Origin: Gammaproteobacteria bacterium
Lineage (GTDB): Bacteria; Pseudomonadota; Gammaproteobacteria; Eutrophobiales; Eutrophobiaceae
Assembly (NCBI GenBank): GCA_030829955.1
Contig: JAURNY010000032.1
Coordinates: 62,001 to 126,000, forward strand
Direction of reading: 5' to 3'
Length of the DNA: 64,000 nucleotides
The notes beneath the pieces were generated by a model. It worked only from the letters and a program-made list of their open reading frames with translations. It ran no database searches and was not told the origin of the DNA. The position numbers and the translations under genes are program-made. Below, piece by piece: positions 1-64,000 of the stretch; within the stretch, counting starts at the first letter, position 1, and every line of letters starts with the position of its first letter.

Positions 1-1807
1 AAAACAAATCGCCGGCAGAGTTCATCGCTATATGAAAATCTTTGCTACATGGTTAAGTAATAAAGGTTATGAAATCGAAACCGGCACTTACTTTGACACT
101 ATCGTTGTCAAAGTACCCGGTAAGGCTCGTCGACTACTAGCGCACGCATTAGAACAGGATATTAATCTTCGCTTTATTAATCGTGATCATATTGGTATTA
201 CTTTTGATGAAACCACGACAAGACCATTGATAAAAAAACTTTCAGCTATTTTCACGACGACAGAAGAAGATCTGATTGATATCGCAACCGTTGATAAAAC
301 ATTAACTGAAACCCTTCCCGCTTCATTGCAAAGGCAAACAACATTTCTCGAACATCCGGTGTTTCATAATTATCACAGTGAAACAGAAATGATGCGTTAC
401 ATGCGTCGTCTTGCACGCAAAGATATTGCCCTGGATAGGGCCATGATTCCTTTAGGTTCATGCACAATGAAACTCAATGCCTCAGTCGAATTACAGGCAC
501 TGTCTTATCGTGAATTCAGTGCGATGCATCCTTTTGTCCCATTACAACAGGCACAAGGTTACTTACAGATGATTACCGAGCTGGAAGAAATGTTATGCGA
601 GCTTACAGGCTTTGATGCATATTCGTTTCAACCAAATGCCGGTTCGCAAGGTTAATACGCCGGTTTATTAGTTATCAGAAAATATCAGGAATCTATTGGG
701 CAATCACAACGGGATATTTGTTTAATCCCTGCATCTGCACATGGAACCAATCCCGCCAGTGCAAAAATGACTGGACTGGACATCATAACGGTTAAGTGTG
801 ATGACAACGGCAACGTTGATATTGAAGATATCCGCAGCAAAGCAGAGCAATATAGTGAACGTCTTTCTGCGTTAATGATTACTTATCCATCGACACATGG
901 TGTATATGAAGAAGCCTTTCGTGATATTTGCGATTTAATTCATGCGCATGGCGGCCAGGTCTATATGGATGGCGCCAACTTTAATGCGCTAGTTGGTGTT
1001 AGTCGTCCGGGTTTAATAGGTGCCGATGTATCGCATTTAAATTTACACAAGACATTTGCTATTCCACATGGCGGCGGAGGCCCCGGCGCAGGTCCTATTG
1101 GTGTTAAATCACATCTATCACCTTTCCTGCCGGATCATCCAGTGGTCAAAGATGTAAATCCTGATGCACATAAAGATGGCACAATAGGTACTATCGCTGC
1201 TGCACCCTGGGGCTCGGCAAGTATTCTGAGCATTTCATGGGCATATATCGCGATGATGCGTGATAAAGGTTTAAAGCGAGCAACCATGATTGCTTTATTA
1301 AATGCCAACTATATTTGCCAACGTTTAAAAGATCATTATCCGGTTTTGTATAAGGGCAAAAACGATATGGTTGCACACGAATGCATTATTGATCTTAGGG
1401 ATGTAAAAGAATCTTGCGGCATCACTGTGGATGATATTGCCAAACGTCTGGTTGATTATGGTTTTCACGCACCGACAATGTCATTTCCTGTTGCCGATAC
1501 ATTAATGATTGAACCTACTGAAAGCGAAAACAAACGCGAACTGGATCGATTCTGTGATGCGATGATTGCAATTCGAAAAGAGATAGAAGCCGTTGAAAGT
1601 GGTGCAATGGATAAAGACAATAATCCATTAAAGAATGCGCCACATGCACAGTATTTATTATTAAAAGAAACATGGGATTTACCTTACTCGACTGAAATCG
1701 CCTTCTTTCCCATGAAAGATATTAATGAAGATAAATATTGGCCACCGGTTGGTAGAATTGATAACTTCTATGGTGACAAGAATCTATTCTGTAGTTGTAT
1801 TACCTAA
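1..1807 (+). pseudogene. gcvP: Glycine dehydrogenase (decarboxylating), P-protein; 5' end outside window, interrupted by a stop
   Basis: P-protein of the glycine cleavage system, a PLP enzyme that decarboxylates glycine and passes the aminomethyl group to the H-protein lipoyl arm. The open frame already runs at base 2, so the gene starts upstream. The PLP-lysine segment [20 protein letters not shown] is present, as is [12 protein letters not shown]. One in-frame TAA at 653-655 falls in the conserved motif GSQG-E-YAGL exactly where Glu is expected (GAA to TAA). The frame on both sides is identical and shows no other damage. The stop lies within the C-terminal half, so this is not the natural GcvPA/GcvPB split. 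Either a recent nonsense mutation or a base-call error; if real, the catalytic lysine is not translated. Confidence 0.93.
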
Positions 1808-1811
1808 ACAC

Positions 1812-2231
1812 TTATTCTCCGTGCAAAGTGACTATCACTTTGCGCGTGTGTGGATGAATGCGATGCTCCCATAAACAAATACCCTGCCAGGTGCCCAATA
1901 ACAGCTGCGATTCCGAAAAGGGAATCGATAAACTCACATTGGTAATGACAGTTCTAATATGTGCCGGCATATCATCTGGTCCTTCCGTATCATGACAAAA
2001 CATCGGTGAACCATCCGGCGCTATACTTTCCATAAAGGCCTCCAGATCAACCCGCACATCTGGATCGGCATTCTCACAAATTATCAGTGAGGCACTTGTG
2101 TGCTGAATAAACAAATGGCAAATGCCTTTAGTTAAAAGGCTATCATAAATCAGGGCATTTACTTGCTTCGTGATATTTAACATGCCGCGGCCAAGTGTTG
2201 TTTGTTCAAATTGAGTTTGTTCAACACTCAT
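1812..2231 (-). CDS. yjbQ: YjbQ/UPF0047 family protein (secondary thiamine-phosphate synthase-type)
   Basis: A 139-residue protein of the usual length for the YjbQ family. Family hallmarks are visible: FIQHTSASL near residue 43, an acidic DPDVRVDLEAFM segment, HDTEGPDDMPAHI, and the C-terminal LGTWQGICLWEHR. Family members carry weak thiamine-phosphate synthase activity in E. coli assays; the physiological role is not settled. It is convergent with gcvP, with only four bases between the two stops, and is followed upstream by a DUF1499 gene in the same direction. An inverted repeat at its 3' end is coding sequence and lacks a T run, so I do not call it a terminator. Confidence 0.9.
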   Translation of the reverse strand: MSVEQTQFEQTTLGRGMLNITKQVNALIYDSLLTKGICHLFIQHTSASLIICENADPDVRVDLEAFMESIAPDGSPMFCHDTEGPDDMPAHIRTVITNVSLSIPFSESQLLLGTWQGICLWEHRIHPHTRKVIVTLHGE

Positions 2232-2236
2232 AATAT

Positions 2237-2737
2237 TTAAATAGTAGTTAATCTATCGTCTAATGTCTGGTAGAAATTTAAAATATGTCGGGTGTTTGTG
2301 CCTAAATCACCTTTCCCGACCCGTGATGCTGCCTTAAGTTGAACATGTGTATTGTTTCCAGCATCTGCTTCAAGAGTAATCTCAATATCGTCCATGAACT
2401 TAAACATTGGTGTCGTTACCGTGGCGTGTAATGTATTACCACCATCAAATGATTTTTGAATTTTCCAACCCAATTCATTTACAGCGTATTCGACATGTTC
2501 TTTTAATGCTGATTTCTCAAGCGAATAAACTCTTGTTTCCAGTTCAGGATAGCTTGCACCGACTTTAGTCTCAGCAACATTATTAAATAAATAGTTGGAT
2601 AACCTTTCGACAAAACCAGGTGATTGTCTCCAGGACAAATCATTTTGAAGAAGTGCGCACACCGTCATAAATGCTGGAAGCCATAGCAGAAAAATAACAA
2701 TAATAAGTATTTTGGAAAGCAAGCCAACAGTTCTCAA
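2237..2737 (-). CDS. DUF1499 domain protein, membrane-anchored
   Basis: A 166-residue protein with an N-terminal hydrophobic segment (about residues 7-29) that can serve as signal anchor, followed by a DUF1499 domain. The family-like stretch SRVGKGDLGTNTRHI lies near residue 138. DUF1499 has no established biochemical role; the domain often accompanies envelope or photosynthesis genes. The start overlaps the stop of the upstream TauE/SafE gene by four bases (ATGA type), so the two are probably translated together. Function is unknown; the family call is by motif only. Confidence 0.75.
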   Translation of the reverse strand: MRTVGLLSKILIIVIFLLWLPAFMTVCALLQNDLSWRQSPGFVERLSNYLFNNVAETKVGASYPELETRVYSLEKSALKEHVEYAVNELGWKIQKSFDGGNTLHATVTTPMFKFMDDIEITLEADAGNNTHVQLKAASRVGKGDLGTNTRHILNFYQTLDDRLTTI

Positions 2738-3576
2738 TTAGATAGCAACATTTGTATACCAACAATCAATAACACAACAGAGAAACAACGTTTTAAAACT
2801 TTCACCGAAAGTTTATGAGCTAGTTTTGCGCCCAGAGGTGCAAATAAAACTGTCATAGTCATAATTATGATCGCTGCCGGCCAGTAGACATAGCCAATAC
2901 TATGCGCTGGCAAGTCTGGGTTATCGAGCCCGCTGAGCAACATAGATATTGAGCCGGCAACCGCAATCGGTATACCGCAAGCTGATGAGATAGCAACAGC
3001 ATTATGCATAGGGACACGGCAAAAATTGAGAAAGGGTACCGTCAAAGTTCCACCGCCAATTCCTAATAAGGTCGAAATAGCACCTATCACTCCACCACTA
3101 GCAATCAAACCAGCATTATCGGGAAGATTAACTTTTGCTTTCGGCGTCAAATCAAATGCGATTTGAATCGCGACCAGAATCTCGAATAAACCAAATATGA
3201 TTCTTAACACATCACTTTTCAGATTATCTGCCAGAACCGCACCTAATACCGCTCCCAACATGATGCCTGGAGCAAGATATAGCACTATTTTCCATATTAC
3301 TGCCTGTCGACGATGATGCATCCAGGTCGCTGATATTGAAGTCACAACAATCGTGGCGAGAGATGTTGCCACCGCGACCTGCATCAAACTGGATGGGGGA
3401 AATTCCTGAGTTACAAAGACATAATGCAATAATGGAACAACAATAATGCCACCACCCAGACCCAATAATCCTCCCAAAAGACCGGCAAGCATGCCGCCTA
3501 AAAGAAAATATATGACTAGAAACAAGTTGACATCCATATATTGGCTCAAGGTTTCAATGAAAAATATATTGCGCAT
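2734..3576 (-). CDS. Sulfite exporter TauE/SafE family membrane protein
   Basis: An inner-membrane protein of 280 residues with several hydrophobic helices. It contains the two internal-repeat signatures of the TauE/SafE family, GGLLGLGGGIIVVPLL near residue 35 and LLGIGGGTLTVPFLNF near residue 165. The family transports sulfur-containing or other organic anions such as sulfite or sulfoacetate; the substrate here cannot be read from sequence. An alternative start at Met14 (base 3537) would remove a short non-hydrophobic leader and is equally plausible. It overlaps the downstream DUF1499 gene and is divergent from slt. Confidence 0.87.
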   Translation of the reverse strand: MRNIFFIETLSQYMDVNLFLVIYFLLGGMLAGLLGGLLGLGGGIIVVPLLHYVFVTQEFPPSSLMQVAVATSLATIVVTSISATWMHHRRQAVIWKIVLYLAPGIMLGAVLGAVLADNLKSDVLRIIFGLFEILVAIQIAFDLTPKAKVNLPDNAGLIASGGVIGAISTLLGIGGGTLTVPFLNFCRVPMHNAVAISSACGIPIAVAGSISMLLSGLDNPDLPAHSIGYVYWPAAIIIMTMTVLFAPLGAKLAHKLSVKVLKRCFSVVLLIVGIQMLLSN

Positions 3577-3650
3577 GTTAAAATATTAATTGAAAAAATG
3601 TTGCTAAAATTGCAACCAATCAATAAAAAATAGTAGGGTAGTCAAAAAGT

Positions 3651-5684
3651 ATGCGGTGTTTTGCCGATCAGCTCGCTTGTAGTTTCGTTCGTTCGTTCAA
3701 ATCGCTCGTTTCCTTTCCCCTGATTTTAGGGTTTTCTGCCTTAATTACTTCACATGCGATAGCCAAACCCATCGAACAACAGAGACAGGATTATCTTGCT
3801 GCCAAGAATGCACTTGATAAAAAACAGTTCAAGACATTTGGTCAAATCGCGAATGGCCTTAAGGATTATCCGTTGCATTCATACCTGCGTTATGAATATA
3901 TCAGAAAACAATTATGGAAGATGAAAGATGACGAGATGATTGATTTCTTCAAACAGCATCCCGATCTCCCAATGACAGAGAGCCTCCGTACATCATGGCT
4001 GAAACTGCTGGTAAAGCGCCAGCACTGGCAAACCTTTATTGATAATTATGTACCACAACAAAACGATACACTTCGATGTAATTATCTCCTGGCGCGTATG
4101 CAACTCAACCAGCATGATTATTTACTGGAAGATATTCGAACAGTATGGCTGACAGGCAAATCACTTCCCGCAGAGTGCGATAAACCTTTTGCTTTATTAT
4201 CTACCACTGCACTTATGACGAATGAGCTGGTATGGGAACGCATCAAACTAGCAATGCAAAACAATCAGGTCAGTCTTGCTAAATACCTTAGTAACAAGCT
4301 TGATTCCTATTACAAAACCTTGGCCGACAGTTGGCTAAACATTCATTATCAACCGGATAAATTTACCCGCAAACCCACTTTAGCCGATGATGAGACCGGT
4401 CGCGAGATACTTATGTATGGTATTATGCGACTTGCAAAGCAAAATTTAGAACTCGCCCATCAACGCGTTGATGCCCTAGCTAATCATTATTCTTTCCTGC
4501 CAAGCGAAGTGGCCGAACTCCGGCGCATGATTGCTGTTAGCGCAGCTAAACGAAAAAGTCCTATCGCTGAAGATTTATTAGATGCTGTTGATAATTACTA
4601 TGTAGATAATGAAGTTTTTCACTATCGACTACGCATTGCACTCGACAATCTTGATTGGCCGTTATTGAGACGCTGGACAACAAATAAACCTGCCGATGTA
4701 GATATACATAACCGTTGGTCATATTGGCATGCAAGAGCACTGGAAAATACCATGGACCAGATTAATGCTAAAAAAATTTATGAAGAGCTATCCAAAAAAC
4801 GTGATTATTACGGCTTTCTGGCCGCCGATAAATTAGGTAAACCTTACTCGATGGAGCATTATCCATTACCTGTTAATGAAGAGATAATGCAAAGCGTTGC
4901 TAAATTACCCGCTATGCAAAGAGCGCATGAACTCTATATGGTTAATGATAGTTATCCTGCGCGTCGTGAGTGGTATCATGCATTAAAATCTATGACGAGT
5001 TATCAGATGCAGTTAGCTGCAAAACTGGCTATAAAATGGGGCTGGCATGACAGAGCCATTTTTACTATGGGTAGAGCTAAAGCATTTGACGATCTGGAAG
5101 TCCGTTTTCCGATTATCTTCGATAAATTACTGGATAAATATGCCAATAACCGCAACATTGATAGTAGTTGGGTTTATGGATTAGTGCGCGCGGAAAGTGC
5201 ATTCATAGAAGATGCCCGCTCACCGGCTGGCGCGCTGGGTCTAATGCAAGTTATGCCGGCAACGGGTAAATCGACCGCCAGAAAAATTGGTTTGAAAAAT
5301 TTTACTGCAGATAAATTAAAAAAAGCTGAAGTGAATATACCAATCGGAACCGCTTATATGAAACTAATGCTAGACCGTTTTAATGGCAATATGGTGTTAG
5401 CAACCGCCGCCTATAATGCCGGCCCAAATCAAGTTGATAAATGGCTACCGGATCAGGGTTGTGCAGAACCGGATATATGGATTGAACAGATTCCGTTCAA
5501 AGAAACCAGAAAATATGTCAGCCGTGTACTTACCTATGCAAATATTTATGATTTTCGCCTGAAAAAAGATATAACACCGTTGAGCAAACGAATGGCACTG
5601 ATCACAAAGAAAGTAAAAAATAGTAGTATCACCTCTAAATTAAGTTGTACTGCACAAATATCGGATAACCGTAATGTTCATTAA
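3651..5684 (+). CDS. slt: Soluble lytic murein transglycosylase
   Basis: A 677-residue periplasmic transglycosylase that cleaves the MurNAc-GlcNAc bond of peptidoglycan to give 1,6-anhydro ends. The N-terminus has a cleavable-type hydrophobic stretch (about residues 18-38). A long alpha-superhelical region follows, then the C-terminal SLT domain with VRAESAFIEDARSPAGALG; Glu515 is the expected catalytic acid. GLMQVMPATG and TAAYNAGPNQV complete the fold signature. Length is close to E. coli Slt70. Its last bases overlap the start of the next gene by 11 bases in a different frame. The start codon is followed by an unusually Arg/Phe-rich leader, so a later start cannot be excluded. Confidence 0.92.
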   Translation: MRCFADQLACSFVRSFKSLVSFPLILGFSALITSHAIAKPIEQQRQDYLAAKNALDKKQFKTFGQIANGLKDYPLHSYLRYEYIRKQLWKMKDDEMIDFFKQHPDLPMTESLRTSWLKLLVKRQHWQTFIDNYVPQQNDTLRCNYLLARMQLNQHDYLLEDIRTVWLTGKSLPAECDKPFALLSTTALMTNELVWERIKLAMQNNQVSLAKYLSNKLDSYYKTLADSWLNIHYQPDKFTRKPTLADDETGREILMYGIMRLAKQNLELAHQRVDALANHYSFLPSEVAELRRMIAVSAAKRKSPIAEDLLDAVDNYYVDNEVFHYRLRIALDNLDWPLLRRWTTNKPADVDIHNRWSYWHARALENTMDQINAKKIYEELSKKRDYYGFLAADKLGKPYSMEHYPLPVNEEIMQSVAKLPAMQRAHELYMVNDSYPARREWYHALKSMTSYQMQLAAKLAIKWGWHDRAIFTMGRAKAFDDLEVRFPIIFDKLLDKYANNRNIDSSWVYGLVRAESAFIEDARSPAGALGLMQVMPATGKSTARKIGLKNFTADKLKKAEVNIPIGTAYMKLMLDRFNGNMVLATAAYNAGPNQVDKWLPDQGCAEPDIWIEQIPFKETRKYVSRVLTYANIYDFRLKKDITPLSKRMALITKKVKNSSITSKLSCTAQISDNRNVH

Positions 5685-6636
5685 AAAAATCGCTATTCTT
5701 GGAGGCACCGGTTTTGTAGGTCGCTCTCTATGTAATCGTTTGGCCGATAAAGGCTATGAAACTAGGGTCCTCACCCGTAACCGTGAATACAATCGCGAAG
5801 AGTTAATCCTTTTGCCCGGATTACAATTGATTCAAACTGACATCTACAATCAAGACAAATTAAATGAGCATCTTGCCGACTGTGATGCGGTGATTAATCT
5901 TATTGGTATCCTGAATGAGCGTGGCAATAGAGGTAAGGGCTTCAACAAAACCCATGTTGAAGTTGCTGAAAAAATATTAGCAGCTTGTGAACACAATAAC
6001 ATTAAACGCATATTGCAGATGAGTGCATTAAATGCAGATGAAAAAAATGGTGCGAGTTATTATCTACGCACAAAAGGCAAAGCAGAATCTATTCTGCATA
6101 ATAATTCCAGCCACATTAATGTCACCAGTTTTCGCCCATCCGTGATATTTGGCCCTGGAGACAGTTTCTTCAATCGCTTTGCAATGTTATTGCGCCTGAC
6201 TCCCATTGCCTTTCCATTAGCGTGTTACAACAGCAAGTTTGCACCTGTTTATATACTAGATGTTGTTGAGATGATGGTGCGCTCAATAAATTCGTCAGAT
6301 AGCTATGACAAATGTTACCAGTTATGTGGCCCTAAAACCTATACCTTGCAAGAACTCGTGCAATATACCGCTGATACACTCGGTATCTGGCGTAAAATTA
6401 TCCCACTAAATGATTTGCTATCACGTCTGCAGGCAATGGTATTTAATTTTGTTCCCAGCAAACCCTTCTCAACTGATAATTATTTATCTGCGAAAACAGA
6501 TAGTGCTTGTTCAGTACATGACCTCGCTCGCTATGGCATTGTGGCAAGAAGCATTGAAAGCATTGTACCGACATATTTGAAGCAGGAATCTTATCGATCA
6601 AGTTATACAAGGTTTCGCAGCGGCGCACGCCGTTAG
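5674..6636 (+). CDS. NAD(P)-binding epimerase/dehydratase-like protein, NDUFA9 (complex I subunit) family
   Basis: A 320-residue atypical short-chain dehydrogenase. The Rossmann nucleotide-binding motif GGTGFVGRSLCNRL lies at residues 10-23, and a YYLRTKGKAE segment provides the Tyr-x3-Lys-like pair. Overall pattern matches the bacterial NDUFA9-like group, which resembles the accessory quinone-site subunit of mitochondrial complex I. No complex I genes are present in the window, so a respiratory role is only inferred from family. It is translationally coupled to slt by an 11-base overlap. Confidence 0.8.
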   Translation: MFIKKIAILGGTGFVGRSLCNRLADKGYETRVLTRNREYNREELILLPGLQLIQTDIYNQDKLNEHLADCDAVINLIGILNERGNRGKGFNKTHVEVAEKILAACEHNNIKRILQMSALNADEKNGASYYLRTKGKAESILHNNSSHINVTSFRPSVIFGPGDSFFNRFAMLLRLTPIAFPLACYNSKFAPVYILDVVEMMVRSINSSDSYDKCYQLCGPKTYTLQELVQYTADTLGIWRKIIPLNDLLSRLQAMVFNFVPSKPFSTDNYLSAKTDSACSVHDLARYGIVARSIESIVPTYLKQESYRSSYTRFRSGARR

Positions 6637-6713
6637 AAATTAAATATTCTATCTAAACTTGTGAGTTGATAGTTTCACTGGCAACATCATTTTTTTAATT
6701 CAAATTTATTCCT

Positions 6714-7928
6714 ATGAAGACTTATCTGGTTGGCGGCGCAGTTAGAGACAAATTATTGGGATTATCGATAAAAGACCGAGATTGGGTAGTCGTCGGCTCC
6801 ACCCCAAAAGCCATGCTCGAACAGGGTTATCAAGCCGTCGGCAAAGATTTTCCCGTATTTTTACATCCTGACAGTAAGGAAGAATATGCACTTGCCAGAA
6901 CCGAACGAAAATCCGGCAGGGGCTATAAGGGTTTTGAGTTCTTCACATCTCCCGATGTCACGCTTGAAGATGACTTAGCCAGGCGAGACCTAACGATTAA
7001 TGCCATTGCCGAAGATGATAGTGGCAATCTTATTGACCCATTTCATGGTGAAGCCGATATAAAAGCTGGCATATTACGCCATGTCTCACCTGCCTTTGTT
7101 GAAGATCCTCTACGTGTACTAAGAGTTGCTCGCTTTGCTGCTCGTTTTGGATTCAAGGTAGCACCGAATACCATGAAACTGATGAAAGAGATTTCTCAGT
7201 CAGGAGAGCTTGAAACTTTAGTCCCCGAACGGGTATGGACTGAAATAGAAAAATCTATACAGGGGAAATATCCTGGTAGGTTTGTATTGGTACTGCGCGC
7301 CTGCGGTGCAATGTCAGTTTTATTTCCTGAAATCGAAAAGTTATTTGGTGTTCCACAACCAGAAAAATATCATCCTGAGATCGATAGTGGATTGCATACC
7401 ATTATGAGTTTAAATCAGGCAGCGCGGCTTACTGATGACCCACAAGTTCGTTTTGCAACACTAGTTCATGAACTGGGGAAAGGACTGACGCCAGAATCGG
7501 AATGGCCAAGTCATAAAGGACATGAGGGGCGAGGTGTAATTTTGATAAACGAACTCTGTGATCGATTTAAGGTGCCAAATAAATATCGTGAACTCGCAAC
7601 ATTAGTCTCCATGTTTCATCTTGATTGCCATCGCATCATGGAAATGAAAGCGGAGACTGTATTAAAAAAACTTGAACAACTAGATGCATTTAGAAGACCT
7701 GATCGTTTCGAACAGTTTTTGCTGGCCTGTGAAGCTGATACCCGTGGCCGAGCGGGACTGGAAGACAATCATTATCCTCAAGCCAAGTATTTTAAAGAGG
7801 CATTAGATGCGGCTAATGAAGTTAATGGCAAAGCATTGCAAAATAAAGGTATTGAAGGCCAGGCATTAGGCAAAGAAATTAACAGGCAACGAGTTGAGAA
7901 AATAAAGTTACTCAAATCCTCTAAATAA
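6714..7928 (+). CDS. cca: Multifunctional CCA tRNA nucleotidyltransferase with HD domain
   Basis: Adds or repairs the 3'-terminal CCA of tRNAs. At 404 residues it matches the gammaproteobacterial class II enzymes that carry a C-terminal HD phosphohydrolase domain. The nucleotidyltransferase signature GGAVRDKLLG is at residues 7-16 and the metal-binding Asp pair is D21 and D23 (KDRDWVVVG). Motif RRDLTINAIA and the template-reading region EDPLRVLRVARFAARFGF follow. The HD domain starts with LVHELGKG. The 3' end overlaps the convergent uppP gene by eight bases. Confidence 0.95.
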   Translation: MKTYLVGGAVRDKLLGLSIKDRDWVVVGSTPKAMLEQGYQAVGKDFPVFLHPDSKEEYALARTERKSGRGYKGFEFFTSPDVTLEDDLARRDLTINAIAEDDSGNLIDPFHGEADIKAGILRHVSPAFVEDPLRVLRVARFAARFGFKVAPNTMKLMKEISQSGELETLVPERVWTEIEKSIQGKYPGRFVLVLRACGAMSVLFPEIEKLFGVPQPEKYHPEIDSGLHTIMSLNQAARLTDDPQVRFATLVHELGKGLTPESEWPSHKGHEGRGVILINELCDRFKVPNKYRELATLVSMFHLDCHRIMEMKAETVLKKLEQLDAFRRPDRFEQFLLACEADTRGRAGLEDNHYPQAKYFKEALDAANEVNGKALQNKGIEGQALGKEINRQRVEKIKLLKSSK

Positions 7929-8721
7929 AAATCACTATCAAAAAAACACCTAATAAAACTCGATAGATTACGAATGGTAACATTCCTACCTTATCAAGAA
8001 ATCGTAGGAATAGATGTATTGATAACCAGGCAGTAACCGCCGAAAGGGTTGACGTTAAAGCAAAATGTATCTGGTTAATTTGATTATCTAATTTTAATAA
8101 TGACAGACTTTCATAACCTGCTGCACAAACGACCACTGGTATAGCCAACAGAAAAGAAAACTTCGCCGCAGATTTTCGATCAAAACCTAACATCAATGCA
8201 ACTGTCATGGTGATACCCGATCGCGATGTACCAGGTATTAACGCTAATACCTGAGCCAGACCAACCCATAGCGCACTCTTTAAATTAATTTCATTTAATC
8301 CATTTATCCGTTTGCCTGTTTTATCGGCATACAACAGTAAAAAACCAAATACGATAGATGCCGCAGCAATAACTAGAGGATTGCGTAAATAAGTAGAAAC
8401 CAGATCATGAGTAAGGAAACCGATTAATAAAACCGGAATGCTTGCCATACCAATCAACCAAAAAAGTTGTTCTTGCTGATTATTTATAGATTGGGTTCTA
8501 ACTGAATTTATACCCGCATAAAATAACTGACATACTTCACTTCTTAAATAATGTAATACGGCAACAAGACTACCAAAATGTGCAGCAACATCGATCGCCA
8601 ACCCCTGATCCTGCCAATAAGTTAGTAATGGCAAAAGTATTAAATGCGCTGAGCTGGATATAGGTAAAAATTCGGTAATACCCTGAATAATTGCCAGCCA
8701 AATGATCTGTATTATTTCCAT
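7921..8721 (-). CDS. uppP: Undecaprenyl-diphosphatase UppP/BacA
   Basis: Integral inner-membrane phosphatase that converts undecaprenyl pyrophosphate to undecaprenyl phosphate, recycling the lipid carrier for peptidoglycan. The 266-residue length is normal. Both catalytic signatures are present: ITEFLPISSSAHLIL at residues 15-29 and PGTSRSGITMT near residue 165. About eight hydrophobic helices are visible. It starts two bases after the stop of an upstream lipoprotein gene and is probably the last gene of the MidA methyltransferase-lipoprotein-uppP transcription unit. Confidence 0.95.
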   Translation of the reverse strand: MEIIQIIWLAIIQGITEFLPISSSAHLILLPLLTYWQDQGLAIDVAAHFGSLVAVLHYLRSEVCQLFYAGINSVRTQSINNQQEQLFWLIGMASIPVLLIGFLTHDLVSTYLRNPLVIAAASIVFGFLLLYADKTGKRINGLNEINLKSALWVGLAQVLALIPGTSRSGITMTVALMLGFDRKSAAKFSFLLAIPVVVCAAGYESLSLLKLDNQINQIHFALTSTLSAVTAWLSIHLFLRFLDKVGMLPFVIYRVLLGVFLIVIFI

Positions 8722-8722
8722 A

Positions 8723-9430
8723 CTATATCGGGAGAAAAACAGCTGTTGCCATGCGTTGTATTACTGTTTTTACTGTTCTGTTTTTTTTGCCTGAAATGAT
8801 GGTCGATATATTATCCTGCGTCGCGATTAATTTACCAAACAGACGTTCATAACTTAGATTTACTGATTCATCAGACAGAGAGTTTGTGTAAAGGTATGGC
8901 TCACCATTTTCCATCAGACTATTGCTAAGTTTCCACACTGCAATTTCAATATTTCGCGCGCAATTATATAGTTTTTGTGGTTTCACTGTATCAAATATAT
9001 AAAAGTCAGATTGATAATCATATGATTTCATTATCATACCTAATAAACCTGCTATAAATGCAAAAATCCTATCTCCTTCATAATCTTGATCAAAAGTTAA
9101 TTTAATCGCATCAACACCATGTTTATCGTGAAGTTCATTGAAATTCCAATCGTGTTTCAAATCAAACAGTCTAACAACATGTTCTTCCGGTAATTTTAAT
9201 TCTGATTTTGCCAGTTCGCGCGGATTGCGTTTATATAGCTTTAACATTAATTCTTTTAATAAGGCCTGACTTTCACGAACATGTACATCCAGCACATTAT
9301 CAATATCACTTTTGCCCAATTGCGAGATACTAGACGTCTGCACAGCTGGCTTATTCTCACGAACAATTTCTTTTTTACATGCACACAAAGACAAAACCAC
9401 GAGGACTATTAAAAAATAAGACTTAATCAT
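8723..9430 (-). CDS. Putative lipoprotein of unknown function
   Basis: 235 residues starting with a lipoprotein-type signal: charged MIKS, hydrophobic YFLIVLVVLSL and then Cys17/Cys19 followed by KK. The lipobox is imperfect (LCAC), so lipidation is likely but not certain. The remainder is predicted mostly helical with no motif I recognise; it has a hydrophobic patch IFAFIAGLLGMIMKSYDY near residue 120. Its ATG shares one base with the stop codon of the upstream MidA-like gene and its stop is two bases from uppP, so it is in a tight operon. The neighbourhood suggests an envelope role, which is only an inference. Confidence 0.75.
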   Translation of the reverse strand: MIKSYFLIVLVVLSLCACKKEIVRENKPAVQTSSISQLGKSDIDNVLDVHVRESQALLKELMLKLYKRNPRELAKSELKLPEEHVVRLFDLKHDWNFNELHDKHGVDAIKLTFDQDYEGDRIFAFIAGLLGMIMKSYDYQSDFYIFDTVKPQKLYNCARNIEIAVWKLSNSLMENGEPYLYTNSLSDESVNLSYERLFGKLIATQDNISTIISGKKNRTVKTVIQRMATAVFLPI

Positions 9431-10620
9431 TATAATCTTGCCCGTTGGTCCATAGAGGTAAACCCCTGCAAGGGAACATTACAGTTTCGCGTCAGAGCCA
9501 TTACTTTTATACGTTCCCCCATTTCACCTGGCATAGTCAATGTCCTGATTGCCTGCGCATTAATACTTTGCTGTTTTGAATTACTATTATCCAGGGTATT
9601 AATAATATCATCCAAACCATTAGCAATCAGAAAAGAGCTTTGTGTGGTAAAACCAGCAACTCGCAAATCAATATTATGCGTCGCTTCCGCAAGACAGGTA
9701 AAATCAACCGAGGCAGTAATATCCTGTAACCCAGGCATGTAAAACGGGTCATCGTGAACATGATGACGATAATAACATTGCAATGTGCCAGTATAACGTT
9801 GGGGGTGATAGTAATCTTTCGCCGGGTAGCCATAATCAAATAACAACATAACGCCATTATTTAATTTAGACGCAATAGACTCCAGCCATGCAGATAACTC
9901 AATATTTATTTCAGAAGTAAAGCCATTCGGAATATTGGTGTGCAAGGATTCTTCGAGTGCACTAACACCTGTTAACAATTTACCCGCCGCTTCATTTTGT
10001 TGCCAGCTTAATTGACCATTGACAATCGAAACACCTAATTCAAATATAGTATTATCCTGTTTATGGAAGCGTTTGAATGGTAAGGCATCTACGATTTCAT
10101 TGCCCAGAATAATTCCGTCATATGATGAATCAGGAAGTTGTTCCAACCATTGAATCTTGTCAAAGAAAAAAGGCACTCTTTCTTTTAAGAAAGTTTGTTG
10201 GCGTTCTTTTAAATCAGCACTGACTTCCAAAATCCAATAAGCGTCAGGTAGTTGCTTCAGACTTTGTAATTCAAGCAAGATCTCTGCTGCCATAATACCT
10301 GTGCCTGCGCCAAGCTCCATAATCACAGAATGAACAAGCTGCGCCAATATAGGCTGACATTGTCTTGCAAGACAACGGGAGAATATCGGTGAAATTTCCG
10401 GTGCTGTAACAAAGTCCCCAGCTTCACCAAACTTTCGTTGTCCTGCACTGTAATATCCTAGCCCCGGCTCGTATAAAGCCTGTCTTAAATAGGCATCAAA
10501 ACCAATTACACCCCCATTCCTTATGATGTTGGTTTTAATCTTATCGAGTAAACATTGGCTAAGCGCCAATGCTTCCGGCTCAGCCTGGGGTAAATCTGAA
10601 AAATTAATGAATTGAGTCAT
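9430..10620 (-). CDS. SAM-dependent methyltransferase, MidA/NDUFAF7 family
   Basis: A 396-residue class I methyltransferase. The SAM-binding motif I is MELGAGTGIMAAEIL near residue 103. The family-specific GYYSAGQRKFGEAGDFVTAP segment lies at residues 56-75, and the motif-IV-like GIILGNEIVDALPFKRF near residue 173. Eukaryotic NDUFAF7 dimethylates an arginine of complex I subunit NDUFS2; bacterial members are common but their substrates are unproved. An NDUFA9-like gene lies 3 kb away, a coincidence worth noting but not proof of a shared pathway. It is divergent from the folM-like gene. Confidence 0.85.
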   Translation of the reverse strand: MTQFINFSDLPQAEPEALALSQCLLDKIKTNIIRNGGVIGFDAYLRQALYEPGLGYYSAGQRKFGEAGDFVTAPEISPIFSRCLARQCQPILAQLVHSVIMELGAGTGIMAAEILLELQSLKQLPDAYWILEVSADLKERQQTFLKERVPFFFDKIQWLEQLPDSSYDGIILGNEIVDALPFKRFHKQDNTIFELGVSIVNGQLSWQQNEAAGKLLTGVSALEESLHTNIPNGFTSEINIELSAWLESIASKLNNGVMLLFDYGYPAKDYYHPQRYTGTLQCYYRHHVHDDPFYMPGLQDITASVDFTCLAEATHNIDLRVAGFTTQSSFLIANGLDDIINTLDNSNSKQQSINAQAIRTLTMPGEMGERIKVMALTRNCNVPLQGFTSMDQRARL

Positions 10621-10669
10621 GTTGATGACATGTTATTCTGTTTACAAGATCAATCAATATGTAGAAATT

Positions 10670-11404
10670 ATGTTTAATAAAACTGTTCTGGTTACCGGTG
10701 CCGCAAAACGTATCGGTGCAATAATTGCGAAACAACTTCATCATGAAGGCATGAATATTATTGTGCATTATCATCGCTCTGCAACAGAAGCACATGAACT
10801 GGTACGTGAATTAAACAAGAAACGTCATGATTCTGCGATTACCGTACAAGGCGATTTATCACATCATGGTTATTATCAGGCAATCATTGATACAGCCGCC
10901 TCTTTTAAGGGGGGACTGGATGTATTAATCAATAATGCTTCTGCATTTTTTTCAACCCCAATAGAAGACATCAATAATCAACAATGGCTGGAAATGATGG
11001 ACATTAATCTAAAAGCACCTTTATTTTTGTCCCAACTGGCAGCGCCTTTACTAAGAAAAAATAAGGGCTGTATTATTAATTTAACCGATATTCATGCCTT
11101 ACGACCTTTGGCGCAATATAGTATTTATTGTGCCTCGAAGTCAGGATTGATCTCACTAACCCAGTCATTGGCAAAAGAGCTTGCCCCAGCTATTCGTGTT
11201 AATGCAGTTTCTCCAGGAGCAATTCTATGGCCGGAAGAAATAAAAGAAGAGGCAAAAAAAGAAATTCTGAGACAAATACCAATGGGCTCGATTGGTAATG
11301 CCGGGCAAATTGCCAAAGCCATAATATTTTTAATTAGTGATGCAGACTACATCACTGGACAAGTAATTAATGTCGATGGCGGACGTAGTTTATATTCAGG
11401 CTAG
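10670..11404 (+). CDS. folM: Pteridine reductase-like short-chain dehydrogenase
   Basis: A 244-residue SDR. The cofactor motif TGAAKRIGAIIAKQLH begins near residue 9; NNASAF and the catalytic Tyr-x3-Lys pair YSIYCASKSG are present, with Ser/Asp in the preceding NLTDIHALRP segment. A TGAxxRxG-type motif and a Tyr-rich IIVHYHRS second strand are typical of pteridine reductases (FolM/PTR1), which reduce dihydropteridines. The proximity of folK and folB supports a pterin role. I chose Met at base 10670 over an in-frame ATG at 10619, because the longer form adds 17 residues before the first beta strand and overlaps the divergent gene. Confidence 0.78.
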   Translation: MFNKTVLVTGAAKRIGAIIAKQLHHEGMNIIVHYHRSATEAHELVRELNKKRHDSAITVQGDLSHHGYYQAIIDTAASFKGGLDVLINNASAFFSTPIEDINNQQWLEMMDINLKAPLFLSQLAAPLLRKNKGCIINLTDIHALRPLAQYSIYCASKSGLISLTQSLAKELAPAIRVNAVSPGAILWPEEIKEEAKKEILRQIPMGSIGNAGQIAKAIIFLISDADYITGQVINVDGGRSLYSG

Positions 11405-11817
11405 AGAAAGAAAGGCGGGAAATCACTCTTGATAAACCACTGTTTATTATCTTCGCTGTACCACCATTCCTGCTCCAGATTCAGCTTTTTAACAGTTCCT
11501 TCATTTTTAAAATAATACATGATAACGATCTTGATTATCGCTTCTGATTGGTCATCATTTACAGCACGATCAATCACATTGATTCCAGTAACATTTATAT
11601 TATTCATTTTTTCCAAATCAACTTCCGGGCGAACACCTTCAGAAGAAATATGATAACTATAAGCGTCCTCATGCATAGCCCAACGCAATGCAACTTCATA
11701 AGAGGTAACTGAACGTTCAAAATTTTCCAGCTTCTTCTGGGTTTGAACTTTCTGACAAGCAGTCAAAAAACAAAGCGTAATCAAGACTGCTAGAAAAATA
11801 GTTGTTTTAAAACTCAT
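11401..11817 (-). CDS. Small putative lipoprotein of unknown function
   Basis: 138 residues with a clear lipoprotein signal: MSFKTT, a hydrophobic run and the lipobox FLTAC with Cys21. The mature part contains a mixed helix/strand region ending in QEWWYSEDNKQWFIKSDFPPF, typical of small periplasmic NTF2-like or DUF4440-like folds, but no family can be assigned with confidence. It is convergent with the folM-like gene, overlapping its stop by four bases. Upstream on the same strand lies the decayed SGNH hydrolase and folK. Confidence 0.7.
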   Translation of the reverse strand: MSFKTTIFLAVLITLCFLTACQKVQTQKKLENFERSVTSYEVALRWAMHEDAYSYHISSEGVRPEVDLEKMNNINVTGINVIDRAVNDDQSEAIIKIVIMYYFKNEGTVKKLNLEQEWWYSEDNKQWFIKSDFPPFFL

Positions 11818-11838
11818 ATTTAAACCCCTGTCAAAATT

Positions 11839-12208
11839 CTAATCCAGTTGAATAGTTGCTAATGCAGAATTAACCATGTCAGCATAAGTTTCATTCGCAT
11901 CGATAGCCAAATGTATTCCATCTTCGCTGACAAAGTCATAATCTTGCCACCTGATTATGAGGATAGACATTTGCATCATTCAAACCAAACTCTATCAACA
12001 TCCCTCCAGGTAATAAGGGCAGCATATTGTTAGCAAATCGATCCAGACCCTGTGTCGTGTTTTTGACACTTATGCCTCGATTATGGACATGAAAAACATC
12101 CAGACTAACAGCATCAAATTTATTTTGTAACAAAGATGTTCAGCGTGATGCTAATAGAAACTCTTTATCTTTCGCAATCGAGTCGCCAAAACAAATAATA
12201 TTAATCAT
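11839..12208 (-). pseudogene. Decayed SGNH/GDSL-family acylhydrolase
   Basis: Reading the minus strand from the ATG at 12208, the frame gives CFGDSIAKDKEFLLASR, which carries the block I GDS nucleophile. A TGA follows where a conserved Trp (TGG) is expected, and then TSLLQNKFDAVSLDVFHVHN. After that comes block III EFGLNDAN (GxND). About 15 codons later, in a shifted frame, block V appears as SEDGIHL (Asp-x2-His) followed by a short C-terminus ending at 11839. The normal spacing between blocks III and V is much larger, so an internal deletion is likely. The start overlaps the folK stop (ATGA), showing it was once the downstream cistron of folK. Confidence 0.85.
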
Positions 12209-12687
12209 ATTGCAATATCAACTTCACTTAACAAGATATTATCTCTAGGAAAACGCGCCCAGATAGACTGTAATGTCTCACCTGTTTGCGGATGAATAAG
12301 CGACCTATCTATATCCAGCATTGGCTTAAGGACAAAGGCATATTTCAGAATATCATTACGAGGCACATCATGTTTTTCATCAATTACATCACCATATAAC
12401 AATAAGTCGATATCTAGTGTGCGTGATGAATATCGTTCTTCATTACGTTTTCTGCCGAAGTCATATTCGACAGCTTTAATTTCTTCAAAAACTTCATCAA
12501 TCGTTTTATGAGTAATAAATGATGCAACGAGGTTATAAAAATCATCACCATCAAAACCAACTGAAGGGCATTTATAGACTGGCGATAATGTCAGCTTACC
12601 AAAGCGTTCGGCCATAACATGCAAACCACCACGTATATTTTGTTCACGGTCGATATTACTGCCGATACCAAGAAAAACGGTGTCCAT
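12205..12687 (-). CDS. folK: 2-amino-4-hydroxy-6-hydroxymethyldihydropteridine diphosphokinase
   Basis: Transfers pyrophosphate from ATP to hydroxymethyl-dihydropterin in folate synthesis. The 160-residue protein begins MDTVFLGIGSNIDREQNIRGG, the canonical HPPK start, and has the signature RTLDIDLLLYGD near residue 108, whose Asp residues bind magnesium. PRNDILKYAFVLKPMLDI matches the conserved HPR-x(2)-R/F-V-L-P-L region in weaker form. It lies two bases after folB, so folB-folK form an operon, and its stop overlaps the start of the SGNH hydrolase remnant. Confidence 0.95.
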   Translation of the reverse strand: MDTVFLGIGSNIDREQNIRGGLHVMAERFGKLTLSPVYKCPSVGFDGDDFYNLVASFITHKTIDEVFEEIKAVEYDFGRKRNEERYSSRTLDIDLLLYGDVIDEKHDVPRNDILKYAFVLKPMLDIDRSLIHPQTGETLQSIWARFPRDNILLSEVDIAI

Positions 12688-12689
12688 AT

Positions 12690-13046
12690 CTATGTTTTCC
12701 TACCTCGCTCAATAATAACACCAACATCACGTACGCCTCGCAATGCACCTTTTTTATTTAGCGTTAATTTTACCCAAGGCGTATTAAACTCTGTCAGTAT
12801 TAATTCAGTAATACGTTCTGCTAGTGTTTCTACCAGCTCAAACTCACTTTCACCCACGAAATTAAAAAGACGTTTGGCAACATCCTTATAATTTAGCGTG
12901 TCTCCAATGTTATCCGAGTTGGCTGCCTCACGAATGTTGGTTGCCATTTCAATATCAAGCACGATCGTCTGTTTCATACGACGTTCCCAATCATAGATGC
13001 CGATGATCGTATCAATACGTAGATCTCTTATATAAATAATATCCAT
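12690..13046 (-). CDS. folB: Dihydroneopterin aldolase
   Basis: A 118-residue enzyme of the normal FolB size, converting dihydroneopterin to hydroxymethyl-dihydropterin plus glycolaldehyde. The N-terminus MDIIYIRDLRIDTIIGIYDW matches the conserved start, with Glu/Trp-Glu of the pterin pocket (YDWERR). DTLNYKDVAKRLF and the ETLAERITELIL segment are characteristic, and a late KKGALRGVRDVGVIIER completes the fold. It is the promoter-proximal gene of folB-folK and is divergent from plsY. Confidence 0.95.
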   Translation of the reverse strand: MDIIYIRDLRIDTIIGIYDWERRMKQTIVLDIEMATNIREAANSDNIGDTLNYKDVAKRLFNFVGESEFELVETLAERITELILTEFNTPWVKLTLNKKGALRGVRDVGVIIERGRKT

Positions 13047-13151
13047 CTGTTAAATTCAATAGTGACTAAATATTAGCCATCATCATACAATAATCACGCA
13101 ATAAAGTTTGGCTGACTTGACCTGAAAGCCAAGACCGATTCCAATATAAAG

Positions 13152-13760
13152 ATGTTTTTAGCTGCATCTATGATCACCTTCGCCTATTTAATGGGCTCTA
13201 TAACCTCGGCTATTTTAGTTTGTAGAATAATGGGCTTGTCCGATCCCCGCGAAGGCGGTTCAGGAAATCCGGGCGCAACCAATGTCATGCGACTGCATGG
13301 CAAGCAAGCGGCAATATTGACTCTGGCAGGCGATGTCCTAAAAGGGTTCATCCCGATTATCGCTGCTATTATCCTCAAGCACCCTGATTGGGTAATCGCA
13401 GCGTCTGGTCTGGCTGCATTTGCAGGCCATGTCTTTCCTGTTTTCTTTGGATTTAAAGGTGGCAAAGGTGTTGCTACACTAATCGGTGTTTTAATTGCTA
13501 CCTATTGGCTATTGGGTCTAGCGTTTGTCTTAAGCTGGTTAATCGTTGCCTTCATCTTTGGCTATTCATCATTGGCAGCATTAGTTGCTGCCGCACTTTC
13601 ACCCATATTTGCCTGGTTTTTTCTGGAGTCATTACCTTACATTTACAGTACTATTGTTATGGTATTAATTTTGATTTGGCGACATCAATCCAATATCCGT
13701 AATTTACTGAATGGTAATGAAAGCAAGATTGGTAAAGATAAAGCTAAAGATCCAGCATAG
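13152..13760 (+). CDS. plsY: Glycerol-3-phosphate acyltransferase PlsY
   Basis: Acylates glycerol-3-phosphate from acyl-phosphate at the inner membrane, the first committed step of phospholipid synthesis. 202 residues with five to six hydrophobic helices. The three family motifs are visible: [13 protein letters not shown] near residue 35, the [18 protein letters not shown] segment near residue 96, and the C-terminal [15 protein letters not shown]. It is convergent with tsaD, and the 3' ends overlap by 17 bases. The divergent plsY/folB arrangement is common in gammaproteobacteria. Confidence 0.95.
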
Positions 13761-14748
13761 ACCAACGCGGTTTAGGTTGAAAATCCAGACTATTGGTGTC
13801 ACCACGCACTAATCGCAAGTATCCACAATAAGCAATCATGGCACCATTGTCCGTACAGAATGCCGGACGAGGAAAATATACCTTACCACCATATTCATCC
13901 ATAAGTTTATGCAAACCTTCGCGTAACTGTTTATTAGCACTTACCCCACCTGCAACAACAAGTTGATTTAATCCCGTATCTTCCATCGCCCGACGACATT
14001 TAATTAAAAATGTATCAATCACGGCATCGACAAAAGCACGCGCAATATCTGCTTTCGTTTGTTCGTTTTTAACTTCCTTCTGAAAGGTATTTAGGGCAAA
14101 AGTCTTCAAACCACTAAAACTGAAATCCAGTCCTGCTCTGTCGGTCATAGGCCTGGGAAAACGAAAACGTTCGCTGTTCCCTTTTTCTGCCAACTCTGAA
14201 ATAGCTGGCCCACCAGGATAAGGCAAACCTAACATTTTTGCTGTTTTATCAAATGCCTCACCTGCTGCGTCATCAACTGATTCGCCCAATAATTCATATT
14301 CACCCATTGACATCACTTTAACCAATTGAGTGTGCCCACCAGACACCAGCAATGCCAAAAATGGAAATTCCGCCACCTCGTCTTCCATTAAAGGTGCTAA
14401 TAAATGTGCCTCCATATGATGTACGCCCACAGCGGGAATTGATAAAGCATAGGCAAGACTCCTGCCGACAGTCGTTCCTACTAATAGTGCGCCCATTAGC
14501 CCAGGACCTTCGGTATAAGCAATTCCGCTTAGATCGATTAATTTCGTCCCGGCTTCATCCAAGCAGGATTGAATTAATGGAAGAATCCGGCGGACATGAT
14601 CACGGGATGCTAATTCCGGCACAACCCCGCCATATTGTTTATGCAGATCGATTTGGCTGAATAATTGATGCCCCATCAAACCATTTTCACCATCATATAT
14701 GGCGATTCCGGTCTCATCACAGGAGGTTTCTATACCTAAAATACGCAT
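13744..14748 (-). CDS. tsaD: tRNA N6-threonylcarbamoyladenosine synthase subunit TsaD
   Basis: Transfers threonylcarbamoyl from the adenylate made by TsaC to A37 of ANN-decoding tRNAs. 334 residues, normal for TsaD. Seen: start [19 protein letters not shown], the metal-binding HMEAHLLAP segment near residue 111, the ASKH-fold phosphate motif [21 protein letters not shown], and the C-terminal [12 protein letters not shown]. It is divergent from the rpsU operon, the classic gammaproteobacterial arrangement. Both CAU-anticodon tRNAs in this window have A37, the usual substrate. Confidence 0.96.
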
Positions 14749-14857
14749 TTTGTCTGATTTTTAAGGAAAATCTGATTTCTTGGATTGCAATTTGAATGAT
14801 AGTTACTAAAATGTCGCCCTTTTTAACATTCGACTAATATACAGGAATTAACATACT

Positions 14858-15073
14858 ATGCCTTCAGTTAAGGTAAGAGACAACGAACCATTTGATATCG
14901 CGATGCGCCGCTTCAAGCGCTCATGCGAAAAAGCTGGAATTTTAGCTGACGTTCACAAGCGTGAATTCTATGAAAAGCCTACCCAGGTGCGTAAACGTAA
15001 AGCGGCAGCTGCTGTAAAACGTTCACAAAAACAGGCTTCAAGAAACATTCTTCGTCGCACCCGTCCTTATTAA
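14858..15073 (+). CDS. rpsU: 30S ribosomal protein S21
   Basis: A 71-residue basic protein, full length and nearly standard in sequence: [20 protein letters not shown], then [19 protein letters not shown], and an Arg-rich end. S21 binds the 30S platform near the anti-Shine-Dalgarno region. A good ribosome-binding site (AGGA) lies about ten bases before the ATG. It is the first gene of the macromolecular-synthesis operon, followed 16 bases later by yqeY and then dnaG and rpoD. Confidence 0.98.
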
Positions 15074-15089
15074 TAATTCCTGATCAGCA

Positions 15090-15539
15090 ATGGCTGATAT
15101 TAAAACCCGAATTGGCGATAACGTGAAAGCCGCTATGCGCGGCAAAGACAAACCACGTCTCGCTGCTTTGCGCCTGATTCTGGCCTCTTTCAAACAAAAA
15201 GAAGTTGATGAGCGCATCGATTTAGATGATGCAAAATGTATTGCCATTCTCGATAAAATGGCGAAGCAACATCGTGACTCTATTGATCAATTCACAAAAG
15301 CAAGCCGTGACGATCTAGTAGAACAGGAACAATACGAACTCGATATCATTGAAGAATTTCTACCTGCCCAATTATCTGATGATGAAATTAATAACATTAT
15401 TCTTGCGGCCATTGCCGATACTGGTGCTGAAAGCATTAAAGACATGGGTAAAATCATGGGCAAACTCAAAGGAGAATTACAGGGCCGTGCTGATATGGGG
15501 AAGGTCAGCGGCATAATCAAGTCTCACCTGAAAAGTTAA
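15090..15539 (+). CDS. yqeY: GatB/YqeY domain-containing protein
   Basis: 149 residues, full-length YqeY type. The N-terminal part includes DKPRLAALRLILASFKQKEVDER, and the C-terminal tail domain has the GKIMGKLKGELQGRADMGKV segment typical of the GatB/YqeY tRNA-binding fold. The protein resembles the tail of the GatB amidotransferase subunit, but its own function is unknown. It sits between rpsU and dnaG as in many gammaproteobacteria. Confidence 0.93.
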   Translation: MADIKTRIGDNVKAAMRGKDKPRLAALRLILASFKQKEVDERIDLDDAKCIAILDKMAKQHRDSIDQFTKASRDDLVEQEQYELDIIEEFLPAQLSDDEINNIILAAIADTGAESIKDMGKIMGKLKGELQGRADMGKVSGIIKSHLKS

Positions 15540-15588
15540 TCCAATTTAAGGCGTTCGCCGTCATTCTCCTGCTGTATAATCTGCAATC

Positions 15589-17397
15589 ATGGCAGGTCTA
15601 ATTCCACAACAGTTCATTGATGATTTATTGGCGCGCGTCGATATCGTCGATGTTATTGATAATTATGTCCCTCTCAAGAAAGCCGGTAAGAATCATCAAG
15701 CCTGTTGCCCTTTTCATAATGAAAAGACACCTTCCTTTACCGTAAGTCAACCCAAACAGTTTTATCATTGCTTTGGCTGTGGCGCGAATGGCTCGGCGAT
15801 TGGCTTTCTAATGGACTATTTGAACATGGGATTTGTAGATGCTATCGAGGAATTGGCTTCCAAATTCGGCATGGAAATCCCAAGAGAAGTGACTCAGGCG
15901 TCGACTACCAATAATTTTACGACTGAGCTTTATGAACTCATGGAGCTGGTGACACAATTTTATACACGCCAATTACGCCAACACCCGGATGCCAATAAGG
16001 CAGTTAAATATTTAAAAGACCGTGGCATTAGTGGAGAAATAGCAAAGGAATATGAACTTGGATATGCCCCAGTTGGATGGGATAGCTTGTTAAAAGAACT
16101 TGGTCGTTCAGGGAATGCTGCTAAACGTCTGGCAACAATCGGTGCACTTATCGAGAATGACCGTGGCGGTCATTACGATCGTTTTCGTGACCGCGTGACC
16201 TTCCCTATTCGGGATCAGCGTGGTCGAGCAATCGGGATGGGCGGCCGTGTACTCGATGATAGTAAACCAAAATATTTAAACTCCCCTGAAACGCCTATTT
16301 TTCATAAAGGCCGTGAGCTTTATGGTTTTTATCAAGCAAGAAAATCCCTCAAAAATAATGATTGTATTTTCATTGTTGAAGGATATATGGATGTCATTGC
16401 GCTGGCACAATTTGATATTCGTAATGCAGTGGCGAGTCTGGGAACTGCCGCAACACCTGAACATGTTAAAAAGCTTTTTCGTAGTACGAGCAAGATCGTA
16501 TTTTGTTTTGATGGCGATAAAGCAGGTAAAGCTGCAGCCTGGCGTGCATTAGAAAACGCATTACCTCTATTGAAAGATGGTAAACAGGTATTCTTTATTT
16601 TCCTGCCAGAAGGAGAAGACCCGGATACATTTGTGCGTTCAAATGGCAAAGAAGCATTTATTGATAACAAACTGCAAACTTCTCTATCTGACTTCTTGTT
16701 TTATTCATTACAAGAGTCTGCGAATTTAAGTTCACCAGAAGGCAAAGCAGCCTTTGCAGCAGAAATACTGCCACATATTGCATTATTAAAAACGAATGCA
16801 CCGGTTCTATGTTCATTATTAATCGGTCGCCTCGAGTTAATAACGAACATACCAGTGAAGGATTTACACATACAACTAGTTGAATATAAAACGACCGGCT
16901 TGATAAACCAGACGATTCAAAAAAGACAGCTTAAACCTGTTAATTCACCTCGTCAGCAAAGTTTGATGGCTGAATCAATAAAACTATTACTAAGACAACC
17001 CTCTATGGCTTTAGATGAATCTTTCACAAATATGTTAAATAAAATTGAAGTTCGAGGTGTCGAATTCCTTGTTGAAATAAGCCAATACATTAAACGGAAC
17101 CCTAATGCGACATTCGCCAGTATTATTGAAAACTATAGAGATCGTGAAAAAATACGAAACCGCCTACTTGAATTAGCCCCCTCTGACTCCAAATACGAAG
17201 CCGACGATGATTCGGCGTTTTCTGACCGTGCCATTAAAGAACGTTTTATTGGCGCACTTAATAAACTCATTGACCTCACAAACAAGATACAACTTGAAGA
17301 ATTAACTAGTTCAAATAGTGCAAAAAGCATGAACGATGAACAAAAGCAAAAGTTGCTTGCGATAATCAACAGACGTAATAAGCGAGAAAGCATTTGA
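15589..17397 (+). CDS. dnaG: DNA primase
   Basis: Synthesises RNA primers for lagging-strand replication. 602 residues. The N-terminal CHC2 zinc-binding domain shows CCPFHNEKTPSF (about residues 39-50) and YHCFGCGANG (60-69), giving the C-H-C-C zinc set. The RNA polymerase domain follows, with EGYMDVIAL and the TOPRIM metal site FCFDGDKAGK near residue 305. The C-terminal DnaB-interacting region is present but divergent. It lies between yqeY and rpoD, the classic order. Confidence 0.97.
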   Translation: MAGLIPQQFIDDLLARVDIVDVIDNYVPLKKAGKNHQACCPFHNEKTPSFTVSQPKQFYHCFGCGANGSAIGFLMDYLNMGFVDAIEELASKFGMEIPREVTQASTTNNFTTELYELMELVTQFYTRQLRQHPDANKAVKYLKDRGISGEIAKEYELGYAPVGWDSLLKELGRSGNAAKRLATIGALIENDRGGHYDRFRDRVTFPIRDQRGRAIGMGGRVLDDSKPKYLNSPETPIFHKGRELYGFYQARKSLKNNDCIFIVEGYMDVIALAQFDIRNAVASLGTAATPEHVKKLFRSTSKIVFCFDGDKAGKAAAWRALENALPLLKDGKQVFFIFLPEGEDPDTFVRSNGKEAFIDNKLQTSLSDFLFYSLQESANLSSPEGKAAFAAEILPHIALLKTNAPVLCSLLIGRLELITNIPVKDLHIQLVEYKTTGLINQTIQKRQLKPVNSPRQQSLMAESIKLLLRQPSMALDESFTNMLNKIEVRGVEFLVEISQYIKRNPNATFASIIENYRDREKIRNRLLELAPSDSKYEADDDSAFSDRAIKERFIGALNKLIDLTNKIQLEELTSSNSAKSMNDEQKQKLLAIINRRNKRESI

Positions 17398-17551
17398 ATT
17401 CAACCTGGCGGAATCGGGGATCTTGTGCTAAATTTAACCGATTGAGCCAGCGAAATTATTTTTTATTTTTCAATTAGTTAAAAACTCCTGGCTGGAAATG
17501 AAAATTGATATTTTATCAATTTTTTTATGCAATTTTTGAGCCAGAGACCAT

Positions 17552-19417
17552 ATGGAACCAGTTGAACAAATACTACAAGAAGAAGAAAAATCCCAATTAA
17601 AACTCTTGATCGCAAAAGGGAAGGAACAGGGATTCTTGACCTATCACGAAGTGAACGATCATTTACCAGATGACATCGTTGAACCAGAGCAGATTGAAGA
17701 TATTATCAATATGATCAATGACATGGGCATTAAAGTCCATGAAACCCCACCAGATGATATTGAACAGATTACAGAAAACACCGAGGTACCCGACGAAGAC
17801 GCTGCTGCGGAAGCAGCTGCTGCATTAGCCAGCCTAGAAAATGAATTTGGCAGAACCACTGACCCTGTTCGTATGTATATGCGTGAAATGGGTACCGTCG
17901 ACCTATTGACGCGTGAAGGCGAAATCAAGATCGCAAAACGTATCGAAGAAGGCCTCAACCAGGTGCTTGGTGCACTATCCAGTTACCCCGGCACGGTACA
18001 TACCCTGTTGGATGGTTTCGATATGGTTTTGAAAGAAGAGATAAAACTCAGCGAAATCATTATCGGTTTTAATGATATGGAAGAATATCCTGACGCTGGT
18101 ATTCCTGTTGAGAATCGAAACGATGTCAATAATTCCAATAATAATGACAATGATGAAAACGATGATGAAGACGATGATGATAGCTCTTCCCAGGAAGAAG
18201 AAGAAGCTGCATTGACTGCTGAAGATGTACAGGAACACATCGATAGACTGAGAAAATTACATCTCAAATTCATGAAGGCAGTTAAACGTTATGGTAAGGA
18301 CAATCCAAAAACGAGAGTGCATGAAGAAGAACTTGCCTTATGTTTTCTTGAAATTCGCTTGACGCCAAAGTTTATTGATATATTAACCGATAATTTGCGT
18401 GAACTAATAGATAAAATACGTTTTACCGAACGTCACATCATGGAATTATGCGTTAAAGAAGCAAAGATGCCACGCAAGGAATTCATTAATACTTTTCCAG
18501 GTAATGAAACCAATTTCAAATGGATTAAGAGTGTCTTAAAGAGCAAGCCAGCCTATACCGAAAAATTGAAAGGGCGCGAAGATGAAATCGTCAAAGTGCA
18601 GGAAAAACTTGCGGCAATCTTTGATGATGCATTACTTAGTATCAATGAAATTAAGGAAATTAATCGCAAGATTTCGATTGGTGAAGCTAAAGCGAGACGT
18701 GCCAAAAAAGAAATGGTGGAAGCAAATTTACGATTAGTTATTTCTATTGCGAAGAAATACACCAATCGTGGCCTGCTTTTCCTCGACCTCATTCAGGAAG
18801 GTAATATTGGCCTAATGAAAGCAGTTGATAAGTTTGAATACCGTCGAGGTTATAAATTCTCAACTTATGCTACCTGGTGGATTCGTCAGGCAATCACCCG
18901 TTCGATTGCTGACCAGGCGCGTACCATTCGTATTCCTGTGCATATGATTGAAACCATCAATAAACTAAATCGTATTTCACGTCAGATTATGCAGGAACAG
19001 GGGCGTGAACCTACTCCGGAAGAATTGGCAGAAAAAATGGAAATGCCTGAAGAAAAGATTCGCAAGGTATTAAAGATTGCTAAAGAGCCAATCTCGATGG
19101 AGACTCCGGTTGGTGATGATGAAGATTCGCATCTTGGTGATTTTATTGAAGATCTGAATATTCTCGCACCAAATGATTCAGCCGGTTTTGAAGGCCTTCG
19201 CCGAACCACGCGTGAGGCGCTTGAAGGTTTAACACCAAGAGAAGCTAAGGTGTTACGTATGCGTTTTGGTATTGACATGAATACCGACCATACTCTGGAA
19301 GAGGTTGGTAAACAGTTTGATGTAACTCGTGAACGTATTCGTCAGATTGAGGCGAAAGCATTACGAAAATTACGTCATCCTTCACGTTCTGATGAGTTAA
19401 AAACATTCCTCGATTAA
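17552..19417 (+). CDS. rpoD: RNA polymerase primary sigma factor RpoD (sigma-70)
   Basis: Housekeeping sigma factor, 621 residues. Region 1.1 starts at the N-terminus ([20 protein letters not shown]). Region 1.2 is [22 protein letters not shown] non-conserved insert follows that includes a strongly acidic low-complexity run near residues 190-215. Regions 2.1-2.4 include [17 protein letters not shown] and [20 protein letters not shown]. Region 4.2 is [20 protein letters not shown]. The acidic run also produces a hydrophobic antisense frame that should be ignored. Downstream lies tRNA-Ile2. Confidence 0.98.
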
Positions 19418-19478
19418 TTTCGGGGAATGTAACTGGCTTCATCAGACACTTTCTACTACTATCTCGTTTTCTCTCAAA

Positions 19479-19555
19479 GGGCCTGTAGCTCAGTTGGTTA
19501 GAGCAGTGGACTCATAATCCATTGGTCGTAGGTTCGAGTCCTACCGGGCCCACCA
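19479..19555 (+). tRNA. tRNA-Ile2 (anticodon CAU, lysidine type)
   Basis: A 77-base cloverleaf with encoded CCA. The acceptor stem is GGGCCTG paired with CGGGCCC, the anticodon loop is CTCATAA (CAU), and the T arm is GTAGG-TTCGAGT-CCTAC. The base pairs C4-G69 and C5-G68 are known positive determinants for the lysidine synthetase TilS, and the window's other CAU tRNA has T-A/A-T there. This supports isoleucine rather than methionine identity. A wobble pair 27-43 (G-T) is the only irregularity. It lies 61 bases after rpoD. Confidence 0.88.
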
Positions 19556-19705
19556 TATAATTATCCATGCTAAATTTACAGTGCGGATTGCAAACACTCA
19601 ATTAAGCAACCGCCGATATATTTAAAGTCTTAATCAACTCTTCAAGCTTTATTCCCTCGCTGGAAACGCTATAATCCGACAAATTTATCCAATTAGAGTA
19701 GAACT

Positions 19706-20047
19706 GTGTCTGAGACCATATTTTCAAAGATAATTAACAGAGAGATTCCTGCGGATATTGTTTATGAAGATGAACACTGTCTGGCATTTCATGATATCAA
19801 TGCACAGGCACCTATACATATTCTCGTTATCCCTAAAAAGCCAATACCGAAAGTTGCAGATGCTAACAGTGATGATCAGGCTATACTGGGACATTTACTA
19901 TTAAAAGCTAGAGATATTGCCCGTGAACAGGGCTATGGCGATGCCTTCAGACTAGTGATTAATAACGGAGAAGCAGTTGGACAAACTGTTTTTCATTTAC
20001 ATATCCACATACTTGCAGGTCGGGAATTTAACTGGCCTCCAGGCTAA
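19706..20047 (+). CDS. hinT: HIT-family purine nucleoside phosphoramidase
   Basis: A 113-residue HIT protein. The start MSETIFSKIINREIPADIVY is the canonical HinT N-terminus, which makes the GTG at 19706 the likely start codon. The histidine triad is FHLHIHILAGR near residue 97. HinT hydrolyses adenosine phosphoramidates and aminoacyl-adenylates. An AGAG sequence lies a few bases upstream of the GTG. The gene is followed by the DAHP synthase gene 34 bases later on the same strand. Confidence 0.94.
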   Translation: MSETIFSKIINREIPADIVYEDEHCLAFHDINAQAPIHILVIPKKPIPKVADANSDDQAILGHLLLKARDIAREQGYGDAFRLVINNGEAVGQTVFHLHIHILAGREFNWPPG

Positions 20048-20081
20048 TTTTTTATTTCTTAAATACTTTCCAATAATAATT

Positions 20082-21140
20082 ATGAATTACATTACTGATG
20101 ATCTCAGGATCGAATCTATTAAGGCGGTTACTTCTCCGATCGAAATCTGTGAAGAAATCCCTTCAACTGAAACTGCGGCTAAAACGACATTTCTTGCTAG
20201 ACAGACAATACATGAAATACTCGCGGGTAATGATGATCGTTTGATACTGATTACTGGCCCCTGCTCTATCCATGATGTCGATGCTGCCATAGAATATGCA
20301 AGCCGTCTAAAACTATTAAAAGAAAAATATGCTGATGATTTATTGATCATCATGCGTGTATATTTTGAAAAGCCAAGAACAACGGTTGGGTGGAAAGGTT
20401 TAATCAATGATCCTTATCTTGACGATAGTTTCCAGATTAATCAGGGTATCCGTTTGGCAAGACAATTATTACTGAATCTAAATGAAGCCGGCATGCCTGC
20501 AGCAACTGAGTATCTGGATCTGATTACACCGCAATATATTGCAGATTTGATTTCTTGGGGTGCGATTGGCGCCAGAACAACAGAAAGTCAGGTACATCGT
20601 GAACTGGCATCGGGTTTATCTTGCCCAGTTGGATTTAAAAACGGCACCATGGGCACAACCAAAATAGCCGTGGATGCAATCGGTGCTGCCACCAGACCTC
20701 ATATTTTTCTTTCCGTGCGTAAAGAAGGTAATGCCGCTATTTTTTCAACTAAAGGTAATCCTGATTGCCATATTATTTTACGGGGTGGCAAGGAACCTAA
20801 TTACGATGCAGAAAATGTCAATAAAGTATCGGAAGAACTGAAAAATGCCGGTTTACCAACCAATATCATGATCGATCTCAGTCATGCAAATAGTAAAAAA
20901 CAACATGAGCTGCAAGTTGATGTTGCGGAAGATGTAGCGACACAGATAGAAGGCGGAGACAAACGCATTATTGGTTTAATGCTGGAAAGTCATTTAATCG
21001 CTGGTCGGCAGGAAGTTAAACCCGAACAGGAATTAACATATGGTCAAAGTATCACGGATGCCTGTTTAGGCTGGGAAGATACCGAAAAAGTTATAGCGCG
21101 TTTGGCAGAGGCATCAAGCAAACGTCGTAAATCATCGTAA
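20082..21140 (+). CDS. aroG: 3-deoxy-7-phosphoheptulonate (DAHP) synthase, class I
   Basis: Condenses phosphoenolpyruvate with erythrose-4-phosphate, the entry to the shikimate pathway. 352 residues from the chosen start MNYITDDLRIESI. An upstream in-frame Met would add 35 residues overlapping hinT and is rejected. Type Ia signatures are present: LITGPCSIHDVDAAIEYA near residue 60, GARTTESQVHRELASGL near residue 165, GFKNGTMG, ILRGGKEPNY and MIDLSHANSKK. The isozyme (Phe-, Tyr- or Trp-sensitive) cannot be told by eye, so the symbol is generic. The genes for the next shikimate steps, aroB and aroK, are at 60-62 kb. Confidence 0.92.
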   Translation: MNYITDDLRIESIKAVTSPIEICEEIPSTETAAKTTFLARQTIHEILAGNDDRLILITGPCSIHDVDAAIEYASRLKLLKEKYADDLLIIMRVYFEKPRTTVGWKGLINDPYLDDSFQINQGIRLARQLLLNLNEAGMPAATEYLDLITPQYIADLISWGAIGARTTESQVHRELASGLSCPVGFKNGTMGTTKIAVDAIGAATRPHIFLSVRKEGNAAIFSTKGNPDCHIILRGGKEPNYDAENVNKVSEELKNAGLPTNIMIDLSHANSKKQHELQVDVAEDVATQIEGGDKRIIGLMLESHLIAGRQEVKPEQELTYGQSITDACLGWEDTEKVIARLAEASSKRRKSS

Positions 21141-21953
21141 TCGTTTCAAACGCTTACTTACAATCAACGACATAAAATAGCTAATACAAGTCAACAGCAC
21201 AATTACTGAGCCAGACGGCAAGTCTGGCTCATATGCCAATACCAATCCTGCCAAACTTAAAAATAAACATATTACTGCTGCCATCATAAACATTTTGTGC
21301 AATGAATGTGTATATTGATTAGCAATAGCAGCTGGTAAAGTTAATAAGGCAATGACCATAATGACACCAACCAGCTGTATCATAAGCACTATGGTTAATG
21401 AAATCATGCAAAGCAGTAATAGATAAAAGAATTTTATATTAATGCCTCGTAATCGCGCGAACTCCTCATCAAACACACTAGCAAGAAACTGTTTGTAATA
21501 AATAAAGCTGATGCCAACCACCATGATATCTAATACCAGCATCAGCAAAACATCCTGTTGGGTGACCAAGAGTATATTGCCAAACAGATAACTCATAATA
21601 TCAACATTGTATCCGGGCGTTTTAGATAAAAATAATATGCCTATCGCCATACCACACGACCAGAATGCAGCTATCAATACATCTTCATGTTCATGATGTT
21701 GCAAGTGTATCCATCCAATTAATAAAGCGGCTAACACAGCACTGATCATTGCACCAATTAATGGTGATGCTGCAAAAAAGTAAGCCGCACCCATACCTGC
21801 CACCGCCGAGTGTGCAATACCGCCCGTTAAAAAACTGATACGTTTGACGACCACAAAACTACCAATTATGCCGCAACTAATGCTCGCCAGAAAACAGGCA
21901 ATAACTGCATACTGCAAGAAACTATATTCAAAAAGTGAGTTGATAAATTCCAT
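21132..21953 (-). CDS. znuB: Zinc ABC transporter permease ZnuB
   Basis: Membrane subunit of the ZnuABC zinc importer, 273 residues from the chosen start MEFINSLFEYSFLQ. A start six codons earlier is possible but lies inside the znuC tail. Several hydrophobic helices and the family signatures GIIGSFVVVKRISFLTGGIAHS and GVIMVIALLTLPAAIANQ are visible. It begins one base after the znuC stop, so it is the last gene of zur-znuA-znuC-znuB. The 3' end overlaps the convergent DAHP synthase gene by nine bases. Confidence 0.94.
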   Translation of the reverse strand: MEFINSLFEYSFLQYAVIACFLASISCGIIGSFVVVKRISFLTGGIAHSAVAGMGAAYFFAASPLIGAMISAVLAALLIGWIHLQHHEHEDVLIAAFWSCGMAIGILFLSKTPGYNVDIMSYLFGNILLVTQQDVLLMLVLDIMVVGISFIYYKQFLASVFDEEFARLRGINIKFFYLLLLCMISLTIVLMIQLVGVIMVIALLTLPAAIANQYTHSLHKMFMMAAVICLFLSLAGLVLAYEPDLPSGSVIVLLTCISYFMSLIVSKRLKRLR

Positions 21954-21954
21954 A

Positions 21955-22683
21955 TTAATGATGATGATCAATCATTCTTACAGGTGTATTGTAAAGTTCT
22001 TCAATCATCTTGCCACTAATTGAAGCCGTGTTATGACAGATCAGGGTTTTATTTAAACAAGCAACACGGTCTACATAAGAAGAAATAAACGCGATGTCAT
22101 GTGATACTACAACAATTGTCATGTGCTCACTGTAATTCTTTAATAAGCAAAAAATATTTTCTTCCGCCTTCAAATCTACATTTGCAGTTGGCTCATCTAA
22201 TATTAATATCTCTGGCTGACTAACCAATGCTCTAGCAATCATAACGCGTTGCATCTGACCACCTGACAATGACCCTAACTGTCTATTTTGAAGATTATCT
22301 ATTTCTAATGCCTGCAGGGCATCGATCGCTGTATCAACCTGTTCTTTTTCATATGAAAAAAAGCGTGACTGATTTGTCACATGTCCCATCAAAACAGCTT
22401 CCTTAACGGTAACAGGGAAATCTCTAGAAAAGGTTATATGTTGAGGAACATAACCAATTAAACCCGACAGGTTATTTAATTCACTATGTAATACTTTTAT
22501 TGAACCTATATCTGGTTTTAGTAAACCGAGAATTAATTTTAGTAATGTACTTTTGCCACTCGCGTTCGGCCCGATTATACCAATGAATTCATCCTGAAAT
22601 ATTTGTAAAGATACATTATCCAGTACAACAACATCACCATAATTAAATGAAACATCTTTTATATCAATAACGACATTATTCAT
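21955..22683 (-). CDS. znuC: Zinc ABC transporter ATP-binding protein ZnuC
   Basis: Nucleotide-binding subunit, 242 residues. Walker A is GPNASGKSTL near residue 38, the ABC signature is LSGGQMQRVMIARAL, Walker B is ILILDEPTANVDLKAE, and the switch histidine lies in VVVSHDIAF. The C-terminus is His-rich (MIDHHH), which also occurs in other ZnuC proteins. The start overlaps znuA by eight bases. Together with ZnuA and ZnuB it imports Zn2+ across the inner membrane. Confidence 0.95.
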   Translation of the reverse strand: MNNVVIDIKDVSFNYGDVVVLDNVSLQIFQDEFIGIIGPNASGKSTLLKLILGLLKPDIGSIKVLHSELNNLSGLIGYVPQHITFSRDFPVTVKEAVLMGHVTNQSRFFSYEKEQVDTAIDALQALEIDNLQNRQLGSLSGGQMQRVMIARALVSQPEILILDEPTANVDLKAEENIFCLLKNYSEHMTIVVVSHDIAFISSYVDRVACLNKTLICHNTASISGKMIEELYNTPVRMIDHHH

Positions 22684-23527
22684 TTGTCAACGCCTCACTA
22701 ATGATGTCGGCGGATTTTTTCATATTATCTATATAATCATAGGCCAACGGATTCAACATATAAACCTGACCATTAATCTCTTTTGCTAATACTGTTGCAG
22801 ATTTGTGATTAAACTGTGGTTGAGCAAAGACCGCTCGTATCTGTTCCTTATGCGCAAGTTTTATCAACCATGATAATGATGCTGCTTTTATGGTTTTTCC
22901 ATTATGCTCTATCGATACCTGAGTAAAATTATATTGTTTGGCGAAATCACCCCAAGACGGATGTGTCACTATTAATGTTCTTTTACGCAGTGAATCGGTT
23001 TTTTGTTTTATATATAAGTCAATATCACTTAGCTCTTTAATAAAAGACTGAAGATTTGACTGAAATATAACTTGATATTCGCTTAAAAGCTCAGATAGTG
23101 ATTCAGCAATCTTACTTGCAATATTTTTGACCTGTTCCGGATTCGTCCATATATGTGGATCACTCGCATGTGCATGTGCATGGCCATCATCACCAACCTG
23201 TTCACCAAGATGAACAATACGCATCTGCGGATTAATCAGACTCAACCGCTTAATCCAAGCTTGTTCAAATGGCACACCAATAGTGAAATAAATATCTGTT
23301 TTGGCAATTTGTGCCATTTGTGAAGGACGAGGTTCAAACGTCGCCGGGTTATCGCTAGCACCTACCATCACGAGTACATCAGCTGTATCTTTTACGATTT
23401 GTTCGACAAAATATTTTTGTGGCTGGATACTCACAGCAATTTGCAATCTGTCATTCGATATCGCATAAGCTATTTGCCCTAACGAACACAATATTAAAAC
23501 CAAACTGATGAGTAATTGTTTAATCAT
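22676..23527 (-). CDS. znuA: Zinc ABC transporter periplasmic binding protein ZnuA
   Basis: Periplasmic zinc-binding protein, 283 residues with a Sec signal (about residues 1-22, ending AYA). It has the cluster A-I fold signatures: AVSIQPQKYFVEQIVKDTADV, the metal-site region SDPHIWTNPEQV, and TLIVTHPSWGDFAKQYNF. The central His-rich loop HAHAHASDPH is short compared with E. coli ZnuA. It begins nine bases after zur and overlaps znuC by eight. Confidence 0.95.
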   Translation of the reverse strand: MIKQLLISLVLILCSLGQIAYAISNDRLQIAVSIQPQKYFVEQIVKDTADVLVMVGASDNPATFEPRPSQMAQIAKTDIYFTIGVPFEQAWIKRLSLINPQMRIVHLGEQVGDDGHAHAHASDPHIWTNPEQVKNIASKIAESLSELLSEYQVIFQSNLQSFIKELSDIDLYIKQKTDSLRKRTLIVTHPSWGDFAKQYNFTQVSIEHNGKTIKAASLSWLIKLAHKEQIRAVFAQPQFNHKSATVLAKEINGQVYMLNPLAYDYIDNMKKSADIISEALTNE

Positions 23528-23536
23528 GTTAATTGA

Positions 23537-24025
23537 TCAGTGATTACAAATAGCACATACACCAACAATTTCCACCATGCCGGTTTGCATGGTAAAACCT
23601 AACTCAGATACCTTTTCATTTAATAAATTAGTGATATCTATATCATCCAGCTCGGCTACTGCTCCACATTGTTGGCATATCAAAAATTGACTATGTTCAT
23701 GTGATTCATCTGGACCTCCACAACCAATATACGCGTTTAATGATTCAATTTTGTGTACAAGCCCCTGCTCTTGTAAAAAATCCAATGCACGGTAAACCGT
23801 TGGCGGAGCAGAACTGCTATGTTCATCTTTTAATTGATCCAGAATATCATAGGCCTTAACAGGCTCATGTGTCTGCCAGACAAGCTCTAAAACGCGTTGC
23901 CGCAACGGTGTTAAACGTTGTCCCTGTGATTCACACAGTTTTTTAGCTGAATCTAACGCTATTTTCTGACACTTTCGATGTTGGTGTTTAGCTGACCGAA
24001 AAGGCATAATTACTTTGTTTTTCAT
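23537..24025 (-). CDS. zur: Zinc uptake regulator Zur (Fur family)
   Basis: A 162-residue Fur-family repressor. The DNA-binding half has GQRLTPLRQRVLELVWQTHEPV and the recognition segment APPTVYRALDFLQEQGLVHK. The metal-binding half has CGGPDESHEHSQFLICQQCGAV and ends CAICNH, consistent with a structural CxxC...CxxC zinc site. Position as the first gene of the znu operon, and the Zur-type palindrome 32 bases before its start, identify it as Zur rather than Fur and suggest autoregulation. A second possible start is Met7. Confidence 0.93.
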   Translation of the reverse strand: MKNKVIMPFRSAKHQHRKCQKIALDSAKKLCESQGQRLTPLRQRVLELVWQTHEPVKAYDILDQLKDEHSSSAPPTVYRALDFLQEQGLVHKIESLNAYIGCGGPDESHEHSQFLICQQCGAVAELDDIDITNLLNEKVSELGFTMQTGMVEIVGVCAICNH

Positions 24026-24056
24026 AATGATAGCGTGTTAATTGATGACAATATTG

Positions 24057-24077
24057 AAATGTTATAATATAACATTT
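24057..24077. promoter_or_regulatory. Zur operator between zur-znuACB and the zinc receptor operon
   Basis: A perfect 10-1-10 inverted repeat, AAATGTTATA-A-TATAACATTT, preceded by G, which closely matches the known gammaproteobacterial Zur-box pattern GAAATGTTATANTATAACATTTC. It lies 32 bases before zur and 21 bases before the exported His-rich protein gene. A TATAAT hexamer sits inside the palindrome, so a bound dimer would block the minus 10 region. One site probably controls both divergent operons. Confidence 0.9.
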
Positions 24078-24097
24078 TTGATTAAACAGAAACATTC

Positions 24098-24367
24098 ATG
24101 CGCTTATTTTTCAGAATAGCTGTAATCATATTGCTAATGTCGCAATTTACCCTTGCGACACACGCATATGAGCATGATATTCATGACACAGATGCTCACC
24201 AGTGTCAGGTTTGCTTAAAGCTCTCTTCTATAAACCATGTTCATATCTCAACCATCCCCGACCTGTCCTTAAGAGAGTTGCTTGATGAAAGCATAATCAT
24301 CACATCTATTTTTTACACTGAAACTTATCATCTAGATACATCTATTCGCAGTCCCCCTAACACCTGA
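24098..24367 (+). CDS. Small exported His-rich protein, putative zinc chaperone
   Basis: 89 residues with a Sec signal (about residues 1-23, ending THA), then a short His/Cys-rich segment YEHDIHDTDAHQCQVCLK that could coordinate zinc, and a polar tail. It resembles small proteins annotated as zinc chaperones of ABC zinc uptake systems, and the DUF2946-like group, which carry an HxCxxC-like motif next to znu genes. It is directly downstream of the Zur box and 54 bases before the TonB receptor. Presumed to bind zinc in the periplasm; this is inference from composition and context. Confidence 0.75.
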   Translation: MRLFFRIAVIILLMSQFTLATHAYEHDIHDTDAHQCQVCLKLSSINHVHISTIPDLSLRELLDESIIITSIFYTETYHLDTSIRSPPNT

Positions 24368-24421
24368 TGACCTGAATCACTCGGCTCAGCCGAAAAATTT
24401 AATTTCATCAGGAGAAATAAA

Positions 24422-26401
24422 ATGAAGTTGGCAAGTTGCGCTTGCATATTGTTTATGAGCTATACATCCAGTATGCATGCAGAAGAAGCAGAAGTATTAG
24501 AAAGTGTGATAGTAACGGCAAGACCAATTAGTCTGCAAAGTGTTGAACATATCACTCAGCCATTTGCGATCCTTAATAATCAAGTTTTGCAGGAAAAAAA
24601 ATCGTCAACCATCGGTGAGACGCTGATTAATATACCCGGTGTTTCGACTAATCGCTTTAGCCCTTTTGCCAGTCGCCCAGTTATTAGAGGACAACAAGGA
24701 ACCCGAATTCAGGTAATGGAGAATGGTATTGATTCGGGTGATGTATCAACCATTAGTGTTGATCACGCCGTTACTGTTGATCCATTACAAGCTGAACAAA
24801 TAGAAATTTTTCGTGGGCCCGCAACGTTGCTCTATGGCAGCGAAGCTTCAGGAGGTTTTGTTAATGTTGTTACTAATCGCATCCCGCAATACAAACCTGA
24901 CGCTTTCAAAGGAAGTATGTACTCTAACTACAACACCAATTCATTGGAAAAAACTTTTGCGCTAAGCGCTACTGATGGTTATGAAAAAATGGCATTTCAT
25001 CTGGACTGGATGAATCGTGATGCAAAAAACTATGAAGCAAAAAAAGGAACTATACTTAACAGTTTTTATGATTCGACAAATCTTAATGCAGGTACGTCAT
25101 GGTTTGATGGCTGGGGATTTGCAGGTGTTAGTTATGGTCGGTTTCAATCTACCCATGCCGTCCCGATTAACCCAGATGAACCTGATGAACAACCATTTAT
25201 CAACTCTGAGCAGGATAAAATCAGTCTGGCAGGTCAAATTGATCATGGTTTTGGAATCATACGGACTATCCGTTTTCAAGGCGCATACAATGATTACACA
25301 CATACAGAGTTTGAAGGACCTGCTGTACTGGGAACGGTATTTAACAATGAACAATTTTCCGGTCGAATTGAATTCCAACATATACCGATTGGTTTGCTGA
25401 GAGGCGTTGCAGGGACACAGTTTGGTTATCGCGATAGTAACGCTGTTGGTGATGAGGCATTTCTACCTAAAACGAATACACATAACATTGCATTTTTTAT
25501 ATTAGAAGAAACAGATATTACCCATACATTGCATCTGGAGGTTGGCGGACGTTATGAATTTCAAAAAAGTGATCCAGATACCGGCATATCTGCCAGCCAT
25601 GATTTGTTTAGCGTTTCTACCGGATTACATTGGCATTTTATTTCCGAAGTTGCACTTGGGTTAAATATTGGCCGAAGTGAACGCGCGCCAGCAGAGGAAG
25701 AACTGTTTTCAAACGGACCACATATTGCTACGGGCACATTTGAAGTTGGTCAGGCAAATTTAAATGAAGAAATTTCAAACAGCATTGACTTAAGTGTTGC
25801 CAAAGAAACAGGCAAACTACAATGGAATGTCAGTCTTTTTGCGAACTATATTGAAGACTTCATCTTTTTGCAGGGACTGGATAGAAACAATGATAACGAA
25901 GTAGATGAAGTCGATGAAGATGGAAATCCTGGCGGTGAATTCCTGCATGTGCAGTACCAGCAGGATGATGCCATATATTATGGCTTCGAATTATCATCAA
26001 TAATTAACCTTTACTCGACTAACACCAGCCAACTGGACTTAAACCTATTAGGTGATTATGTCCGTGCAGAATTGACTAATGGCAGTAATCTTCCACGCAT
26101 CTCCCCCGCCAAATTTGGTGCTGGACTTGAATATCGATACAACAAGTTAAGTCTAGGTGTCGAACTGACTACCGTGTTGGCACAAAATGACAACGGTGAA
26201 CTGGAAATAGATACCGATGGCTATACCTTGCTGGATCTGAATGCAAATTATCGCTTGATTGATGGAGAACAATCACTTTTCGTCTTTGCAAAGGCGAATA
26301 ATTTGCTTGATGAAGATGGCAGATTGCATACATCGTATATTAAAGATCGCGCTCCAATAATGGGACAATCGCTTACTATTGGGTTTACAGCAGATTTTTA
26401 A
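24422..26401 (+). CDS. znuD: TonB-dependent outer-membrane receptor, ZnuD-type zinc receptor
   Basis: A 659-residue outer-membrane transporter. The signal peptide is followed by a TonB-box-like segment near LESVIVTARPI (residues 26-36). The plug domain shows GETLINIPGVSTNRF, PVIRGQQGTRIQVMENG and IEIFRGPATLLYGSEASGG. The beta-barrel C-terminus ends in Phe. An acidic/His-bearing region lies within the barrel loops. Promoter-sharing with zur and the znu operon through the Zur box points to zinc or a zinc complex as substrate. A ribosome site AGGAG precedes the ATG. Confidence 0.88.
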   Translation: MKLASCACILFMSYTSSMHAEEAEVLESVIVTARPISLQSVEHITQPFAILNNQVLQEKKSSTIGETLINIPGVSTNRFSPFASRPVIRGQQGTRIQVMENGIDSGDVSTISVDHAVTVDPLQAEQIEIFRGPATLLYGSEASGGFVNVVTNRIPQYKPDAFKGSMYSNYNTNSLEKTFALSATDGYEKMAFHLDWMNRDAKNYEAKKGTILNSFYDSTNLNAGTSWFDGWGFAGVSYGRFQSTHAVPINPDEPDEQPFINSEQDKISLAGQIDHGFGIIRTIRFQGAYNDYTHTEFEGPAVLGTVFNNEQFSGRIEFQHIPIGLLRGVAGTQFGYRDSNAVGDEAFLPKTNTHNIAFFILEETDITHTLHLEVGGRYEFQKSDPDTGISASHDLFSVSTGLHWHFISEVALGLNIGRSERAPAEEELFSNGPHIATGTFEVGQANLNEEISNSIDLSVAKETGKLQWNVSLFANYIEDFIFLQGLDRNNDNEVDEVDEDGNPGGEFLHVQYQQDDAIYYGFELSSIINLYSTNTSQLDLNLLGDYVRAELTNGSNLPRISPAKFGAGLEYRYNKLSLGVELTTVLAQNDNGELEIDTDGYTLLDLNANYRLIDGEQSLFVFAKANNLLDEDGRLHTSYIKDRAPIMGQSLTIGFTADF

Positions 26402-26441
26402 TACACTTTACCACATCATTTTAAAATAAACTTAAAACATC

Positions 26442-26714
26442 GTGGCAAATTTTGAAAATACTAGCTCGCAACAATTTGATCAATATCTAGATGCCAAAGG
26501 GCTTAATTGCCCCTTGCCAATCCTGAAGACCAAAGTACTGCTAAATAAAATGTCAGCAGGTACGATTATCAAAGTTGAATCAACTGATCCTCATTCGAAA
26601 ATTGATTTTGAAGCCTACTGCGCCCGCACCAATCATGATTTGATATCAACAACGCTTACTGATGACGTGTACACTTTCTATATTCGTCGTGCAGAAAGCC
26701 CCAATTTAATTTAA
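26442..26714 (+). CDS. tusA: TusA-family sulfurtransferase
   Basis: 90 residues. The family signature LDAKGLNCPLPILKTKVLL carries the catalytic Cys in the CPxP motif (about residue 23). TusA relays persulfide sulfur for tRNA thiolation, molybdenum cofactor synthesis or sulfur oxidation; which of these applies cannot be told here. The start is GTG at 26442. A later Met is too far into the fold. It lies 40 bases after the receptor gene but may have its own promoter. Confidence 0.87.
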   Translation: MANFENTSSQQFDQYLDAKGLNCPLPILKTKVLLNKMSAGTIIKVESTDPHSKIDFEAYCARTNHDLISTTLTDDVYTFYIRRAESPNLI

Positions 26715-26775
26715 TGATGCAAATTAATATATTTCTATTATGTTTTTGAATTGGTGTTATATTTTATTTAAATAC

Positions 26776-26801
26776 ACTACTTATCGATGGTTATAAGTAG
26801 T
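26776..26801. repeat. Inverted repeat after tusA
   Basis: Perfect 9-base arms ACTACTTAT and ATAAGTAGT around an 8-base loop. No T run follows on the plus strand, so it is not a typical intrinsic terminator. It may be a processing hairpin or operator for the gene remnant that starts just downstream. Confidence 0.5.
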
Positions 26802-26833
26802 TACATATGTCAAAAATTATTTTCGAGTGAAAG

Positions 26834-27091
26834 GTGTCAGGAAAAAAGATTCTCATTGTTGTCGACGACGACAAAATTAATGCTGATGTGATACAACTAT
26901 ATCTCGAAAGTTTTGGGTAAAAAGTTGCCGATATCGCTTATAGCGGCGTAGATGTCATATAGAAAGCCAGAAAATTAAACTCGGATTAATGTTAATGGGC
27001 ATTTAATTAGGTAAAGTTATTGACGGTATCGACTTAATATTCCGGTTATTTTGTGACGACACATAATGATGAAAACACTTTCCAGCGCGCA
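26834..27091 (+). pseudogene. Decayed response-regulator receiver domain
   Basis: From GTG at 26834 the frame reads KKILIVVDDDKINADVIQLY, a receiver-domain start with the acidic pocket. TAA (26918) then interrupts LESFG-x-KVADIAYSGVDVI, and TAG (26960) breaks -x-KARKLNSD. After a frame change the text continues as LMLMGI-x-LGKVIDGIDL, the phospho-Asp strand with Asp apparently changed to Gly. Further on, VTTHNDENTFQRA is the expected switch-strand region. Several independent lesions show real decay rather than a single sequencing error. No partner kinase is seen nearby. Confidence 0.85.
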
Positions 27092-27178
27092 CAAAATAGA
27101 TTCAAGTAGCCGAAAAAAAGATGAATATGAGAACAGTTTAATTAAACGTTTTGTTGAGCGGCTGAATAAAGATGATCA

Positions 27179-27610
27179 CTACCGATTAACATCTACCACA
27201 TTACGGATTTCATAATCATGAGTTATCTCGGCAGTAGCGCCGAGCATAATAGACGCGGAACAATATTTCTCTGCCGAAAGTTGAATTGCCTTAGCCACTT
27301 GCTTATCTTTAAGATCAGTTCCAGATACCACAAAACCAAGATGTATCTTGGTAAAAACCTTGGGTTCAGACTCAGCACGCTCGGCGCTAATCTCAACATA
27401 ACAGTCACTAACAGCTTGTCTCGATTTTTTTAGAATTGAAACAACATCATAAGTGCTGCATGCACCCGTTCCGATAAGTAACATTTCCATTGGTCTAGGA
27501 CCCAGGTTGCGACCACCTCCCTCTAGCGGGCCATCCATCACAATTTTATGGCCAGAGACTGATTCACCAATAAATGTTGCAGCTCCCGCCCAGCTAACCT
27601 TAATTTCCAC
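27179..27610 (-). CDS. OsmC family protein
   Basis: 143 residues, the usual size for OsmC/YhfA-like proteins, often peroxiredoxin-like hydroperoxide reductases. Two Cys residues are in family positions: GTGACSTYDVVSILKKSR near residue 50 and AEKYCSASIMLGATAE near residue 116. GPRPMEMLLIG matches the dimer-interface signature. It is divergent from crp; the osmC-like/crp neighbourhood is common in gammaproteobacteria (yhfA-crp in E. coli). Which substrate it reduces, if any, is unknown. Confidence 0.9.
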   Translation of the reverse strand: MEIKVSWAGAATFIGESVSGHKIVMDGPLEGGGRNLGPRPMEMLLIGTGACSTYDVVSILKKSRQAVSDCYVEISAERAESEPKVFTKIHLGFVVSGTDLKDKQVAKAIQLSAEKYCSASIMLGATAEITHDYEIRNVVDVNR

Positions 27611-27695
27611 TTAAATACTCCAAGCAGTTGATTTTCTATAAAAAGAGTAACATAGTTCTCAATTAGTAGCAGAGAACAATATCAGAGGATAAATT

Positions 27696-28328
27696 ATGCC
27701 ATTACCGTCGAAGGAACTAGATCCTACGATCTCGGCATTTCTGGGCCATTGCCATCGAAAAAACTACACAACTAAACAGCTTATTATTAAGGAAGGCGAA
27801 CCTTCCAACGACCTATATTATATTGTTTCCGGTTCAGTCACTGTGCTCATTGAAGATAACAAAGGTCATGAAATCGTACTGGCATACCTCAATGAAGGCG
27901 AATTCTTTGGTGAAATGGGTCTTTTTATTGAAGACCAAAATAGTACTGCCTTCGTCAGAGCCAAACAAAAATCCGAAATTGCCCGAATCAGTTACGATAA
28001 ATTCAAGTCAATAAATAACCTATTTCCCAGTTTACTGTTTTTAATCTCCTCTCAACTCGCTATCCGACTTCGCAAAACCAGTCTCAAAGTCAGTGATCTG
28101 GCATTTACCGATGTGAAAGGCCGTGTCGCTAGAACTTTGCTGGAACTATGCAAAGAGCCGGATGCCATGACACACCCAGATGGTATGCAGATTAAAATTA
28201 CTCGACAGGAACTCGGTAGAATTGTCGGTTGTTCCAGAGAAATGGTGGGTCGAGTACTGAAAAGCCTTGAAGAAGACCGTCTTTTATCAGTATCGGGCAA
28301 AACGATAGTAGTATTTGACACCCGCTAA
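27696..28328 (+). CDS. crp: CRP-family transcription regulator (Crp/Vfr type) with altered cyclic-nucleotide pocket
   Basis: 210 residues, full-length CRP. The cyclic-nucleotide domain has GEFFGEMGLFIEDQNSTAFV (68-87). The dimer helix contains RKTSLKVSDLAF, with Thr-Ser at the positions of E. coli T127/S128. The C-terminal helix-turn-helix is ITRQELGRIVGCSREMVGRVL. Glu73 (E. coli E72) is kept. However, the phosphate-contacting Arg82 of E. coli aligns with Ser83 here, and Ser83 with Thr84. cAMP affinity or ligand choice may therefore differ. It is divergent from the OsmC gene and 78 bases before tRNA-Met. Confidence 0.9.
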   Translation: MPLPSKELDPTISAFLGHCHRKNYTTKQLIIKEGEPSNDLYYIVSGSVTVLIEDNKGHEIVLAYLNEGEFFGEMGLFIEDQNSTAFVRAKQKSEIARISYDKFKSINNLFPSLLFLISSQLAIRLRKTSLKVSDLAFTDVKGRVARTLLELCKEPDAMTHPDGMQIKITRQELGRIVGCSREMVGRVLKSLEEDRLLSVSGKTIVVFDTR

Positions 28329-28358
28329 ATAATTGGCATTGTTCTAATTTTTGCGGTC

Positions 28359-28387
28359 TTGACATCGGGGCGCTAAGCAAAGAAAAT
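28359..28387 (+). promoter_or_regulatory. Putative sigma-70 promoter of tRNA-Met
   Basis: TTGACA at 28359-28364, a 17-base spacer and GAAAAT at 28382-28387, followed by a C/G-rich stretch and the tRNA 20 bases downstream. The minus 10 hexamer is weak, but the position fits a stable-RNA promoter. Confidence 0.4.
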
Positions 28388-28406
28388 CCCGTTCCTTCCA
28401 ATCAAT

Positions 28407-28483
28407 GGCTATGTAGCTCAGCTGGTTAGAGCACGGCACTCATAACGCCGGGGTCGGTGGTTCAAGTCCACCCATAGCCACCA
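28407..28483 (+). tRNA. tRNA-Met (elongator, anticodon CAU)
   Basis: 77 bases including encoded CCA. The acceptor is GGCTATG/CATAGCC, the loop CTCATAA gives CAU, and the T arm is GGTGG-TTCAAGT-CCACC. The T4-A69/A5-T68 pairs match elongator tRNA-Met and lack the TilS determinants seen in tRNA-Ile2 at 19.5 kb. The anticodon stem CGGCA/CGCCG has a mismatch (A31 opposite C39), which is unusual. A copy of its last 45 bases, with two differences, lies at 29733-29777. Confidence 0.9.
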
Positions 28484-28486
28484 ATA

Positions 28487-28777
28487 TCAAATATTTTCTT
28501 TTCTGATCTCTATTGAACCATCTGCTTCATATAAATTATCTTCTATCAAACTTTTAGCTTTGAGCTCAAATATGGACCGTTTATTTTTGAGTATTCGCAT
28601 AGGATCGAGAGTTTTATCTTCGACAACCAAGCGTATTACATCCTGATGAATCCGACATAATACGCGCTTTTTATCTACATCAATCGCAATAGTCGCAATA
28701 TTCTGCATGGGATTCCATGACTCGAGTTTTGGAAAAGAAATAATGGGATCAGTTGAACTATTGGTTTTATATGGCAT
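28487..28777 (-). CDS. DUF1488-like small protein
   Basis: 96 residues. The layout FPKLESWNPMQNIATIAIDV followed by CRIHQDVIRLVV and a helical tail resembles DUF1488 proteins, which start with a phrase like FP-x2-E-x-W and contain a C-x-I strand. No function is established. The gene reads toward tRNA-Met, ending four bases from its CCA. It is the first of three small minus-strand genes enclosed between tRNA-Met and a partial copy of it. A possible ribosome site AGGAT lies upstream of the ATG. Confidence 0.6.
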   Translation of the reverse strand: MPYKTNSSTDPIISFPKLESWNPMQNIATIAIDVDKKRVLCRIHQDVIRLVVEDKTLDPMRILKNKRSIFELKAKSLIEDNLYEADGSIEIRKENI

Positions 28778-28821
28778 GTCGCGTATATCCTATTTGTTAA
28801 TAAATTAATAATGCTTCTGGT

Positions 28822-29097
28822 TTAAAATGATTTACGCCGATGGAATTTGTTTTTCTCTTTTGCCATATGCACAACCAGGTTGCGCCCATTCATAACTTTG
28901 CCATTCATTTCCAATGCAGTTTCTGCTGCAACTTGTTTTTCATAGGTTAAAAAAGCAAAGCCTCTAGATAGACCAGTATTCCGATCTGTAATTAATTGAA
29001 CATTTTCTAGTTCACCATATCTTGAAAATTCATCTTTAATATCATCAATATTAAATGACGAAACTAGGTTGCCCACATAAATCTTGTTCTGTTTCAT
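28822..29097 (-). CDS. Single RRM RNA-binding protein
   Basis: 91 residues forming one RNA-recognition motif. RNP2 is KIYVGNLVS at residues 4-12 and RNP1 is RGFAFLTY at residues 45-52, followed by GKVMNGRNLVVHMAKE and a basic tail. Such small bacterial RRM proteins (Rbp type) are often cold- or stress-induced RNA chaperones. It has a good ribosome site (AGAGGT) similar to that of the neighbouring cspA, and both are transcribed leftward. Confidence 0.93.
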   Translation of the reverse strand: MKQNKIYVGNLVSSFNIDDIKDEFSRYGELENVQLITDRNTGLSRGFAFLTYEKQVAAETALEMNGKVMNGRNLVVHMAKEKNKFHRRKSF

Positions 29098-29171
29098 ATT
29101 TATAACACCTCTATTTGTTTAGTACTTCTAAGAAGTAATCTTTTTCAACCACCAAACTTCTATGGCGATAG

Positions 29172-29200
29172 AGAAAAAAAAACCCTGCATGTGCAGGGTC
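29172..29200 (-). terminator. Intrinsic terminator of cspA
   Basis: On the minus strand ACCCTGCA-CA-TGCAGGGT forms an 8-bp stem followed by nine T residues. It lies just downstream of cspA and would separate it from the RRM gene. Confidence 0.9.
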
Positions 29201-29220
29201 TTTGTCATATCTTTGTGAGC

Positions 29221-29424
29221 TTACTGTAAACTCACGCCAACAGCACTTGGTCCTTTTTGACCATTCTCTATCTCGTAACTAACTGTTGCTCCCTCCGGAA
29301 GAGATTTGAATCCATTACCTGTAATCCCAGTATGATGAACAAAAACATCTTTACTGCCATCAGTTGGGGTTATGAAACCAAAACCTTTACCATCGTTAAA
29401 CCATTTTACTGTACCTGTTGCCAT
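29221..29424 (-). CDS. cspA: Cold-shock domain protein, CspA family
   Basis: 67 residues, a single OB-fold cold-shock domain. RNP-1 is KGFGFITP at residues 13-20 and RNP-2 is DVFVHHT at residues 26-32. The start [11 protein letters not shown] is the typical form. It binds single-stranded nucleic acid and melts RNA structure. AGAGGTAACC precedes the ATG, and an intrinsic terminator follows. Which paralog (cspA, D or E) cannot be told. Confidence 0.95.
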
Positions 29425-29732
29425 TTCGGTTACCTCTATTGATTAATAAAAAATGTATTAGCAAACTTGATAATGAAAAAAATACTGGAAGGACTGTTGC
29501 AATACATTGCGAGGAACTGTCAGAAATCGTAACAAATAACGCTAATAGTACTACCATATAGTATATCTATATTAAAAGCTATCTATATATACGTTGAATA
29601 TAGGAATTGAATAATCTTGTGCCAAATTGAGATTGGATGAAACCTGATTTAACACTATTTGAACAGGGTTTTGGTACAAGACAAGTACCGCAAGTGACTG
29701 TTTTAGTTAGTTGTGAATAATTTCAGTTCGAG
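29425..29732. other. Gene-free region upstream of cspA
   Basis: About 300 AT-rich bases with no supportable gene. By family precedent it probably includes the cspA promoter and a long cold-shock 5' leader on the minus strand. I do not see a clear cold-box or promoter. Confidence 0.4.
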
Positions 29733-29777
29733 CTCATAACGCCAGGGCCGGTGGTTCAAGTCCACCCATAGCCACCA
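29733..29777 (+). repeat. Duplicated 3' half of tRNA-Met (att-like repeat or tRNA relic)
   Basis: 45 bases, from CTCATAACGCC through the T arm to GCCACCA, match the 3' part of tRNA-Met (28439-28483) with two substitutions. The 5' half of the tRNA is absent. This is the geometry left by a site-specific integrase that targets a tRNA 3' end. The enclosed 1.25 kb has only three small genes and no integrase, so it is a relic or a simple duplication. Confidence 0.8.
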
Positions 29778-29946
29778 TTTATTCTCTTTAAAACAATATA
29801 TTAAATATGGATTAAGTATTTTTTGTAGCATAGTTTCTCAGAAAAATACTATATGACATTGCATGTCAAAAGCTATGCATTTCTCGCATGGTAAACTGGT
29901 TAGCCTCAATAAGATTACTTATAACAACAGCGGCTTATTAATCAGC

Positions 29947-30141
29947 TTAAAATCGAACATCCGCCCAACTTTCTATGTCCCCATTTATGATTAAAACAAA
30001 CCCATTCTCAGTCTTGCCTAAGTAAAAATCAGCTCATCAGTCTTCTTCAGTTTGATTATCAACGCAGATGATGAATCAGCATTTGAATATAATTTCACCC
30101 CATTGATTTTGTCGCACACGATGTCACTAGCATTAAAAGGA
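29947..30141 (-). pseudogene. Fragment of a decayed SH3-like protein gene
   Basis: On the minus strand one frame reads SDIVCDKINGVKLYSNADSS and then IIKLKKTDELIF before a stop. A one-base shift continues it as YLGKTENGFVLIINGDIESW and a stop at 29947. The pattern (LxxxxSxxSxxIxxLKKxDELxxLG...GDxxSWADV) resembles bacterial SH3 domains. The start is not found. Weak evidence, so low confidence in family. Confidence 0.45.
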
Positions 30142-30148
30142 AAGCCAT

Positions 30149-30178
30149 AAAAAAAGGTCCTGTTTAGGACCTTTTTTG
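30149..30178. terminator. Bidirectional intrinsic terminator
   Basis: AAAAAAGGTCCT-GTTT-AGGACCTTTTTT gives a strong stem with T runs on both strands. On the minus strand it lies directly after the downstream cytochrome c gene. Confidence 0.9.
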
Positions 30179-30198
30179 TTTTTTAACAATTATACGTT

Positions 30199-30537
30199 TT
30201 ATGGCTTCGGTAGAACTGTTAAGCCTTCTTGCGCCTCAAAATAAGCAGCCAAATCTTCCATATCCTCATCAGATAATGCAGCGGCCATTCCTGACATAAT
30301 CGGATTCTGTCTGTCACCTGATTTATAATCTTTAAGTGCCCTAACAATATAATCCGCATATTGTCCGGCTAATGTTGGGTTAAAAGGTATCTCGCTTTTT
30401 CCACCCACCCCATGGCATGCTGCACATGTCGCAGATTTTTCTTTCCCAGCTGTAATATTGCCTTTGGCACTCACAATATTGGATGTAAAAATCAAGCCAG
30501 AAGCGATTAAGCATGAAATAAAAAGTTGTTTAGTCAT
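30199..30537 (-). CDS. Periplasmic monohaem cytochrome c
   Basis: 112 residues with a Sec signal (about 1-24, ending VSA). One haem-binding motif CAACH is near residue 37, and a distal Met ligand is likely in NPIMSGMAAALSDEDMEDLA. The sequence resembles half of a cytochrome c4 or a class I c553-type electron carrier. It is paired with a second, similar monohaem cytochrome 17 bases upstream, which suggests a tandem duplication or a split c4. The electron partner is unknown. Confidence 0.9.
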   Translation of the reverse strand: MTKQLFISCLIASGLIFTSNIVSAKGNITAGKEKSATCAACHGVGGKSEIPFNPTLAGQYADYIVRALKDYKSGDRQNPIMSGMAAALSDEDMEDLAAYFEAQEGLTVLPKP

Positions 30538-30554
30538 TGTTTTCGCTCCTCTGA

Positions 30555-30884
30555 TTACTGAACGCTATTAATATATGCAGCAATATCTGACATATCTTGA
30601 TCAGACAAATTCACAGCGTTTGCCTGCATGGTTGGATGCCAACGTTGACCAGCTTTATAAGCCTTTAATGCAGCAACAATATAATCAGCATGTTGACCGC
30701 CCAATTTAGGTACATGGTAATTTGGTGAAGCGTTAGTTACTTTTCCAGCATGGCAACCCAGGCAGGTTTCCATCAATTTTCTGCCATTTTCGGCATCACC
30801 CTGTGCCATCGCCGGCACTGCGGCAAATATAACCACTAAAGTCAGGATTAATGTATTTATAGTTTTCATCATGAATTGACCCAA
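30555..30884 (-). CDS. Periplasmic monohaem cytochrome c
   Basis: 109 residues with a signal peptide (about 1-27, ending AMA). The haem motif is CLGCH near residue 41, and the distal region is WHPTMQANAVNLSDQDMSDIAAYINS. It shares the YHVPKLGGQHADYIVAALKA layout with the downstream cytochrome, where the match is NPTLAGQYADYIVRALKDY, so the two are related copies. An alternative start is Met5. They probably form an operon that ends at the terminator at 30.15 kb. Confidence 0.9.
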   Translation of the reverse strand: MGQFMMKTINTLILTLVVIFAAVPAMAQGDAENGRKLMETCLGCHAGKVTNASPNYHVPKLGGQHADYIVAALKAYKAGQRWHPTMQANAVNLSDQDMSDIAAYINSVQ

Positions 30885-31184
30885 TTTCGATTAATATTGT
30901 TATTTAAATCAAGATATACAAATTGATGTTTTATGATTAAAATTCAATCTGTTAGAGTAATTATTCTAGAACAAAAAATCCAGAATTACTATTGTCTAAT
31001 TCTCCAACATTATCCCGGCTACAACATTCCATGAATATTTCAACGGATTATCGGTAAAAGTTTTTTAAAAACTATTGATCTGAACAGTTTTGAAAATTCG
31101 CGACTTTATCTGGCCATAGATAATAATCTAAACTAGATTAAATTTAATGTAAGCAAAATAAAAAACTCTAACTGGAGTATCGAA
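30885..31184. other. Divergent intergenic region, cytochromes versus glutathione peroxidase
   Basis: About 300 AT-rich bases with no gene. It must hold both divergent promoters. I see only a ribosome site (TGGAGT) before the peroxidase gene and no operator I can name. Confidence 0.4.
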
Positions 31185-31718
31185 ATGAAATGTATAACTG
31201 TGACCCTATTTTTACTAACAATTTTTTCACAACAGCTTTTGGCCGAATGCCCTGATTACCTCAATAGCGACATTCGGTTACTCCATTCCGACAAGATGTT
31301 AAATATATGTCAGGAATTTGGCAACAACCCTATACTCATTGTTAATACCGCAAGCAAATGCGGATTCACTCCACAATTTAAGGAACTTGAATCCTTATAT
31401 CAGAAATTCAGGGATCGTGGATTAGTCGTGCTTGGTTTTCCAAGTGACTCGTTCAAACAGGAAATTAATAATGAAGAAGCTGTTGCCGAAGTTTGTTACA
31501 TCAATTACGGAGTCACTTTCCCCATGTTTTCAACCATAGAAGTTCGCGGTCGTAATGCTCATCCGTTGTTTAGAGCATTGGCTGCGCAATCTGATGAACC
31601 TAGCTGGAATTTTAATAAATATCTATTAGATAAAGATGGAAAAGTAGTTCAACATTTCGGCAGTCGCGCGAAGCCCGAATCTGCGGAATTTAAACAGTTC
31701 ATTGAATCTGCATTGTAA
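31185..31718 (+). CDS. Exported glutathione peroxidase-like protein (Cys type)
   Basis: 177 residues with a signal peptide (about 1-20, ending LLA), so a periplasmic form. The peroxidase site is NTASKCGFTPQF with peroxidatic Cys59, and the partner Trp is in SWNFNKYL. GLVVLGFPSDSF matches the Gln-bearing strand region, although the usual GFPCNQF has become GFPSDSF. It therefore lacks the resolving Cys and the canonical Gln, an oddity. The catalytic residue is Cys (TGC), not selenocysteine. Likely reduces hydroperoxides in the envelope. Confidence 0.85.
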   Translation: MKCITVTLFLLTIFSQQLLAECPDYLNSDIRLLHSDKMLNICQEFGNNPILIVNTASKCGFTPQFKELESLYQKFRDRGLVVLGFPSDSFKQEINNEEAVAEVCYINYGVTFPMFSTIEVRGRNAHPLFRALAAQSDEPSWNFNKYLLDKDGKVVQHFGSRAKPESAEFKQFIESAL

Positions 31719-31723
31719 TAGTG

Positions 31724-32251
31724 CTAGCGCTGCAAATATGCTTGCGCTTCTTCCTCTGCTAAACGAATTTGATCTCCAAACAATTTCGTATATCGGGCAT
31801 TTTCATTCAGTTTACGCCCTATTTTTCGTATTGGGTCTTGAAAATCAGGCGCTATACCTAAGATTCGTTTGGCAGCATTAGGGTTACCATTTTTAAAGGC
31901 TGCATATAACCACATATATGCCATCTGGTAATCCTTTTTAACAAATTCACCATTTTCATACATGCCGCCTAGATTGTATTGAGCATCAGCAAATTTATTC
32001 TTGGCAGATTTCTCAAACCACTCCTTCGCCTTTTCATAATTACGAGGCACGCCCAGTCCTAGATAATAATGAATACCAATATAATTCTGAGCTTCTGCAT
32101 TACCCTCTTTCGCTAATTGCATATATGCATTGTACGATGACTTGTAATCTCCTTGCTTGAATAATTCTTCAGGCGATGAATTCTTACTACATGCAAATAG
32201 AGATACAAAAAAGAAAATAAATAAATAAAGATAACCTCTTATATTACGCAT
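31724..32251 (-). CDS. Sel1-repeat lipoprotein
   Basis: 175 residues from the ATG at 32251; a GTG four codons earlier is less likely. It has a lipoprotein signal with SLFACSKN (Cys21). Two or three Sel1 (TPR-like) repeats follow, for example AEAQNYIGIHYYLGLGVPRN and ADAQYNLGGMYENGEFVKKD. Such repeats make protein-protein interaction scaffolds. The ATG overlaps the end of an upstream MscS channel remnant, so it was once that gene's operon partner. The specific role is unknown. Confidence 0.85.
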   Translation of the reverse strand: MRNIRGYLYLFIFFFVSLFACSKNSSPEELFKQGDYKSSYNAYMQLAKEGNAEAQNYIGIHYYLGLGVPRNYEKAKEWFEKSAKNKFADAQYNLGGMYENGEFVKKDYQMAYMWLYAAFKNGNPNAAKRILGIAPDFQDPIRKIGRKLNENARYTKLFGDQIRLAEEEAQAYLQR

Positions 32252-32565
32252 TTGCTTTATCACCTTGTTGCAGGAAAACTGTTTGTTCTGGCAATTCGAT
32301 ATTCATCTTTGCATCACTCAATAAAGATAAAATTACCTGATCGATTTTATATTTTAACTGATAGTATTTTCTGGTTGGCATCCAGTATTTAAACCTAAAC
32401 TAACACCGTGTTCTCCAAAACTTTCTACACCTAATGCGACGCCGGTCCTTTGGCGCGTTGTTCAAATTACAACAGTTGTTTTTCTGTGCTTTGAATTACC
32501 CTTTCAGAGTCTTCATCATAACTAATTATCAATGACTCTTCTAGAGTCAGGTTTTCAAATAAATT
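32244..32565 (-). pseudogene. C-terminal remnant of an MscS-family mechanosensitive channel
   Basis: Minus-strand reading gives NLFENLTLEESLIISYDEDS, SERVIQSTEKQLL, then a TAA, then FEQRAKGPAS. A shifted frame continues with GVALGVESFGEHGVSLGLNT. A third frame gives RKYYQLKYKIDQVILSLLSD and NIELPEQTVFL before the stop. This is the cytoplasmic alpha/beta tail of MscS-type channels. One nonsense codon and two frameshifts are seen, and the membrane part is missing. Confidence 0.8.
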
Positions 32566-32686
32566 TATAATAACTTATCCTATTATTTGATTATTCCAAA
32601 TCATGATTTTTTCTTAATCTTCATTAGTGAGCTTGGTATAGGCAAGCTTGATTTATTCTACAATATTTCCCATTATTGATATTAAT

Positions 32687-33682
32687 CTAGCATAGCAATA
32701 CTGATGAGCTTTTGAAGCCTAACCATACCTGTTGTCCAACATCGAGACCTAGCCCCAGAAAGGCATTCTGACTTATTACAACCTTAAATTCTTCTACGGC
32801 ATCAATAGTAACTGTCACCGTTCCACTATCATAGCCTATAGATTTAATCACGCCCTGATAATTGTTTTGCATGCTTGATTCAAGTTTGTCTCTTGATATG
32901 ACTATTTGTGCCGGATCAATAACAGCTTGCGATATCTTCTCTTTTATATGTTTATTTACTGAAATAATAATGTTGCCTGTATCAAACTGGTCAGCTTGAC
33001 TATTAACTTGTCCATGAAAAATATTCACAAACTCTGCTCTATTACATCTACCATTTTCTATGTTGTAAATTGATTCAGACAGGAGTTGTGCCTGACGATA
33101 GTTATGTGTTGTAAAAATAATCGTTTTACCCAGATCATCACGCAGTTTTACTATTAATGCCTCAAGATCTGCAATCGAATCCTTATCCAAAAAAGTAAAT
33201 GGTTCATCAAGAATCAAAATCTGTGGCTTGAGTACCAGCGCTCGTGCTATCGCAACTTTTTGTACCTCACCGCCTGACAATGCATTAACTGAACGTTGAG
33301 CTAAAGACGTAATATTCATTAACTGTAGCACTTCGGTAATACGACTATCCCGTTCTATTTTTTCTATATGTTGCAACTTTAAACCAAGTTCGACATTGCT
33401 TAACACATTACCATGTAACAAATATGGATTTTGCTGAACATAAGCCGATGTCTTTCTGAATATTGCGATATTGTTTTGGTTTAACAATTCAGATTGATAA
33501 CTCAGTTTGCCACTGGTTGGTGTCTCCAGAAATGCAAATAAATTTAGAAGACTTGTTTTACCAGAACCATTAGGTCCAACAAAGGCTGTGATACTCGCGG
33601 AATGTATTTCAAGACTTATTTCTTTTAGTGAAAAACCACTATCATAACTAAAACCGACATTATTCAACTGATATAACATCAA
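32687..33682 (-). CDS. tupC: Tungstate-type ABC importer ATP-binding protein with C-terminal TOBE domain
   Basis: 331 residues, longer than a bare nucleotide-binding subunit. Walker A is GPNGSGKTSLL near residue 36, the signature is LSGGEVQKVAIARAL, Walker B is ILILDEPFTFLD, and the switch His is in FTTHNYRQA. The C-terminal third looks like a TOBE (molybdate/tungstate-sensing) domain, with VISRDKLESSMQNNYQGVIKSIG and DVGQQVWLGFKSS. The upstream fused TupA-TupB gene overlaps it by four bases and supplies the partner subunits. Confidence 0.88.
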   Translation of the reverse strand: MMLYQLNNVGFSYDSGFSLKEISLEIHSASITAFVGPNGSGKTSLLNLFAFLETPTSGKLSYQSELLNQNNIAIFRKTSAYVQQNPYLLHGNVLSNVELGLKLQHIEKIERDSRITEVLQLMNITSLAQRSVNALSGGEVQKVAIARALVLKPQILILDEPFTFLDKDSIADLEALIVKLRDDLGKTIIFTTHNYRQAQLLSESIYNIENGRCNRAEFVNIFHGQVNSQADQFDTGNIIISVNKHIKEKISQAVIDPAQIVISRDKLESSMQNNYQGVIKSIGYDSGTVTVTIDAVEEFKVVISQNAFLGLGLDVGQQVWLGFKSSSVLLC

Positions 33683-35214
33683 CGGCTTCTCATCTGAAAC
33701 TGGTGTAACATAATATTCACAACGAATGCGACCAATAACAACATAAAGCCTAGTGCTAACGCGAATTCAAATTCGCCCTTACTGGTTTCCAATGCAATCG
33801 AGGTTGTCATTGTTCGCGACAAGCCTGCAATGTTGCCGCCCAGCATCATCGCAATACCAACTTCACCTATCGCCCGACCAAAACCGGTAACGATTGCGGC
33901 AATAAGCGCAAAGCGCACCTCACTTAAATAAATAATACAACGTTGAATAAAACTAGCGCCTAATGTAGTGCATGTCTTTGCCAGTCGTGGGTCAGCACCA
34001 TTAACTGCAACAATAGATAGATTCCAGATAACAGGTGTAATCAAAACACATTGTCCTAATACAATTGCAGAAGGCGTGTATAACAAACCATAGTCACCTA
34101 ACAATCCCTGTCTATTTAATAATCCATACAGTAATAAGCCAACAACGACCGTGGGCAATGCCATCAGAGTGTTTAAACAGGCCAATAAAAACTGCTTCCC
34201 TCTGAAACGATTTAAAGCGACAACAATGCCTAGAGGAATACTGATAATGGAAGCAAATAACACAGCCAGCAGTGATGCCTTTAATGATGTCCATACAACA
34301 AAATAAAGCTCAGCATCAAAATCAAACATCAATTTTGAAGCTGACACGATCGCATCAAAAAAATAATTTCCTTCCCTGACATCCACTTTCGATAACTGCC
34401 TATGGTCTGATAATTGTTTAGCTGGATAAAATAGAGGTTCAGCATTGACTCGATATTCATCAATTATCTGCTGTGCAATAGAACCTAGTAAAAATTCAAC
34501 ATACTTTTCCGCCAGTATAGATTGTGCAGTTGCATGTGTCTTTGGATTAATTGCTATAACATGATAAGGGTTTCTTAATTCTTCCGGTGATTCATAAATT
34601 AATTCCAGATCGAGTCTGTCATGAAAAGCTAACCAGGTTGCACGGTCACTCAATATATACGCCTGCTTTTCATTGGCGAGTAATAATGATTGTCCCATTC
34701 CCATGCCGGAGGAGATATACCATTCACCTGCTGGAATTACATTTATCTGTTCCCATATAGACAGCTCTTTTTTATGAGTACCTGATTCATCACCTCGACT
34801 GACAAACATCATCTGGTTTTGTTTGATAAAATTCAAACCTTCGATCGCCGAATCAGCCTGTTTCACTCTTGCCGGATCAGACTTTGGTCCAAGCAAAATA
34901 TAGTCGTTATACATCACTAGATGTCGACTGAGACCATGACCTTCGTCTATAAATGTAATTTCATCCTTAGGCGCATGGGTTAACAGAACATCAACATCGC
35001 CAGACCTTCCCAGTCGCAAGGCATGCCCACTTCCTATGGTAACAGTCTGCACCTTTATTCCTGTATGACTTTCAAAAACCGGATTTAGAAGAGCCATTAC
35101 ACCCGAATTGTCCGTTGTGTGTGTGATCGCCACTTTTAGCATAGGCAATTCGGCAGGGACTGAACTACATATGGTTAAACATAGTGCAAAAACTAGTCTG
35201 ATGATTCGCTGCAT
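33679..35214 (-). CDS. Fusion of tungstate-binding protein (TupA-like) and ABC permease (TupB-like)
   Basis: 511 residues in one open frame. After a signal peptide (about 1-21), residues 22-265 match TupA: AITHTTDNSGVMALLNPVF, GSGHALRLGRSGDVDVLLTH and HLVMYNDYILLGPKSDPA. Residues 290-511 form a permease with about five helices, including LNTLMALPTVVVGLLLYGLL and the EAA-like loop TTLGASFIQRCIIYLSEVRF. In other genomes tupA and tupB are separate genes. No stop or ribosome site interrupts the join, so it looks like a genuine fusion. The binding domain would be tethered to the outer face of the membrane. The downstream ATPase is TupC-like. Molybdate as substrate is an alternative. Confidence 0.88.
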   Translation of the reverse strand: MQRIIRLVFALCLTICSSVPAELPMLKVAITHTTDNSGVMALLNPVFESHTGIKVQTVTIGSGHALRLGRSGDVDVLLTHAPKDEITFIDEGHGLSRHLVMYNDYILLGPKSDPARVKQADSAIEGLNFIKQNQMMFVSRGDESGTHKKELSIWEQINVIPAGEWYISSGMGMGQSLLLANEKQAYILSDRATWLAFHDRLDLELIYESPEELRNPYHVIAINPKTHATAQSILAEKYVEFLLGSIAQQIIDEYRVNAEPLFYPAKQLSDHRQLSKVDVREGNYFFDAIVSASKLMFDFDAELYFVVWTSLKASLLAVLFASIISIPLGIVVALNRFRGKQFLLACLNTLMALPTVVVGLLLYGLLNRQGLLGDYGLLYTPSAIVLGQCVLITPVIWNLSIVAVNGADPRLAKTCTTLGASFIQRCIIYLSEVRFALIAAIVTGFGRAIGEVGIAMMLGGNIAGLSRTMTTSIALETSKGEFEFALALGFMLLLVAFVVNIMLHQFQMRSR

Positions 35215-35292
35215 GATTTATGATGATTTTCTGCTTTATTAAGCTTTATTCACTTTAACCGTATTGTATTTATGCTGTGTTGAACAAGCGAC

Positions 35293-35751
35293 ATGGCCAA
35301 TATAAAAATTGAATTCGACACTGATATTAACGACTATCACGAAGCCCGTAAATTTAAATTGCTTATAGACTCAATGCTTGCACAGAAGATTATCGATTCA
35401 TCATTAAAATCATTTGCGAGTGACATTCGAATCCAGCTAGAGGAGTTTATTAACAAACCAGAATTTGCCAATTTCGAAAAGGATGATCATGGTGCGCATC
35501 ATACAGCCAGTTATGATGAATCCTCAGGTGAAAGTTTCGCTCGTTTAATCAGAAATTTGGTTGGTCCTAGCCGACAGGAACTGGAATCCAGCAAACAACT
35601 TCAAAAATTAATTGCCCGTGCAGAGCGCGCAGAAATATCTGCATTTGATGCCCTGGCAGAATCGACCGAAATCTCGCTGGAACTCGATGAATTAAGCGCA
35701 AAGGTCAAACAGCTGGAAGAAGAACTGATCAGGATACAAAAAAAGCCCTGA
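35293..35751 (+). CDS. Unknown protein with C-terminal coiled coil
   Basis: 152 residues with no signal peptide or membrane segment. The first 60 residues are amphipathic helical. A His-rich acidic patch KDDHGAHHTASYDESSGE is at 63-80. The last 50 residues are a strong coiled coil with heptad Leu/Glu (ISLELDELSAKVKQLEEEL). It does not match a family I recognise. It is divergent from the tungstate importer and precedes miaB by about 108 bases. Codon use and a good frame suggest a real gene; function cannot be assigned. Confidence 0.65.
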   Translation: MANIKIEFDTDINDYHEARKFKLLIDSMLAQKIIDSSLKSFASDIRIQLEEFINKPEFANFEKDDHGAHHTASYDESSGESFARLIRNLVGPSRQELESSKQLQKLIARAERAEISAFDALAESTEISLELDELSAKVKQLEEELIRIQKKP

Positions 35752-35859
35752 TCATACTGTAAAATTGGCCAAAATTAGCTGAAATACTGGCTTTCAACTG
35801 GAAATCACCTGCCAGAAAGTGTAATTTAGCCTCCCTTTTTTACAGATATTGCAGTATTC

Positions 35860-37215
35860 ATGTCACGCAAGATTTTTATTAAAACAATGGGTTGCCAGAT
35901 GAACGAGTACGATTCTGATCGTATGGTAGATGCACTGAAGGCTGCCCATCAAATGACAGACACAGATGATCCGGCTGAGGCTGATCTAATTTTGCTGAAT
36001 ACCTGCTCAATAAGAGAGAAAGCTCAGGAAAAGGTATTTTCTGATCTGGGTCGATGGAAACTATATAAAGAATCCAACCCCAATCTGGTCATCGCTGTCG
36101 GTGGCTGCGTTGCCAGTCAGGAAGGCAAGGCTATTATCGAACGCGCACCGTTTGTTGATATTGTATTTGGTCCACAAACATTACATCGACTTCCGAAAAT
36201 GTATGACAAGGTCATGGCGGACAAGCAATCAGTTGTGGATATCTCATTCCCTGAAATTGAAAAGTTCGATCATCTGCCTGCGCCTACCGCAGAAGGTCCG
36301 ACTGCGTTTGTTTCCATCATGGAAGGTTGTAGTAAATATTGTAGTTTCTGTGTTGTGCCATATACGCGCGGTGAAGAAGTTAGCCGCCCGTTTGATGATG
36401 TCATTACTGAAGTCGTAGAAATCGCCGAGCAGGGTGTACGTGAAGTAAATTTGTTAGGACAAAATGTAAATGCCTACCGCGGGATCATGCATGATGGACA
36501 TGTTGCTGACCTTGCATTATTAATTGAATATGTCGCTGCCATAGAAGGCATTGATCGAATTCGTTTTACCACTTCGCATCCGGTGGAATTTTCCGATAGT
36601 TTAATCGATGTTTATGGCAAGGTGCCTGAATTGGTAAGCCATTTGCATCTGCCCGTACAAAGTGGTTCTGATCATGTACTAGCATTGATGAAACGTGGCC
36701 ATACTCGTCTCGAATACAAATCAAAGATTAAACGTTTAAAAGCTATTAGACCGGAACTGAGTATGTCGTCTGATTTTATAATTGGTTTTCCTGGTGAAAC
36801 TGACAAAGACTTTGAAGATACTATGAACCTGATTCAGGATATTGGTTTTGATCACTCATTCAGTTTTATCTACAGCGCGCGCCCCGGCACACCTGCCGCA
36901 AACCTGCCAGATGACACACCAATGTCGGTCAAGAAAGAACGTTTAAGTATTTTACAAAATAGAATCAGTCAGCAGGCAGCAAATATTAGTCGCTCCATGG
37001 TAGGCAAGACACAAACCATACTTGTTGAAGGTCATTCGAAAAAAGACCCTAATCAATTATGCGGTCGCACCGAAAATAATCGGGTTGTCAATTTTTCAGG
37101 CACTGATGATCTGATTGGACAATTTGTTATTGTTGAAATTACCGAGGCATTACCAAATTCTCTACGCGGCATATTACTTGATGATAATCAATCATTAACT
37201 GCTGCTAATCTTTAA
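35860..37215 (+). CDS. miaB: tRNA-2-methylthio-N6-dimethylallyladenosine synthase MiaB
   Basis: Radical-SAM methylthiotransferase that modifies A37 of tRNAs reading UNN codons. 451 residues. The N-terminal MTTase domain has [14 protein letters not shown] and [14 protein letters not shown]. The radical-SAM cluster motif is [15 protein letters not shown] near residue 155 and the C-terminal TRAM domain ends the protein. It heads the conserved miaB-phoH-ybeY-corC-lnt cluster. Confidence 0.97.
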
Positions 37216-37233
37216 TAACTATTCTTAACTACT

Positions 37234-38196
37234 ATTAATACGACAACTTCAAGCGATATTTCACTGGAACCATTCGATAACGAACGGTTATCAAATTTAT
37301 GTGGGCCATTGGATAAACACCTGCGACAGATTGAACGTTTCATGGGGGTCGAGATCAATAATCGGGGTAATGAATTTCATATTAGTGGCACGCTTAAATC
37401 AATCAATCTTACTGGGCAAATATTAAATGAGATGTACGCCACAACAGATAAAGAGGCATTATCAACCGAAAGTGTGCATTTATTCCTGCAGTCATTGAAC
37501 CTTGAAGAAGAATTCGAGGAAGAGATCGTTGAAGAAGTTTCGATTAAAACCAGACGTGGCTTAATTCGCGGTAGAAGTCCAAATCAACAACAATACCTCG
37601 CTAACATTCAAAAGCATGATATTAGTTTTGGTATTGGTCCTGCAGGTACAGGTAAAACCTACCTGGCCGTTGCCTGTGCTGTTGCAGCGATGGAACAGGA
37701 TCATGCCAGACGCCTGGTACTTGTCAGACCTGCTGTGGAAGCAGGCGAAAAACTGGGTTTCCTACCCGGAGATTTAGTACAAAAGGTTGATCCATATTTA
37801 CGCCCTTTATATGACGCCCTATATGAAATGCTAGGCTTTGAAAAAGTTGCCAAGCTAATTGAACGTAATGTAATCGAGGTCGCACCTTTAGCCTTTATGC
37901 GCGGCAGAACACTAAATGAATCATTTATTATTCTTGACGAAGCCCAGAACACAACGATAGAACAAATGAAAATGTTCTTAACCCGTATCGGTTTTAATTC
38001 TACTGCCGTCATTACCGGTGATATCACGCAGATTGATTTGCCAAATGGCAAACAATCCGGATTAAGACATGTGATAGATATATTGCAGGATGAACCCGGC
38101 ATCAGTTTTACATTTTTCAAATCAAGAGATGTAGTCAGACACCCATTAGTTGCCAAAATACTGAACGCGTACGAGAAGCATGACCAGAAAAAATAA
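37234..38196 (+). CDS. ybeZ: PhoH-like ATPase (YbeZ) with apparent ATT start
   Basis: PhoH-family P-loop protein that works with YbeY in RNA metabolism. Walker A is GPAGTGKTYLA; Walker B is IILDEAQNTT. The conserved N-terminal segment ISLEPFDNERLSNLCGPLDK lies upstream of the first ordinary start (TTG at 37309). No ATG, GTG or TTG precedes it after the stop at 37216-37218. The codon at 37234 is ATT, and translation from it gives the expected length (320 residues) and phase. Either a rare ATT start is used or the start codon was mutated. No clear ribosome site is visible. Confidence 0.85.
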   Translation: MNTTTSSDISLEPFDNERLSNLCGPLDKHLRQIERFMGVEINNRGNEFHISGTLKSINLTGQILNEMYATTDKEALSTESVHLFLQSLNLEEEFEEEIVEEVSIKTRRGLIRGRSPNQQQYLANIQKHDISFGIGPAGTGKTYLAVACAVAAMEQDHARRLVLVRPAVEAGEKLGFLPGDLVQKVDPYLRPLYDALYEMLGFEKVAKLIERNVIEVAPLAFMRGRTLNESFIILDEAQNTTIEQMKMFLTRIGFNSTAVITGDITQIDLPNGKQSGLRHVIDILQDEPGISFTFFKSRDVVRHPLVAKILNAYEKHDQKK

Positions 38197-38202
38197 CCAC
38201 GC

Positions 38203-38667
38203 ATGAGTACATATATCGTTGTACAAGTTGTTTCAGATTGTTTATCAATTCCAGCAAAAAATGATTTTATTGACTGGGCTAATGCTGCTATTGATAATCA
38301 ATCACTTGAGCGTGAATTAACTATTCGAATTGTAGATGAAGAAGAAGGAAAATCTTTGAATAAGGATTGGCGGCAAAAAGAGTATGCGACAAATATACTA
38401 TCTTTCCCGATGGGTGACACAGTCAATGAAGAACTGAATATTCTAGGTGATATTGTTATCTGTGCGCCGGTTGTATTACGTGAAGCTCAAGAGCAAAACA
38501 AGCCTATTCAGGCGCATTGGGCACATCTGGTGATTCATGGAGTATTACATTTACAGGGATATGATCATCAAAATGATGATGAAGCCAGTGAAATGGAGAC
38601 AAAGGAAATTACTTTACTCGGAAATTTTGGGTATGCTAACCCTTACGAAACTAATAATGTTGTATGA
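38203..38667 (+). CDS. ybeY: Endoribonuclease YbeY
   Basis: 154 residues. The metal-binding signature is HLVIHGVLHLQGYDH, giving H-x3-H-x5-H near residue 107-121. NILSFPMGD and LGDIVIC are family motifs. YbeY acts in 16S rRNA 3'-end maturation and ribosome quality control, and requires zinc. It follows phoH by six bases and overlaps corC by four, consistent with a translation-coupled cluster. Confidence 0.96.
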   Translation: MSTYIVVQVVSDCLSIPAKNDFIDWANAAIDNQSLERELTIRIVDEEEGKSLNKDWRQKEYATNILSFPMGDTVNEELNILGDIVICAPVVLREAQEQNKPIQAHWAHLVIHGVLHLQGYDHQNDDEASEMETKEITLLGNFGYANPYETNNVV

Positions 38668-39530
38668 GTGCTCAAGACAATAAACTAAAAAAGCTTTTCA
38701 AACGTTTTGAATTACGCTTTACCGGCAGCCCAGCTGATAGAGATGAACTAGTCGATATTCTGAGAAAATCAGAACAATCCAAGCTTCTGGATAATGATGC
38801 CTTACGCATGATCGAAGGTGCCATTCACGTCGCTGAACTACAAGTACGTGACGTCATGATCCCTCGCGTACAAATGACAGTGATCCATGAAGATGCCGAA
38901 CCGGAAGAAATCTTATCGACAGTAATTGAGTCAGGTCATTCACGCTTTCCGGTTATTGGCGATACTACTGATGAAATCATCGGTATTTTACTGGCAAAGG
39001 ATTTATTGAATTACTTTGCCAGCCCTGAAGATGAGTTTGATATTAAGGATTTAATGCGCATCGCAACCTTTATACCGGAAAGTAAACGACTGAATATGTT
39101 ACTGCGGGAATTCCGACTCAACCGAAACCATATGGCTATCGTGATTGATGAATATTCAGGTGTTGCTGGTTTAATTACGATTGAAGATGTTATCGAGGAG
39201 ATCGTTGGGGAGATTGAAGACGAACACGATTATGATGATGATGATGAAACCATTCGTCCACATGATAATGAACGTTTTACTGTACAGGCATTAACCTCAA
39301 TTGAAGACTTTAATAAATATTTTGATACCGATTTTTCTGACGAGGAATATGACACGATTGGTGGGTATATTATCAATGCCTTTGGACATATGCCTAAACG
39401 TGGTGAGTCTATCGATATTGAAGGCTTTAATGTCAAAGTAATTCGATCAGATAAGCGTCGTGTGCATGTACTGTTGTTTAATCGTCTACCCCCAAAAAAA
39501 GAAAGCATCGAAACAGAAAACACTGACTAG
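38664..39530 (+). CDS. corC: CorC/YbeX-type CBS-domain protein
   Basis: 288 residues with paired CBS domains and a C-terminal transporter-associated domain. The N-terminal CBS core has VRDVMIPRVQMTVIHEDAEP, and the second has NHMAIVIDEYSGVAGLITIE. An acidic His/Asp stretch follows (DEHDYDDDDETIR). Its family is linked to magnesium/cobalt efflux and to ribosome function. It overlaps ybeY by four bases and is followed 23 bases later by lnt. Confidence 0.93.
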   Translation: MSAQDNKLKKLFKRFELRFTGSPADRDELVDILRKSEQSKLLDNDALRMIEGAIHVAELQVRDVMIPRVQMTVIHEDAEPEEILSTVIESGHSRFPVIGDTTDEIIGILLAKDLLNYFASPEDEFDIKDLMRIATFIPESKRLNMLLREFRLNRNHMAIVIDEYSGVAGLITIEDVIEEIVGEIEDEHDYDDDDETIRPHDNERFTVQALTSIEDFNKYFDTDFSDEEYDTIGGYIINAFGHMPKRGESIDIEGFNVKVIRSDKRRVHVLLFNRLPPKKESIETENTD

Positions 39531-39553
39531 ACTTTATAAAGTGCATTACACTC

Positions 39554-41023
39554 ATGATTAAACATGCACTTCCGCGATTCACAGTAATATTAGCTGGTAG
39601 TGCATTACCATTCGCTTTTGCACCATATGATTTTTATATACTCGCCATTATCTGTCCCTTAATTCTATTTTCGCTATGTCATCAACAAACATCTAAAGAA
39701 GCATTTTTGCGAGGCTATCTATTTGCCTTGTTTTATTTTGGTATTGGCGTTAATTGGTTACATATCAGTATCAACCTGTTTGGCGGCGTCAATCTGATCG
39801 GTGCTTTGATATTCACCTATCTATTGGTTGCCTTTATTTCACTCTATCCGGCGTTAAGTGTTTTTTTGGCGATACGTTATTTCTCAAGACATTCTATTAT
39901 TGCCATGCCCTTACTTTGGATTTTGCTTGAGTGGCTTCGCGGTTGGTTTCTGAGCGGCTTTCCCTGGCTAAATATAGGAACTAGTCAAACAGATAGTTTG
40001 TTTAGAGCATACATGCCTGTCATTGGAGATTATGGTACCGGTTTTATTATCGTAAGTCTGGCTGCTTCATTCGTAATAATATTTCGTTATAGCTCAAACA
40101 TAAGATGGAGCGCATTATTTTATATTTCTCTAATCATTACATTAGCGAGCTATCTATTACCACAACAATGGTCAACTCCGTTAAACCGATCATTAAGCGT
40201 AACGCTAGTGCAGGGAGCTATTCCTCAGGAAGTAAAATGGAAACCGGAAATGAGAAAACATACGCTAGATAGTTATCTTTCGTTAAGTGAAGTCGGCTGG
40301 CAATCAGATTTATTAATCTGGCCTGAAACGGCAATACCCTTGTTTTATCAGGTCGCAAATGAATATCTGACATCAATTAGAGAAAAACAGACAAATTCCA
40401 ACACGCTCTTCATGAGTGGCATAGCATTTCAGGATACAACCACACGACAATACTTTAATAGCATCTTGATTCAGGATGAGGAAGATCGTTTCTATCATAA
40501 AAGTCAACTGGTACCATTTGGTGAATATTTGCCTTTTAAACCATTACTGGGTGGAATATTAAAAATTCTGGAAATACCAATGTCAGATTTCTCAAAAGGA
40601 GATCCATCGGCAAAAACAATCATTACAGACAAAGCAACGTTGGGCATGAGTATTTGTTATGAAGATGCCTACTCAGAAATTTTCAGACAAGCGATGCCGG
40701 ACGCTAATATCTTTATCAATATTAGCAATGATGCCTGGTTTGGTGACTCATTAGCACCGCACCAACACTTACAAATCGCAAAAGTAAGAACAATTGAATA
40801 TCAACGATCGCTTTTAAGAGCAACAAATACAGGTATATCTGCCATCATTGATTACAATAGCAATATAGTTTTACGGTCACCTCAGTTTATACCTTATGCT
40901 TTGAGTGGAAGTGTAGAACTCTATGAAGGCAACACTCCATTTTCACGTTTTGGTAACATTCCGATGTTGATAATATGCAGTGTTTTACTGTTGTTACTTT
41001 TAAGGTTGAATAATAAAGTCTGA
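39554..41023 (+). CDS. lnt: Apolipoprotein N-acyltransferase
   Basis: Adds the third acyl chain to the N-terminal Cys of lipoproteins at the inner membrane. 489 residues. The N-terminal half is membrane-spanning (about six helices). The nitrilase-like half shows the catalytic triad surroundings: Glu in IWPETAIPLF, Lys in FYHKSQLVPFGEYLPF, and Cys in GMSICYEDAYSE. It ends in another membrane helix. It is the last gene of the miaB cluster. Its substrates include the several lipoproteins of this window. Confidence 0.96.
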   Translation: MIKHALPRFTVILAGSALPFAFAPYDFYILAIICPLILFSLCHQQTSKEAFLRGYLFALFYFGIGVNWLHISINLFGGVNLIGALIFTYLLVAFISLYPALSVFLAIRYFSRHSIIAMPLLWILLEWLRGWFLSGFPWLNIGTSQTDSLFRAYMPVIGDYGTGFIIVSLAASFVIIFRYSSNIRWSALFYISLIITLASYLLPQQWSTPLNRSLSVTLVQGAIPQEVKWKPEMRKHTLDSYLSLSEVGWQSDLLIWPETAIPLFYQVANEYLTSIREKQTNSNTLFMSGIAFQDTTTRQYFNSILIQDEEDRFYHKSQLVPFGEYLPFKPLLGGILKILEIPMSDFSKGDPSAKTIITDKATLGMSICYEDAYSEIFRQAMPDANIFINISNDAWFGDSLAPHQHLQIAKVRTIEYQRSLLRATNTGISAIIDYNSNIVLRSPQFIPYALSGSVELYEGNTPFSRFGNIPMLIICSVLLLLLLRLNNKV

Positions 41024-41156
41024 TTAGTCCTGCTTACACACCTAGCTCACCTGTTTGGGTCTTGCCTTGATCTCAGGTTCCTTATCAGCCATTGATAATA
41101 CATCTTTTTGGCTTAGCATTAACAAGGTTAATATAACTATCTTACAAAGTATTATC

Positions 41157-42071
41157 TTAATGTTCAGTCGTTCTGTTTGCTATTATCTCAAACCCGATAA
41201 CCAGCACCAGACCGATAAACATCATCAATAATGCAGATAATACGTCCACATTAAATTCAGCAGGTATATATGGCACCGATTCAATCAGACGCTCCTGATC
41301 TCTAACTACTTCATATTGTCGATACTGAAATGGCCAAACGACATACATTGAAGCAATCAATAAGCCTGTAATAAACAAAATTGTTTTTTCATAAAAACGG
41401 CTTAATAAAAATGATAATAAATGACTAAACAACACCATACCAACGACTAGGCCGGCTACAAACGGTAACAATACATTAAACTGTAGGTGACCTATCGCAT
41501 TAAAAATGTAAGCGTATTTCTTCATCATTAGCAGAATTAATGAACCTGAAATTCCCGGCAAAATCATCGCCGAAATAGCGATTGCTCCACAAATAAAAAT
41601 AAACCAGCTGTCATTAGGTGTTGAAGCGGGAACCCGCGTAACAATAAAAAAGCCAAAAAGAAATCCCAGGAGAAGAAATAGTGATTCTTCAAGCAGTTGT
41701 GAAAAACCAAGCTGACGAACTAAAAACAATATCGAACCAAATATTAAACCAAAGAAAAAACCATAAATAATAAAAGGATATGTTTTTATTAAAACCGGTA
41801 AAGGAATAATGCGTGTGAAGAAAAATAATCCGGCAACGATGCCAATACCTAGAGGAATAAGAAAAACAAAATCAGGTTTGTTAATAATTTGTTTGAGATC
41901 AAAACTACAGATAGCTTTCAACCAATCCAGATCAAACAATTTGATTGCATTAATTAATCTTGGATAAATGCCAAGAATGAATGCCATCGTACCACCGCTA
42001 ACACCAGGGACAACATCTGCGGACCCCATGCAAAATCCTTTGACAATCAAGATTAGATGCTTTCGCGACAT
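41157..42071 (-). CDS. popT: DUF368 family membrane protein, PopT-type undecaprenyl-phosphate translocase
   Basis: 304 residues with about eight hydrophobic helices. The family signature is GFCMGSADVVPGVSGGTMAF near residue 12, and a repeat-like ISAMILPGISGSLILLM appears in the second half. DUF368 proteins (PopT) have been shown to move undecaprenyl phosphate from the outer to the inner leaflet. It lies downstream of hemE and its last bases are near lnt. UppP, which makes the same lipid, is at 8 kb. Confidence 0.88.
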   Translation of the reverse strand: MSRKHLILIVKGFCMGSADVVPGVSGGTMAFILGIYPRLINAIKLFDLDWLKAICSFDLKQIINKPDFVFLIPLGIGIVAGLFFFTRIIPLPVLIKTYPFIIYGFFFGLIFGSILFLVRQLGFSQLLEESLFLLLGFLFGFFIVTRVPASTPNDSWFIFICGAIAISAMILPGISGSLILLMMKKYAYIFNAIGHLQFNVLLPFVAGLVVGMVLFSHLLSFLLSRFYEKTILFITGLLIASMYVVWPFQYRQYEVVRDQERLIESVPYIPAEFNVDVLSALLMMFIGLVLVIGFEIIANRTTEH

Positions 42072-42074
42072 GGT

Positions 42075-43145
42075 CTAATCCGTATGATACTGCTCGCTTA
42101 ATTCATGAACTGCATTGATAAAAGCGCCAGCATGTTCAGGATCAATATCAGGAGTAATTCCATGACCTAGATTAAATACGTGGCCACTTCCCTTACCAAA
42201 ACTGGCAAGAATATTGCCAACCTCTTCCCGTATGCGTTCAGATGGTGCTTTTAAAATAGCTGGATCCATATTGCCCTGTAATGCAACCTGATGACCTATT
42301 GCTTCTCTTATCAGACCTATATCCTGAGTCCAATCCAGTCCAACTGCATCACAACCCGTCGCGGCAATATCGACAATCCATAAACCGGCACCTTTACTGA
42401 ACAGAATGACCGGAATGTGATCGCCCAAATAACCACGATCAAGCTGTTCAACTATCTGCTGCATATATGCCAATGAAAATGCCTTATATGCCGGACCGGT
42501 TAATGTGCCACCCCAAGTATCAAAGATCATAATAGCTTGCGCACCAGCATGTATTTGCGCATTCAAGTAACTGGCTACTGAATTGGCTACATGTGACAGC
42601 AGATGGTGGATTTCTTCTGGTGCGCTGTATAGCCATTTCTTGATCTTGCCAAAGTCCCGTGAAGAGCGACCTTCAACCATATAAGTTGCCAGTGTCCATG
42701 GGCTGCCGGCAAATCCGATAAGTGGCACACTACCATCCAGTTCTTTTCGAATTAATCTCACAGCATCCATCACATAAGCCAATTCCTGTTCCGGATCAGG
42801 CATAGGTAATTGCTTTATATCGTTATAACTATTAATCGGTTTGTGAAAAACTGGGCCAACTGATTCAATCAACTCCAGCTGCAAGCCCATCGCATCTGGT
42901 ATTGTTAAAATATCTGAAAACAGTATCGCTGCATCCAGAGGATAACGTTCAAGTGGTTGCAGAGTTACTTCGCAAGCCAATTCCGGTGTTTGACAAAGAG
43001 TAATAAAGTCGCCGGCTTTTTCGCGCGTTGCTCGATATTCAGGTAAATAACGTCCTGCCTGACGCATCATCCAAACAGGTGTTTTGTCAACGGCTTGTCT
43101 GCGTAATGCCCTTAAAAATCGATCATTCTTGAGAGTAACATTCAT
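42075..43145 (-). CDS. hemE: Uroporphyrinogen decarboxylase
   Basis: Decarboxylates uroporphyrinogen III to coproporphyrinogen III in haem synthesis. 356 residues. The N-terminal signature [16 protein letters not shown] with two Arg residues is near residue 21-37. [16 protein letters not shown] and the Asp-bearing FDTWGGTL follow. A terminal [15 protein letters not shown] is present. It precedes the PopT-type gene with three bases between them, likely an operon. Confidence 0.96.
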
Positions 43146-43210
43146 GGTTTTACAGAGAATAGTTAAAATTCATATTATGCTAATAGTTTACATGAACCTG
43201 AGAGGAAAAC

Positions 43211-43224
43211 GATTGTATACAATC
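43211..43224. promoter_or_regulatory. Palindrome in the hemE/rhodanese intergenic region
   Basis: Perfect 14-base palindrome GATTGTATACAATC in the 193-base divergent space, 66 bases before hemE and 115 bases before the rhodanese. The core TTGTATACAA resembles operators bound by GntR/FadR-type regulators. Candidate operator only; no regulator gene is adjacent. Confidence 0.35.
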
Positions 43225-43338
43225 AATAAAACCTCTGGATGTGTATATCAGACAATCCTAATGAAATTGGGTTCGTTCATGTTTCCAAATGCAGTATGAT
43301 TATCACATTTTCATATCCAAATATTATAGGAGAAAACC

Positions 43339-43689
43339 ATGCTCGTTCCCGTCAGTGATCTGATCGCCTCGGCCAAAATGCAGAGTAGTTGTAAAACACC
43401 TAACGAAGCTAAAGTATTTTTTGAGAAACATGACAATGTTGTCATAATTGATGTGCGTGAGCCGCATGAAGTAGATAAATCGTGCCTGAAAAATTCGATT
43501 AATATTCCCAGAGGATTACTGGAAATGAAAGTAACTGAATATTGCGAAAGTGCAGACACTCCCATCCTGCTTCATTGTGCGGCAGGTGGACGCGCTGCAC
43601 TTTCTGCATGCACATTACAAATGATGGGTTATACCAATGTGCATGTTATCGATCACAAATTTGAAGAGATTAAAGCTACATTCGATTAA
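43339..43689 (+). CDS. Rhodanese-like domain protein
   Basis: 116 residues, a single rhodanese domain. The active-site loop is HCAAGGRAA near residue 78, whose Cys would carry a persulfide. VIIDVREPHEVDKSCLKNSI matches the family N-terminal signature. The loop is six residues with a following Ala, typical of sulfurtransferases rather than Cdc25 phosphatases. Upstream is AGGAG. It is convergent with yqeC, sharing four bases at the stops, which places a sulfur/selenium-related pair side by side. Confidence 0.9.
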   Translation: MLVPVSDLIASAKMQSSCKTPNEAKVFFEKHDNVVIIDVREPHEVDKSCLKNSINIPRGLLEMKVTEYCESADTPILLHCAAGGRAALSACTLQMMGYTNVHVIDHKFEEIKATFD

Positions 43690-44441
43690 CGCGTTACCAC
43701 ATCAACAATCGGCTTATCTTTCTTCATCGCCGCCAGAATTACCTGGTCAAAACTATCTGTCATTTGTAAAGCTAGTGTTGCCACCAACTTTGCCTCCTTC
43801 TCTATTTTTGCATCATCAACCATATTGATTAATGGAATTATCATGGCTGAATCGTGGATTGATTTTAGAAGACCATGTTTATCAGTAATTAATCGCGCAA
43901 TATGTACTGGCTTAATTTCTTCCTGATCTTTTAATCCTGTGATTTTACAAATTTGATCCACACGGTGAGCAATCTCGTTATTAAGAGGTTGACCTATTAT
44001 CTGAGCAGACACTACAGGTATGACAGTAATACTTGCTGATGATAATGCCGGCTCATATTCAGCAGGGGCTTTTATGAATTTTCCTCTGGCACCATCAGCC
44101 TTGATCAATAATAAATCAAACTCGCCTTCATCATAAAAACGCTGCGCCATATCAGGATGAATCCCCGCACGACGACCAAAACGACTTGAAGGTCTAGCAA
44201 ATGCGATTGCTTTTGATGACTTATCCTTATTCACGGCACTTAATAAGGCATCTTCATCACCAATATAATTAGTTGCTTTTAACTCTTTAGGAAAAAACTC
44301 AATATGTGCAGTCGCGGTAATACCAACACGACCTCCATATTGTTCAGCTAACCTGAACATCGTAGTTTTTTTACCACCGGCACCTATAAAACTAACGATA
44401 CCTTTATCAGCATGCAGAATTGAATGTAAGTCGTTACTCAT
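43686..44441 (-). CDS. yqeC: YqeC-type selenium cofactor biosynthesis protein
   Basis: 251 residues. The P-loop IGAGGKKTTMFRLAEQ is near residue 19, followed by ITATAHI, DLLLIKADGARGKFIKAPAE and VIPVVSAQIIGQPLN, the YqeC family pattern. YqeC is associated with selenium-dependent molybdenum hydroxylases (with YqeB, SelD and XdhC-type genes). None of those partners is in the window, so the pathway link is from family only. The upstream neighbour on the same strand is a small Cys-motif protein 36 bases away. Confidence 0.88.
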   Translation of the reverse strand: MSNDLHSILHADKGIVSFIGAGGKKTTMFRLAEQYGGRVGITATAHIEFFPKELKATNYIGDEDALLSAVNKDKSSKAIAFARPSSRFGRRAGIHPDMAQRFYDEGEFDLLLIKADGARGKFIKAPAEYEPALSSASITVIPVVSAQIIGQPLNNEIAHRVDQICKITGLKDQEEIKPVHIARLITDKHGLLKSIHDSAMIIPLINMVDDAKIEKEAKLVATLALQMTDSFDQVILAAMKKDKPIVDVVTR

Positions 44442-44477
44442 CTTAGATATACTAGTGTAAAGATGACTGCTTTAAAA

Positions 44478-44657
44478 TCAGTGAAGCAGAGAATACTGTT
44501 TATAGGCTGATTGATGCTCGTGAAAATCAATATAATTATCACTAATCGTCAATGGCTCAGCAAAGACTCTGGCGATGACACCACTGGGTAATTGTACCTC
44601 TCTCACATGGATAGGTGAATTACATATTGGACATGGTATAGTAGGTTCACATTTCAT
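44478..44657 (-). CDS. Small CPxC-motif protein
   Basis: A 59-residue frame. It reads MKCEPTIPCPICNSPIHVRE and continues VQLPSGVIARVFAEPLTISD to a C-terminal YSLLH. The CPIC and N-terminal Cys suggest a half zinc finger. The ribosome site is not convincing. It lies 36 bases upstream of yqeC on the same strand and may be cotranscribed. No family is recognised. Reported because its composition is protein-like and it is not explained by any other feature. Confidence 0.5.
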   Translation of the reverse strand: MKCEPTIPCPICNSPIHVREVQLPSGVIARVFAEPLTISDNYIDFHEHQSAYKQYSLLH

Positions 44658-44718
44658 AATTAATTCAGATAGACAAATATACCTATTTCAAGTTTAGTTT
44701 TGATTAGATTTTTGAATA

Positions 44719-44744
44719 GACAAGGCAATATTTCACGCCTTGTC
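44719..44744 (-). terminator. Weak hairpin after the frameshifted exported peptide gene
   Basis: GACAAGGC and GCCTTGTC form an 8-bp stem with a 10-base loop, but no long T run follows on the minus strand. Possibly a weak terminator or processing site. Confidence 0.4.
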
Positions 44745-44759
44745 CATAACAAGTAAACA

Positions 44760-44884
44760 TTATTCAGCTTTTTCTTCCATTGCTAGTTCTTCTACAGGCA
44801 TTTCCTGCTCTGCTGGAGCTTCTTCAGCTTTCGATATCGTTGGATTAGAGGAAATGCAAAAAGCAAGTACTTAATATTTTTCAT
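44760..44884 (-). pseudogene. Frameshifted small acidic exported peptide
   Basis: Minus strand from ATG 44884, preceded by a strong ribosome site (AGGAG). The frame starts with a signal-like MKNIKYLLFAFP, and after a shift of one base continues as SNPTISKAEEAPAEQEMPVE and a stop at 44760. The mature part is Ala/Glu/Pro-rich. The gene is either recently frameshifted or carries an assembly error. Confidence 0.6.
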
Positions 44885-45121
44885 TATTAAGACTCCTAAG
44901 TAATTTAAAAAAATAGCTAAGGACTGAATCTTGATTAATCAGATTAGTTGACTAAATCCATGTCAGCAGCGCAAATGTCATATTTACGAAAACAAATAAA
45001 AATATTTAAATGATGTAATTCAATAAATTAGCAAAAACAGTATTTTTTATTAAGATAGGGTATGGAACAAAAAACAAATTGGTGCATGCTTGCATTACTA
45101 AAGAGCAAAATAGTAAGTTAA
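44885..45121. other. Gene-free AT-rich region
   Basis: No supportable gene, hairpin or repeat here. The stretch separates the exported-peptide gene from the tRNA-Cys-like element. Confidence 0.4.
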
Positions 45122-45196
45122 TGGAGGCTAGGGTTGGATTCAAACCAACATCTAGGAACTTGTGGATCGTCGCATAGGATATTCTGCCGCCCAGCC
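45122..45196 (-). pseudogene. Degenerate tRNA-Cys-like element
   Basis: A 75-base minus-strand sequence from GGCTGGG to GCCTCCA. The 7-bp acceptor pairs (one G-T), the discriminator is U and CCA is encoded, both as in tRNA-Cys, and GTTGG-TTTGAAT-CCAAC gives the T arm. The D arm lacks G18-G19, the loop has C33 instead of U33, and the anticodon would be ACA. Positions 28-42 and 31-39 are mismatched and C56 is U. These changes argue for a dead gene rather than a functional tRNA. Confidence 0.65.
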
Positions 45197-45211
45197 ACAA
45201 ACAGGATAAAT

Positions 45212-45242
45212 ATTATCTATATTATCTATATTATCTATATTA
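45212..45242. repeat. Tandem 9-base repeat
   Basis: ATTATCTAT repeated three times plus a partial fourth copy, just beside the tRNA-Cys-like element. Low-complexity AT tract; no function evident. Confidence 0.8.
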
Positions 45243-45362
45243 ACTAATTCAATTAACAGACATGACACAAAGTCTAATAAATCATATTTTGAGTTTTGCA
45301 AATGAACCACATTTCACAAAAATTTTATCGTCTTGTGTCTTCTTTTTATCTTTAATATATTC

Positions 45363-45504
45363 ATGCCAGACTTAATTGCCTTTCTTGATGAAATACTACT
45401 TGCTTTGTTTGCAATAATTCTAAGCAATATTAAAAAAAAGAAAAAAACAGGAACACAATTTCACCATCATTGATGGTGAGGCTGTTGATAAGGACGACGA
45501 ATAA
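45363..45504 (+). pseudogene. Small frameshifted gene of unknown family
   Basis: From ATG 45363: MPDLIAFLDEILLALFAIIL and then Lys-rich NIKKKKK, ending at 45473. One frame over, EHNFTIIDGEAVDKDDE runs to a stop at 45504. The break falls in an A-run (eight and seven As), consistent with a one-base length change. A strong terminator follows 40 bases later, which supports a transcribed gene. No ribosome site is obvious. Confidence 0.45.
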
Positions 45505-45543
45505 TATCAGAAAAATGCTTTTTCTAGATCTTCTGTCGAACAT

Positions 45544-45568
45544 TTTCAGATTAATCTGAAATTTTTTT
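45544..45568 (+). terminator. Intrinsic terminator after the small frameshifted gene
   Basis: TTTCAGATTAATCTGAAA is a perfect palindrome followed by seven T residues, a typical rho-independent terminator on the plus strand. Confidence 0.8.
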
Positions 45569-45684
45569 AACTAACTTTTAGTGACGTTATTATCCTAATA
45601 AAAAATTCTCAAAACGCTATCCGAATAAAATACTATCCCTTTCAAATTAAAAGGCAAAAATTTATAAGTCGTTGATTTATCAAG

Positions 45685-46401
45685 CTAATTAAATTTGATT
45701 AACTCCAGGGTCTTTCTGCCACCAGCAAATATAGGTGTTTTCGCTATGCTGATTTGCTCTCCATCAAGCTCATAACGCACCTGTTTTACAAGCCCAACAT
45801 CTGGCGCATACCATTCCTCAATTTTGAAAGGAATAGCAGTGTAACCATTTACACCATCGGTATAGATCTCTGTTTCACCAAGCGCTTCAAGCTTGATACA
45901 GTTTTTAAATTCACCCGCTGGAACAGTAACTGTTTCAGACAATGAAACAATTTCAAAGATCATTGGTACCTGCGTGGCTTCAGCTAAATGTCGATTAGGA
46001 AAGACACGAAGCAATATGATGGGTTTGGTAATAACCTGCCAACTGGCGCCAACTTCTAAAGGATACTTTAAGACAAAACGTGGACTGCTATCGAGTCTTG
46101 GCATGAGTTCAACTAATGTGCGCAAGGCATCTCGATGAACACCTGATTCGTCAGCATTCAAATAATAATCAATGCCATAGCTACTACGACGAACATAATA
46201 AGTATTTTCTCCATAGGTTTCCTTACCTATGTTTTCTAAGGTAACCAGTTCTCTGGTTGTTTCGTCTATATAAGTCGTTGTTAATTTATATTCCCACTTC
46301 AAGCCACTTTGTAGTGGAAAATAATCATCACCAACATTACCTACACAACTGCTCAGTAATAGTGATAAGATACTAAAAATAATTATTGTAATGACTCGCA
46401 T
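45685..46401 (-). CDS. Lipoprotein of the ExbB/ExbD-like operon, unknown function
   Basis: 238 residues with a lipoprotein signal and lipobox LLSSC (Cys19). The mature region is beta-rich, with repeated aromatic motifs such as YFPLQSGLKWEYKLTTTY, TVTVPAGEFKNCIKLEALGE and IEEWYAPDVGLVKQVRYELD. This resembles the general layout of periplasmic or outer-membrane lipoproteins of DUF-type, but no family is certain. It starts immediately after the preceding gene's stop and is the last of four. Its place beside a putative ion channel suggests it is the outer-membrane partner. Confidence 0.75.
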   Translation of the reverse strand: MRVITIIIFSILSLLLSSCVGNVGDDYFPLQSGLKWEYKLTTTYIDETTRELVTLENIGKETYGENTYYVRRSSYGIDYYLNADESGVHRDALRTLVELMPRLDSSPRFVLKYPLEVGASWQVITKPIILLRVFPNRHLAEATQVPMIFEIVSLSETVTVPAGEFKNCIKLEALGETEIYTDGVNGYTAIPFKIEEWYAPDVGLVKQVRYELDGEQISIAKTPIFAGGRKTLELIKFN

Positions 46402-46917
46402 TTATTTTTCCGGCAGGCGTATCTCAGGCAAATCAAAAAATTCCAATTGATTCGCGCGATCGGCAAGTCGACTGGTATCACTAGGTAACAATGATTCTTC
46501 GACTACTTGAAGGTTACGGCCAAGTTGAATCTTGCCCTGACGTATTTGTTCCAATGCTGTATCCAGAGACGCATGTAGCTCGAGATCATAAGGCAATTCA
46601 TAAGCACGAGGCTGTATCTCTGGTTTGTTATCGACAAATGCTGTTACCCAGATATGAATACGTCCAAGATCGCCGGTTCTTTCATCCGGCTCGGTAATTG
46701 ACGATGCTATTAATTGAAATATTTCTGGCAATTGTTGTTTTGTAGGCCAACCTAATAATCCCATATAACTGGTATAGGTTAAAAAATAAAAACCGGACAC
46801 TAGAATAACGCAGAGAAACTTTAACCATACTTTCGTTCTCGCCAGTAAAAAGATACCAACTAGTAATGCAGCTAACGCTACATAAGTTATGGATAAGCCT
46901 ATTATTGCCTGATTCAT
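46402..46917 (-). CDS. Small two-helix membrane protein in the ExbB/ExbD-like operon
   Basis: 171 residues with two hydrophobic segments (about 6-27 and 32-52). A mainly helical region of about 100 residues follows, including SLDTALEQIRQGKIQLGRNL. Not recognised as any family. It overlaps the upstream gene by one base and abuts the lipoprotein gene. The position suggests it is a structural or accessory part of the same assembly. Confidence 0.65.
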   Translation of the reverse strand: MNQAIIGLSITYVALAALLVGIFLLARTKVWLKFLCVILVSGFYFLTYTSYMGLLGWPTKQQLPEIFQLIASSITEPDERTGDLGRIHIWVTAFVDNKPEIQPRAYELPYDLELHASLDTALEQIRQGKIQLGRNLQVVEESLLPSDTSRLADRANQLEFFDLPEIRLPEK

Positions 46918-47525
46918 TATTTTTCGCCCTTTACCAATGATTTAAATAATGTATTTTTATTCGTAATGTTACCATCCTCGTCGATAGTAAAGCGTATAGC
47001 GGTTTGTTCCTCGCCTTTCTCTTCCATGGTCAAGGTATCATAGTAAACAACCTCCAGTTTCGGGTTCACTCTGACAACACGCACCTCAACATTCACCTGT
47101 CGCTTTTCCTTGGTATCATAGTAATGCACATTAACAATATATTGTCCTGGTACTACGCCACGTATGGTGACAACTTCCTGATTAAGTGGATTAATAATCT
47201 CATTACCATCAACCAGAATACGATCATTATCCAGACCGCGATCATCTCTATCCAGATGCAATAACCCAACCTCAGGTATTCTATACCAGACGACCTGACC
47301 TTTTGGATCTTCTACCCAGGTATCAATATCTGATGGGCTATTGTCTTCCCATTTAACAGTAATAATAAATTCTGCTTTCGGATCAATGATACCTGTTTTT
47401 GCAGGTGGATTAAGAAACATGATCGTAATGATAAACAGCAGTGTAAATGCGAGTAACGAATTGAATAATAAATCCGTAAACGGATCCTGTTCAAAATCCC
47501 GCTTCTTGCGACGTAAAATCGCCAT
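46917..47525 (-). CDS. ExbD/TolR-like single-pass protein with a beta-rich periplasmic domain
   Basis: 202 residues: a short cytoplasmic basic N-terminus, one membrane helix (about 19-38) and a 160-residue extracytoplasmic part. The segment DPFTDLLFNSLLAFTLLF matches the ExbD proton-site motif PF-x-D at the helix start, with Asp18 at the equivalent of E. coli ExbD Asp25. The outer domain has an Ig/DUF2135-like look (WEDNSPSDIDTWVEDPKGQV, then RGVVPGQYIVNVHYYD). Standard ExbD or TolR periplasmic domains are not seen. It lies four bases after the ExbB-like gene. Confidence 0.7.
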   Translation of the reverse strand: MAILRRKKRDFEQDPFTDLLFNSLLAFTLLFIITIMFLNPPAKTGIIDPKAEFIITVKWEDNSPSDIDTWVEDPKGQVVWYRIPEVGLLHLDRDDRGLDNDRILVDGNEIINPLNQEVVTIRGVVPGQYIVNVHYYDTKEKRQVNVEVRVVRVNPKLEVVYYDTLTMEEKGEEQTAIRFTIDEDGNITNKNTLFKSLVKGEK

Positions 47526-47529
47526 AGCA

Positions 47530-48243
47530 TCAGGTTATTTGCTGATGCATGGAAGGAATTAATTCCGTTTCCATATAGTTTACTGTTCTAGCAACTAGTT
47601 CATCTGCACCACGATCCAGTAATAAATATTGAAAGCTTAATAACATACTGCCTATCAAACCAAGCAAAGTCGTATTTAACGCAAGGCTCATACCTGCTGT
47701 CATTTTAGTCAGCACACCCTGAATATCTTCAAGTGCAAATGATTCCAGACCTGATAAAGGTTCCAGCATCATTACAAAACCAATTACCGTACCGAGCAAA
47801 CCAAGTTTCACCAATAAACTCGTCATGAACCAGCCAAACTCATGTTGTGCATGTGCTTCTTCAGTAAAGATTTCCGTAATTAGTGTTTTATCTGATTCAG
47901 GTACGCCTTTATCACGCGTAATTATTGTTTGTCCTTGAAGACTCTTAATTACTGTACACAAAAATTCAGCTGGCAAGGAATCATTATCGCGCCATGAAAT
48001 CTTTGATTGATGAATTTCAATAATGGCATTGAGTTGCTGGCTTAAATAATAGGATCGAAAGCCACAATGGATCGTAGAACAAACAAAGATGAAACCAATA
48101 ATGTACGTTACTTTAGTCGGATCGCTTAAGAAGATGGGCAAAAGAATATGAATCTGCACACTTAACCAGATGAGGAATAGTAAAACTCCTGCATAAATAC
48201 TCCATTGCAGAAGCAAGCGATGATGAAATGTATTCTTAAGCAT
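47530..48243 (-). CDS. MotA/TolQ/ExbB-type channel protein
   Basis: 237 residues with four hydrophobic segments (about 13-38, 45-62, 138-160 and 184-209). The helices of the conserved core are VKLGLLGTVIGFVMMLEPLS and GMSLALNTTLLGLIGSMLLS, which match the TolQ/ExbB/MotA signature including the pore-lining Thr in the last helix. A cytoplasmic loop of about 75 residues separates helices 2 and 3. It is the first gene of a tight four-gene operon and would pair with the ExbD-like protein next to it. Confidence 0.85.
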   Translation of the reverse strand: MLKNTFHHRLLLQWSIYAGVLLFLIWLSVQIHILLPIFLSDPTKVTYIIGFIFVCSTIHCGFRSYYLSQQLNAIIEIHQSKISWRDNDSLPAEFLCTVIKSLQGQTIITRDKGVPESDKTLITEIFTEEAHAQHEFGWFMTSLLVKLGLLGTVIGFVMMLEPLSGLESFALEDIQGVLTKMTAGMSLALNTTLLGLIGSMLLSFQYLLLDRGADELVARTVNYMETELIPSMHQQIT

Positions 48244-48303
48244 GAAATATAAGCATATTTAATATGCTGACATCATACCCCGATTAGTCAGATCAAACCA
48301 TCG

Positions 48304-49440
48304 TTATAGCCAGCTGTCGTTTAATGCATCAAATTGCGTACAGCCTATTTGCTGCATAGTACGGGTCATTTCATCACGAAAGATTTCTATTACCTGTCTG
48401 CCACCATCATCACCGGCAGCAGCCATTGCAAACAGAAATGATCTGCCACTGAATGCGGCTTTAGCACCCAATGCCTTGCAGCGAACAATATCCAAACCGG
48501 TACGAACACCACTATCCATTATTATCGTTAAGTCGCTCTTCAATTTATCATCCAGTTGTTGCATGGACTGCACACTGGAAGGTGCGCCATCTAATTGCCT
48601 GCCACCATGATTAGATACAACAACCCCATCAATACCAATCTCATGACACTGTTGAATATCTTTTTGACACATTAGACCTTTCACCAGTAAAGGGCCATCC
48701 CATAATGCGCGAATTTCTTTAATACGTTCCAGTGTGACGCCACTCATGAAGAATTGTGTTAGAAATTCACTTAGATGTTTAATGTTTTTTAAATCACCAT
48801 AGGGCTCAAGGTTTATAAACCTAGGAATACCCTGGCTCAATGTTTTCATTAACCATGTTGGGCAACGTAAAGTTTGACCAACAATGCGAGGGGTATATTT
48901 AAAAGGCAAGATTAAACCGTTCTTTAATTCCTTATCACGTTTTGCACCTACAGGAATATCCACAGTGATAACTAATGCTTTATATTTCGCCTGCTTCACA
49001 CGATTAATAATATCTTTCATTACTTCACGATCACGCGGCACATAAAGTTGATACCAGGCAACATCCGGTGCGAGCTTAGCAATCTCTTCCAAGCGAGTCG
49101 TACCCATGGTACTTAATGTATAAGGGATATTGGCTGCCTGTGCCGCCTTGGCAAGTTCGCGTTCGGCAGTGGGCCACATCATATTGGATAATCCAACGGG
49201 CGAAATACCCAGACCTAAATCATATTTATGTCCAAATAAATCACAGGAAGTATCTATCGTTCCAACATCTGTTAGATAGCGAGGCCAAAGTTGCACATCT
49301 TCCAGATGTGTTCGATTTCGTTGTAGACCAAGTTCGGCGCTGATACCAGATGATAAATATTCCCAGGCAAATCGAGGAATACGTTTTTTGGCGTGTCGCT
49401 CCATATCAGCAACAGCGGGCATGCGCAGATTATATTTCAT
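48304..49440 (-). CDS. lldD: FMN-dependent alpha-hydroxy acid dehydrogenase, probable L-lactate dehydrogenase
   Basis: 378 residues. The FMN-site and catalytic motifs are visible: PVGLSNMMWPTAERELAKAA, VSNHGGRQLDGAPSS near residue 276 with the catalytic His, and the C-terminal IMDSGVRTGLDIVRCKALGA with its Arg. Family members oxidise L-lactate, glycolate or mandelate; the neighbouring lactate permease favours L-lactate. It lies 15 bases from the permease gene on the same strand, so lctP-lldD form an operon. Confidence 0.88.
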   Translation of the reverse strand: MKYNLRMPAVADMERHAKKRIPRFAWEYLSSGISAELGLQRNRTHLEDVQLWPRYLTDVGTIDTSCDLFGHKYDLGLGISPVGLSNMMWPTAERELAKAAQAANIPYTLSTMGTTRLEEIAKLAPDVAWYQLYVPRDREVMKDIINRVKQAKYKALVITVDIPVGAKRDKELKNGLILPFKYTPRIVGQTLRCPTWLMKTLSQGIPRFINLEPYGDLKNIKHLSEFLTQFFMSGVTLERIKEIRALWDGPLLVKGLMCQKDIQQCHEIGIDGVVVSNHGGRQLDGAPSSVQSMQQLDDKLKSDLTIIMDSGVRTGLDIVRCKALGAKAAFSGRSFLFAMAAAGDDGGRQVIEIFRDEMTRTMQQIGCTQFDALNDSWL

Positions 49441-49454
49441 CTATTGATACTTTA

Positions 49455-51101
49455 TTATTGTAGTTTTACCAGAAACAAACCTAACACACCTAATACACCA
49501 AGATAATATACAAGCGGTAATAATGTTCGGCGTAATACTGCTCCCTCTTGCCCGATTAAACCGACGGTTGCCGATGCCGCAACGACATTATGAATCGCAA
49601 TCATATTACCAGCAGCAGCACCTACGGCTTGTAATGCAACAATCAATGCAGTGGTCATTCCCAAACTCTCTGCCACTGAAAATTGAAATTGGGTAAACAT
49701 TAAATTACTTACGGTGTTGCTACCGGCAATAAATGCTCCTAGCGCACCAATCACTGGTGCAAACATCGGCCAGATTTCACCAACATTTGACGACACCCAT
49801 TGAGCCAAGGAAATCGGCATACTCGCGATAGCCAGATCATTCATGCCAGAATTAATATAGATACGTACCATTGGCACAGTAAACACCAGAACAAACCCTG
49901 CACTAACCAAAGTAATAGTTGATTCATGCAAGGCGCATTTATATTGCTTCAGGGACATTCGATGCAATGGAATAGTAATGAGTGAAACAATAAATAGCAT
50001 AAATGCAGGTAGATACAGTGGTTTCGTTGATGCGGTAATTGCCGTATCGAGAATATTATTCCAGCTGATATTCACAACCTTTAATAAGTTACCTATACCC
50101 AATTCCGGTAAACGTGTTAGTACTAATAGCACGACAACAATTAGATAAGGCAACCACGCACGAAAGACCGTAAGTTTGATATTGCTTTGTTCTTCGTGGC
50201 TCACGATATTACCAAGCCAATGTTTGGGCCATGTTGCCTTATCCGGGAAATCCCATGTATCTTTCGGGATCAAAAAGCGATAACGAACAGCCAATAAAAT
50301 AATTCCAATACCGATCAAAGCGCCTAATAAAGATGGAAAAGCTGGCCCCAAAAAATATCCAGTTAGAAAATATGGCACTGTAAAAGCAAGACCACCTAAT
50401 AATGCAAATGGGAAAATAGATAATCCTTCTTTCCAGGATTTATTCTCACCAAAAAATCGCGTCATCATCATTACCATGATGGTTGGCATTAATGTGCCAA
50501 CAATGGCATGCATCATGGCAGCATAAATAGTGACCTGTTGAATATAGTCGCTAATTGAAATGCCACTTAAAGCTGATGACTCGAGACCATTTTGCACGCC
50601 AATTAATATTGGGGTACCTACAGCACCAAATGTTACAGGCGTACTTTGCACCATCATTCCCAGCATAACAGCAGTCATTGCCGGAAAGCCTAATGCCACT
50701 AATAACGGCGCAACAATCGCTGCCGGCGTACCAAAACCGGATGCCCCTTCAATAAAACTACCAAATAACCAACAGATGATAATTAATTGCACACGGCGGT
50801 CACTGGAGATATTAGAAAACCCCTGCCGTATTATCTGTACGGCGCCGGAATGCTTCATTGTATTTAACAAAAGTATGGCGGCAAAAATAATGAAAAGAAT
50901 ATTAAAGGTAATAAATAAACCTTGAATGGTTGATGCCATGATATTGGCTGTGGACATCTGCCAGACAATACTAGCGATAATGGCAGTCAGTATATAGACA
51001 ACCGGCATCGCCCATTTTGCAGCAATACGAAAACCAACCAGCATTATGCCGGCAACGAGGATGGGTAAAATGGCAAATAATGCTAATGTCGTAGAATGCA
51101 T
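49455..51101 (-). CDS. lctP: L-lactate permease
   Basis: A 548-residue membrane carrier of the LctP family, with about 12-14 hydrophobic helices. Signatures are [20 protein letters not shown] and the C-terminal [15 protein letters not shown], typical of lactate/glycolate permeases. I chose Met at base 51101. A start 16 codons earlier would lie inside an intrinsic terminator hairpin. It is upstream of lldD. A TATAAT sits eight bases before the ATG and may be incidental. Confidence 0.92.
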
Positions 51102-51127
51102 TTTAAGATTATAAGTTAAGATGACCT

Positions 51128-51157
51128 CAAAAAAAAACTCTCGAATCACGAGAGTTC
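51128..51157 (-). terminator. Intrinsic terminator between gltBD and lctP
   Basis: On the minus strand AACTCTCG-TGATT-CGAGAGTT forms an 8-bp stem followed by seven or more T residues. It probably ends gltBD. It is only about 27 bases from the lctP start, leaving little room for a separate promoter, so a role as lctP attenuator is possible. Confidence 0.75.
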
Positions 51158-51434
51158 TTTTGTCAGAAAAATTGACTCATTTTGCCGCAATGCAAAATCA
51201 AACTATAAAGCGTTTAATCTAGTTTGCGATTACATTCTTTGAAGTAACCACATCATTACTGAAAGCATAACAACTCGACTCAGCATATTCTTTTGCTAAA
51301 TCCCGCTTGAACAACCGAATAAGTCGCACAGTTCTGCGTCAATAATGACAGGAGTAATTTATCGACAATAACGTTATAAGCAGGCAAAAAATTTTCGACT
51401 AGCGTGAGTTTTTATTTGTCTAGTTTGTTTGACG

Positions 51435-52880
51435 CTATACAGGAGCGGGCAAGTCGGTCGTTCCCATTAGGAATTCATCAATCGCGGCTGCTACACTTCT
51501 ACCTTCTGCAATCGCCCAAACAATCAAACTTTGACCGCGACGCATATCGCCAGCTGCAAATACACCATCAACACTGGTTTTCCAGGTTTCAGGATCAACA
51601 ACTACATTTCCACGCGTGTCGAGTTCGCAACCAAGTTGCTCCAACATGCCAGGTTTTTCAGGACCAACAAAACCCATTGCGAGTAATACCAAATCAGCTG
51701 GCAATTCTTTTTCGCTGCCCGGCACTTCTGAAAAGGCCATGTGGCCATCAACATTTTTCATTTCAACTTCGACAAGCTGCAATGCTTTTACATTACCATT
51801 ACCGTCATCAATAAATTTCTTGGTTGATACTGAATAAACTCGATCAACCCCTTCTTCATGTGCAGATGCTGTACGGAATATGCGTGGCCATTCTGGCCAT
51901 GGATTATCTGCGGCACGGGTTTCTGGTGGCTTTGACATAATTTCCAGTTGATATACCGTTTTGCAACCCTGACGATTTGCTGTGCCTAAACAATCCGCAC
52001 CTGTATCACCACCACCGATGATAACAACATTCTTACCTTCTGCACTGACGAAATCAGCAGGCTTTGAATCACCTTCGCAAAGTCTATTTTGCATAGGTAA
52101 ATAATCCATTGCCTGATAGATACCTTTTAACTCGCGACCTTCTACCAGTAAGTCACGACGATCACAGGCGCCACCGGTTAATAACAATGCATCAAAATCT
52201 TTCTTTAAATCATCAACTGAAATGTTGTCGCCAACATGGGCATTGGTTTTGAATTTCACGCCTTCTGCTTCAAGTTGTTCGAGACGTCGATCTAATACTC
52301 TCTTTTCCATTTTGAATTCTGGAATACCATAACGTAACAAACCGCCAATGCGATCATCACGTTCAAATACCGTTACATCATGACCGGCACGTGCAAGTTG
52401 TTGTGCTGCTGCAAGACCTGCAGGTCCTGAACCAACAATGGCAATTGATTTACCGGTTTGTTTTTCAGCCGGCATTGGTTTAACCCAGCCGTTTTCCCAG
52501 GCTTTATCAATGATAGAAACTTCAACTGCTTTAATAGTGACTGGATCATCATTAATGCCTAATACACATGAACCTTCACAAGGTGCGGGGCACAAGGTAC
52601 CGGTAAATTCAGGAAAGTTATTCGTCGCATGCAGGCGTTTAATTGCTGCATTCCATTGATCGCGATAAATAAGATCATTCCAGTCTGGAATCAGATTGCC
52701 TAACGGACAACCCTGATGACAAAACGGAATACCACAATCCATACAACGCGCGGCTTGTTCTTTAAGTGGTGCAACAGGCCACGATTCCATCACCTGATTA
52801 TAATCTTTTAATCTCTCTTCAACTGGACGGTATGGTTGTGTCATCCGAGCATGTTCCATAAATCCGGTAGCTTTACCCAT
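51435..52880 (-). CDS. gltD: Glutamate synthase (NADPH) small subunit
   Basis: 481 residues from [14 protein letters not shown]; eight codons upstream another Met is possible but overlaps gltB further. The cysteine-rich N-terminus [18 protein letters not shown] (about residues 45-62) binds iron-sulfur clusters. FAD and NADPH sites are [20 protein letters not shown] and [13 protein letters not shown]. GltD supplies electrons to GltB. The start overlaps the gltB stop by eight bases, as expected for the operon. Confidence 0.96.
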
Positions 52881-55800
52881 GAGCGGCCTCCATAATTGCT
52901 TCATCTTCGTTTGCGCCGGTTTCTCTTGCTATTTTAATCGCACTCAACACGCGCTTGTAATCTTTCGGCATGACTTTCACAAATTTACCTATGTAGGTAT
53001 CCCAATCATCAAGGATACGTTTTGCGACCGAACTCTGCGTATATTTCGCATGGTTATTTAATAATGTTCTAACGATATCCAGATCTTCATCGTCTTCCAT
53101 TGAATCCAGATCAACCATTGCCTGATTACACTTAACAGCGAAGTCACCTGCTTCATCCAGTACATAGGCAATACCACCAGACATACCGGCTGCAAAATTA
53201 CGGCCTGTTTTACCAATAATGACAACACGACCACCGGTCATATATTCACAACCATGGTCACCTACACCTTCAACAACTGTATTAACACCGCTATTACGAA
53301 CACAGAAACGTTCGCCAGCGATACCTCGGAAATAAGCCTCACCTTGAGTTGCTCCATAAAGCACAACATTACCTACAAGAATATTTTCTTCAGGTACAAA
53401 TGAAGAGTTGCATGGTGGATAAACAATTATCTTGCCACCTGATAAACCTTTACCAATGTAATCATTGGCATCTCCTTCCAGTGTCAGTGTCACACCTTTT
53501 GGAATGAAGGCGCCAAAGCTCATGCCCGCAGAACCGTTAAAATGTATCTTTACTGTATCTTCCGGTAATCCGGCTGAACCATAACGCCTGGTAATTTCAT
53601 AACCGAGAATAGTGCCGACGGTGCGATTGGTATTTACCACTGGGAGAGTCATATCGACAGGTTTTTTGCTCTCTAACGCGTCTTTACAAAATGGCACGAT
53701 GGTCGTGACATCAAGTGATTTTTCCAGACCATGATCCTGTTGTTTAACACAATAGATTTCATCACCCGGACGTGGCGTTGCTTTATAAAGAATCTTGCTG
53801 AAATCCAGACCATTTGCTTTCCAATGATCGACTGCTTTTTTGCTATCAATACGGTCAACCTGTCCCACCATTTCATCAACGGTACGGAAACCAAGTTCAG
53901 CCATGTATTCACGTACTTCTTCAGCAATAAATTTAAAGAAGTTTTCAACGAATTCCGGCTGACCGGCAAATTTTCTGGTGAGGCTAGGATTCTGTGTTGC
54001 TACACCGACCGGACAAGTATTCAAATGACAAACTCGCATCATGATACAACCCATGACAACCAATGGCGCAGTTGAGAAACCAAATTCTTCAGCGCCGAGT
54101 AATGCAGCAATCACCACATCACGACCGGTTTTTAATTGGCCGTCAGTTTGTACAACGATACGGTCACGTAAACCATTTTGAATTAATACCTGCTGAGTTT
54201 CAGCCAAACCTAACTCCCATGGCAAGCCAGCATGTTTTAGTGAACTCATTGGCGATGCGCCAGTACCACCATCGTAGCCGGAAATTAAAACCACATCAGA
54301 ATAAGCTTTTGCTACACCAGCAGCAACTGTTCCTACACCGACTTCTGCAACCAACTTCACATGAATACGTGCTTTTGGATTTGAGTTTTTCAAATCATGG
54401 ATCAGCTGCGCCAAATCTTCGATTGAATAAATATCATGATGTGGTGGCGGTGAGATTAAACCTACACCTGCAGTTGAGTGACGTACTTTAGCAATCCATG
54501 GATAAACTTTAGGACCAGGTAACTGACCACCCTCACCTGGCTTTGCGCCTTGCGCCATTTTGATTTGAATATCATCAGCATTAGCCAGATATTCACTGGT
54601 TACACCAAAACGACCAGATGCAACCTGTTTGATTGAACTACGACGCAAATCACCATTTGCATCGCGTGTAAAACGATCCGGATCTTCACCGCCCTCACCT
54701 GTATTGGATTTACCACCAATACGGTTCATCGCAATCGCTAATGTTTCATGTGCCTGTTTACTAATAGAACCATAAGACATCGCACCCGTTGAAAAACGTT
54801 TCATGATGCTTTCAATTGGTTCGACTTCTTGAATCGGAATTGAGTTACCTTTCTTGAAACCAAACAAGCCACGCAAAGTTGCCAGATGCTCGCTCTGATT
54901 ATCTACTGCTTCGGTATATTCCTTAAAGATTTTGTACTGACCTAAACGCGTAGCATGCTGCAATTTAAATACAGTTTGCGGATTGAACAGATGATATTCA
55001 CCATCACGACGCCATTGATATTCACCACCCCATTCAAGATCCGGTTTTTTAACCGGTCGATCCGGGAAAGCATTGTGATGACGTTTGCCAGCTTCTTGTG
55101 CTACGACATCAATACCGATACCGCCGATACGTGAAGCAGTCCAGGTAAAATATTTATCAATGAATGATTTTTCCAGACCAATAGCTTCAAAGATTTGCGC
55201 ACCACGATAGGACTGCACTGTGGAGATACCCATCTTCGACATGGTTTTTATCAATCCCTTGTTCACAGCTTTAATGAAATTCTGCACCGCTTTTTCATGC
55301 GGCATTTCAGGGATGTGACCTTTGCCGATTAAATCTTCTAACGACTCAAAGGCAAGATAAGGATTAACACAACCTACACCGTAACCAAGTAATACGGCAA
55401 AGTGATGGACTTCTCTTGGCTCGCCTGATTCCAGCACCATACTGATCTGTGAGCGGGTGCCGTTGCGTACTAAATAGTTATGTACACCTGATACCGCAAG
55501 TAATGCAGGTATCGATGCATTTTCCTGATCAACTGCTCTATCAGATAAAATAAAATAGGTATAACCATCTTCAATCGCTTTATCCGCTTCCTTGCAAACG
55601 CGTTCAATCGCTTTTTCCAGACCTTTACCGCCTTCAACAACCGGATAGGTAATATTCAATACGATTGATTTAAAGCCCGGCATGTCCATATCGCGAATAC
55701 GTGCCAGCTGTTCATTCGTAATAACTGGTGAACTTAATTTAATCTGGCGACAATGTTCAGGCGATGGCTTTAATAGATTCATTTCACAACCAATCGTCGA

Positions 55801-57426
55801 ACCTACCTGTGTCACTAGTTCTTCACGAATACCATCCAATGGCGGATTAGTTACCTGCGCAAAGAGTTGTTTGAAATAGTCATATAATAAACGTGGTCGA
55901 TTTGATAATACGGCCAACGCAGCATCGGTGCCCATCGAGCCGGTGGGTTCAAGACCATCACGTGCCATTGGTGCCATCAAAATTCTTAAGTCTTCATGGG
56001 TATAGCCAAAGGCTTGCTGGCGTTGTAATAACGTATCATGATCCGAACCAACAACTGATTTTGGATCAGGCAAGTTATCGATCGGAATTAAATTATCCTT
56101 TAACCACTCACCATAAGGATGTTCATTAACAAACTGGTTTTTGATTTCTTCATCATCAATGATTCGACCAGCTTTAGTGTCGACCATAAAGATGCGACCA
56201 GGATGAAGACGTTCCTTGATTAATACATTTTCCGGCGCAACTTCTAACACGCCAACTTCAGATGCCATGATGACCATGTCATCTTTAGTTACATAATAAC
56301 GCGAGGGACGTAAGCCATTACGATCAAGTACTGCACCGATAACTTCACCATCGGTAAATGCGATTGACGCTGGACCATCCCACGGTTCCATCAAACATGC
56401 ATGATATTCATAAAATGCCTTACGCTCAGGGCTCATGGTGTCATGACCAGACCAGGCTTCAGGTATCATCATCAATACTGCATGTGGTAATGGACGGCCA
56501 CACATATGCAGGAATTCCATTACGTTATCAAATGTTGCCGAGTCACTACCACCTTCAATAACAACAGGGAAGATCTTTTGCAGATCATCACCAAATAATT
56601 CAGATTCACAAAGTGCTTCACGCGCACGCATCCAGTTCGCATTACCGCGAGCAGTATTAATTTCACCGTTGTGTGCAACATAACGGAAAGGATGCGCCAA
56701 GCGCCATTCTGGAAAAGTATTAGTTGAGAATCTTTGATGTACTAATGCCATAGCTGACTCAACATCAGGATCGCCTAGCTCTGGAAACATCGGCGCAATT
56801 TGTTCGCCAGTTAACATACCTTTGTAAACAAAGGTTCGGTAAGACAGCGATGGAATATAAAATAGATTTTGTTGCTTTAAGTCAGAGCTCCAGATTTCAT
56901 TTTCGATACGCTTTCTGATGACATAAAGCTTGCGATCAAAAGCTAAAGAATCCAGATCATCGCTTTTACCGATAAAGATTTGTTTGAATGTGGGTTCATC
57001 TTTTTTTGCAGAAGGCCCTAATGATGAGCTGTCGATAGGCACATCACGCCAACCGAGAAACTCTTGTCCTTCTTCTTTAATAATTCTTTCAAATGCATTT
57101 TGACAGAATTTGGATTCCTTGGCATCGGTAGGCAAGAACACCATACCTGCACCATAGCTATTAGTTTCAGGTAATTTGATGCCAGATTCGACACATACAC
57201 GTTGGAAAAACTTGTCCGGCTTTTGAATCAGAATACCAACACCATCGCCTGTGTTTTCTTCACAACCGCAGGCACCGCGATGAAGCAGGTTTTTTAAAAT
57301 GATTAGAGCATTATCGACAATCTCATGCGATTTAACACCTTTAATATTTACGACAAAACCTACACCACACGAGTCGTGTTCAGTCGACGGTTCATACAGG
57401 CCTTTTTGCTCTGGCTTCTGAGTCAT
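52873..57426 (-). CDS. gltB: Glutamate synthase (NADPH) large subunit
   Basis: 1517 residues, full length. The N-terminal nucleophile Cys20 ([11 protein letters not shown]) follows a 19-residue propeptide. The glutaminase domain is followed by the central and FMN/synthase domains, and the 3Fe-4S cluster signature [19 protein letters not shown] is near residue 1140. GxxGxxG-type beta-helix repeats end the protein. With GltD it makes two glutamates from glutamine and 2-oxoglutarate. A sigma-70-like promoter lies at 57.57 kb. Confidence 0.97.
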
Positions 57427-57564
57427 ATTGAATTCTCTTCTAGTTTTGATTTATAAAGCGGACAGTTTTCGCGGACTACAAAAACATGCCTGGGATATAC
57501 ACCCTGAATCGTCCTAATAGTTCTTATATATAGAGCCTTTTTGTACTTGGGAAAAAGGGTAGAA

Positions 57565-57593
57565 AGTATAATCAAGCACCCGTGTTATGTCAC
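57565..57593 (-). promoter_or_regulatory. Putative sigma-70 promoter of gltBD
   Basis: On the minus strand GTGACA, 17 bases, TATACT. The minus 35 overlaps an imperfect inverted repeat (GCACCGTG...CACGGGTGC), which could be an operator. The 294-base space between gltB and damX holds no gene. Confidence 0.5.
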
Positions 57594-57720
57594 GGTGCAA
57601 CATGAGAAAATTACTAATTTGTCCAGAGATGTTTCAGAACAGTGATAAGCAGCTATTTTAAGAAAAATAGACGCATTTTCATCACATTTAGCTATATTTA
57701 ATCACTTTTTGTGATTTTGC

Positions 57721-59268
57721 CTAATGTTTTATATCCAATTCCTGCAGACTTTTTATGGTTCTTGGCCATGGCGAGAGATTTTTTGCGACTTCTGGCAATT
57801 TTTCAATCTCTTTCACAGCCAGTTGGCGGTTTAGATAATGTCCGTAGATTAAAATAAACCACGGCTTGCCAGCATTGGTAGTCGTCAACTGAACAATCCT
57901 GTCTTTATGTTGGGGTAATTTTTTCAAATATACATCGATGGTTGCCTGCTCTTTTGCGCCTATTAGCTGGATAACATAATCACTTGGTTTTTGTTGCATT
58001 ATCCATTGGCTGTCCTTTTTAGGTTCTTCTGCTTTCGATTCGTCGATATGTTGAACTACTTCCGGAACAATTACTTCTTCTGCTGTTATATCGACTTTAG
58101 CCTCTAATGCTTCTTCATCCAGAATAGTGTCTTGCGGTTCTTCTACTACTGCTTCGACAACAATTGGTTCAATCTCTTCTTCTATCTCAACTATTGTTTC
58201 AGACTGCTTCTCTTTCACTACGATAGGCGTATCACTTCCTTCAAAAATTTCGATACGCTTTTGCTGTTTGCCTAAATCAACATCTGCAACTAATTCGGGA
58301 ATGACAGGTAGTGCAAGCTCTTCTATATCTACCGGTTTAATAGTCTTTAATTCAACGACCAGCGTTTCATCTACCAGCTCTGGTAAACTTTCTAATGCAT
58401 CACCTTTGGTTTCTTTCAGCGGTAATGCAATCTTAATAGGTTCTGTCTGCATGGTGGGTTCGTCGACTTTATGTAACAAAAGCGTTATAGCCGTCGATAA
58501 ACTCAGTAACAATATACAAACAATAATAATAGAACGATTTTTCGTAATAAGATTACCCAATGATGAAAACCGTTTTGGCTTTAACATCGACTTCTGTTCT
58601 GCTGGGTCATTTAGATATTGTTCTACCAGAGTATTTATTCGTCCGGGTAACCCATGTGAGATTCGATGAATTTGTTTGATCGTTTTTTCATCTAGTATGT
58701 TAATACTGGAATTACTATCAGGATAACGCTGCTGTAAATACAGGATGGTTTGTTTTTCAGTGAATGCAGGCATCTCTATAATATGCAGACTTTGATTCTC
58801 TTCCTGCTCGATACCATAGGCTTTAAGGTTATCGAGAAAATCTGGCTCACAAAATAAACAAATATGAATAATAGCATCGTCGCTATTTGCGGCAACCTTA
58901 TAAAATAAAAACTTCAATATTTCATCGGGCAAATGATCTACATCATCAATAATCAATGCCGGTATCTGTTGTTTTGTATTACAACGTTTTAACCATTTTT
59001 CAAGATCATCAAAACTTAAATCAGTATTTTTTTCATGCATGATCGCATTGAGAATAGTCTTTTCATTCGTTTTGTCATTAGCTTTTAATTTAACGATTGA
59101 TAAACCGGAATCATCACTTGCAGATAACTCATCGAACAAGCTTGTTTTGCCAGAATGTTTTTCACCTTTTATTAAAATCAGATGATTACTATATTCCAAC
59201 AAATGTAATATAAGCTCTTGTCGATGTGATATTTCCGGGGTTCTGTAATATAAATCTGCTTGCAACAT
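57721..59268 (-). CDS. damX: DamX-like AAA/SPOR cell-division protein
   Basis: 515 residues. The N-terminal P-loop ATPase-like region begins LYYRTPEISHRQELILHLLE and has Walker A KGEKHSGKTSLFDELS. A membrane helix (SIIIVCILLLSLSTAITLLL) lies near residue 245, followed by an acidic Glu/Val-rich stalk and a C-terminal SPOR domain (WIMQQKPSDYVIQLIGAKEQ) that binds denuded peptidoglycan at the septum. Order aroK-aroB-damX is standard in gammaproteobacteria, here with dgt inserted. Confidence 0.88.
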   Translation of the reverse strand: MLQADLYYRTPEISHRQELILHLLEYSNHLILIKGEKHSGKTSLFDELSASDDSGLSIVKLKANDKTNEKTILNAIMHEKNTDLSFDDLEKWLKRCNTKQQIPALIIDDVDHLPDEILKFLFYKVAANSDDAIIHICLFCEPDFLDNLKAYGIEQEENQSLHIIEMPAFTEKQTILYLQQRYPDSNSSINILDEKTIKQIHRISHGLPGRINTLVEQYLNDPAEQKSMLKPKRFSSLGNLITKNRSIIIVCILLLSLSTAITLLLHKVDEPTMQTEPIKIALPLKETKGDALESLPELVDETLVVELKTIKPVDIEELALPVIPELVADVDLGKQQKRIEIFEGSDTPIVVKEKQSETIVEIEEEIEPIVVEAVVEEPQDTILDEEALEAKVDITAEEVIVPEVVQHIDESKAEEPKKDSQWIMQQKPSDYVIQLIGAKEQATIDVYLKKLPQHKDRIVQLTTTNAGKPWFILIYGHYLNRQLAVKEIEKLPEVAKNLSPWPRTIKSLQELDIKH

Positions 59269-59270
59269 AT

Positions 59271-60413
59271 TTATATTCTCTGAATCCTTTCCTGCTCAGC
59301 AAAGGCAAAACGATCTGTCATTCCGGCTATGTAATCTGCTATAACCCGCGCTGTGTAAGAATCCTTCTCTTCTACATCTGATTCTTCAATCAGTTGTTGA
59401 GATTCTTCGTTTAAAAGCGAAGTATCGTTCATATAAGCATCAAACAAAAAAACAATAGTTTGTTTTGCTTTGTCAGTCATTGCCTGCACGCGCTCATGTT
59501 GATAAAGGTATTTACGTAAGAATTTTTTTAAAGCCAGATGTTTTTCAAAAATCGATTGACTCATACTGATTATTTTTTCATTACAATTTCTCACATCGTC
59601 AACAGAGTCAAGATGTAAACGTTCAATATTTTGTTGACTTGTGTTGACTAAATCACTTACCAGCATATTGATCATGCGACGGATAATTTCATGACGCATA
59701 AACCGATCATCCAATTCACCCCATCTGGTTATTACTCGCTGGTAATTTTCTTCTACCAGTTCACATTCTCTCAATTGTTCAATCGTCAATAAACCTGCAC
59801 GCAAACCATCATCAACATCATGATTATTGTAAGCAATCTCGTCCGCAATATTTGCTATCTGTGCTTCCAGATTCGGTTTCTGTTTATTGATAAAACGTTT
59901 ACCAATATCCCCAAGCATCTCTGCATTTTTTTTTGAACAATGTTTAAGTATGCCTTCACGCGTTTCAAACATCAGATTGAGACCCGGAAATGCTGCATAA
60001 CGCTGTTCCAGATGATCAACAATTCGCAATGACTGCAGGTTATGCTCAAAACCACCATAATTTCGCATGCACTCATTTAATGCATCCTGTCCAGCATGAC
60101 CAAATGGCGTATGCCCGAGATCGTGTGCAAGACAAATGGCCTCTGTCAGATCTTCATTAACCTTTAATTCTCTGGCTGTTGTTCTACCGATCTGAGCAAC
60201 TTCAATGGAATGAGTCAGACGAGTTCTGAACATATCGCCTTCATGATTGACGAAAACCTGTGTTTTATACTCCAGACGACGAAATGCAGCTGAGTGAACT
60301 ATTCGATCACGGTCACGCTGAAACTCATTGCGAAAATTAGAACTATAATCGGGATGGACTCGCCCAATACTACTGGACTGTTCTGATGCATAACTTGCAA
60401 GTCCCTGAAACAA
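59271..60413 (-). CDS. dgt: Deoxyguanosinetriphosphate triphosphohydrolase-like protein
   Basis: 380 residues of the shorter Dgt-like type, versus about 500 in E. coli Dgt. HD-domain motifs: FRRLEYKTQVFVNHEGD, RTRLTHSIEVAQIGR and CLAHDLGHTPFGHAGQDALN, which supply the metal-binding His/Asp set. The enzyme class cleaves dNTPs to nucleoside and triphosphate. It lies between damX and aroB with 2-4 base gaps. Confidence 0.9.
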   Translation of the reverse strand: MFQGLASYASEQSSSIGRVHPDYSSNFRNEFQRDRDRIVHSAAFRRLEYKTQVFVNHEGDMFRTRLTHSIEVAQIGRTTARELKVNEDLTEAICLAHDLGHTPFGHAGQDALNECMRNYGGFEHNLQSLRIVDHLEQRYAAFPGLNLMFETREGILKHCSKKNAEMLGDIGKRFINKQKPNLEAQIANIADEIAYNNHDVDDGLRAGLLTIEQLRECELVEENYQRVITRWGELDDRFMRHEIIRRMINMLVSDLVNTSQQNIERLHLDSVDDVRNCNEKIISMSQSIFEKHLALKKFLRKYLYQHERVQAMTDKAKQTIVFLFDAYMNDTSLLNEESQQLIEESDVEEKDSYTARVIADYIAGMTDRFAFAEQERIQRI

Positions 60414-60417
60414 TTAT

Positions 60418-61503
60418 TTATCCTCGCGAAAGATATTTATTAATTGTTTCTTCAAGCATTTCTGTTTTTATATCTGCTGTAATAACAGCTTTTCCAATCG
60501 ATTCAAGAAGGATAAAATATAAAACGCCATCTTTAGCTTTTTTATCGACTTTCATATTTTCCAACATCTTTTGCATGGTGACTCGTGGATGATTTTTCAC
60601 AGGTAATCCAGCTTCCATCAGTATGGATTCAATCGTTGCCACAGTTGCTTCATTCAGATAACCCAAACGATAGGATAAATCTGCTGCCATCAACAAACCG
60701 CAACCTATAGCTTCTCCATGTAACCATTCTTTGTATTCAAGTGCTGTTTCAATCGCATGTCCAAAAGTATGTCCAAGATTTAAAATGGCGCGTACTCCCG
60801 ATTCTGTTTCATCTTCGGCAACAACTTCAGCCTTATTAATACATGAACGTTCTATAGCGTAGGCCAAAGCGGCTTCATCACGGTTTATTAATTTTGAAAT
60901 ATTCTTCTGCAACCACTCAAAAAATTTTTTATCTCGAATCAAACCATACTTTATAACTTCTGCTAATCCGGCTGATAACTCACGGCCAGGTAAAGTTGAT
61001 ATTACCGAGGTATCCGCTATAACGCTTATGGGCTGATAAAACGCACCAATCATATTTTTACCAAGTGGATGATTAACTGCAGTCTTGCCACCAACGGAAG
61101 AGTCAACCTGTGCTAATAAAGTGGTGGGCACTTGTATAAATTTTACGCCACGTTGATAACATGCTGCAGCAAAACCCGTCAAATCACCAACAACGCCACC
61201 TCCCAGTGCGATTAACGTACATGTTCGACTGAATTTATTTTTCAATAATCTGGAAATAATTATATTCAGATGTTCCAATGATTTGGTTTTCTCGCCATCT
61301 GGCAAAATTAGCGTTTCTACCTGTTTGTCACTAAGGTTCGATAACAATAAATCGAGGTAATAAGGCGCAATCACCTCATTCGTTATAATTAAAACCTGTT
61401 TACTAGTTACATGTTTTTTAATTATCGACTTATCGGATAGCAATTTTTGACCAATATAAATTGGATAACTTCTATCACCTAATTCTACGTTAATTGTTTT
61501 CAT
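60418..61503 (-). CDS. aroB: 3-dehydroquinate synthase
   Basis: 361 residues. The NAD-binding motif is LIALGGGVVGDLTGFAAACY near residue 97, with QVPTTLLAQVDSSVGGKTAV and the metal-binding His set in LNLGHTFGHAIE. It converts DAHP to 3-dehydroquinate, the second shikimate step. It overlaps aroK by 14 bases, typical of translational coupling. Confidence 0.97.
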   Translation of the reverse strand: MKTINVELGDRSYPIYIGQKLLSDKSIIKKHVTSKQVLIITNEVIAPYYLDLLLSNLSDKQVETLILPDGEKTKSLEHLNIIISRLLKNKFSRTCTLIALGGGVVGDLTGFAAACYQRGVKFIQVPTTLLAQVDSSVGGKTAVNHPLGKNMIGAFYQPISVIADTSVISTLPGRELSAGLAEVIKYGLIRDKKFFEWLQKNISKLINRDEAALAYAIERSCINKAEVVAEDETESGVRAILNLGHTFGHAIETALEYKEWLHGEAIGCGLLMAADLSYRLGYLNEATVATIESILMEAGLPVKNHPRVTMQKMLENMKVDKKAKDGVLYFILLESIGKAVITADIKTEMLEETINKYLSRG

Positions 61504-62020
61504 CGATTTTTAACTTATCTTTAATTTTTTTAACTGCCTGATTTATTGTCAATTTATTAGTTTCAATAATCACATCGGCTATTTCCCGATATAGCGGTTC
61601 TCTTTTATGTATTATATCCTTGATTATTTGCAGGCGATCATCTGTTTGTAATAAGGGTCTTCTTTTATCATTTTGAGTTCGTTTCAGTATTTTTTCTGGA
61701 GACGAACTCAGATAGATCACCAAGCCGTTTTCTTTCATTACTCTTCTGTTTTCACTACTGAGGACAGCACCACCGCCTGTTGCTAATACAATTGGTTCCT
61801 CATTGATCAATAATTCACCGATCATCATTGATTCACGCTTTCTGAAACCGTCTTCTCCCTCTATTTCAAAAATCCAGGGAATGTCCGCTCCGGTTTTTTC
61901 CTCTATTTCATGGTCTGAATCAAAAAAGGCCAGTTTGCTTGATTTGGCAAGCTTGCGTCCTATTGTGGTTTTTCCTGCACCCATGGGCCCAATCAGAATA
62001 ATATTCTTGCTAATGTCCAC
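61490..62020 (-). CDS. aroK: Shikimate kinase
   Basis: 176 residues. Walker A is LIGPMGAGKTTIGRKLA near residue 10, the shikimate-binding Asp is in FFDSDHEIE, and the motif LATGGGAVLS is characteristic. It phosphorylates shikimate. The gene is separated from pilQ by a terminator hairpin, and it overlaps aroB. Confidence 0.96.
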   Translation of the reverse strand: MDISKNIILIGPMGAGKTTIGRKLAKSSKLAFFDSDHEIEEKTGADIPWIFEIEGEDGFRKRESMMIGELLINEEPIVLATGGGAVLSSENRRVMKENGLVIYLSSSPEKILKRTQNDKRRPLLQTDDRLQIIKDIIHKREPLYREIADVIIETNKLTINQAVKKIKDKLKIDENN

Positions 62021-62061
62021 TATAATCTCAAATCAAATAAATATGGTTAAACTGATTATAT

Positions 62062-62100
62062 AAATAAAAAAGGGATGATACCCAATAGGTAGCATCCCTC
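62062..62100 (-). terminator. Intrinsic terminator downstream of pilQ
   Basis: GGGATGATACC and GGTAGCATCCC pair with one mismatch around a five-base loop. On the minus strand a run of T residues follows. It ends the pilQ transcript before aroK. Confidence 0.85.
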
Positions 62101-62129
62101 AAGAGAATAACATTTATTATTTTTATAAT

Positions 62130-64000
62130 TTAAATCGCTAAATTCTCTTTTAATATTTTCGGCGTAATGAAAATCAACAGTTCGCTTTTGCTGGTATCTG
62201 TTGCAGTACGTTTAAACAGAAAACCTACATAGGGTAAATCGCCTAAGAATGGTGTTCTATCAACTGATTTTCTATCTGATGATGAATAAACACCACCCAG
62301 AACCACTGTTTCACCATTCTCAACAAGAACAGTTGTTGCAACATTTCGTGTATTAATTGCAGGAACACCCAATACTGTAGTTGAACTAACAGTGTCCTGA
62401 GTGACTTTTAAATCCATAATAATCGTATCATCAGGAGTAATTTGAGGTGTAACACGTAAGCTCAATACAGCGTCCTGAAATGAAACACTGGTAGCACCAC
62501 TTGATGATGCTTGCTGAAATGGAATCTGAACACCTGACTCAATTACTGCTTCTGTCTGATTAGCTGTGATTACACGCGGGCTTGCTATATCTTCGCCTCG
62601 ACCTTCTGCAATTAATGCAGATAGTTCTAACTGAAGTAAGTATGAACCAATTTTACCTATCGCTAAACCTAAAGCTGTTGCATCGCTTGGAATTGCGGGT
62701 AAATCTACAATGTAGTTTTCATTACCGCCAGCATTAAATTCAGTCGTACCTGTGTTTTCAACATCACCCGGCTTTTTACCACCAATAACAAAACCCGGAG
62801 CTTCTTCGTCGCGTCTAACCAAGCCGGTAGTCTTACTGTAACCAAATCGAACACCTACATCCTTGGCAAATGATTCATCAGCATTTACGATTCTTGATTC
62901 AATTAATACCTGTTTAACAGGAACATCTAGCTTGGTAACCAAACCACGGATAGCTTCCAAACTGGTTGCAATATCCTGAATGATAAGTGTATTTGTTCTT
63001 TCATCTATCGATACAGTACCTCGAACTGATAACAAATTACTATCACCATTTTGGATTAACGTTACTAAATCATTTGCGTCAGCATAGTTAACCTGTACAA
63101 ACTCTGTGCGCAATGGTGCCAATTCTTCAATTTGTTGTTCGGCTTCAAGTTCAAGTCTTTCTCTGATAGCAAGATCTTCCTGAGGAGCGACCATAATCAC
63201 ATTGCCGTCTTTTCGCATACCCAGACCATTTGATTTAAGAATAATATCTAATGCCTGATCCCAAGGAACGTTCTTTAATCTCAAAGTAACAGAACCTTGA
63301 ACACGATCACTGGTAACCATATTCAAACCGGTAAAGTCTGCAATTAATTGCAGCACAGCTCTTACTTCAATGTCCTGAAAGTTAAGCGATAAACGCTCAC
63401 CAGAAAATTTAAATTTATTTTTCTTTTGTTGTTCCAATTCATCTTTTGTGAGCGGCTTAAATTCAATGGTATAGGAATTTTCTGCCTGATAAGCCATATG
63501 TTCATAATTTTCACTAACTGTAGTAATGGTCATGCGAACATTATTACCACTAGACTTGGTATCAATTTCTTTAACCGGCGTCGCAAAATCAATAACATCA
63601 AGTTTTCTATCAAGATTGGCAGGTAACTGTGTATCAATATAATCAACAACAATTTTTCCGCTTTCGAGCCCCATATCAACAGGAATATTTGAATTAGATA
63701 ATTCAACTATGACTCGTCCTACACCATCTGATCCTCTTCGAAAATCAATGTTTTCAATAGAACCAATCGATTTCATGCTGGACACGCCAGGTGCATTTTC
63801 ATCCTTCACCTTAATACCACCCTCAACTAGTAAAATAACTTCGTTATCTGAAGTTTCTACGCTGTAAGGTACAGATTGAGATAAATTAACAACAACACGA
63901 GTACGACCGTCGGCTTCAACAGCATTAAGACTATTAGCCACGCCTAAGCCGATTGTTAGGGAAGATTTACCTAAGTTTAAATTTACGCCTGGAAAATCCA
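62130..64000 (-). CDS. pilQ: Type IV pilus secretin PilQ (5' end outside window)
   Basis: The reading frame is open to the window edge, so the start lies upstream; about 620 residues are visible. A leftward GTG at 63941 is not the start, because the frame continues as DFPGVNLNLGKSSLTIGLGV, AMIN-domain-like sequence. Then come ADGRTRVVVNLSQSVPY, the N0/N1 STN-like region FSGERLSNLFQDIEVRAVLQ in close form, and the secretin core with PFLGDLPYVGFLFKRTATD and the KSELLIFITPKIL end. It forms the outer-membrane pore for type IV pili. In gammaproteobacteria pilQ precedes aroK, as seen here. Confidence 0.93.
   Translation of the reverse strand, partial: DFPGVNLNLGKSSLTIGLGVANSLNAVEADGRTRVVVNLSQSVPYSVETSDNEVILLVEGGIKVKDENAPGVSSMKSIGSIENIDFRRGSDGVGRVIVELSNSNIPVDMGLESGKIVVDYIDTQLPANLDRKLDVIDFATPVKEIDTKSSGNNVRMTITTVSENYEHMAYQAENSYTIEFKPLTKDELEQQKKNKFKFSGERLSLNFQDIEVRAVLQLIADFTGLNMVTSDRVQGSVTLRLKNVPWDQALDIILKSNGLGMRKDGNVIMVAPQEDLAIRERLELEAEQQIEELAPLRTEFVQVNYADANDLVTLIQNGDSNLLSVRGTVSIDERTNTLIIQDIATSLEAIRGLVTKLDVPVKQVLIESRIVNADESFAKDVGVRFGYSKTTGLVRRDEEAPGFVIGGKKPGDVENTGTTEFNAGGNENYIVDLPAIPSDATALGLAIGKIGSYLLQLELSALIAEGRGEDIASPRVITANQTEAVIESGVQIPFQQASSSGATSVSFQDAVLSLRVTPQITPDDTIIMDLKVTQDTVSSTTVLGVPAINTRNVATTVLVENGETVVLGGVYSSSDRKSVDRTPFLGDLPYVGFLFKRTATDTSKSELLIFITPKILKENLAI

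Follow-up and report, generated by a model that had tools for sequence, protein, structure and literature searches.

The window analysed here, a stretch of 64,000 nucleotides from a gammaproteobacterium of the family Eutrophobiaceae, carries four adjacent genes at 45685-48243 on the minus strand, to which all window features described below belong. In their 5' to 3' order, these are B (47530-48243, 237 aa), a membrane protein of the MotA/TolQ/ExbB family, D (46917-47525, 202 aa), a subunit in the position of ExbD with one helix and a predicted periplasmic beta domain, T (46402-46917, 171 aa), a two-helix protein with a predicted periplasmic C-terminal domain, and L (45685-46401, 238 aa), a DUF3108-like lipoprotein. 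The genes are tightly packed, with 4 nt between B and D, a 1-nt overlap of D and T and 0 nt between T and L, which agrees with the four adjacent open reading frames and gaps of at most four bases given in the initial annotation. D is 51-75% identical across Gamma-, Alpha- and Betaproteobacteria (51-74% in a set of 41 relatives) and much better conserved than B, and the order B-D-T recurs in about 100 distinct loci; therefore, we regard B, D, T and L as real genes, with B-D-T as their conserved part. On the same strand, a lactate dehydrogenase-like gene lies 60 nt upstream of B, followed by a lactate permease-like gene (both read by eye), and a tie of the array to these two genes was rejected, as no such association is seen in the other loci. 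Downstream of the array, the 1.2 kb at 44442-45684 hold no convincing gene and may contain a decayed one. Scans for regulatory signals were not informative: promoter-like sites around the array occurred at chance level, and the terminator scan returned a weak hairpin at 45461-45479.

B falls within the Pfam family MotA_ExbB (PF01618) with an E-value of 1.8e-9 and 37.9 bits at a cut-off of 22.9. Its three strong hydrophobic segments, together with a weaker one near residues 45-63 that was read by eye, indicate that it is probably a four-helix protein, consistent with the ExbB/TolQ-type protein of the initial annotation. A profile built from 24 relatives of B retrieves the TolQ-type protein encoded in this genome. 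In the alignment, GLLGT pairs with GLFGT and ALxTTLxGL with ALIATAMGL, so that T152 in GLLGT (47788-47790) and T192 (47668-47670) correspond in position to the two ExbB/TolQ pore threonines, which we take to be T148 and T181 in the E. coli numbering of ExbB. T152, T191 and T192 are invariant in the 24 relatives.

D has a single hydrophobic segment at residues 20-38, and its AlphaFold2 model (pLDDT 86) consists of a helix at residues 15-38 followed by 12 strands and no further helix. Alignment, model and hydrophobicity together place the transmembrane helix at residues 15-38 (47412-47483) with the motif DPFTDLLFN, which contains the PF-x-D that had been noticed at the outset in this single-pass protein. 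The Asp in question, Asp18 (47472-47474), is the presumed ion-carrying residue and follows PF-x in 79 of 86 distinct sequences. This helix Asp is what D shares with the ExbD/TolR family, whereas neither the Pfam match nor the type of periplasmic domain is found: Pfam ExbD/TolR matches neither the window D (E up to 1) nor any of 42 members of the D family (E up to 0.1), and no ExbD/TolR structure is among the structural matches listed for D by VIA-align. The view that the usual ExbD/TolR domain is replaced by a beta-rich, Asp-bearing one is borne out in this respect; however, the periplasmic domain (residues 49-201; 46923-47381) is not unique, as it appears to be related to DUF2135 and is predicted to have a TerD-like fold.

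DUF2135 is the most frequent weak Pfam match of the D members (7 of 42, best 8.8e-4), and the window D itself reaches 13.1 bits against this family (PF09906) at a cut-off of 22. The D profile in turn finds a VIT protein in a genome-wide search with E 4.4e-6, where Pfam DUF2135 matches with 3.8e-9, so that a DUF2135 relative was reached by an independent route. This protein (locus L222, 3083-6439, 1118 aa) combines a VIT domain, a VWA-like region recognised by eye and a C-terminal DUF2135, the part matching the D profile. By sequence, the periplasmic domain of D thus appears to be distantly related to DUF2135, with which it also shares an association with VWA proteins; the difference is that DUF2135 forms the C-terminal end of large VIT proteins such as VIT-VWA-DUF2135, whereas in D the domain sits on a presumed ion-motor helix.

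When the model was compared with solved structures by VIA-align, TerD ranked first (3ibz, Z 11.3, rmsd 3.8 over 137 residues), with further TerD structures at Z 10.3 (2qng) and 10.0 (2qz7) and an aligned range of 131-137 residues. A radial-spoke protein (9.7) and a GlpD-SCP2 model (9.6) came next, before the values dropped to 5.9 for the next unrelated entry; we presume that SCP2, too, could belong to the TerD family. The modelled domain is therefore predicted to take the TerD fold. A Foldseek search of the PDB gave only beta proteins, some of them staphylococcal, at low probability and TM-scores below 0.3, and these were discarded. When the sequence of D is set against 22 TerD proteins, the DxD, the glycine turn and the acidic cluster behind it line up in the same order, but a profile-profile comparison with hhalign was not significant (P 0.08) and Pfam TerD (PF02342) matches neither the window D nor the 42 members, so that we do not claim kinship by sequence and speak of a shared fold. 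TerD proteins are soluble and cytoplasmic, whereas D is anchored in the membrane by its helix. Five acidic residues of the domain, D66, D68, D94, D95 and D101 (DxD...DD...D), do not vary among the 42 members, and the first four stay invariant once phage proteins and far relatives are added. They form motif 1 (D66-x-D68; 47322-47330) and motif 2 (R93-D94-D95, then x-G97; 47241-47249), both invariant in the 42 relatives as well as in the phage and divergent members, and together with D101 they constitute a candidate Ca2+ site.

The two-helix protein and the lipoprotein that had been reported behind D are also found as described. T has two hydrophobic segments (residues 8-26 and 30-48) and a conserved C-terminal tail, FFDLPxxxxPEK, with the consensus FFDLPDPxxPEK. 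It finds no significant sequence match in Pfam, NCBIfam or the PDB and none to TonB or TolA; T has two helices. From its AlphaFold2 model (pLDDT 83), no fold was assigned, since OB-like matches were weak (Z 5-6) and nothing rose above background. The signal sequence of L ends in the lipobox LSSC with Cys19, which is followed by Val. In E. coli, the residue after the lipobox Cys governs the destination of a lipoprotein, and by this sorting rule L is predicted to reside in the outer membrane. L matches Pfam DUF3108_like (PF21347) with 2.9e-8 and 34.3 bits (cut-off 27), a family that 12 of 14 relatives match as well, and its profile finds 4fvs (4.7e-6) and 3fzx (2.6e-4) in the PDB. DUF3108 proteins are outer-membrane proteins with the YmcC fold, represented by 3FZX (PMC4364669). 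L resembles them in these matches; for none of them, however, is a partnership with a motor of the ExbB type known.

The co-occurrence counts draw on 80 of the 168 relatives found by one scan of species genomes, and on further loci from samples of relatives, of the class and of the phylum. In the resulting 109 distinct loci, counted irrespective of kinship, D has B adjacent in 101 of 104 cases and T in 101 of 108. Exceptions in four loci (L201, L202, L206 and L212) were recovered with models trained on phage proteins. L follows the triad in 24 of 105 loci and V, a protein of the architecture VWA-TM-FHA, in 42 of 105, whereas both together occur in none of the 105. In two loci (L065, L072), the lipoprotein lies close by on the opposite strand. 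Nine of the gene neighbours in the window vary among loci while B-D-T stays constant. The co-occurrence of all four genes therefore holds for only a part of them: B, D and T are almost always together, but L is not fixed. It is well supported that the conserved unit comprises the three genes B-D-T and that the lipoprotein is an alternative to at least one other partner.

The usual V array runs from an L,D-transpeptidase (YkuD) and a DUF302 lipoprotein to B, D, T and V, and in many genera it is flanked by a histidine kinase/regulator pair on one side and by tilS-accA-dnaE on the other. D is present in 40 of 369 genomes of the class sample (29 of 271 genera) and in 17 of 398 genomes of the phylum sample, mostly in one genus with genomes of 6-9 Mb. 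The genome of the window has one array of each type, as a second triad is found on contig C19 (locus L063, 4985-9490) with an L,D-transpeptidase, a DUF302 lipoprotein and a VWA-TM-FHA protein as partners, flanked by a two-component system and tilS-accA-dnaE; the B proteins of the two arrays are only about 30% identical to each other. Methylohalomonas lacus HMT 1, a cultivated member, likewise carries an array of each type (L145, L151). These partners suggest a work on peptidoglycan and outer membrane. The same genome encodes several other MotA_ExbB proteins, including TolQ-like and ExbB-like ones, and since homologues of both types are kept, B-D-T is an additional system. This speaks against B and D being an ordinary ExbB-ExbD pair that energises a TonB-dependent transporter, which the family membership of B and the Asp in the helix of D would allow. 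As, moreover, no array examined contains TonB or a receptor and the TonB-binding ExbD domain is missing from D, we consider such a role very improbable.

The residue at position 18 of D varies within the family. Among 101 aligned D sequences of the two types, 90 combine D18 and N22 with L or I at position 25, whereas the other 11 have A or V at position 18, always together with K22 and Q25 (L067, L092, L066, L167, L170, L172, L221, L168, L199, L200 and L203). Positions 18, 22 and 25 lie on one face of the helix (i, i+4, i+7), and the exchange is a concerted change on this face, by which the Asp presumed to carry the ion is lost. An acidic replacement in B that could pair with K22 was looked for and not found. 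The tree needs two changes to explain the A/V-K-Q variant; since the AU test does not reject a single clade (P 0.43), we do not claim two independent origins. One record of the A-K-Q clade (L168) is titled as a Klebsiella pneumoniae MAG, while the rest of the clade comes from uncultivated Gammaproteobacteria, and it is probably a mislabelled bin. With 11 of 101 sequences lacking the Asp, proton coupling based on this residue cannot hold for all members, and those with A/V-K-Q are either uncoupled or use another ion site. A proton-driven engine, as proposed initially, may apply to the family, but not in its Asp-based form to every member.

The loss of Asp18 in these 11 sequences would also fit a sensor or gated ion channel, in which D senses a ligand, perhaps Ca2+ or the state of the envelope, and B-D lets ions in or relays a signal to the cell interior. 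The TerD-like fold with its invariant acidic residues is compatible with this, and the FHA domain of V is a signalling module. However, the invariant pore threonines and the mostly retained Asp18 are motor-like, and the window array is devoid of a signalling protein, so that we judge a sensor unlikely, though still deserving attention.

The triad is not restricted to bacteria. Searches with the D protein of locus L206 lead to rhizobiophage proteins, and those with the window D hit 21 rhizobiophage records (E-values down to 6e-18). In Rhizobium phage 16-3, a periplasmic trypsin-like protease (p036) precedes B (p038), D (p040) and T (p042). This triad (L265, 3244-6132) and those of L267, L268, L270, L272 and L273-L302 are annotated as hypothetical proteins only. 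Each of the 37 viral loci that were inspected, a number that counts duplicates, keeps B, D and T in this order; a trypsin-like protease is nearby in 19 of the 37, and in rhizobiophages the triad often lies just downstream of it. Phage B proteins are shorter (138-173 aa), and those of L270, L272 and L267 score above the Pfam threshold; Asp18 is kept in the phage D proteins. Carriers include temperate and T4-like phages, and in L272 a T4-like DNA polymerase gene adjoins the triad. The viral models were obtained by iterative training on these loci, of which the non-seed ones are independent; they match the bacterial families with values from 3e-14 (T) to 2e-60 (D).

Given its presence at 37 viral loci, in temperate as well as T4-like phages, and the shorter phage B, the triad could be a phage gene set that bacteria have domesticated, with a secondary cellular role. 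However, the phage proteins are divergent and scattered, whereas the bacterial form is widespread with stable synteny, and we give this origin little credence. Hardly more can be said for a device that acts against phages or excludes them on a principle akin to that of Zorya, even though the triad is present in phages and B resembles ZorA, likewise a MotA/TolQ/ExbB-type pore protein, over the pore region (PADLOC, 1.1e-7). Against NCBIfam ZorA, B scores 20.7 bits at a cut-off of 100 and has no long cytoplasmic tail, D, T and L find no match in PADLOC, and ZorB, ZorC, ZorD and ZorE are lacking near the arrays; the window array has no TolA, OmpA-like ZorB or nuclease adjacent to it, just as the initial annotation had stated. 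Besides, the V-type copy holds a fixed place across many genera next to the two-component genes and tilS-accA-dnaE, and therefore looks vertically inherited rather than part of a defence island.

Taken as a whole, we favour, with slightly more confidence than doubt, that B-D-T represents an undescribed family of 5:2-type ion-driven envelope motors with an exchangeable output partner. The step from the family membership of B to a motor is drawn by analogy with MotAB, ExbBD and TolQR, which together with PomAB, GldLM and ZorAB make up the short list of 5:2 ion-driven motors in a review (PMC12905483). In such a motor, a pentamer of B would form an inner-membrane pore around the helices of two D subunits, and ions flowing past D18 and the threonines of B would make D rotate or tilt relative to B. 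In the periplasm, both copies of D would carry TerD-like, probably Ca2+-binding beta domains instead of the TolR/ExbD domain. T, as the obligatory third subunit, may sit by B and pass the movement on in the place of TonB/TolA, and the outer-membrane lipoprotein L would be one exchangeable output partner. A bolder version, in which B-D-T makes up a motor class of its own with a wide distribution, the Ca2+-binding TerD-like domain acts as rotor, the output is partner-swapped, some lineages have changed the carboxylate of the ion site to lysine and phages have adopted the system to control the host envelope, seems to us decidedly doubtful.

With TolQR/ExbBD, the triad shares the Pfam family and both pore threonines of B, the PF-x-D in a single N-terminal helix of D and the gene order B, D. 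It differs from them in the 12-strand beta domain of D, which is not of the TolR/ExbD fold, in the probably four instead of three helices of B, and in the obligatory two-helix third protein, with no TolA/TonB-like single-pass protein in the array. In our judgement, B-D-T belongs with the 5:2 motors rather than forming a new category. A 2025 survey of non-flagellar homologues in mBio describes A subunits with extra domains of unknown function and B subunits with a compact peptidoglycan-binding fold, and the sections consulted do not mention a DUF2135- or TerD-like domain. Searches of the open-access literature returned no paper with the word DUF2135, and nothing relevant that joins TerD with ExbD or deals with phage-encoded ExbB/ExbD. 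As far as checked in profile libraries and open-access papers, there is no named system of this composition, as had been supposed from the beginning.

If true, a further motor family that combines a periplasmic domain of its own with a constant third subunit and interchangeable outer partners would show how such motors are fitted to different tasks. Furthermore, since the A/V-K-Q variants occur naturally, they allow the role of the conserved Asp to be tested before any mutants are designed. From the copies in phages, it seems that motors of this kind are useful during infection.
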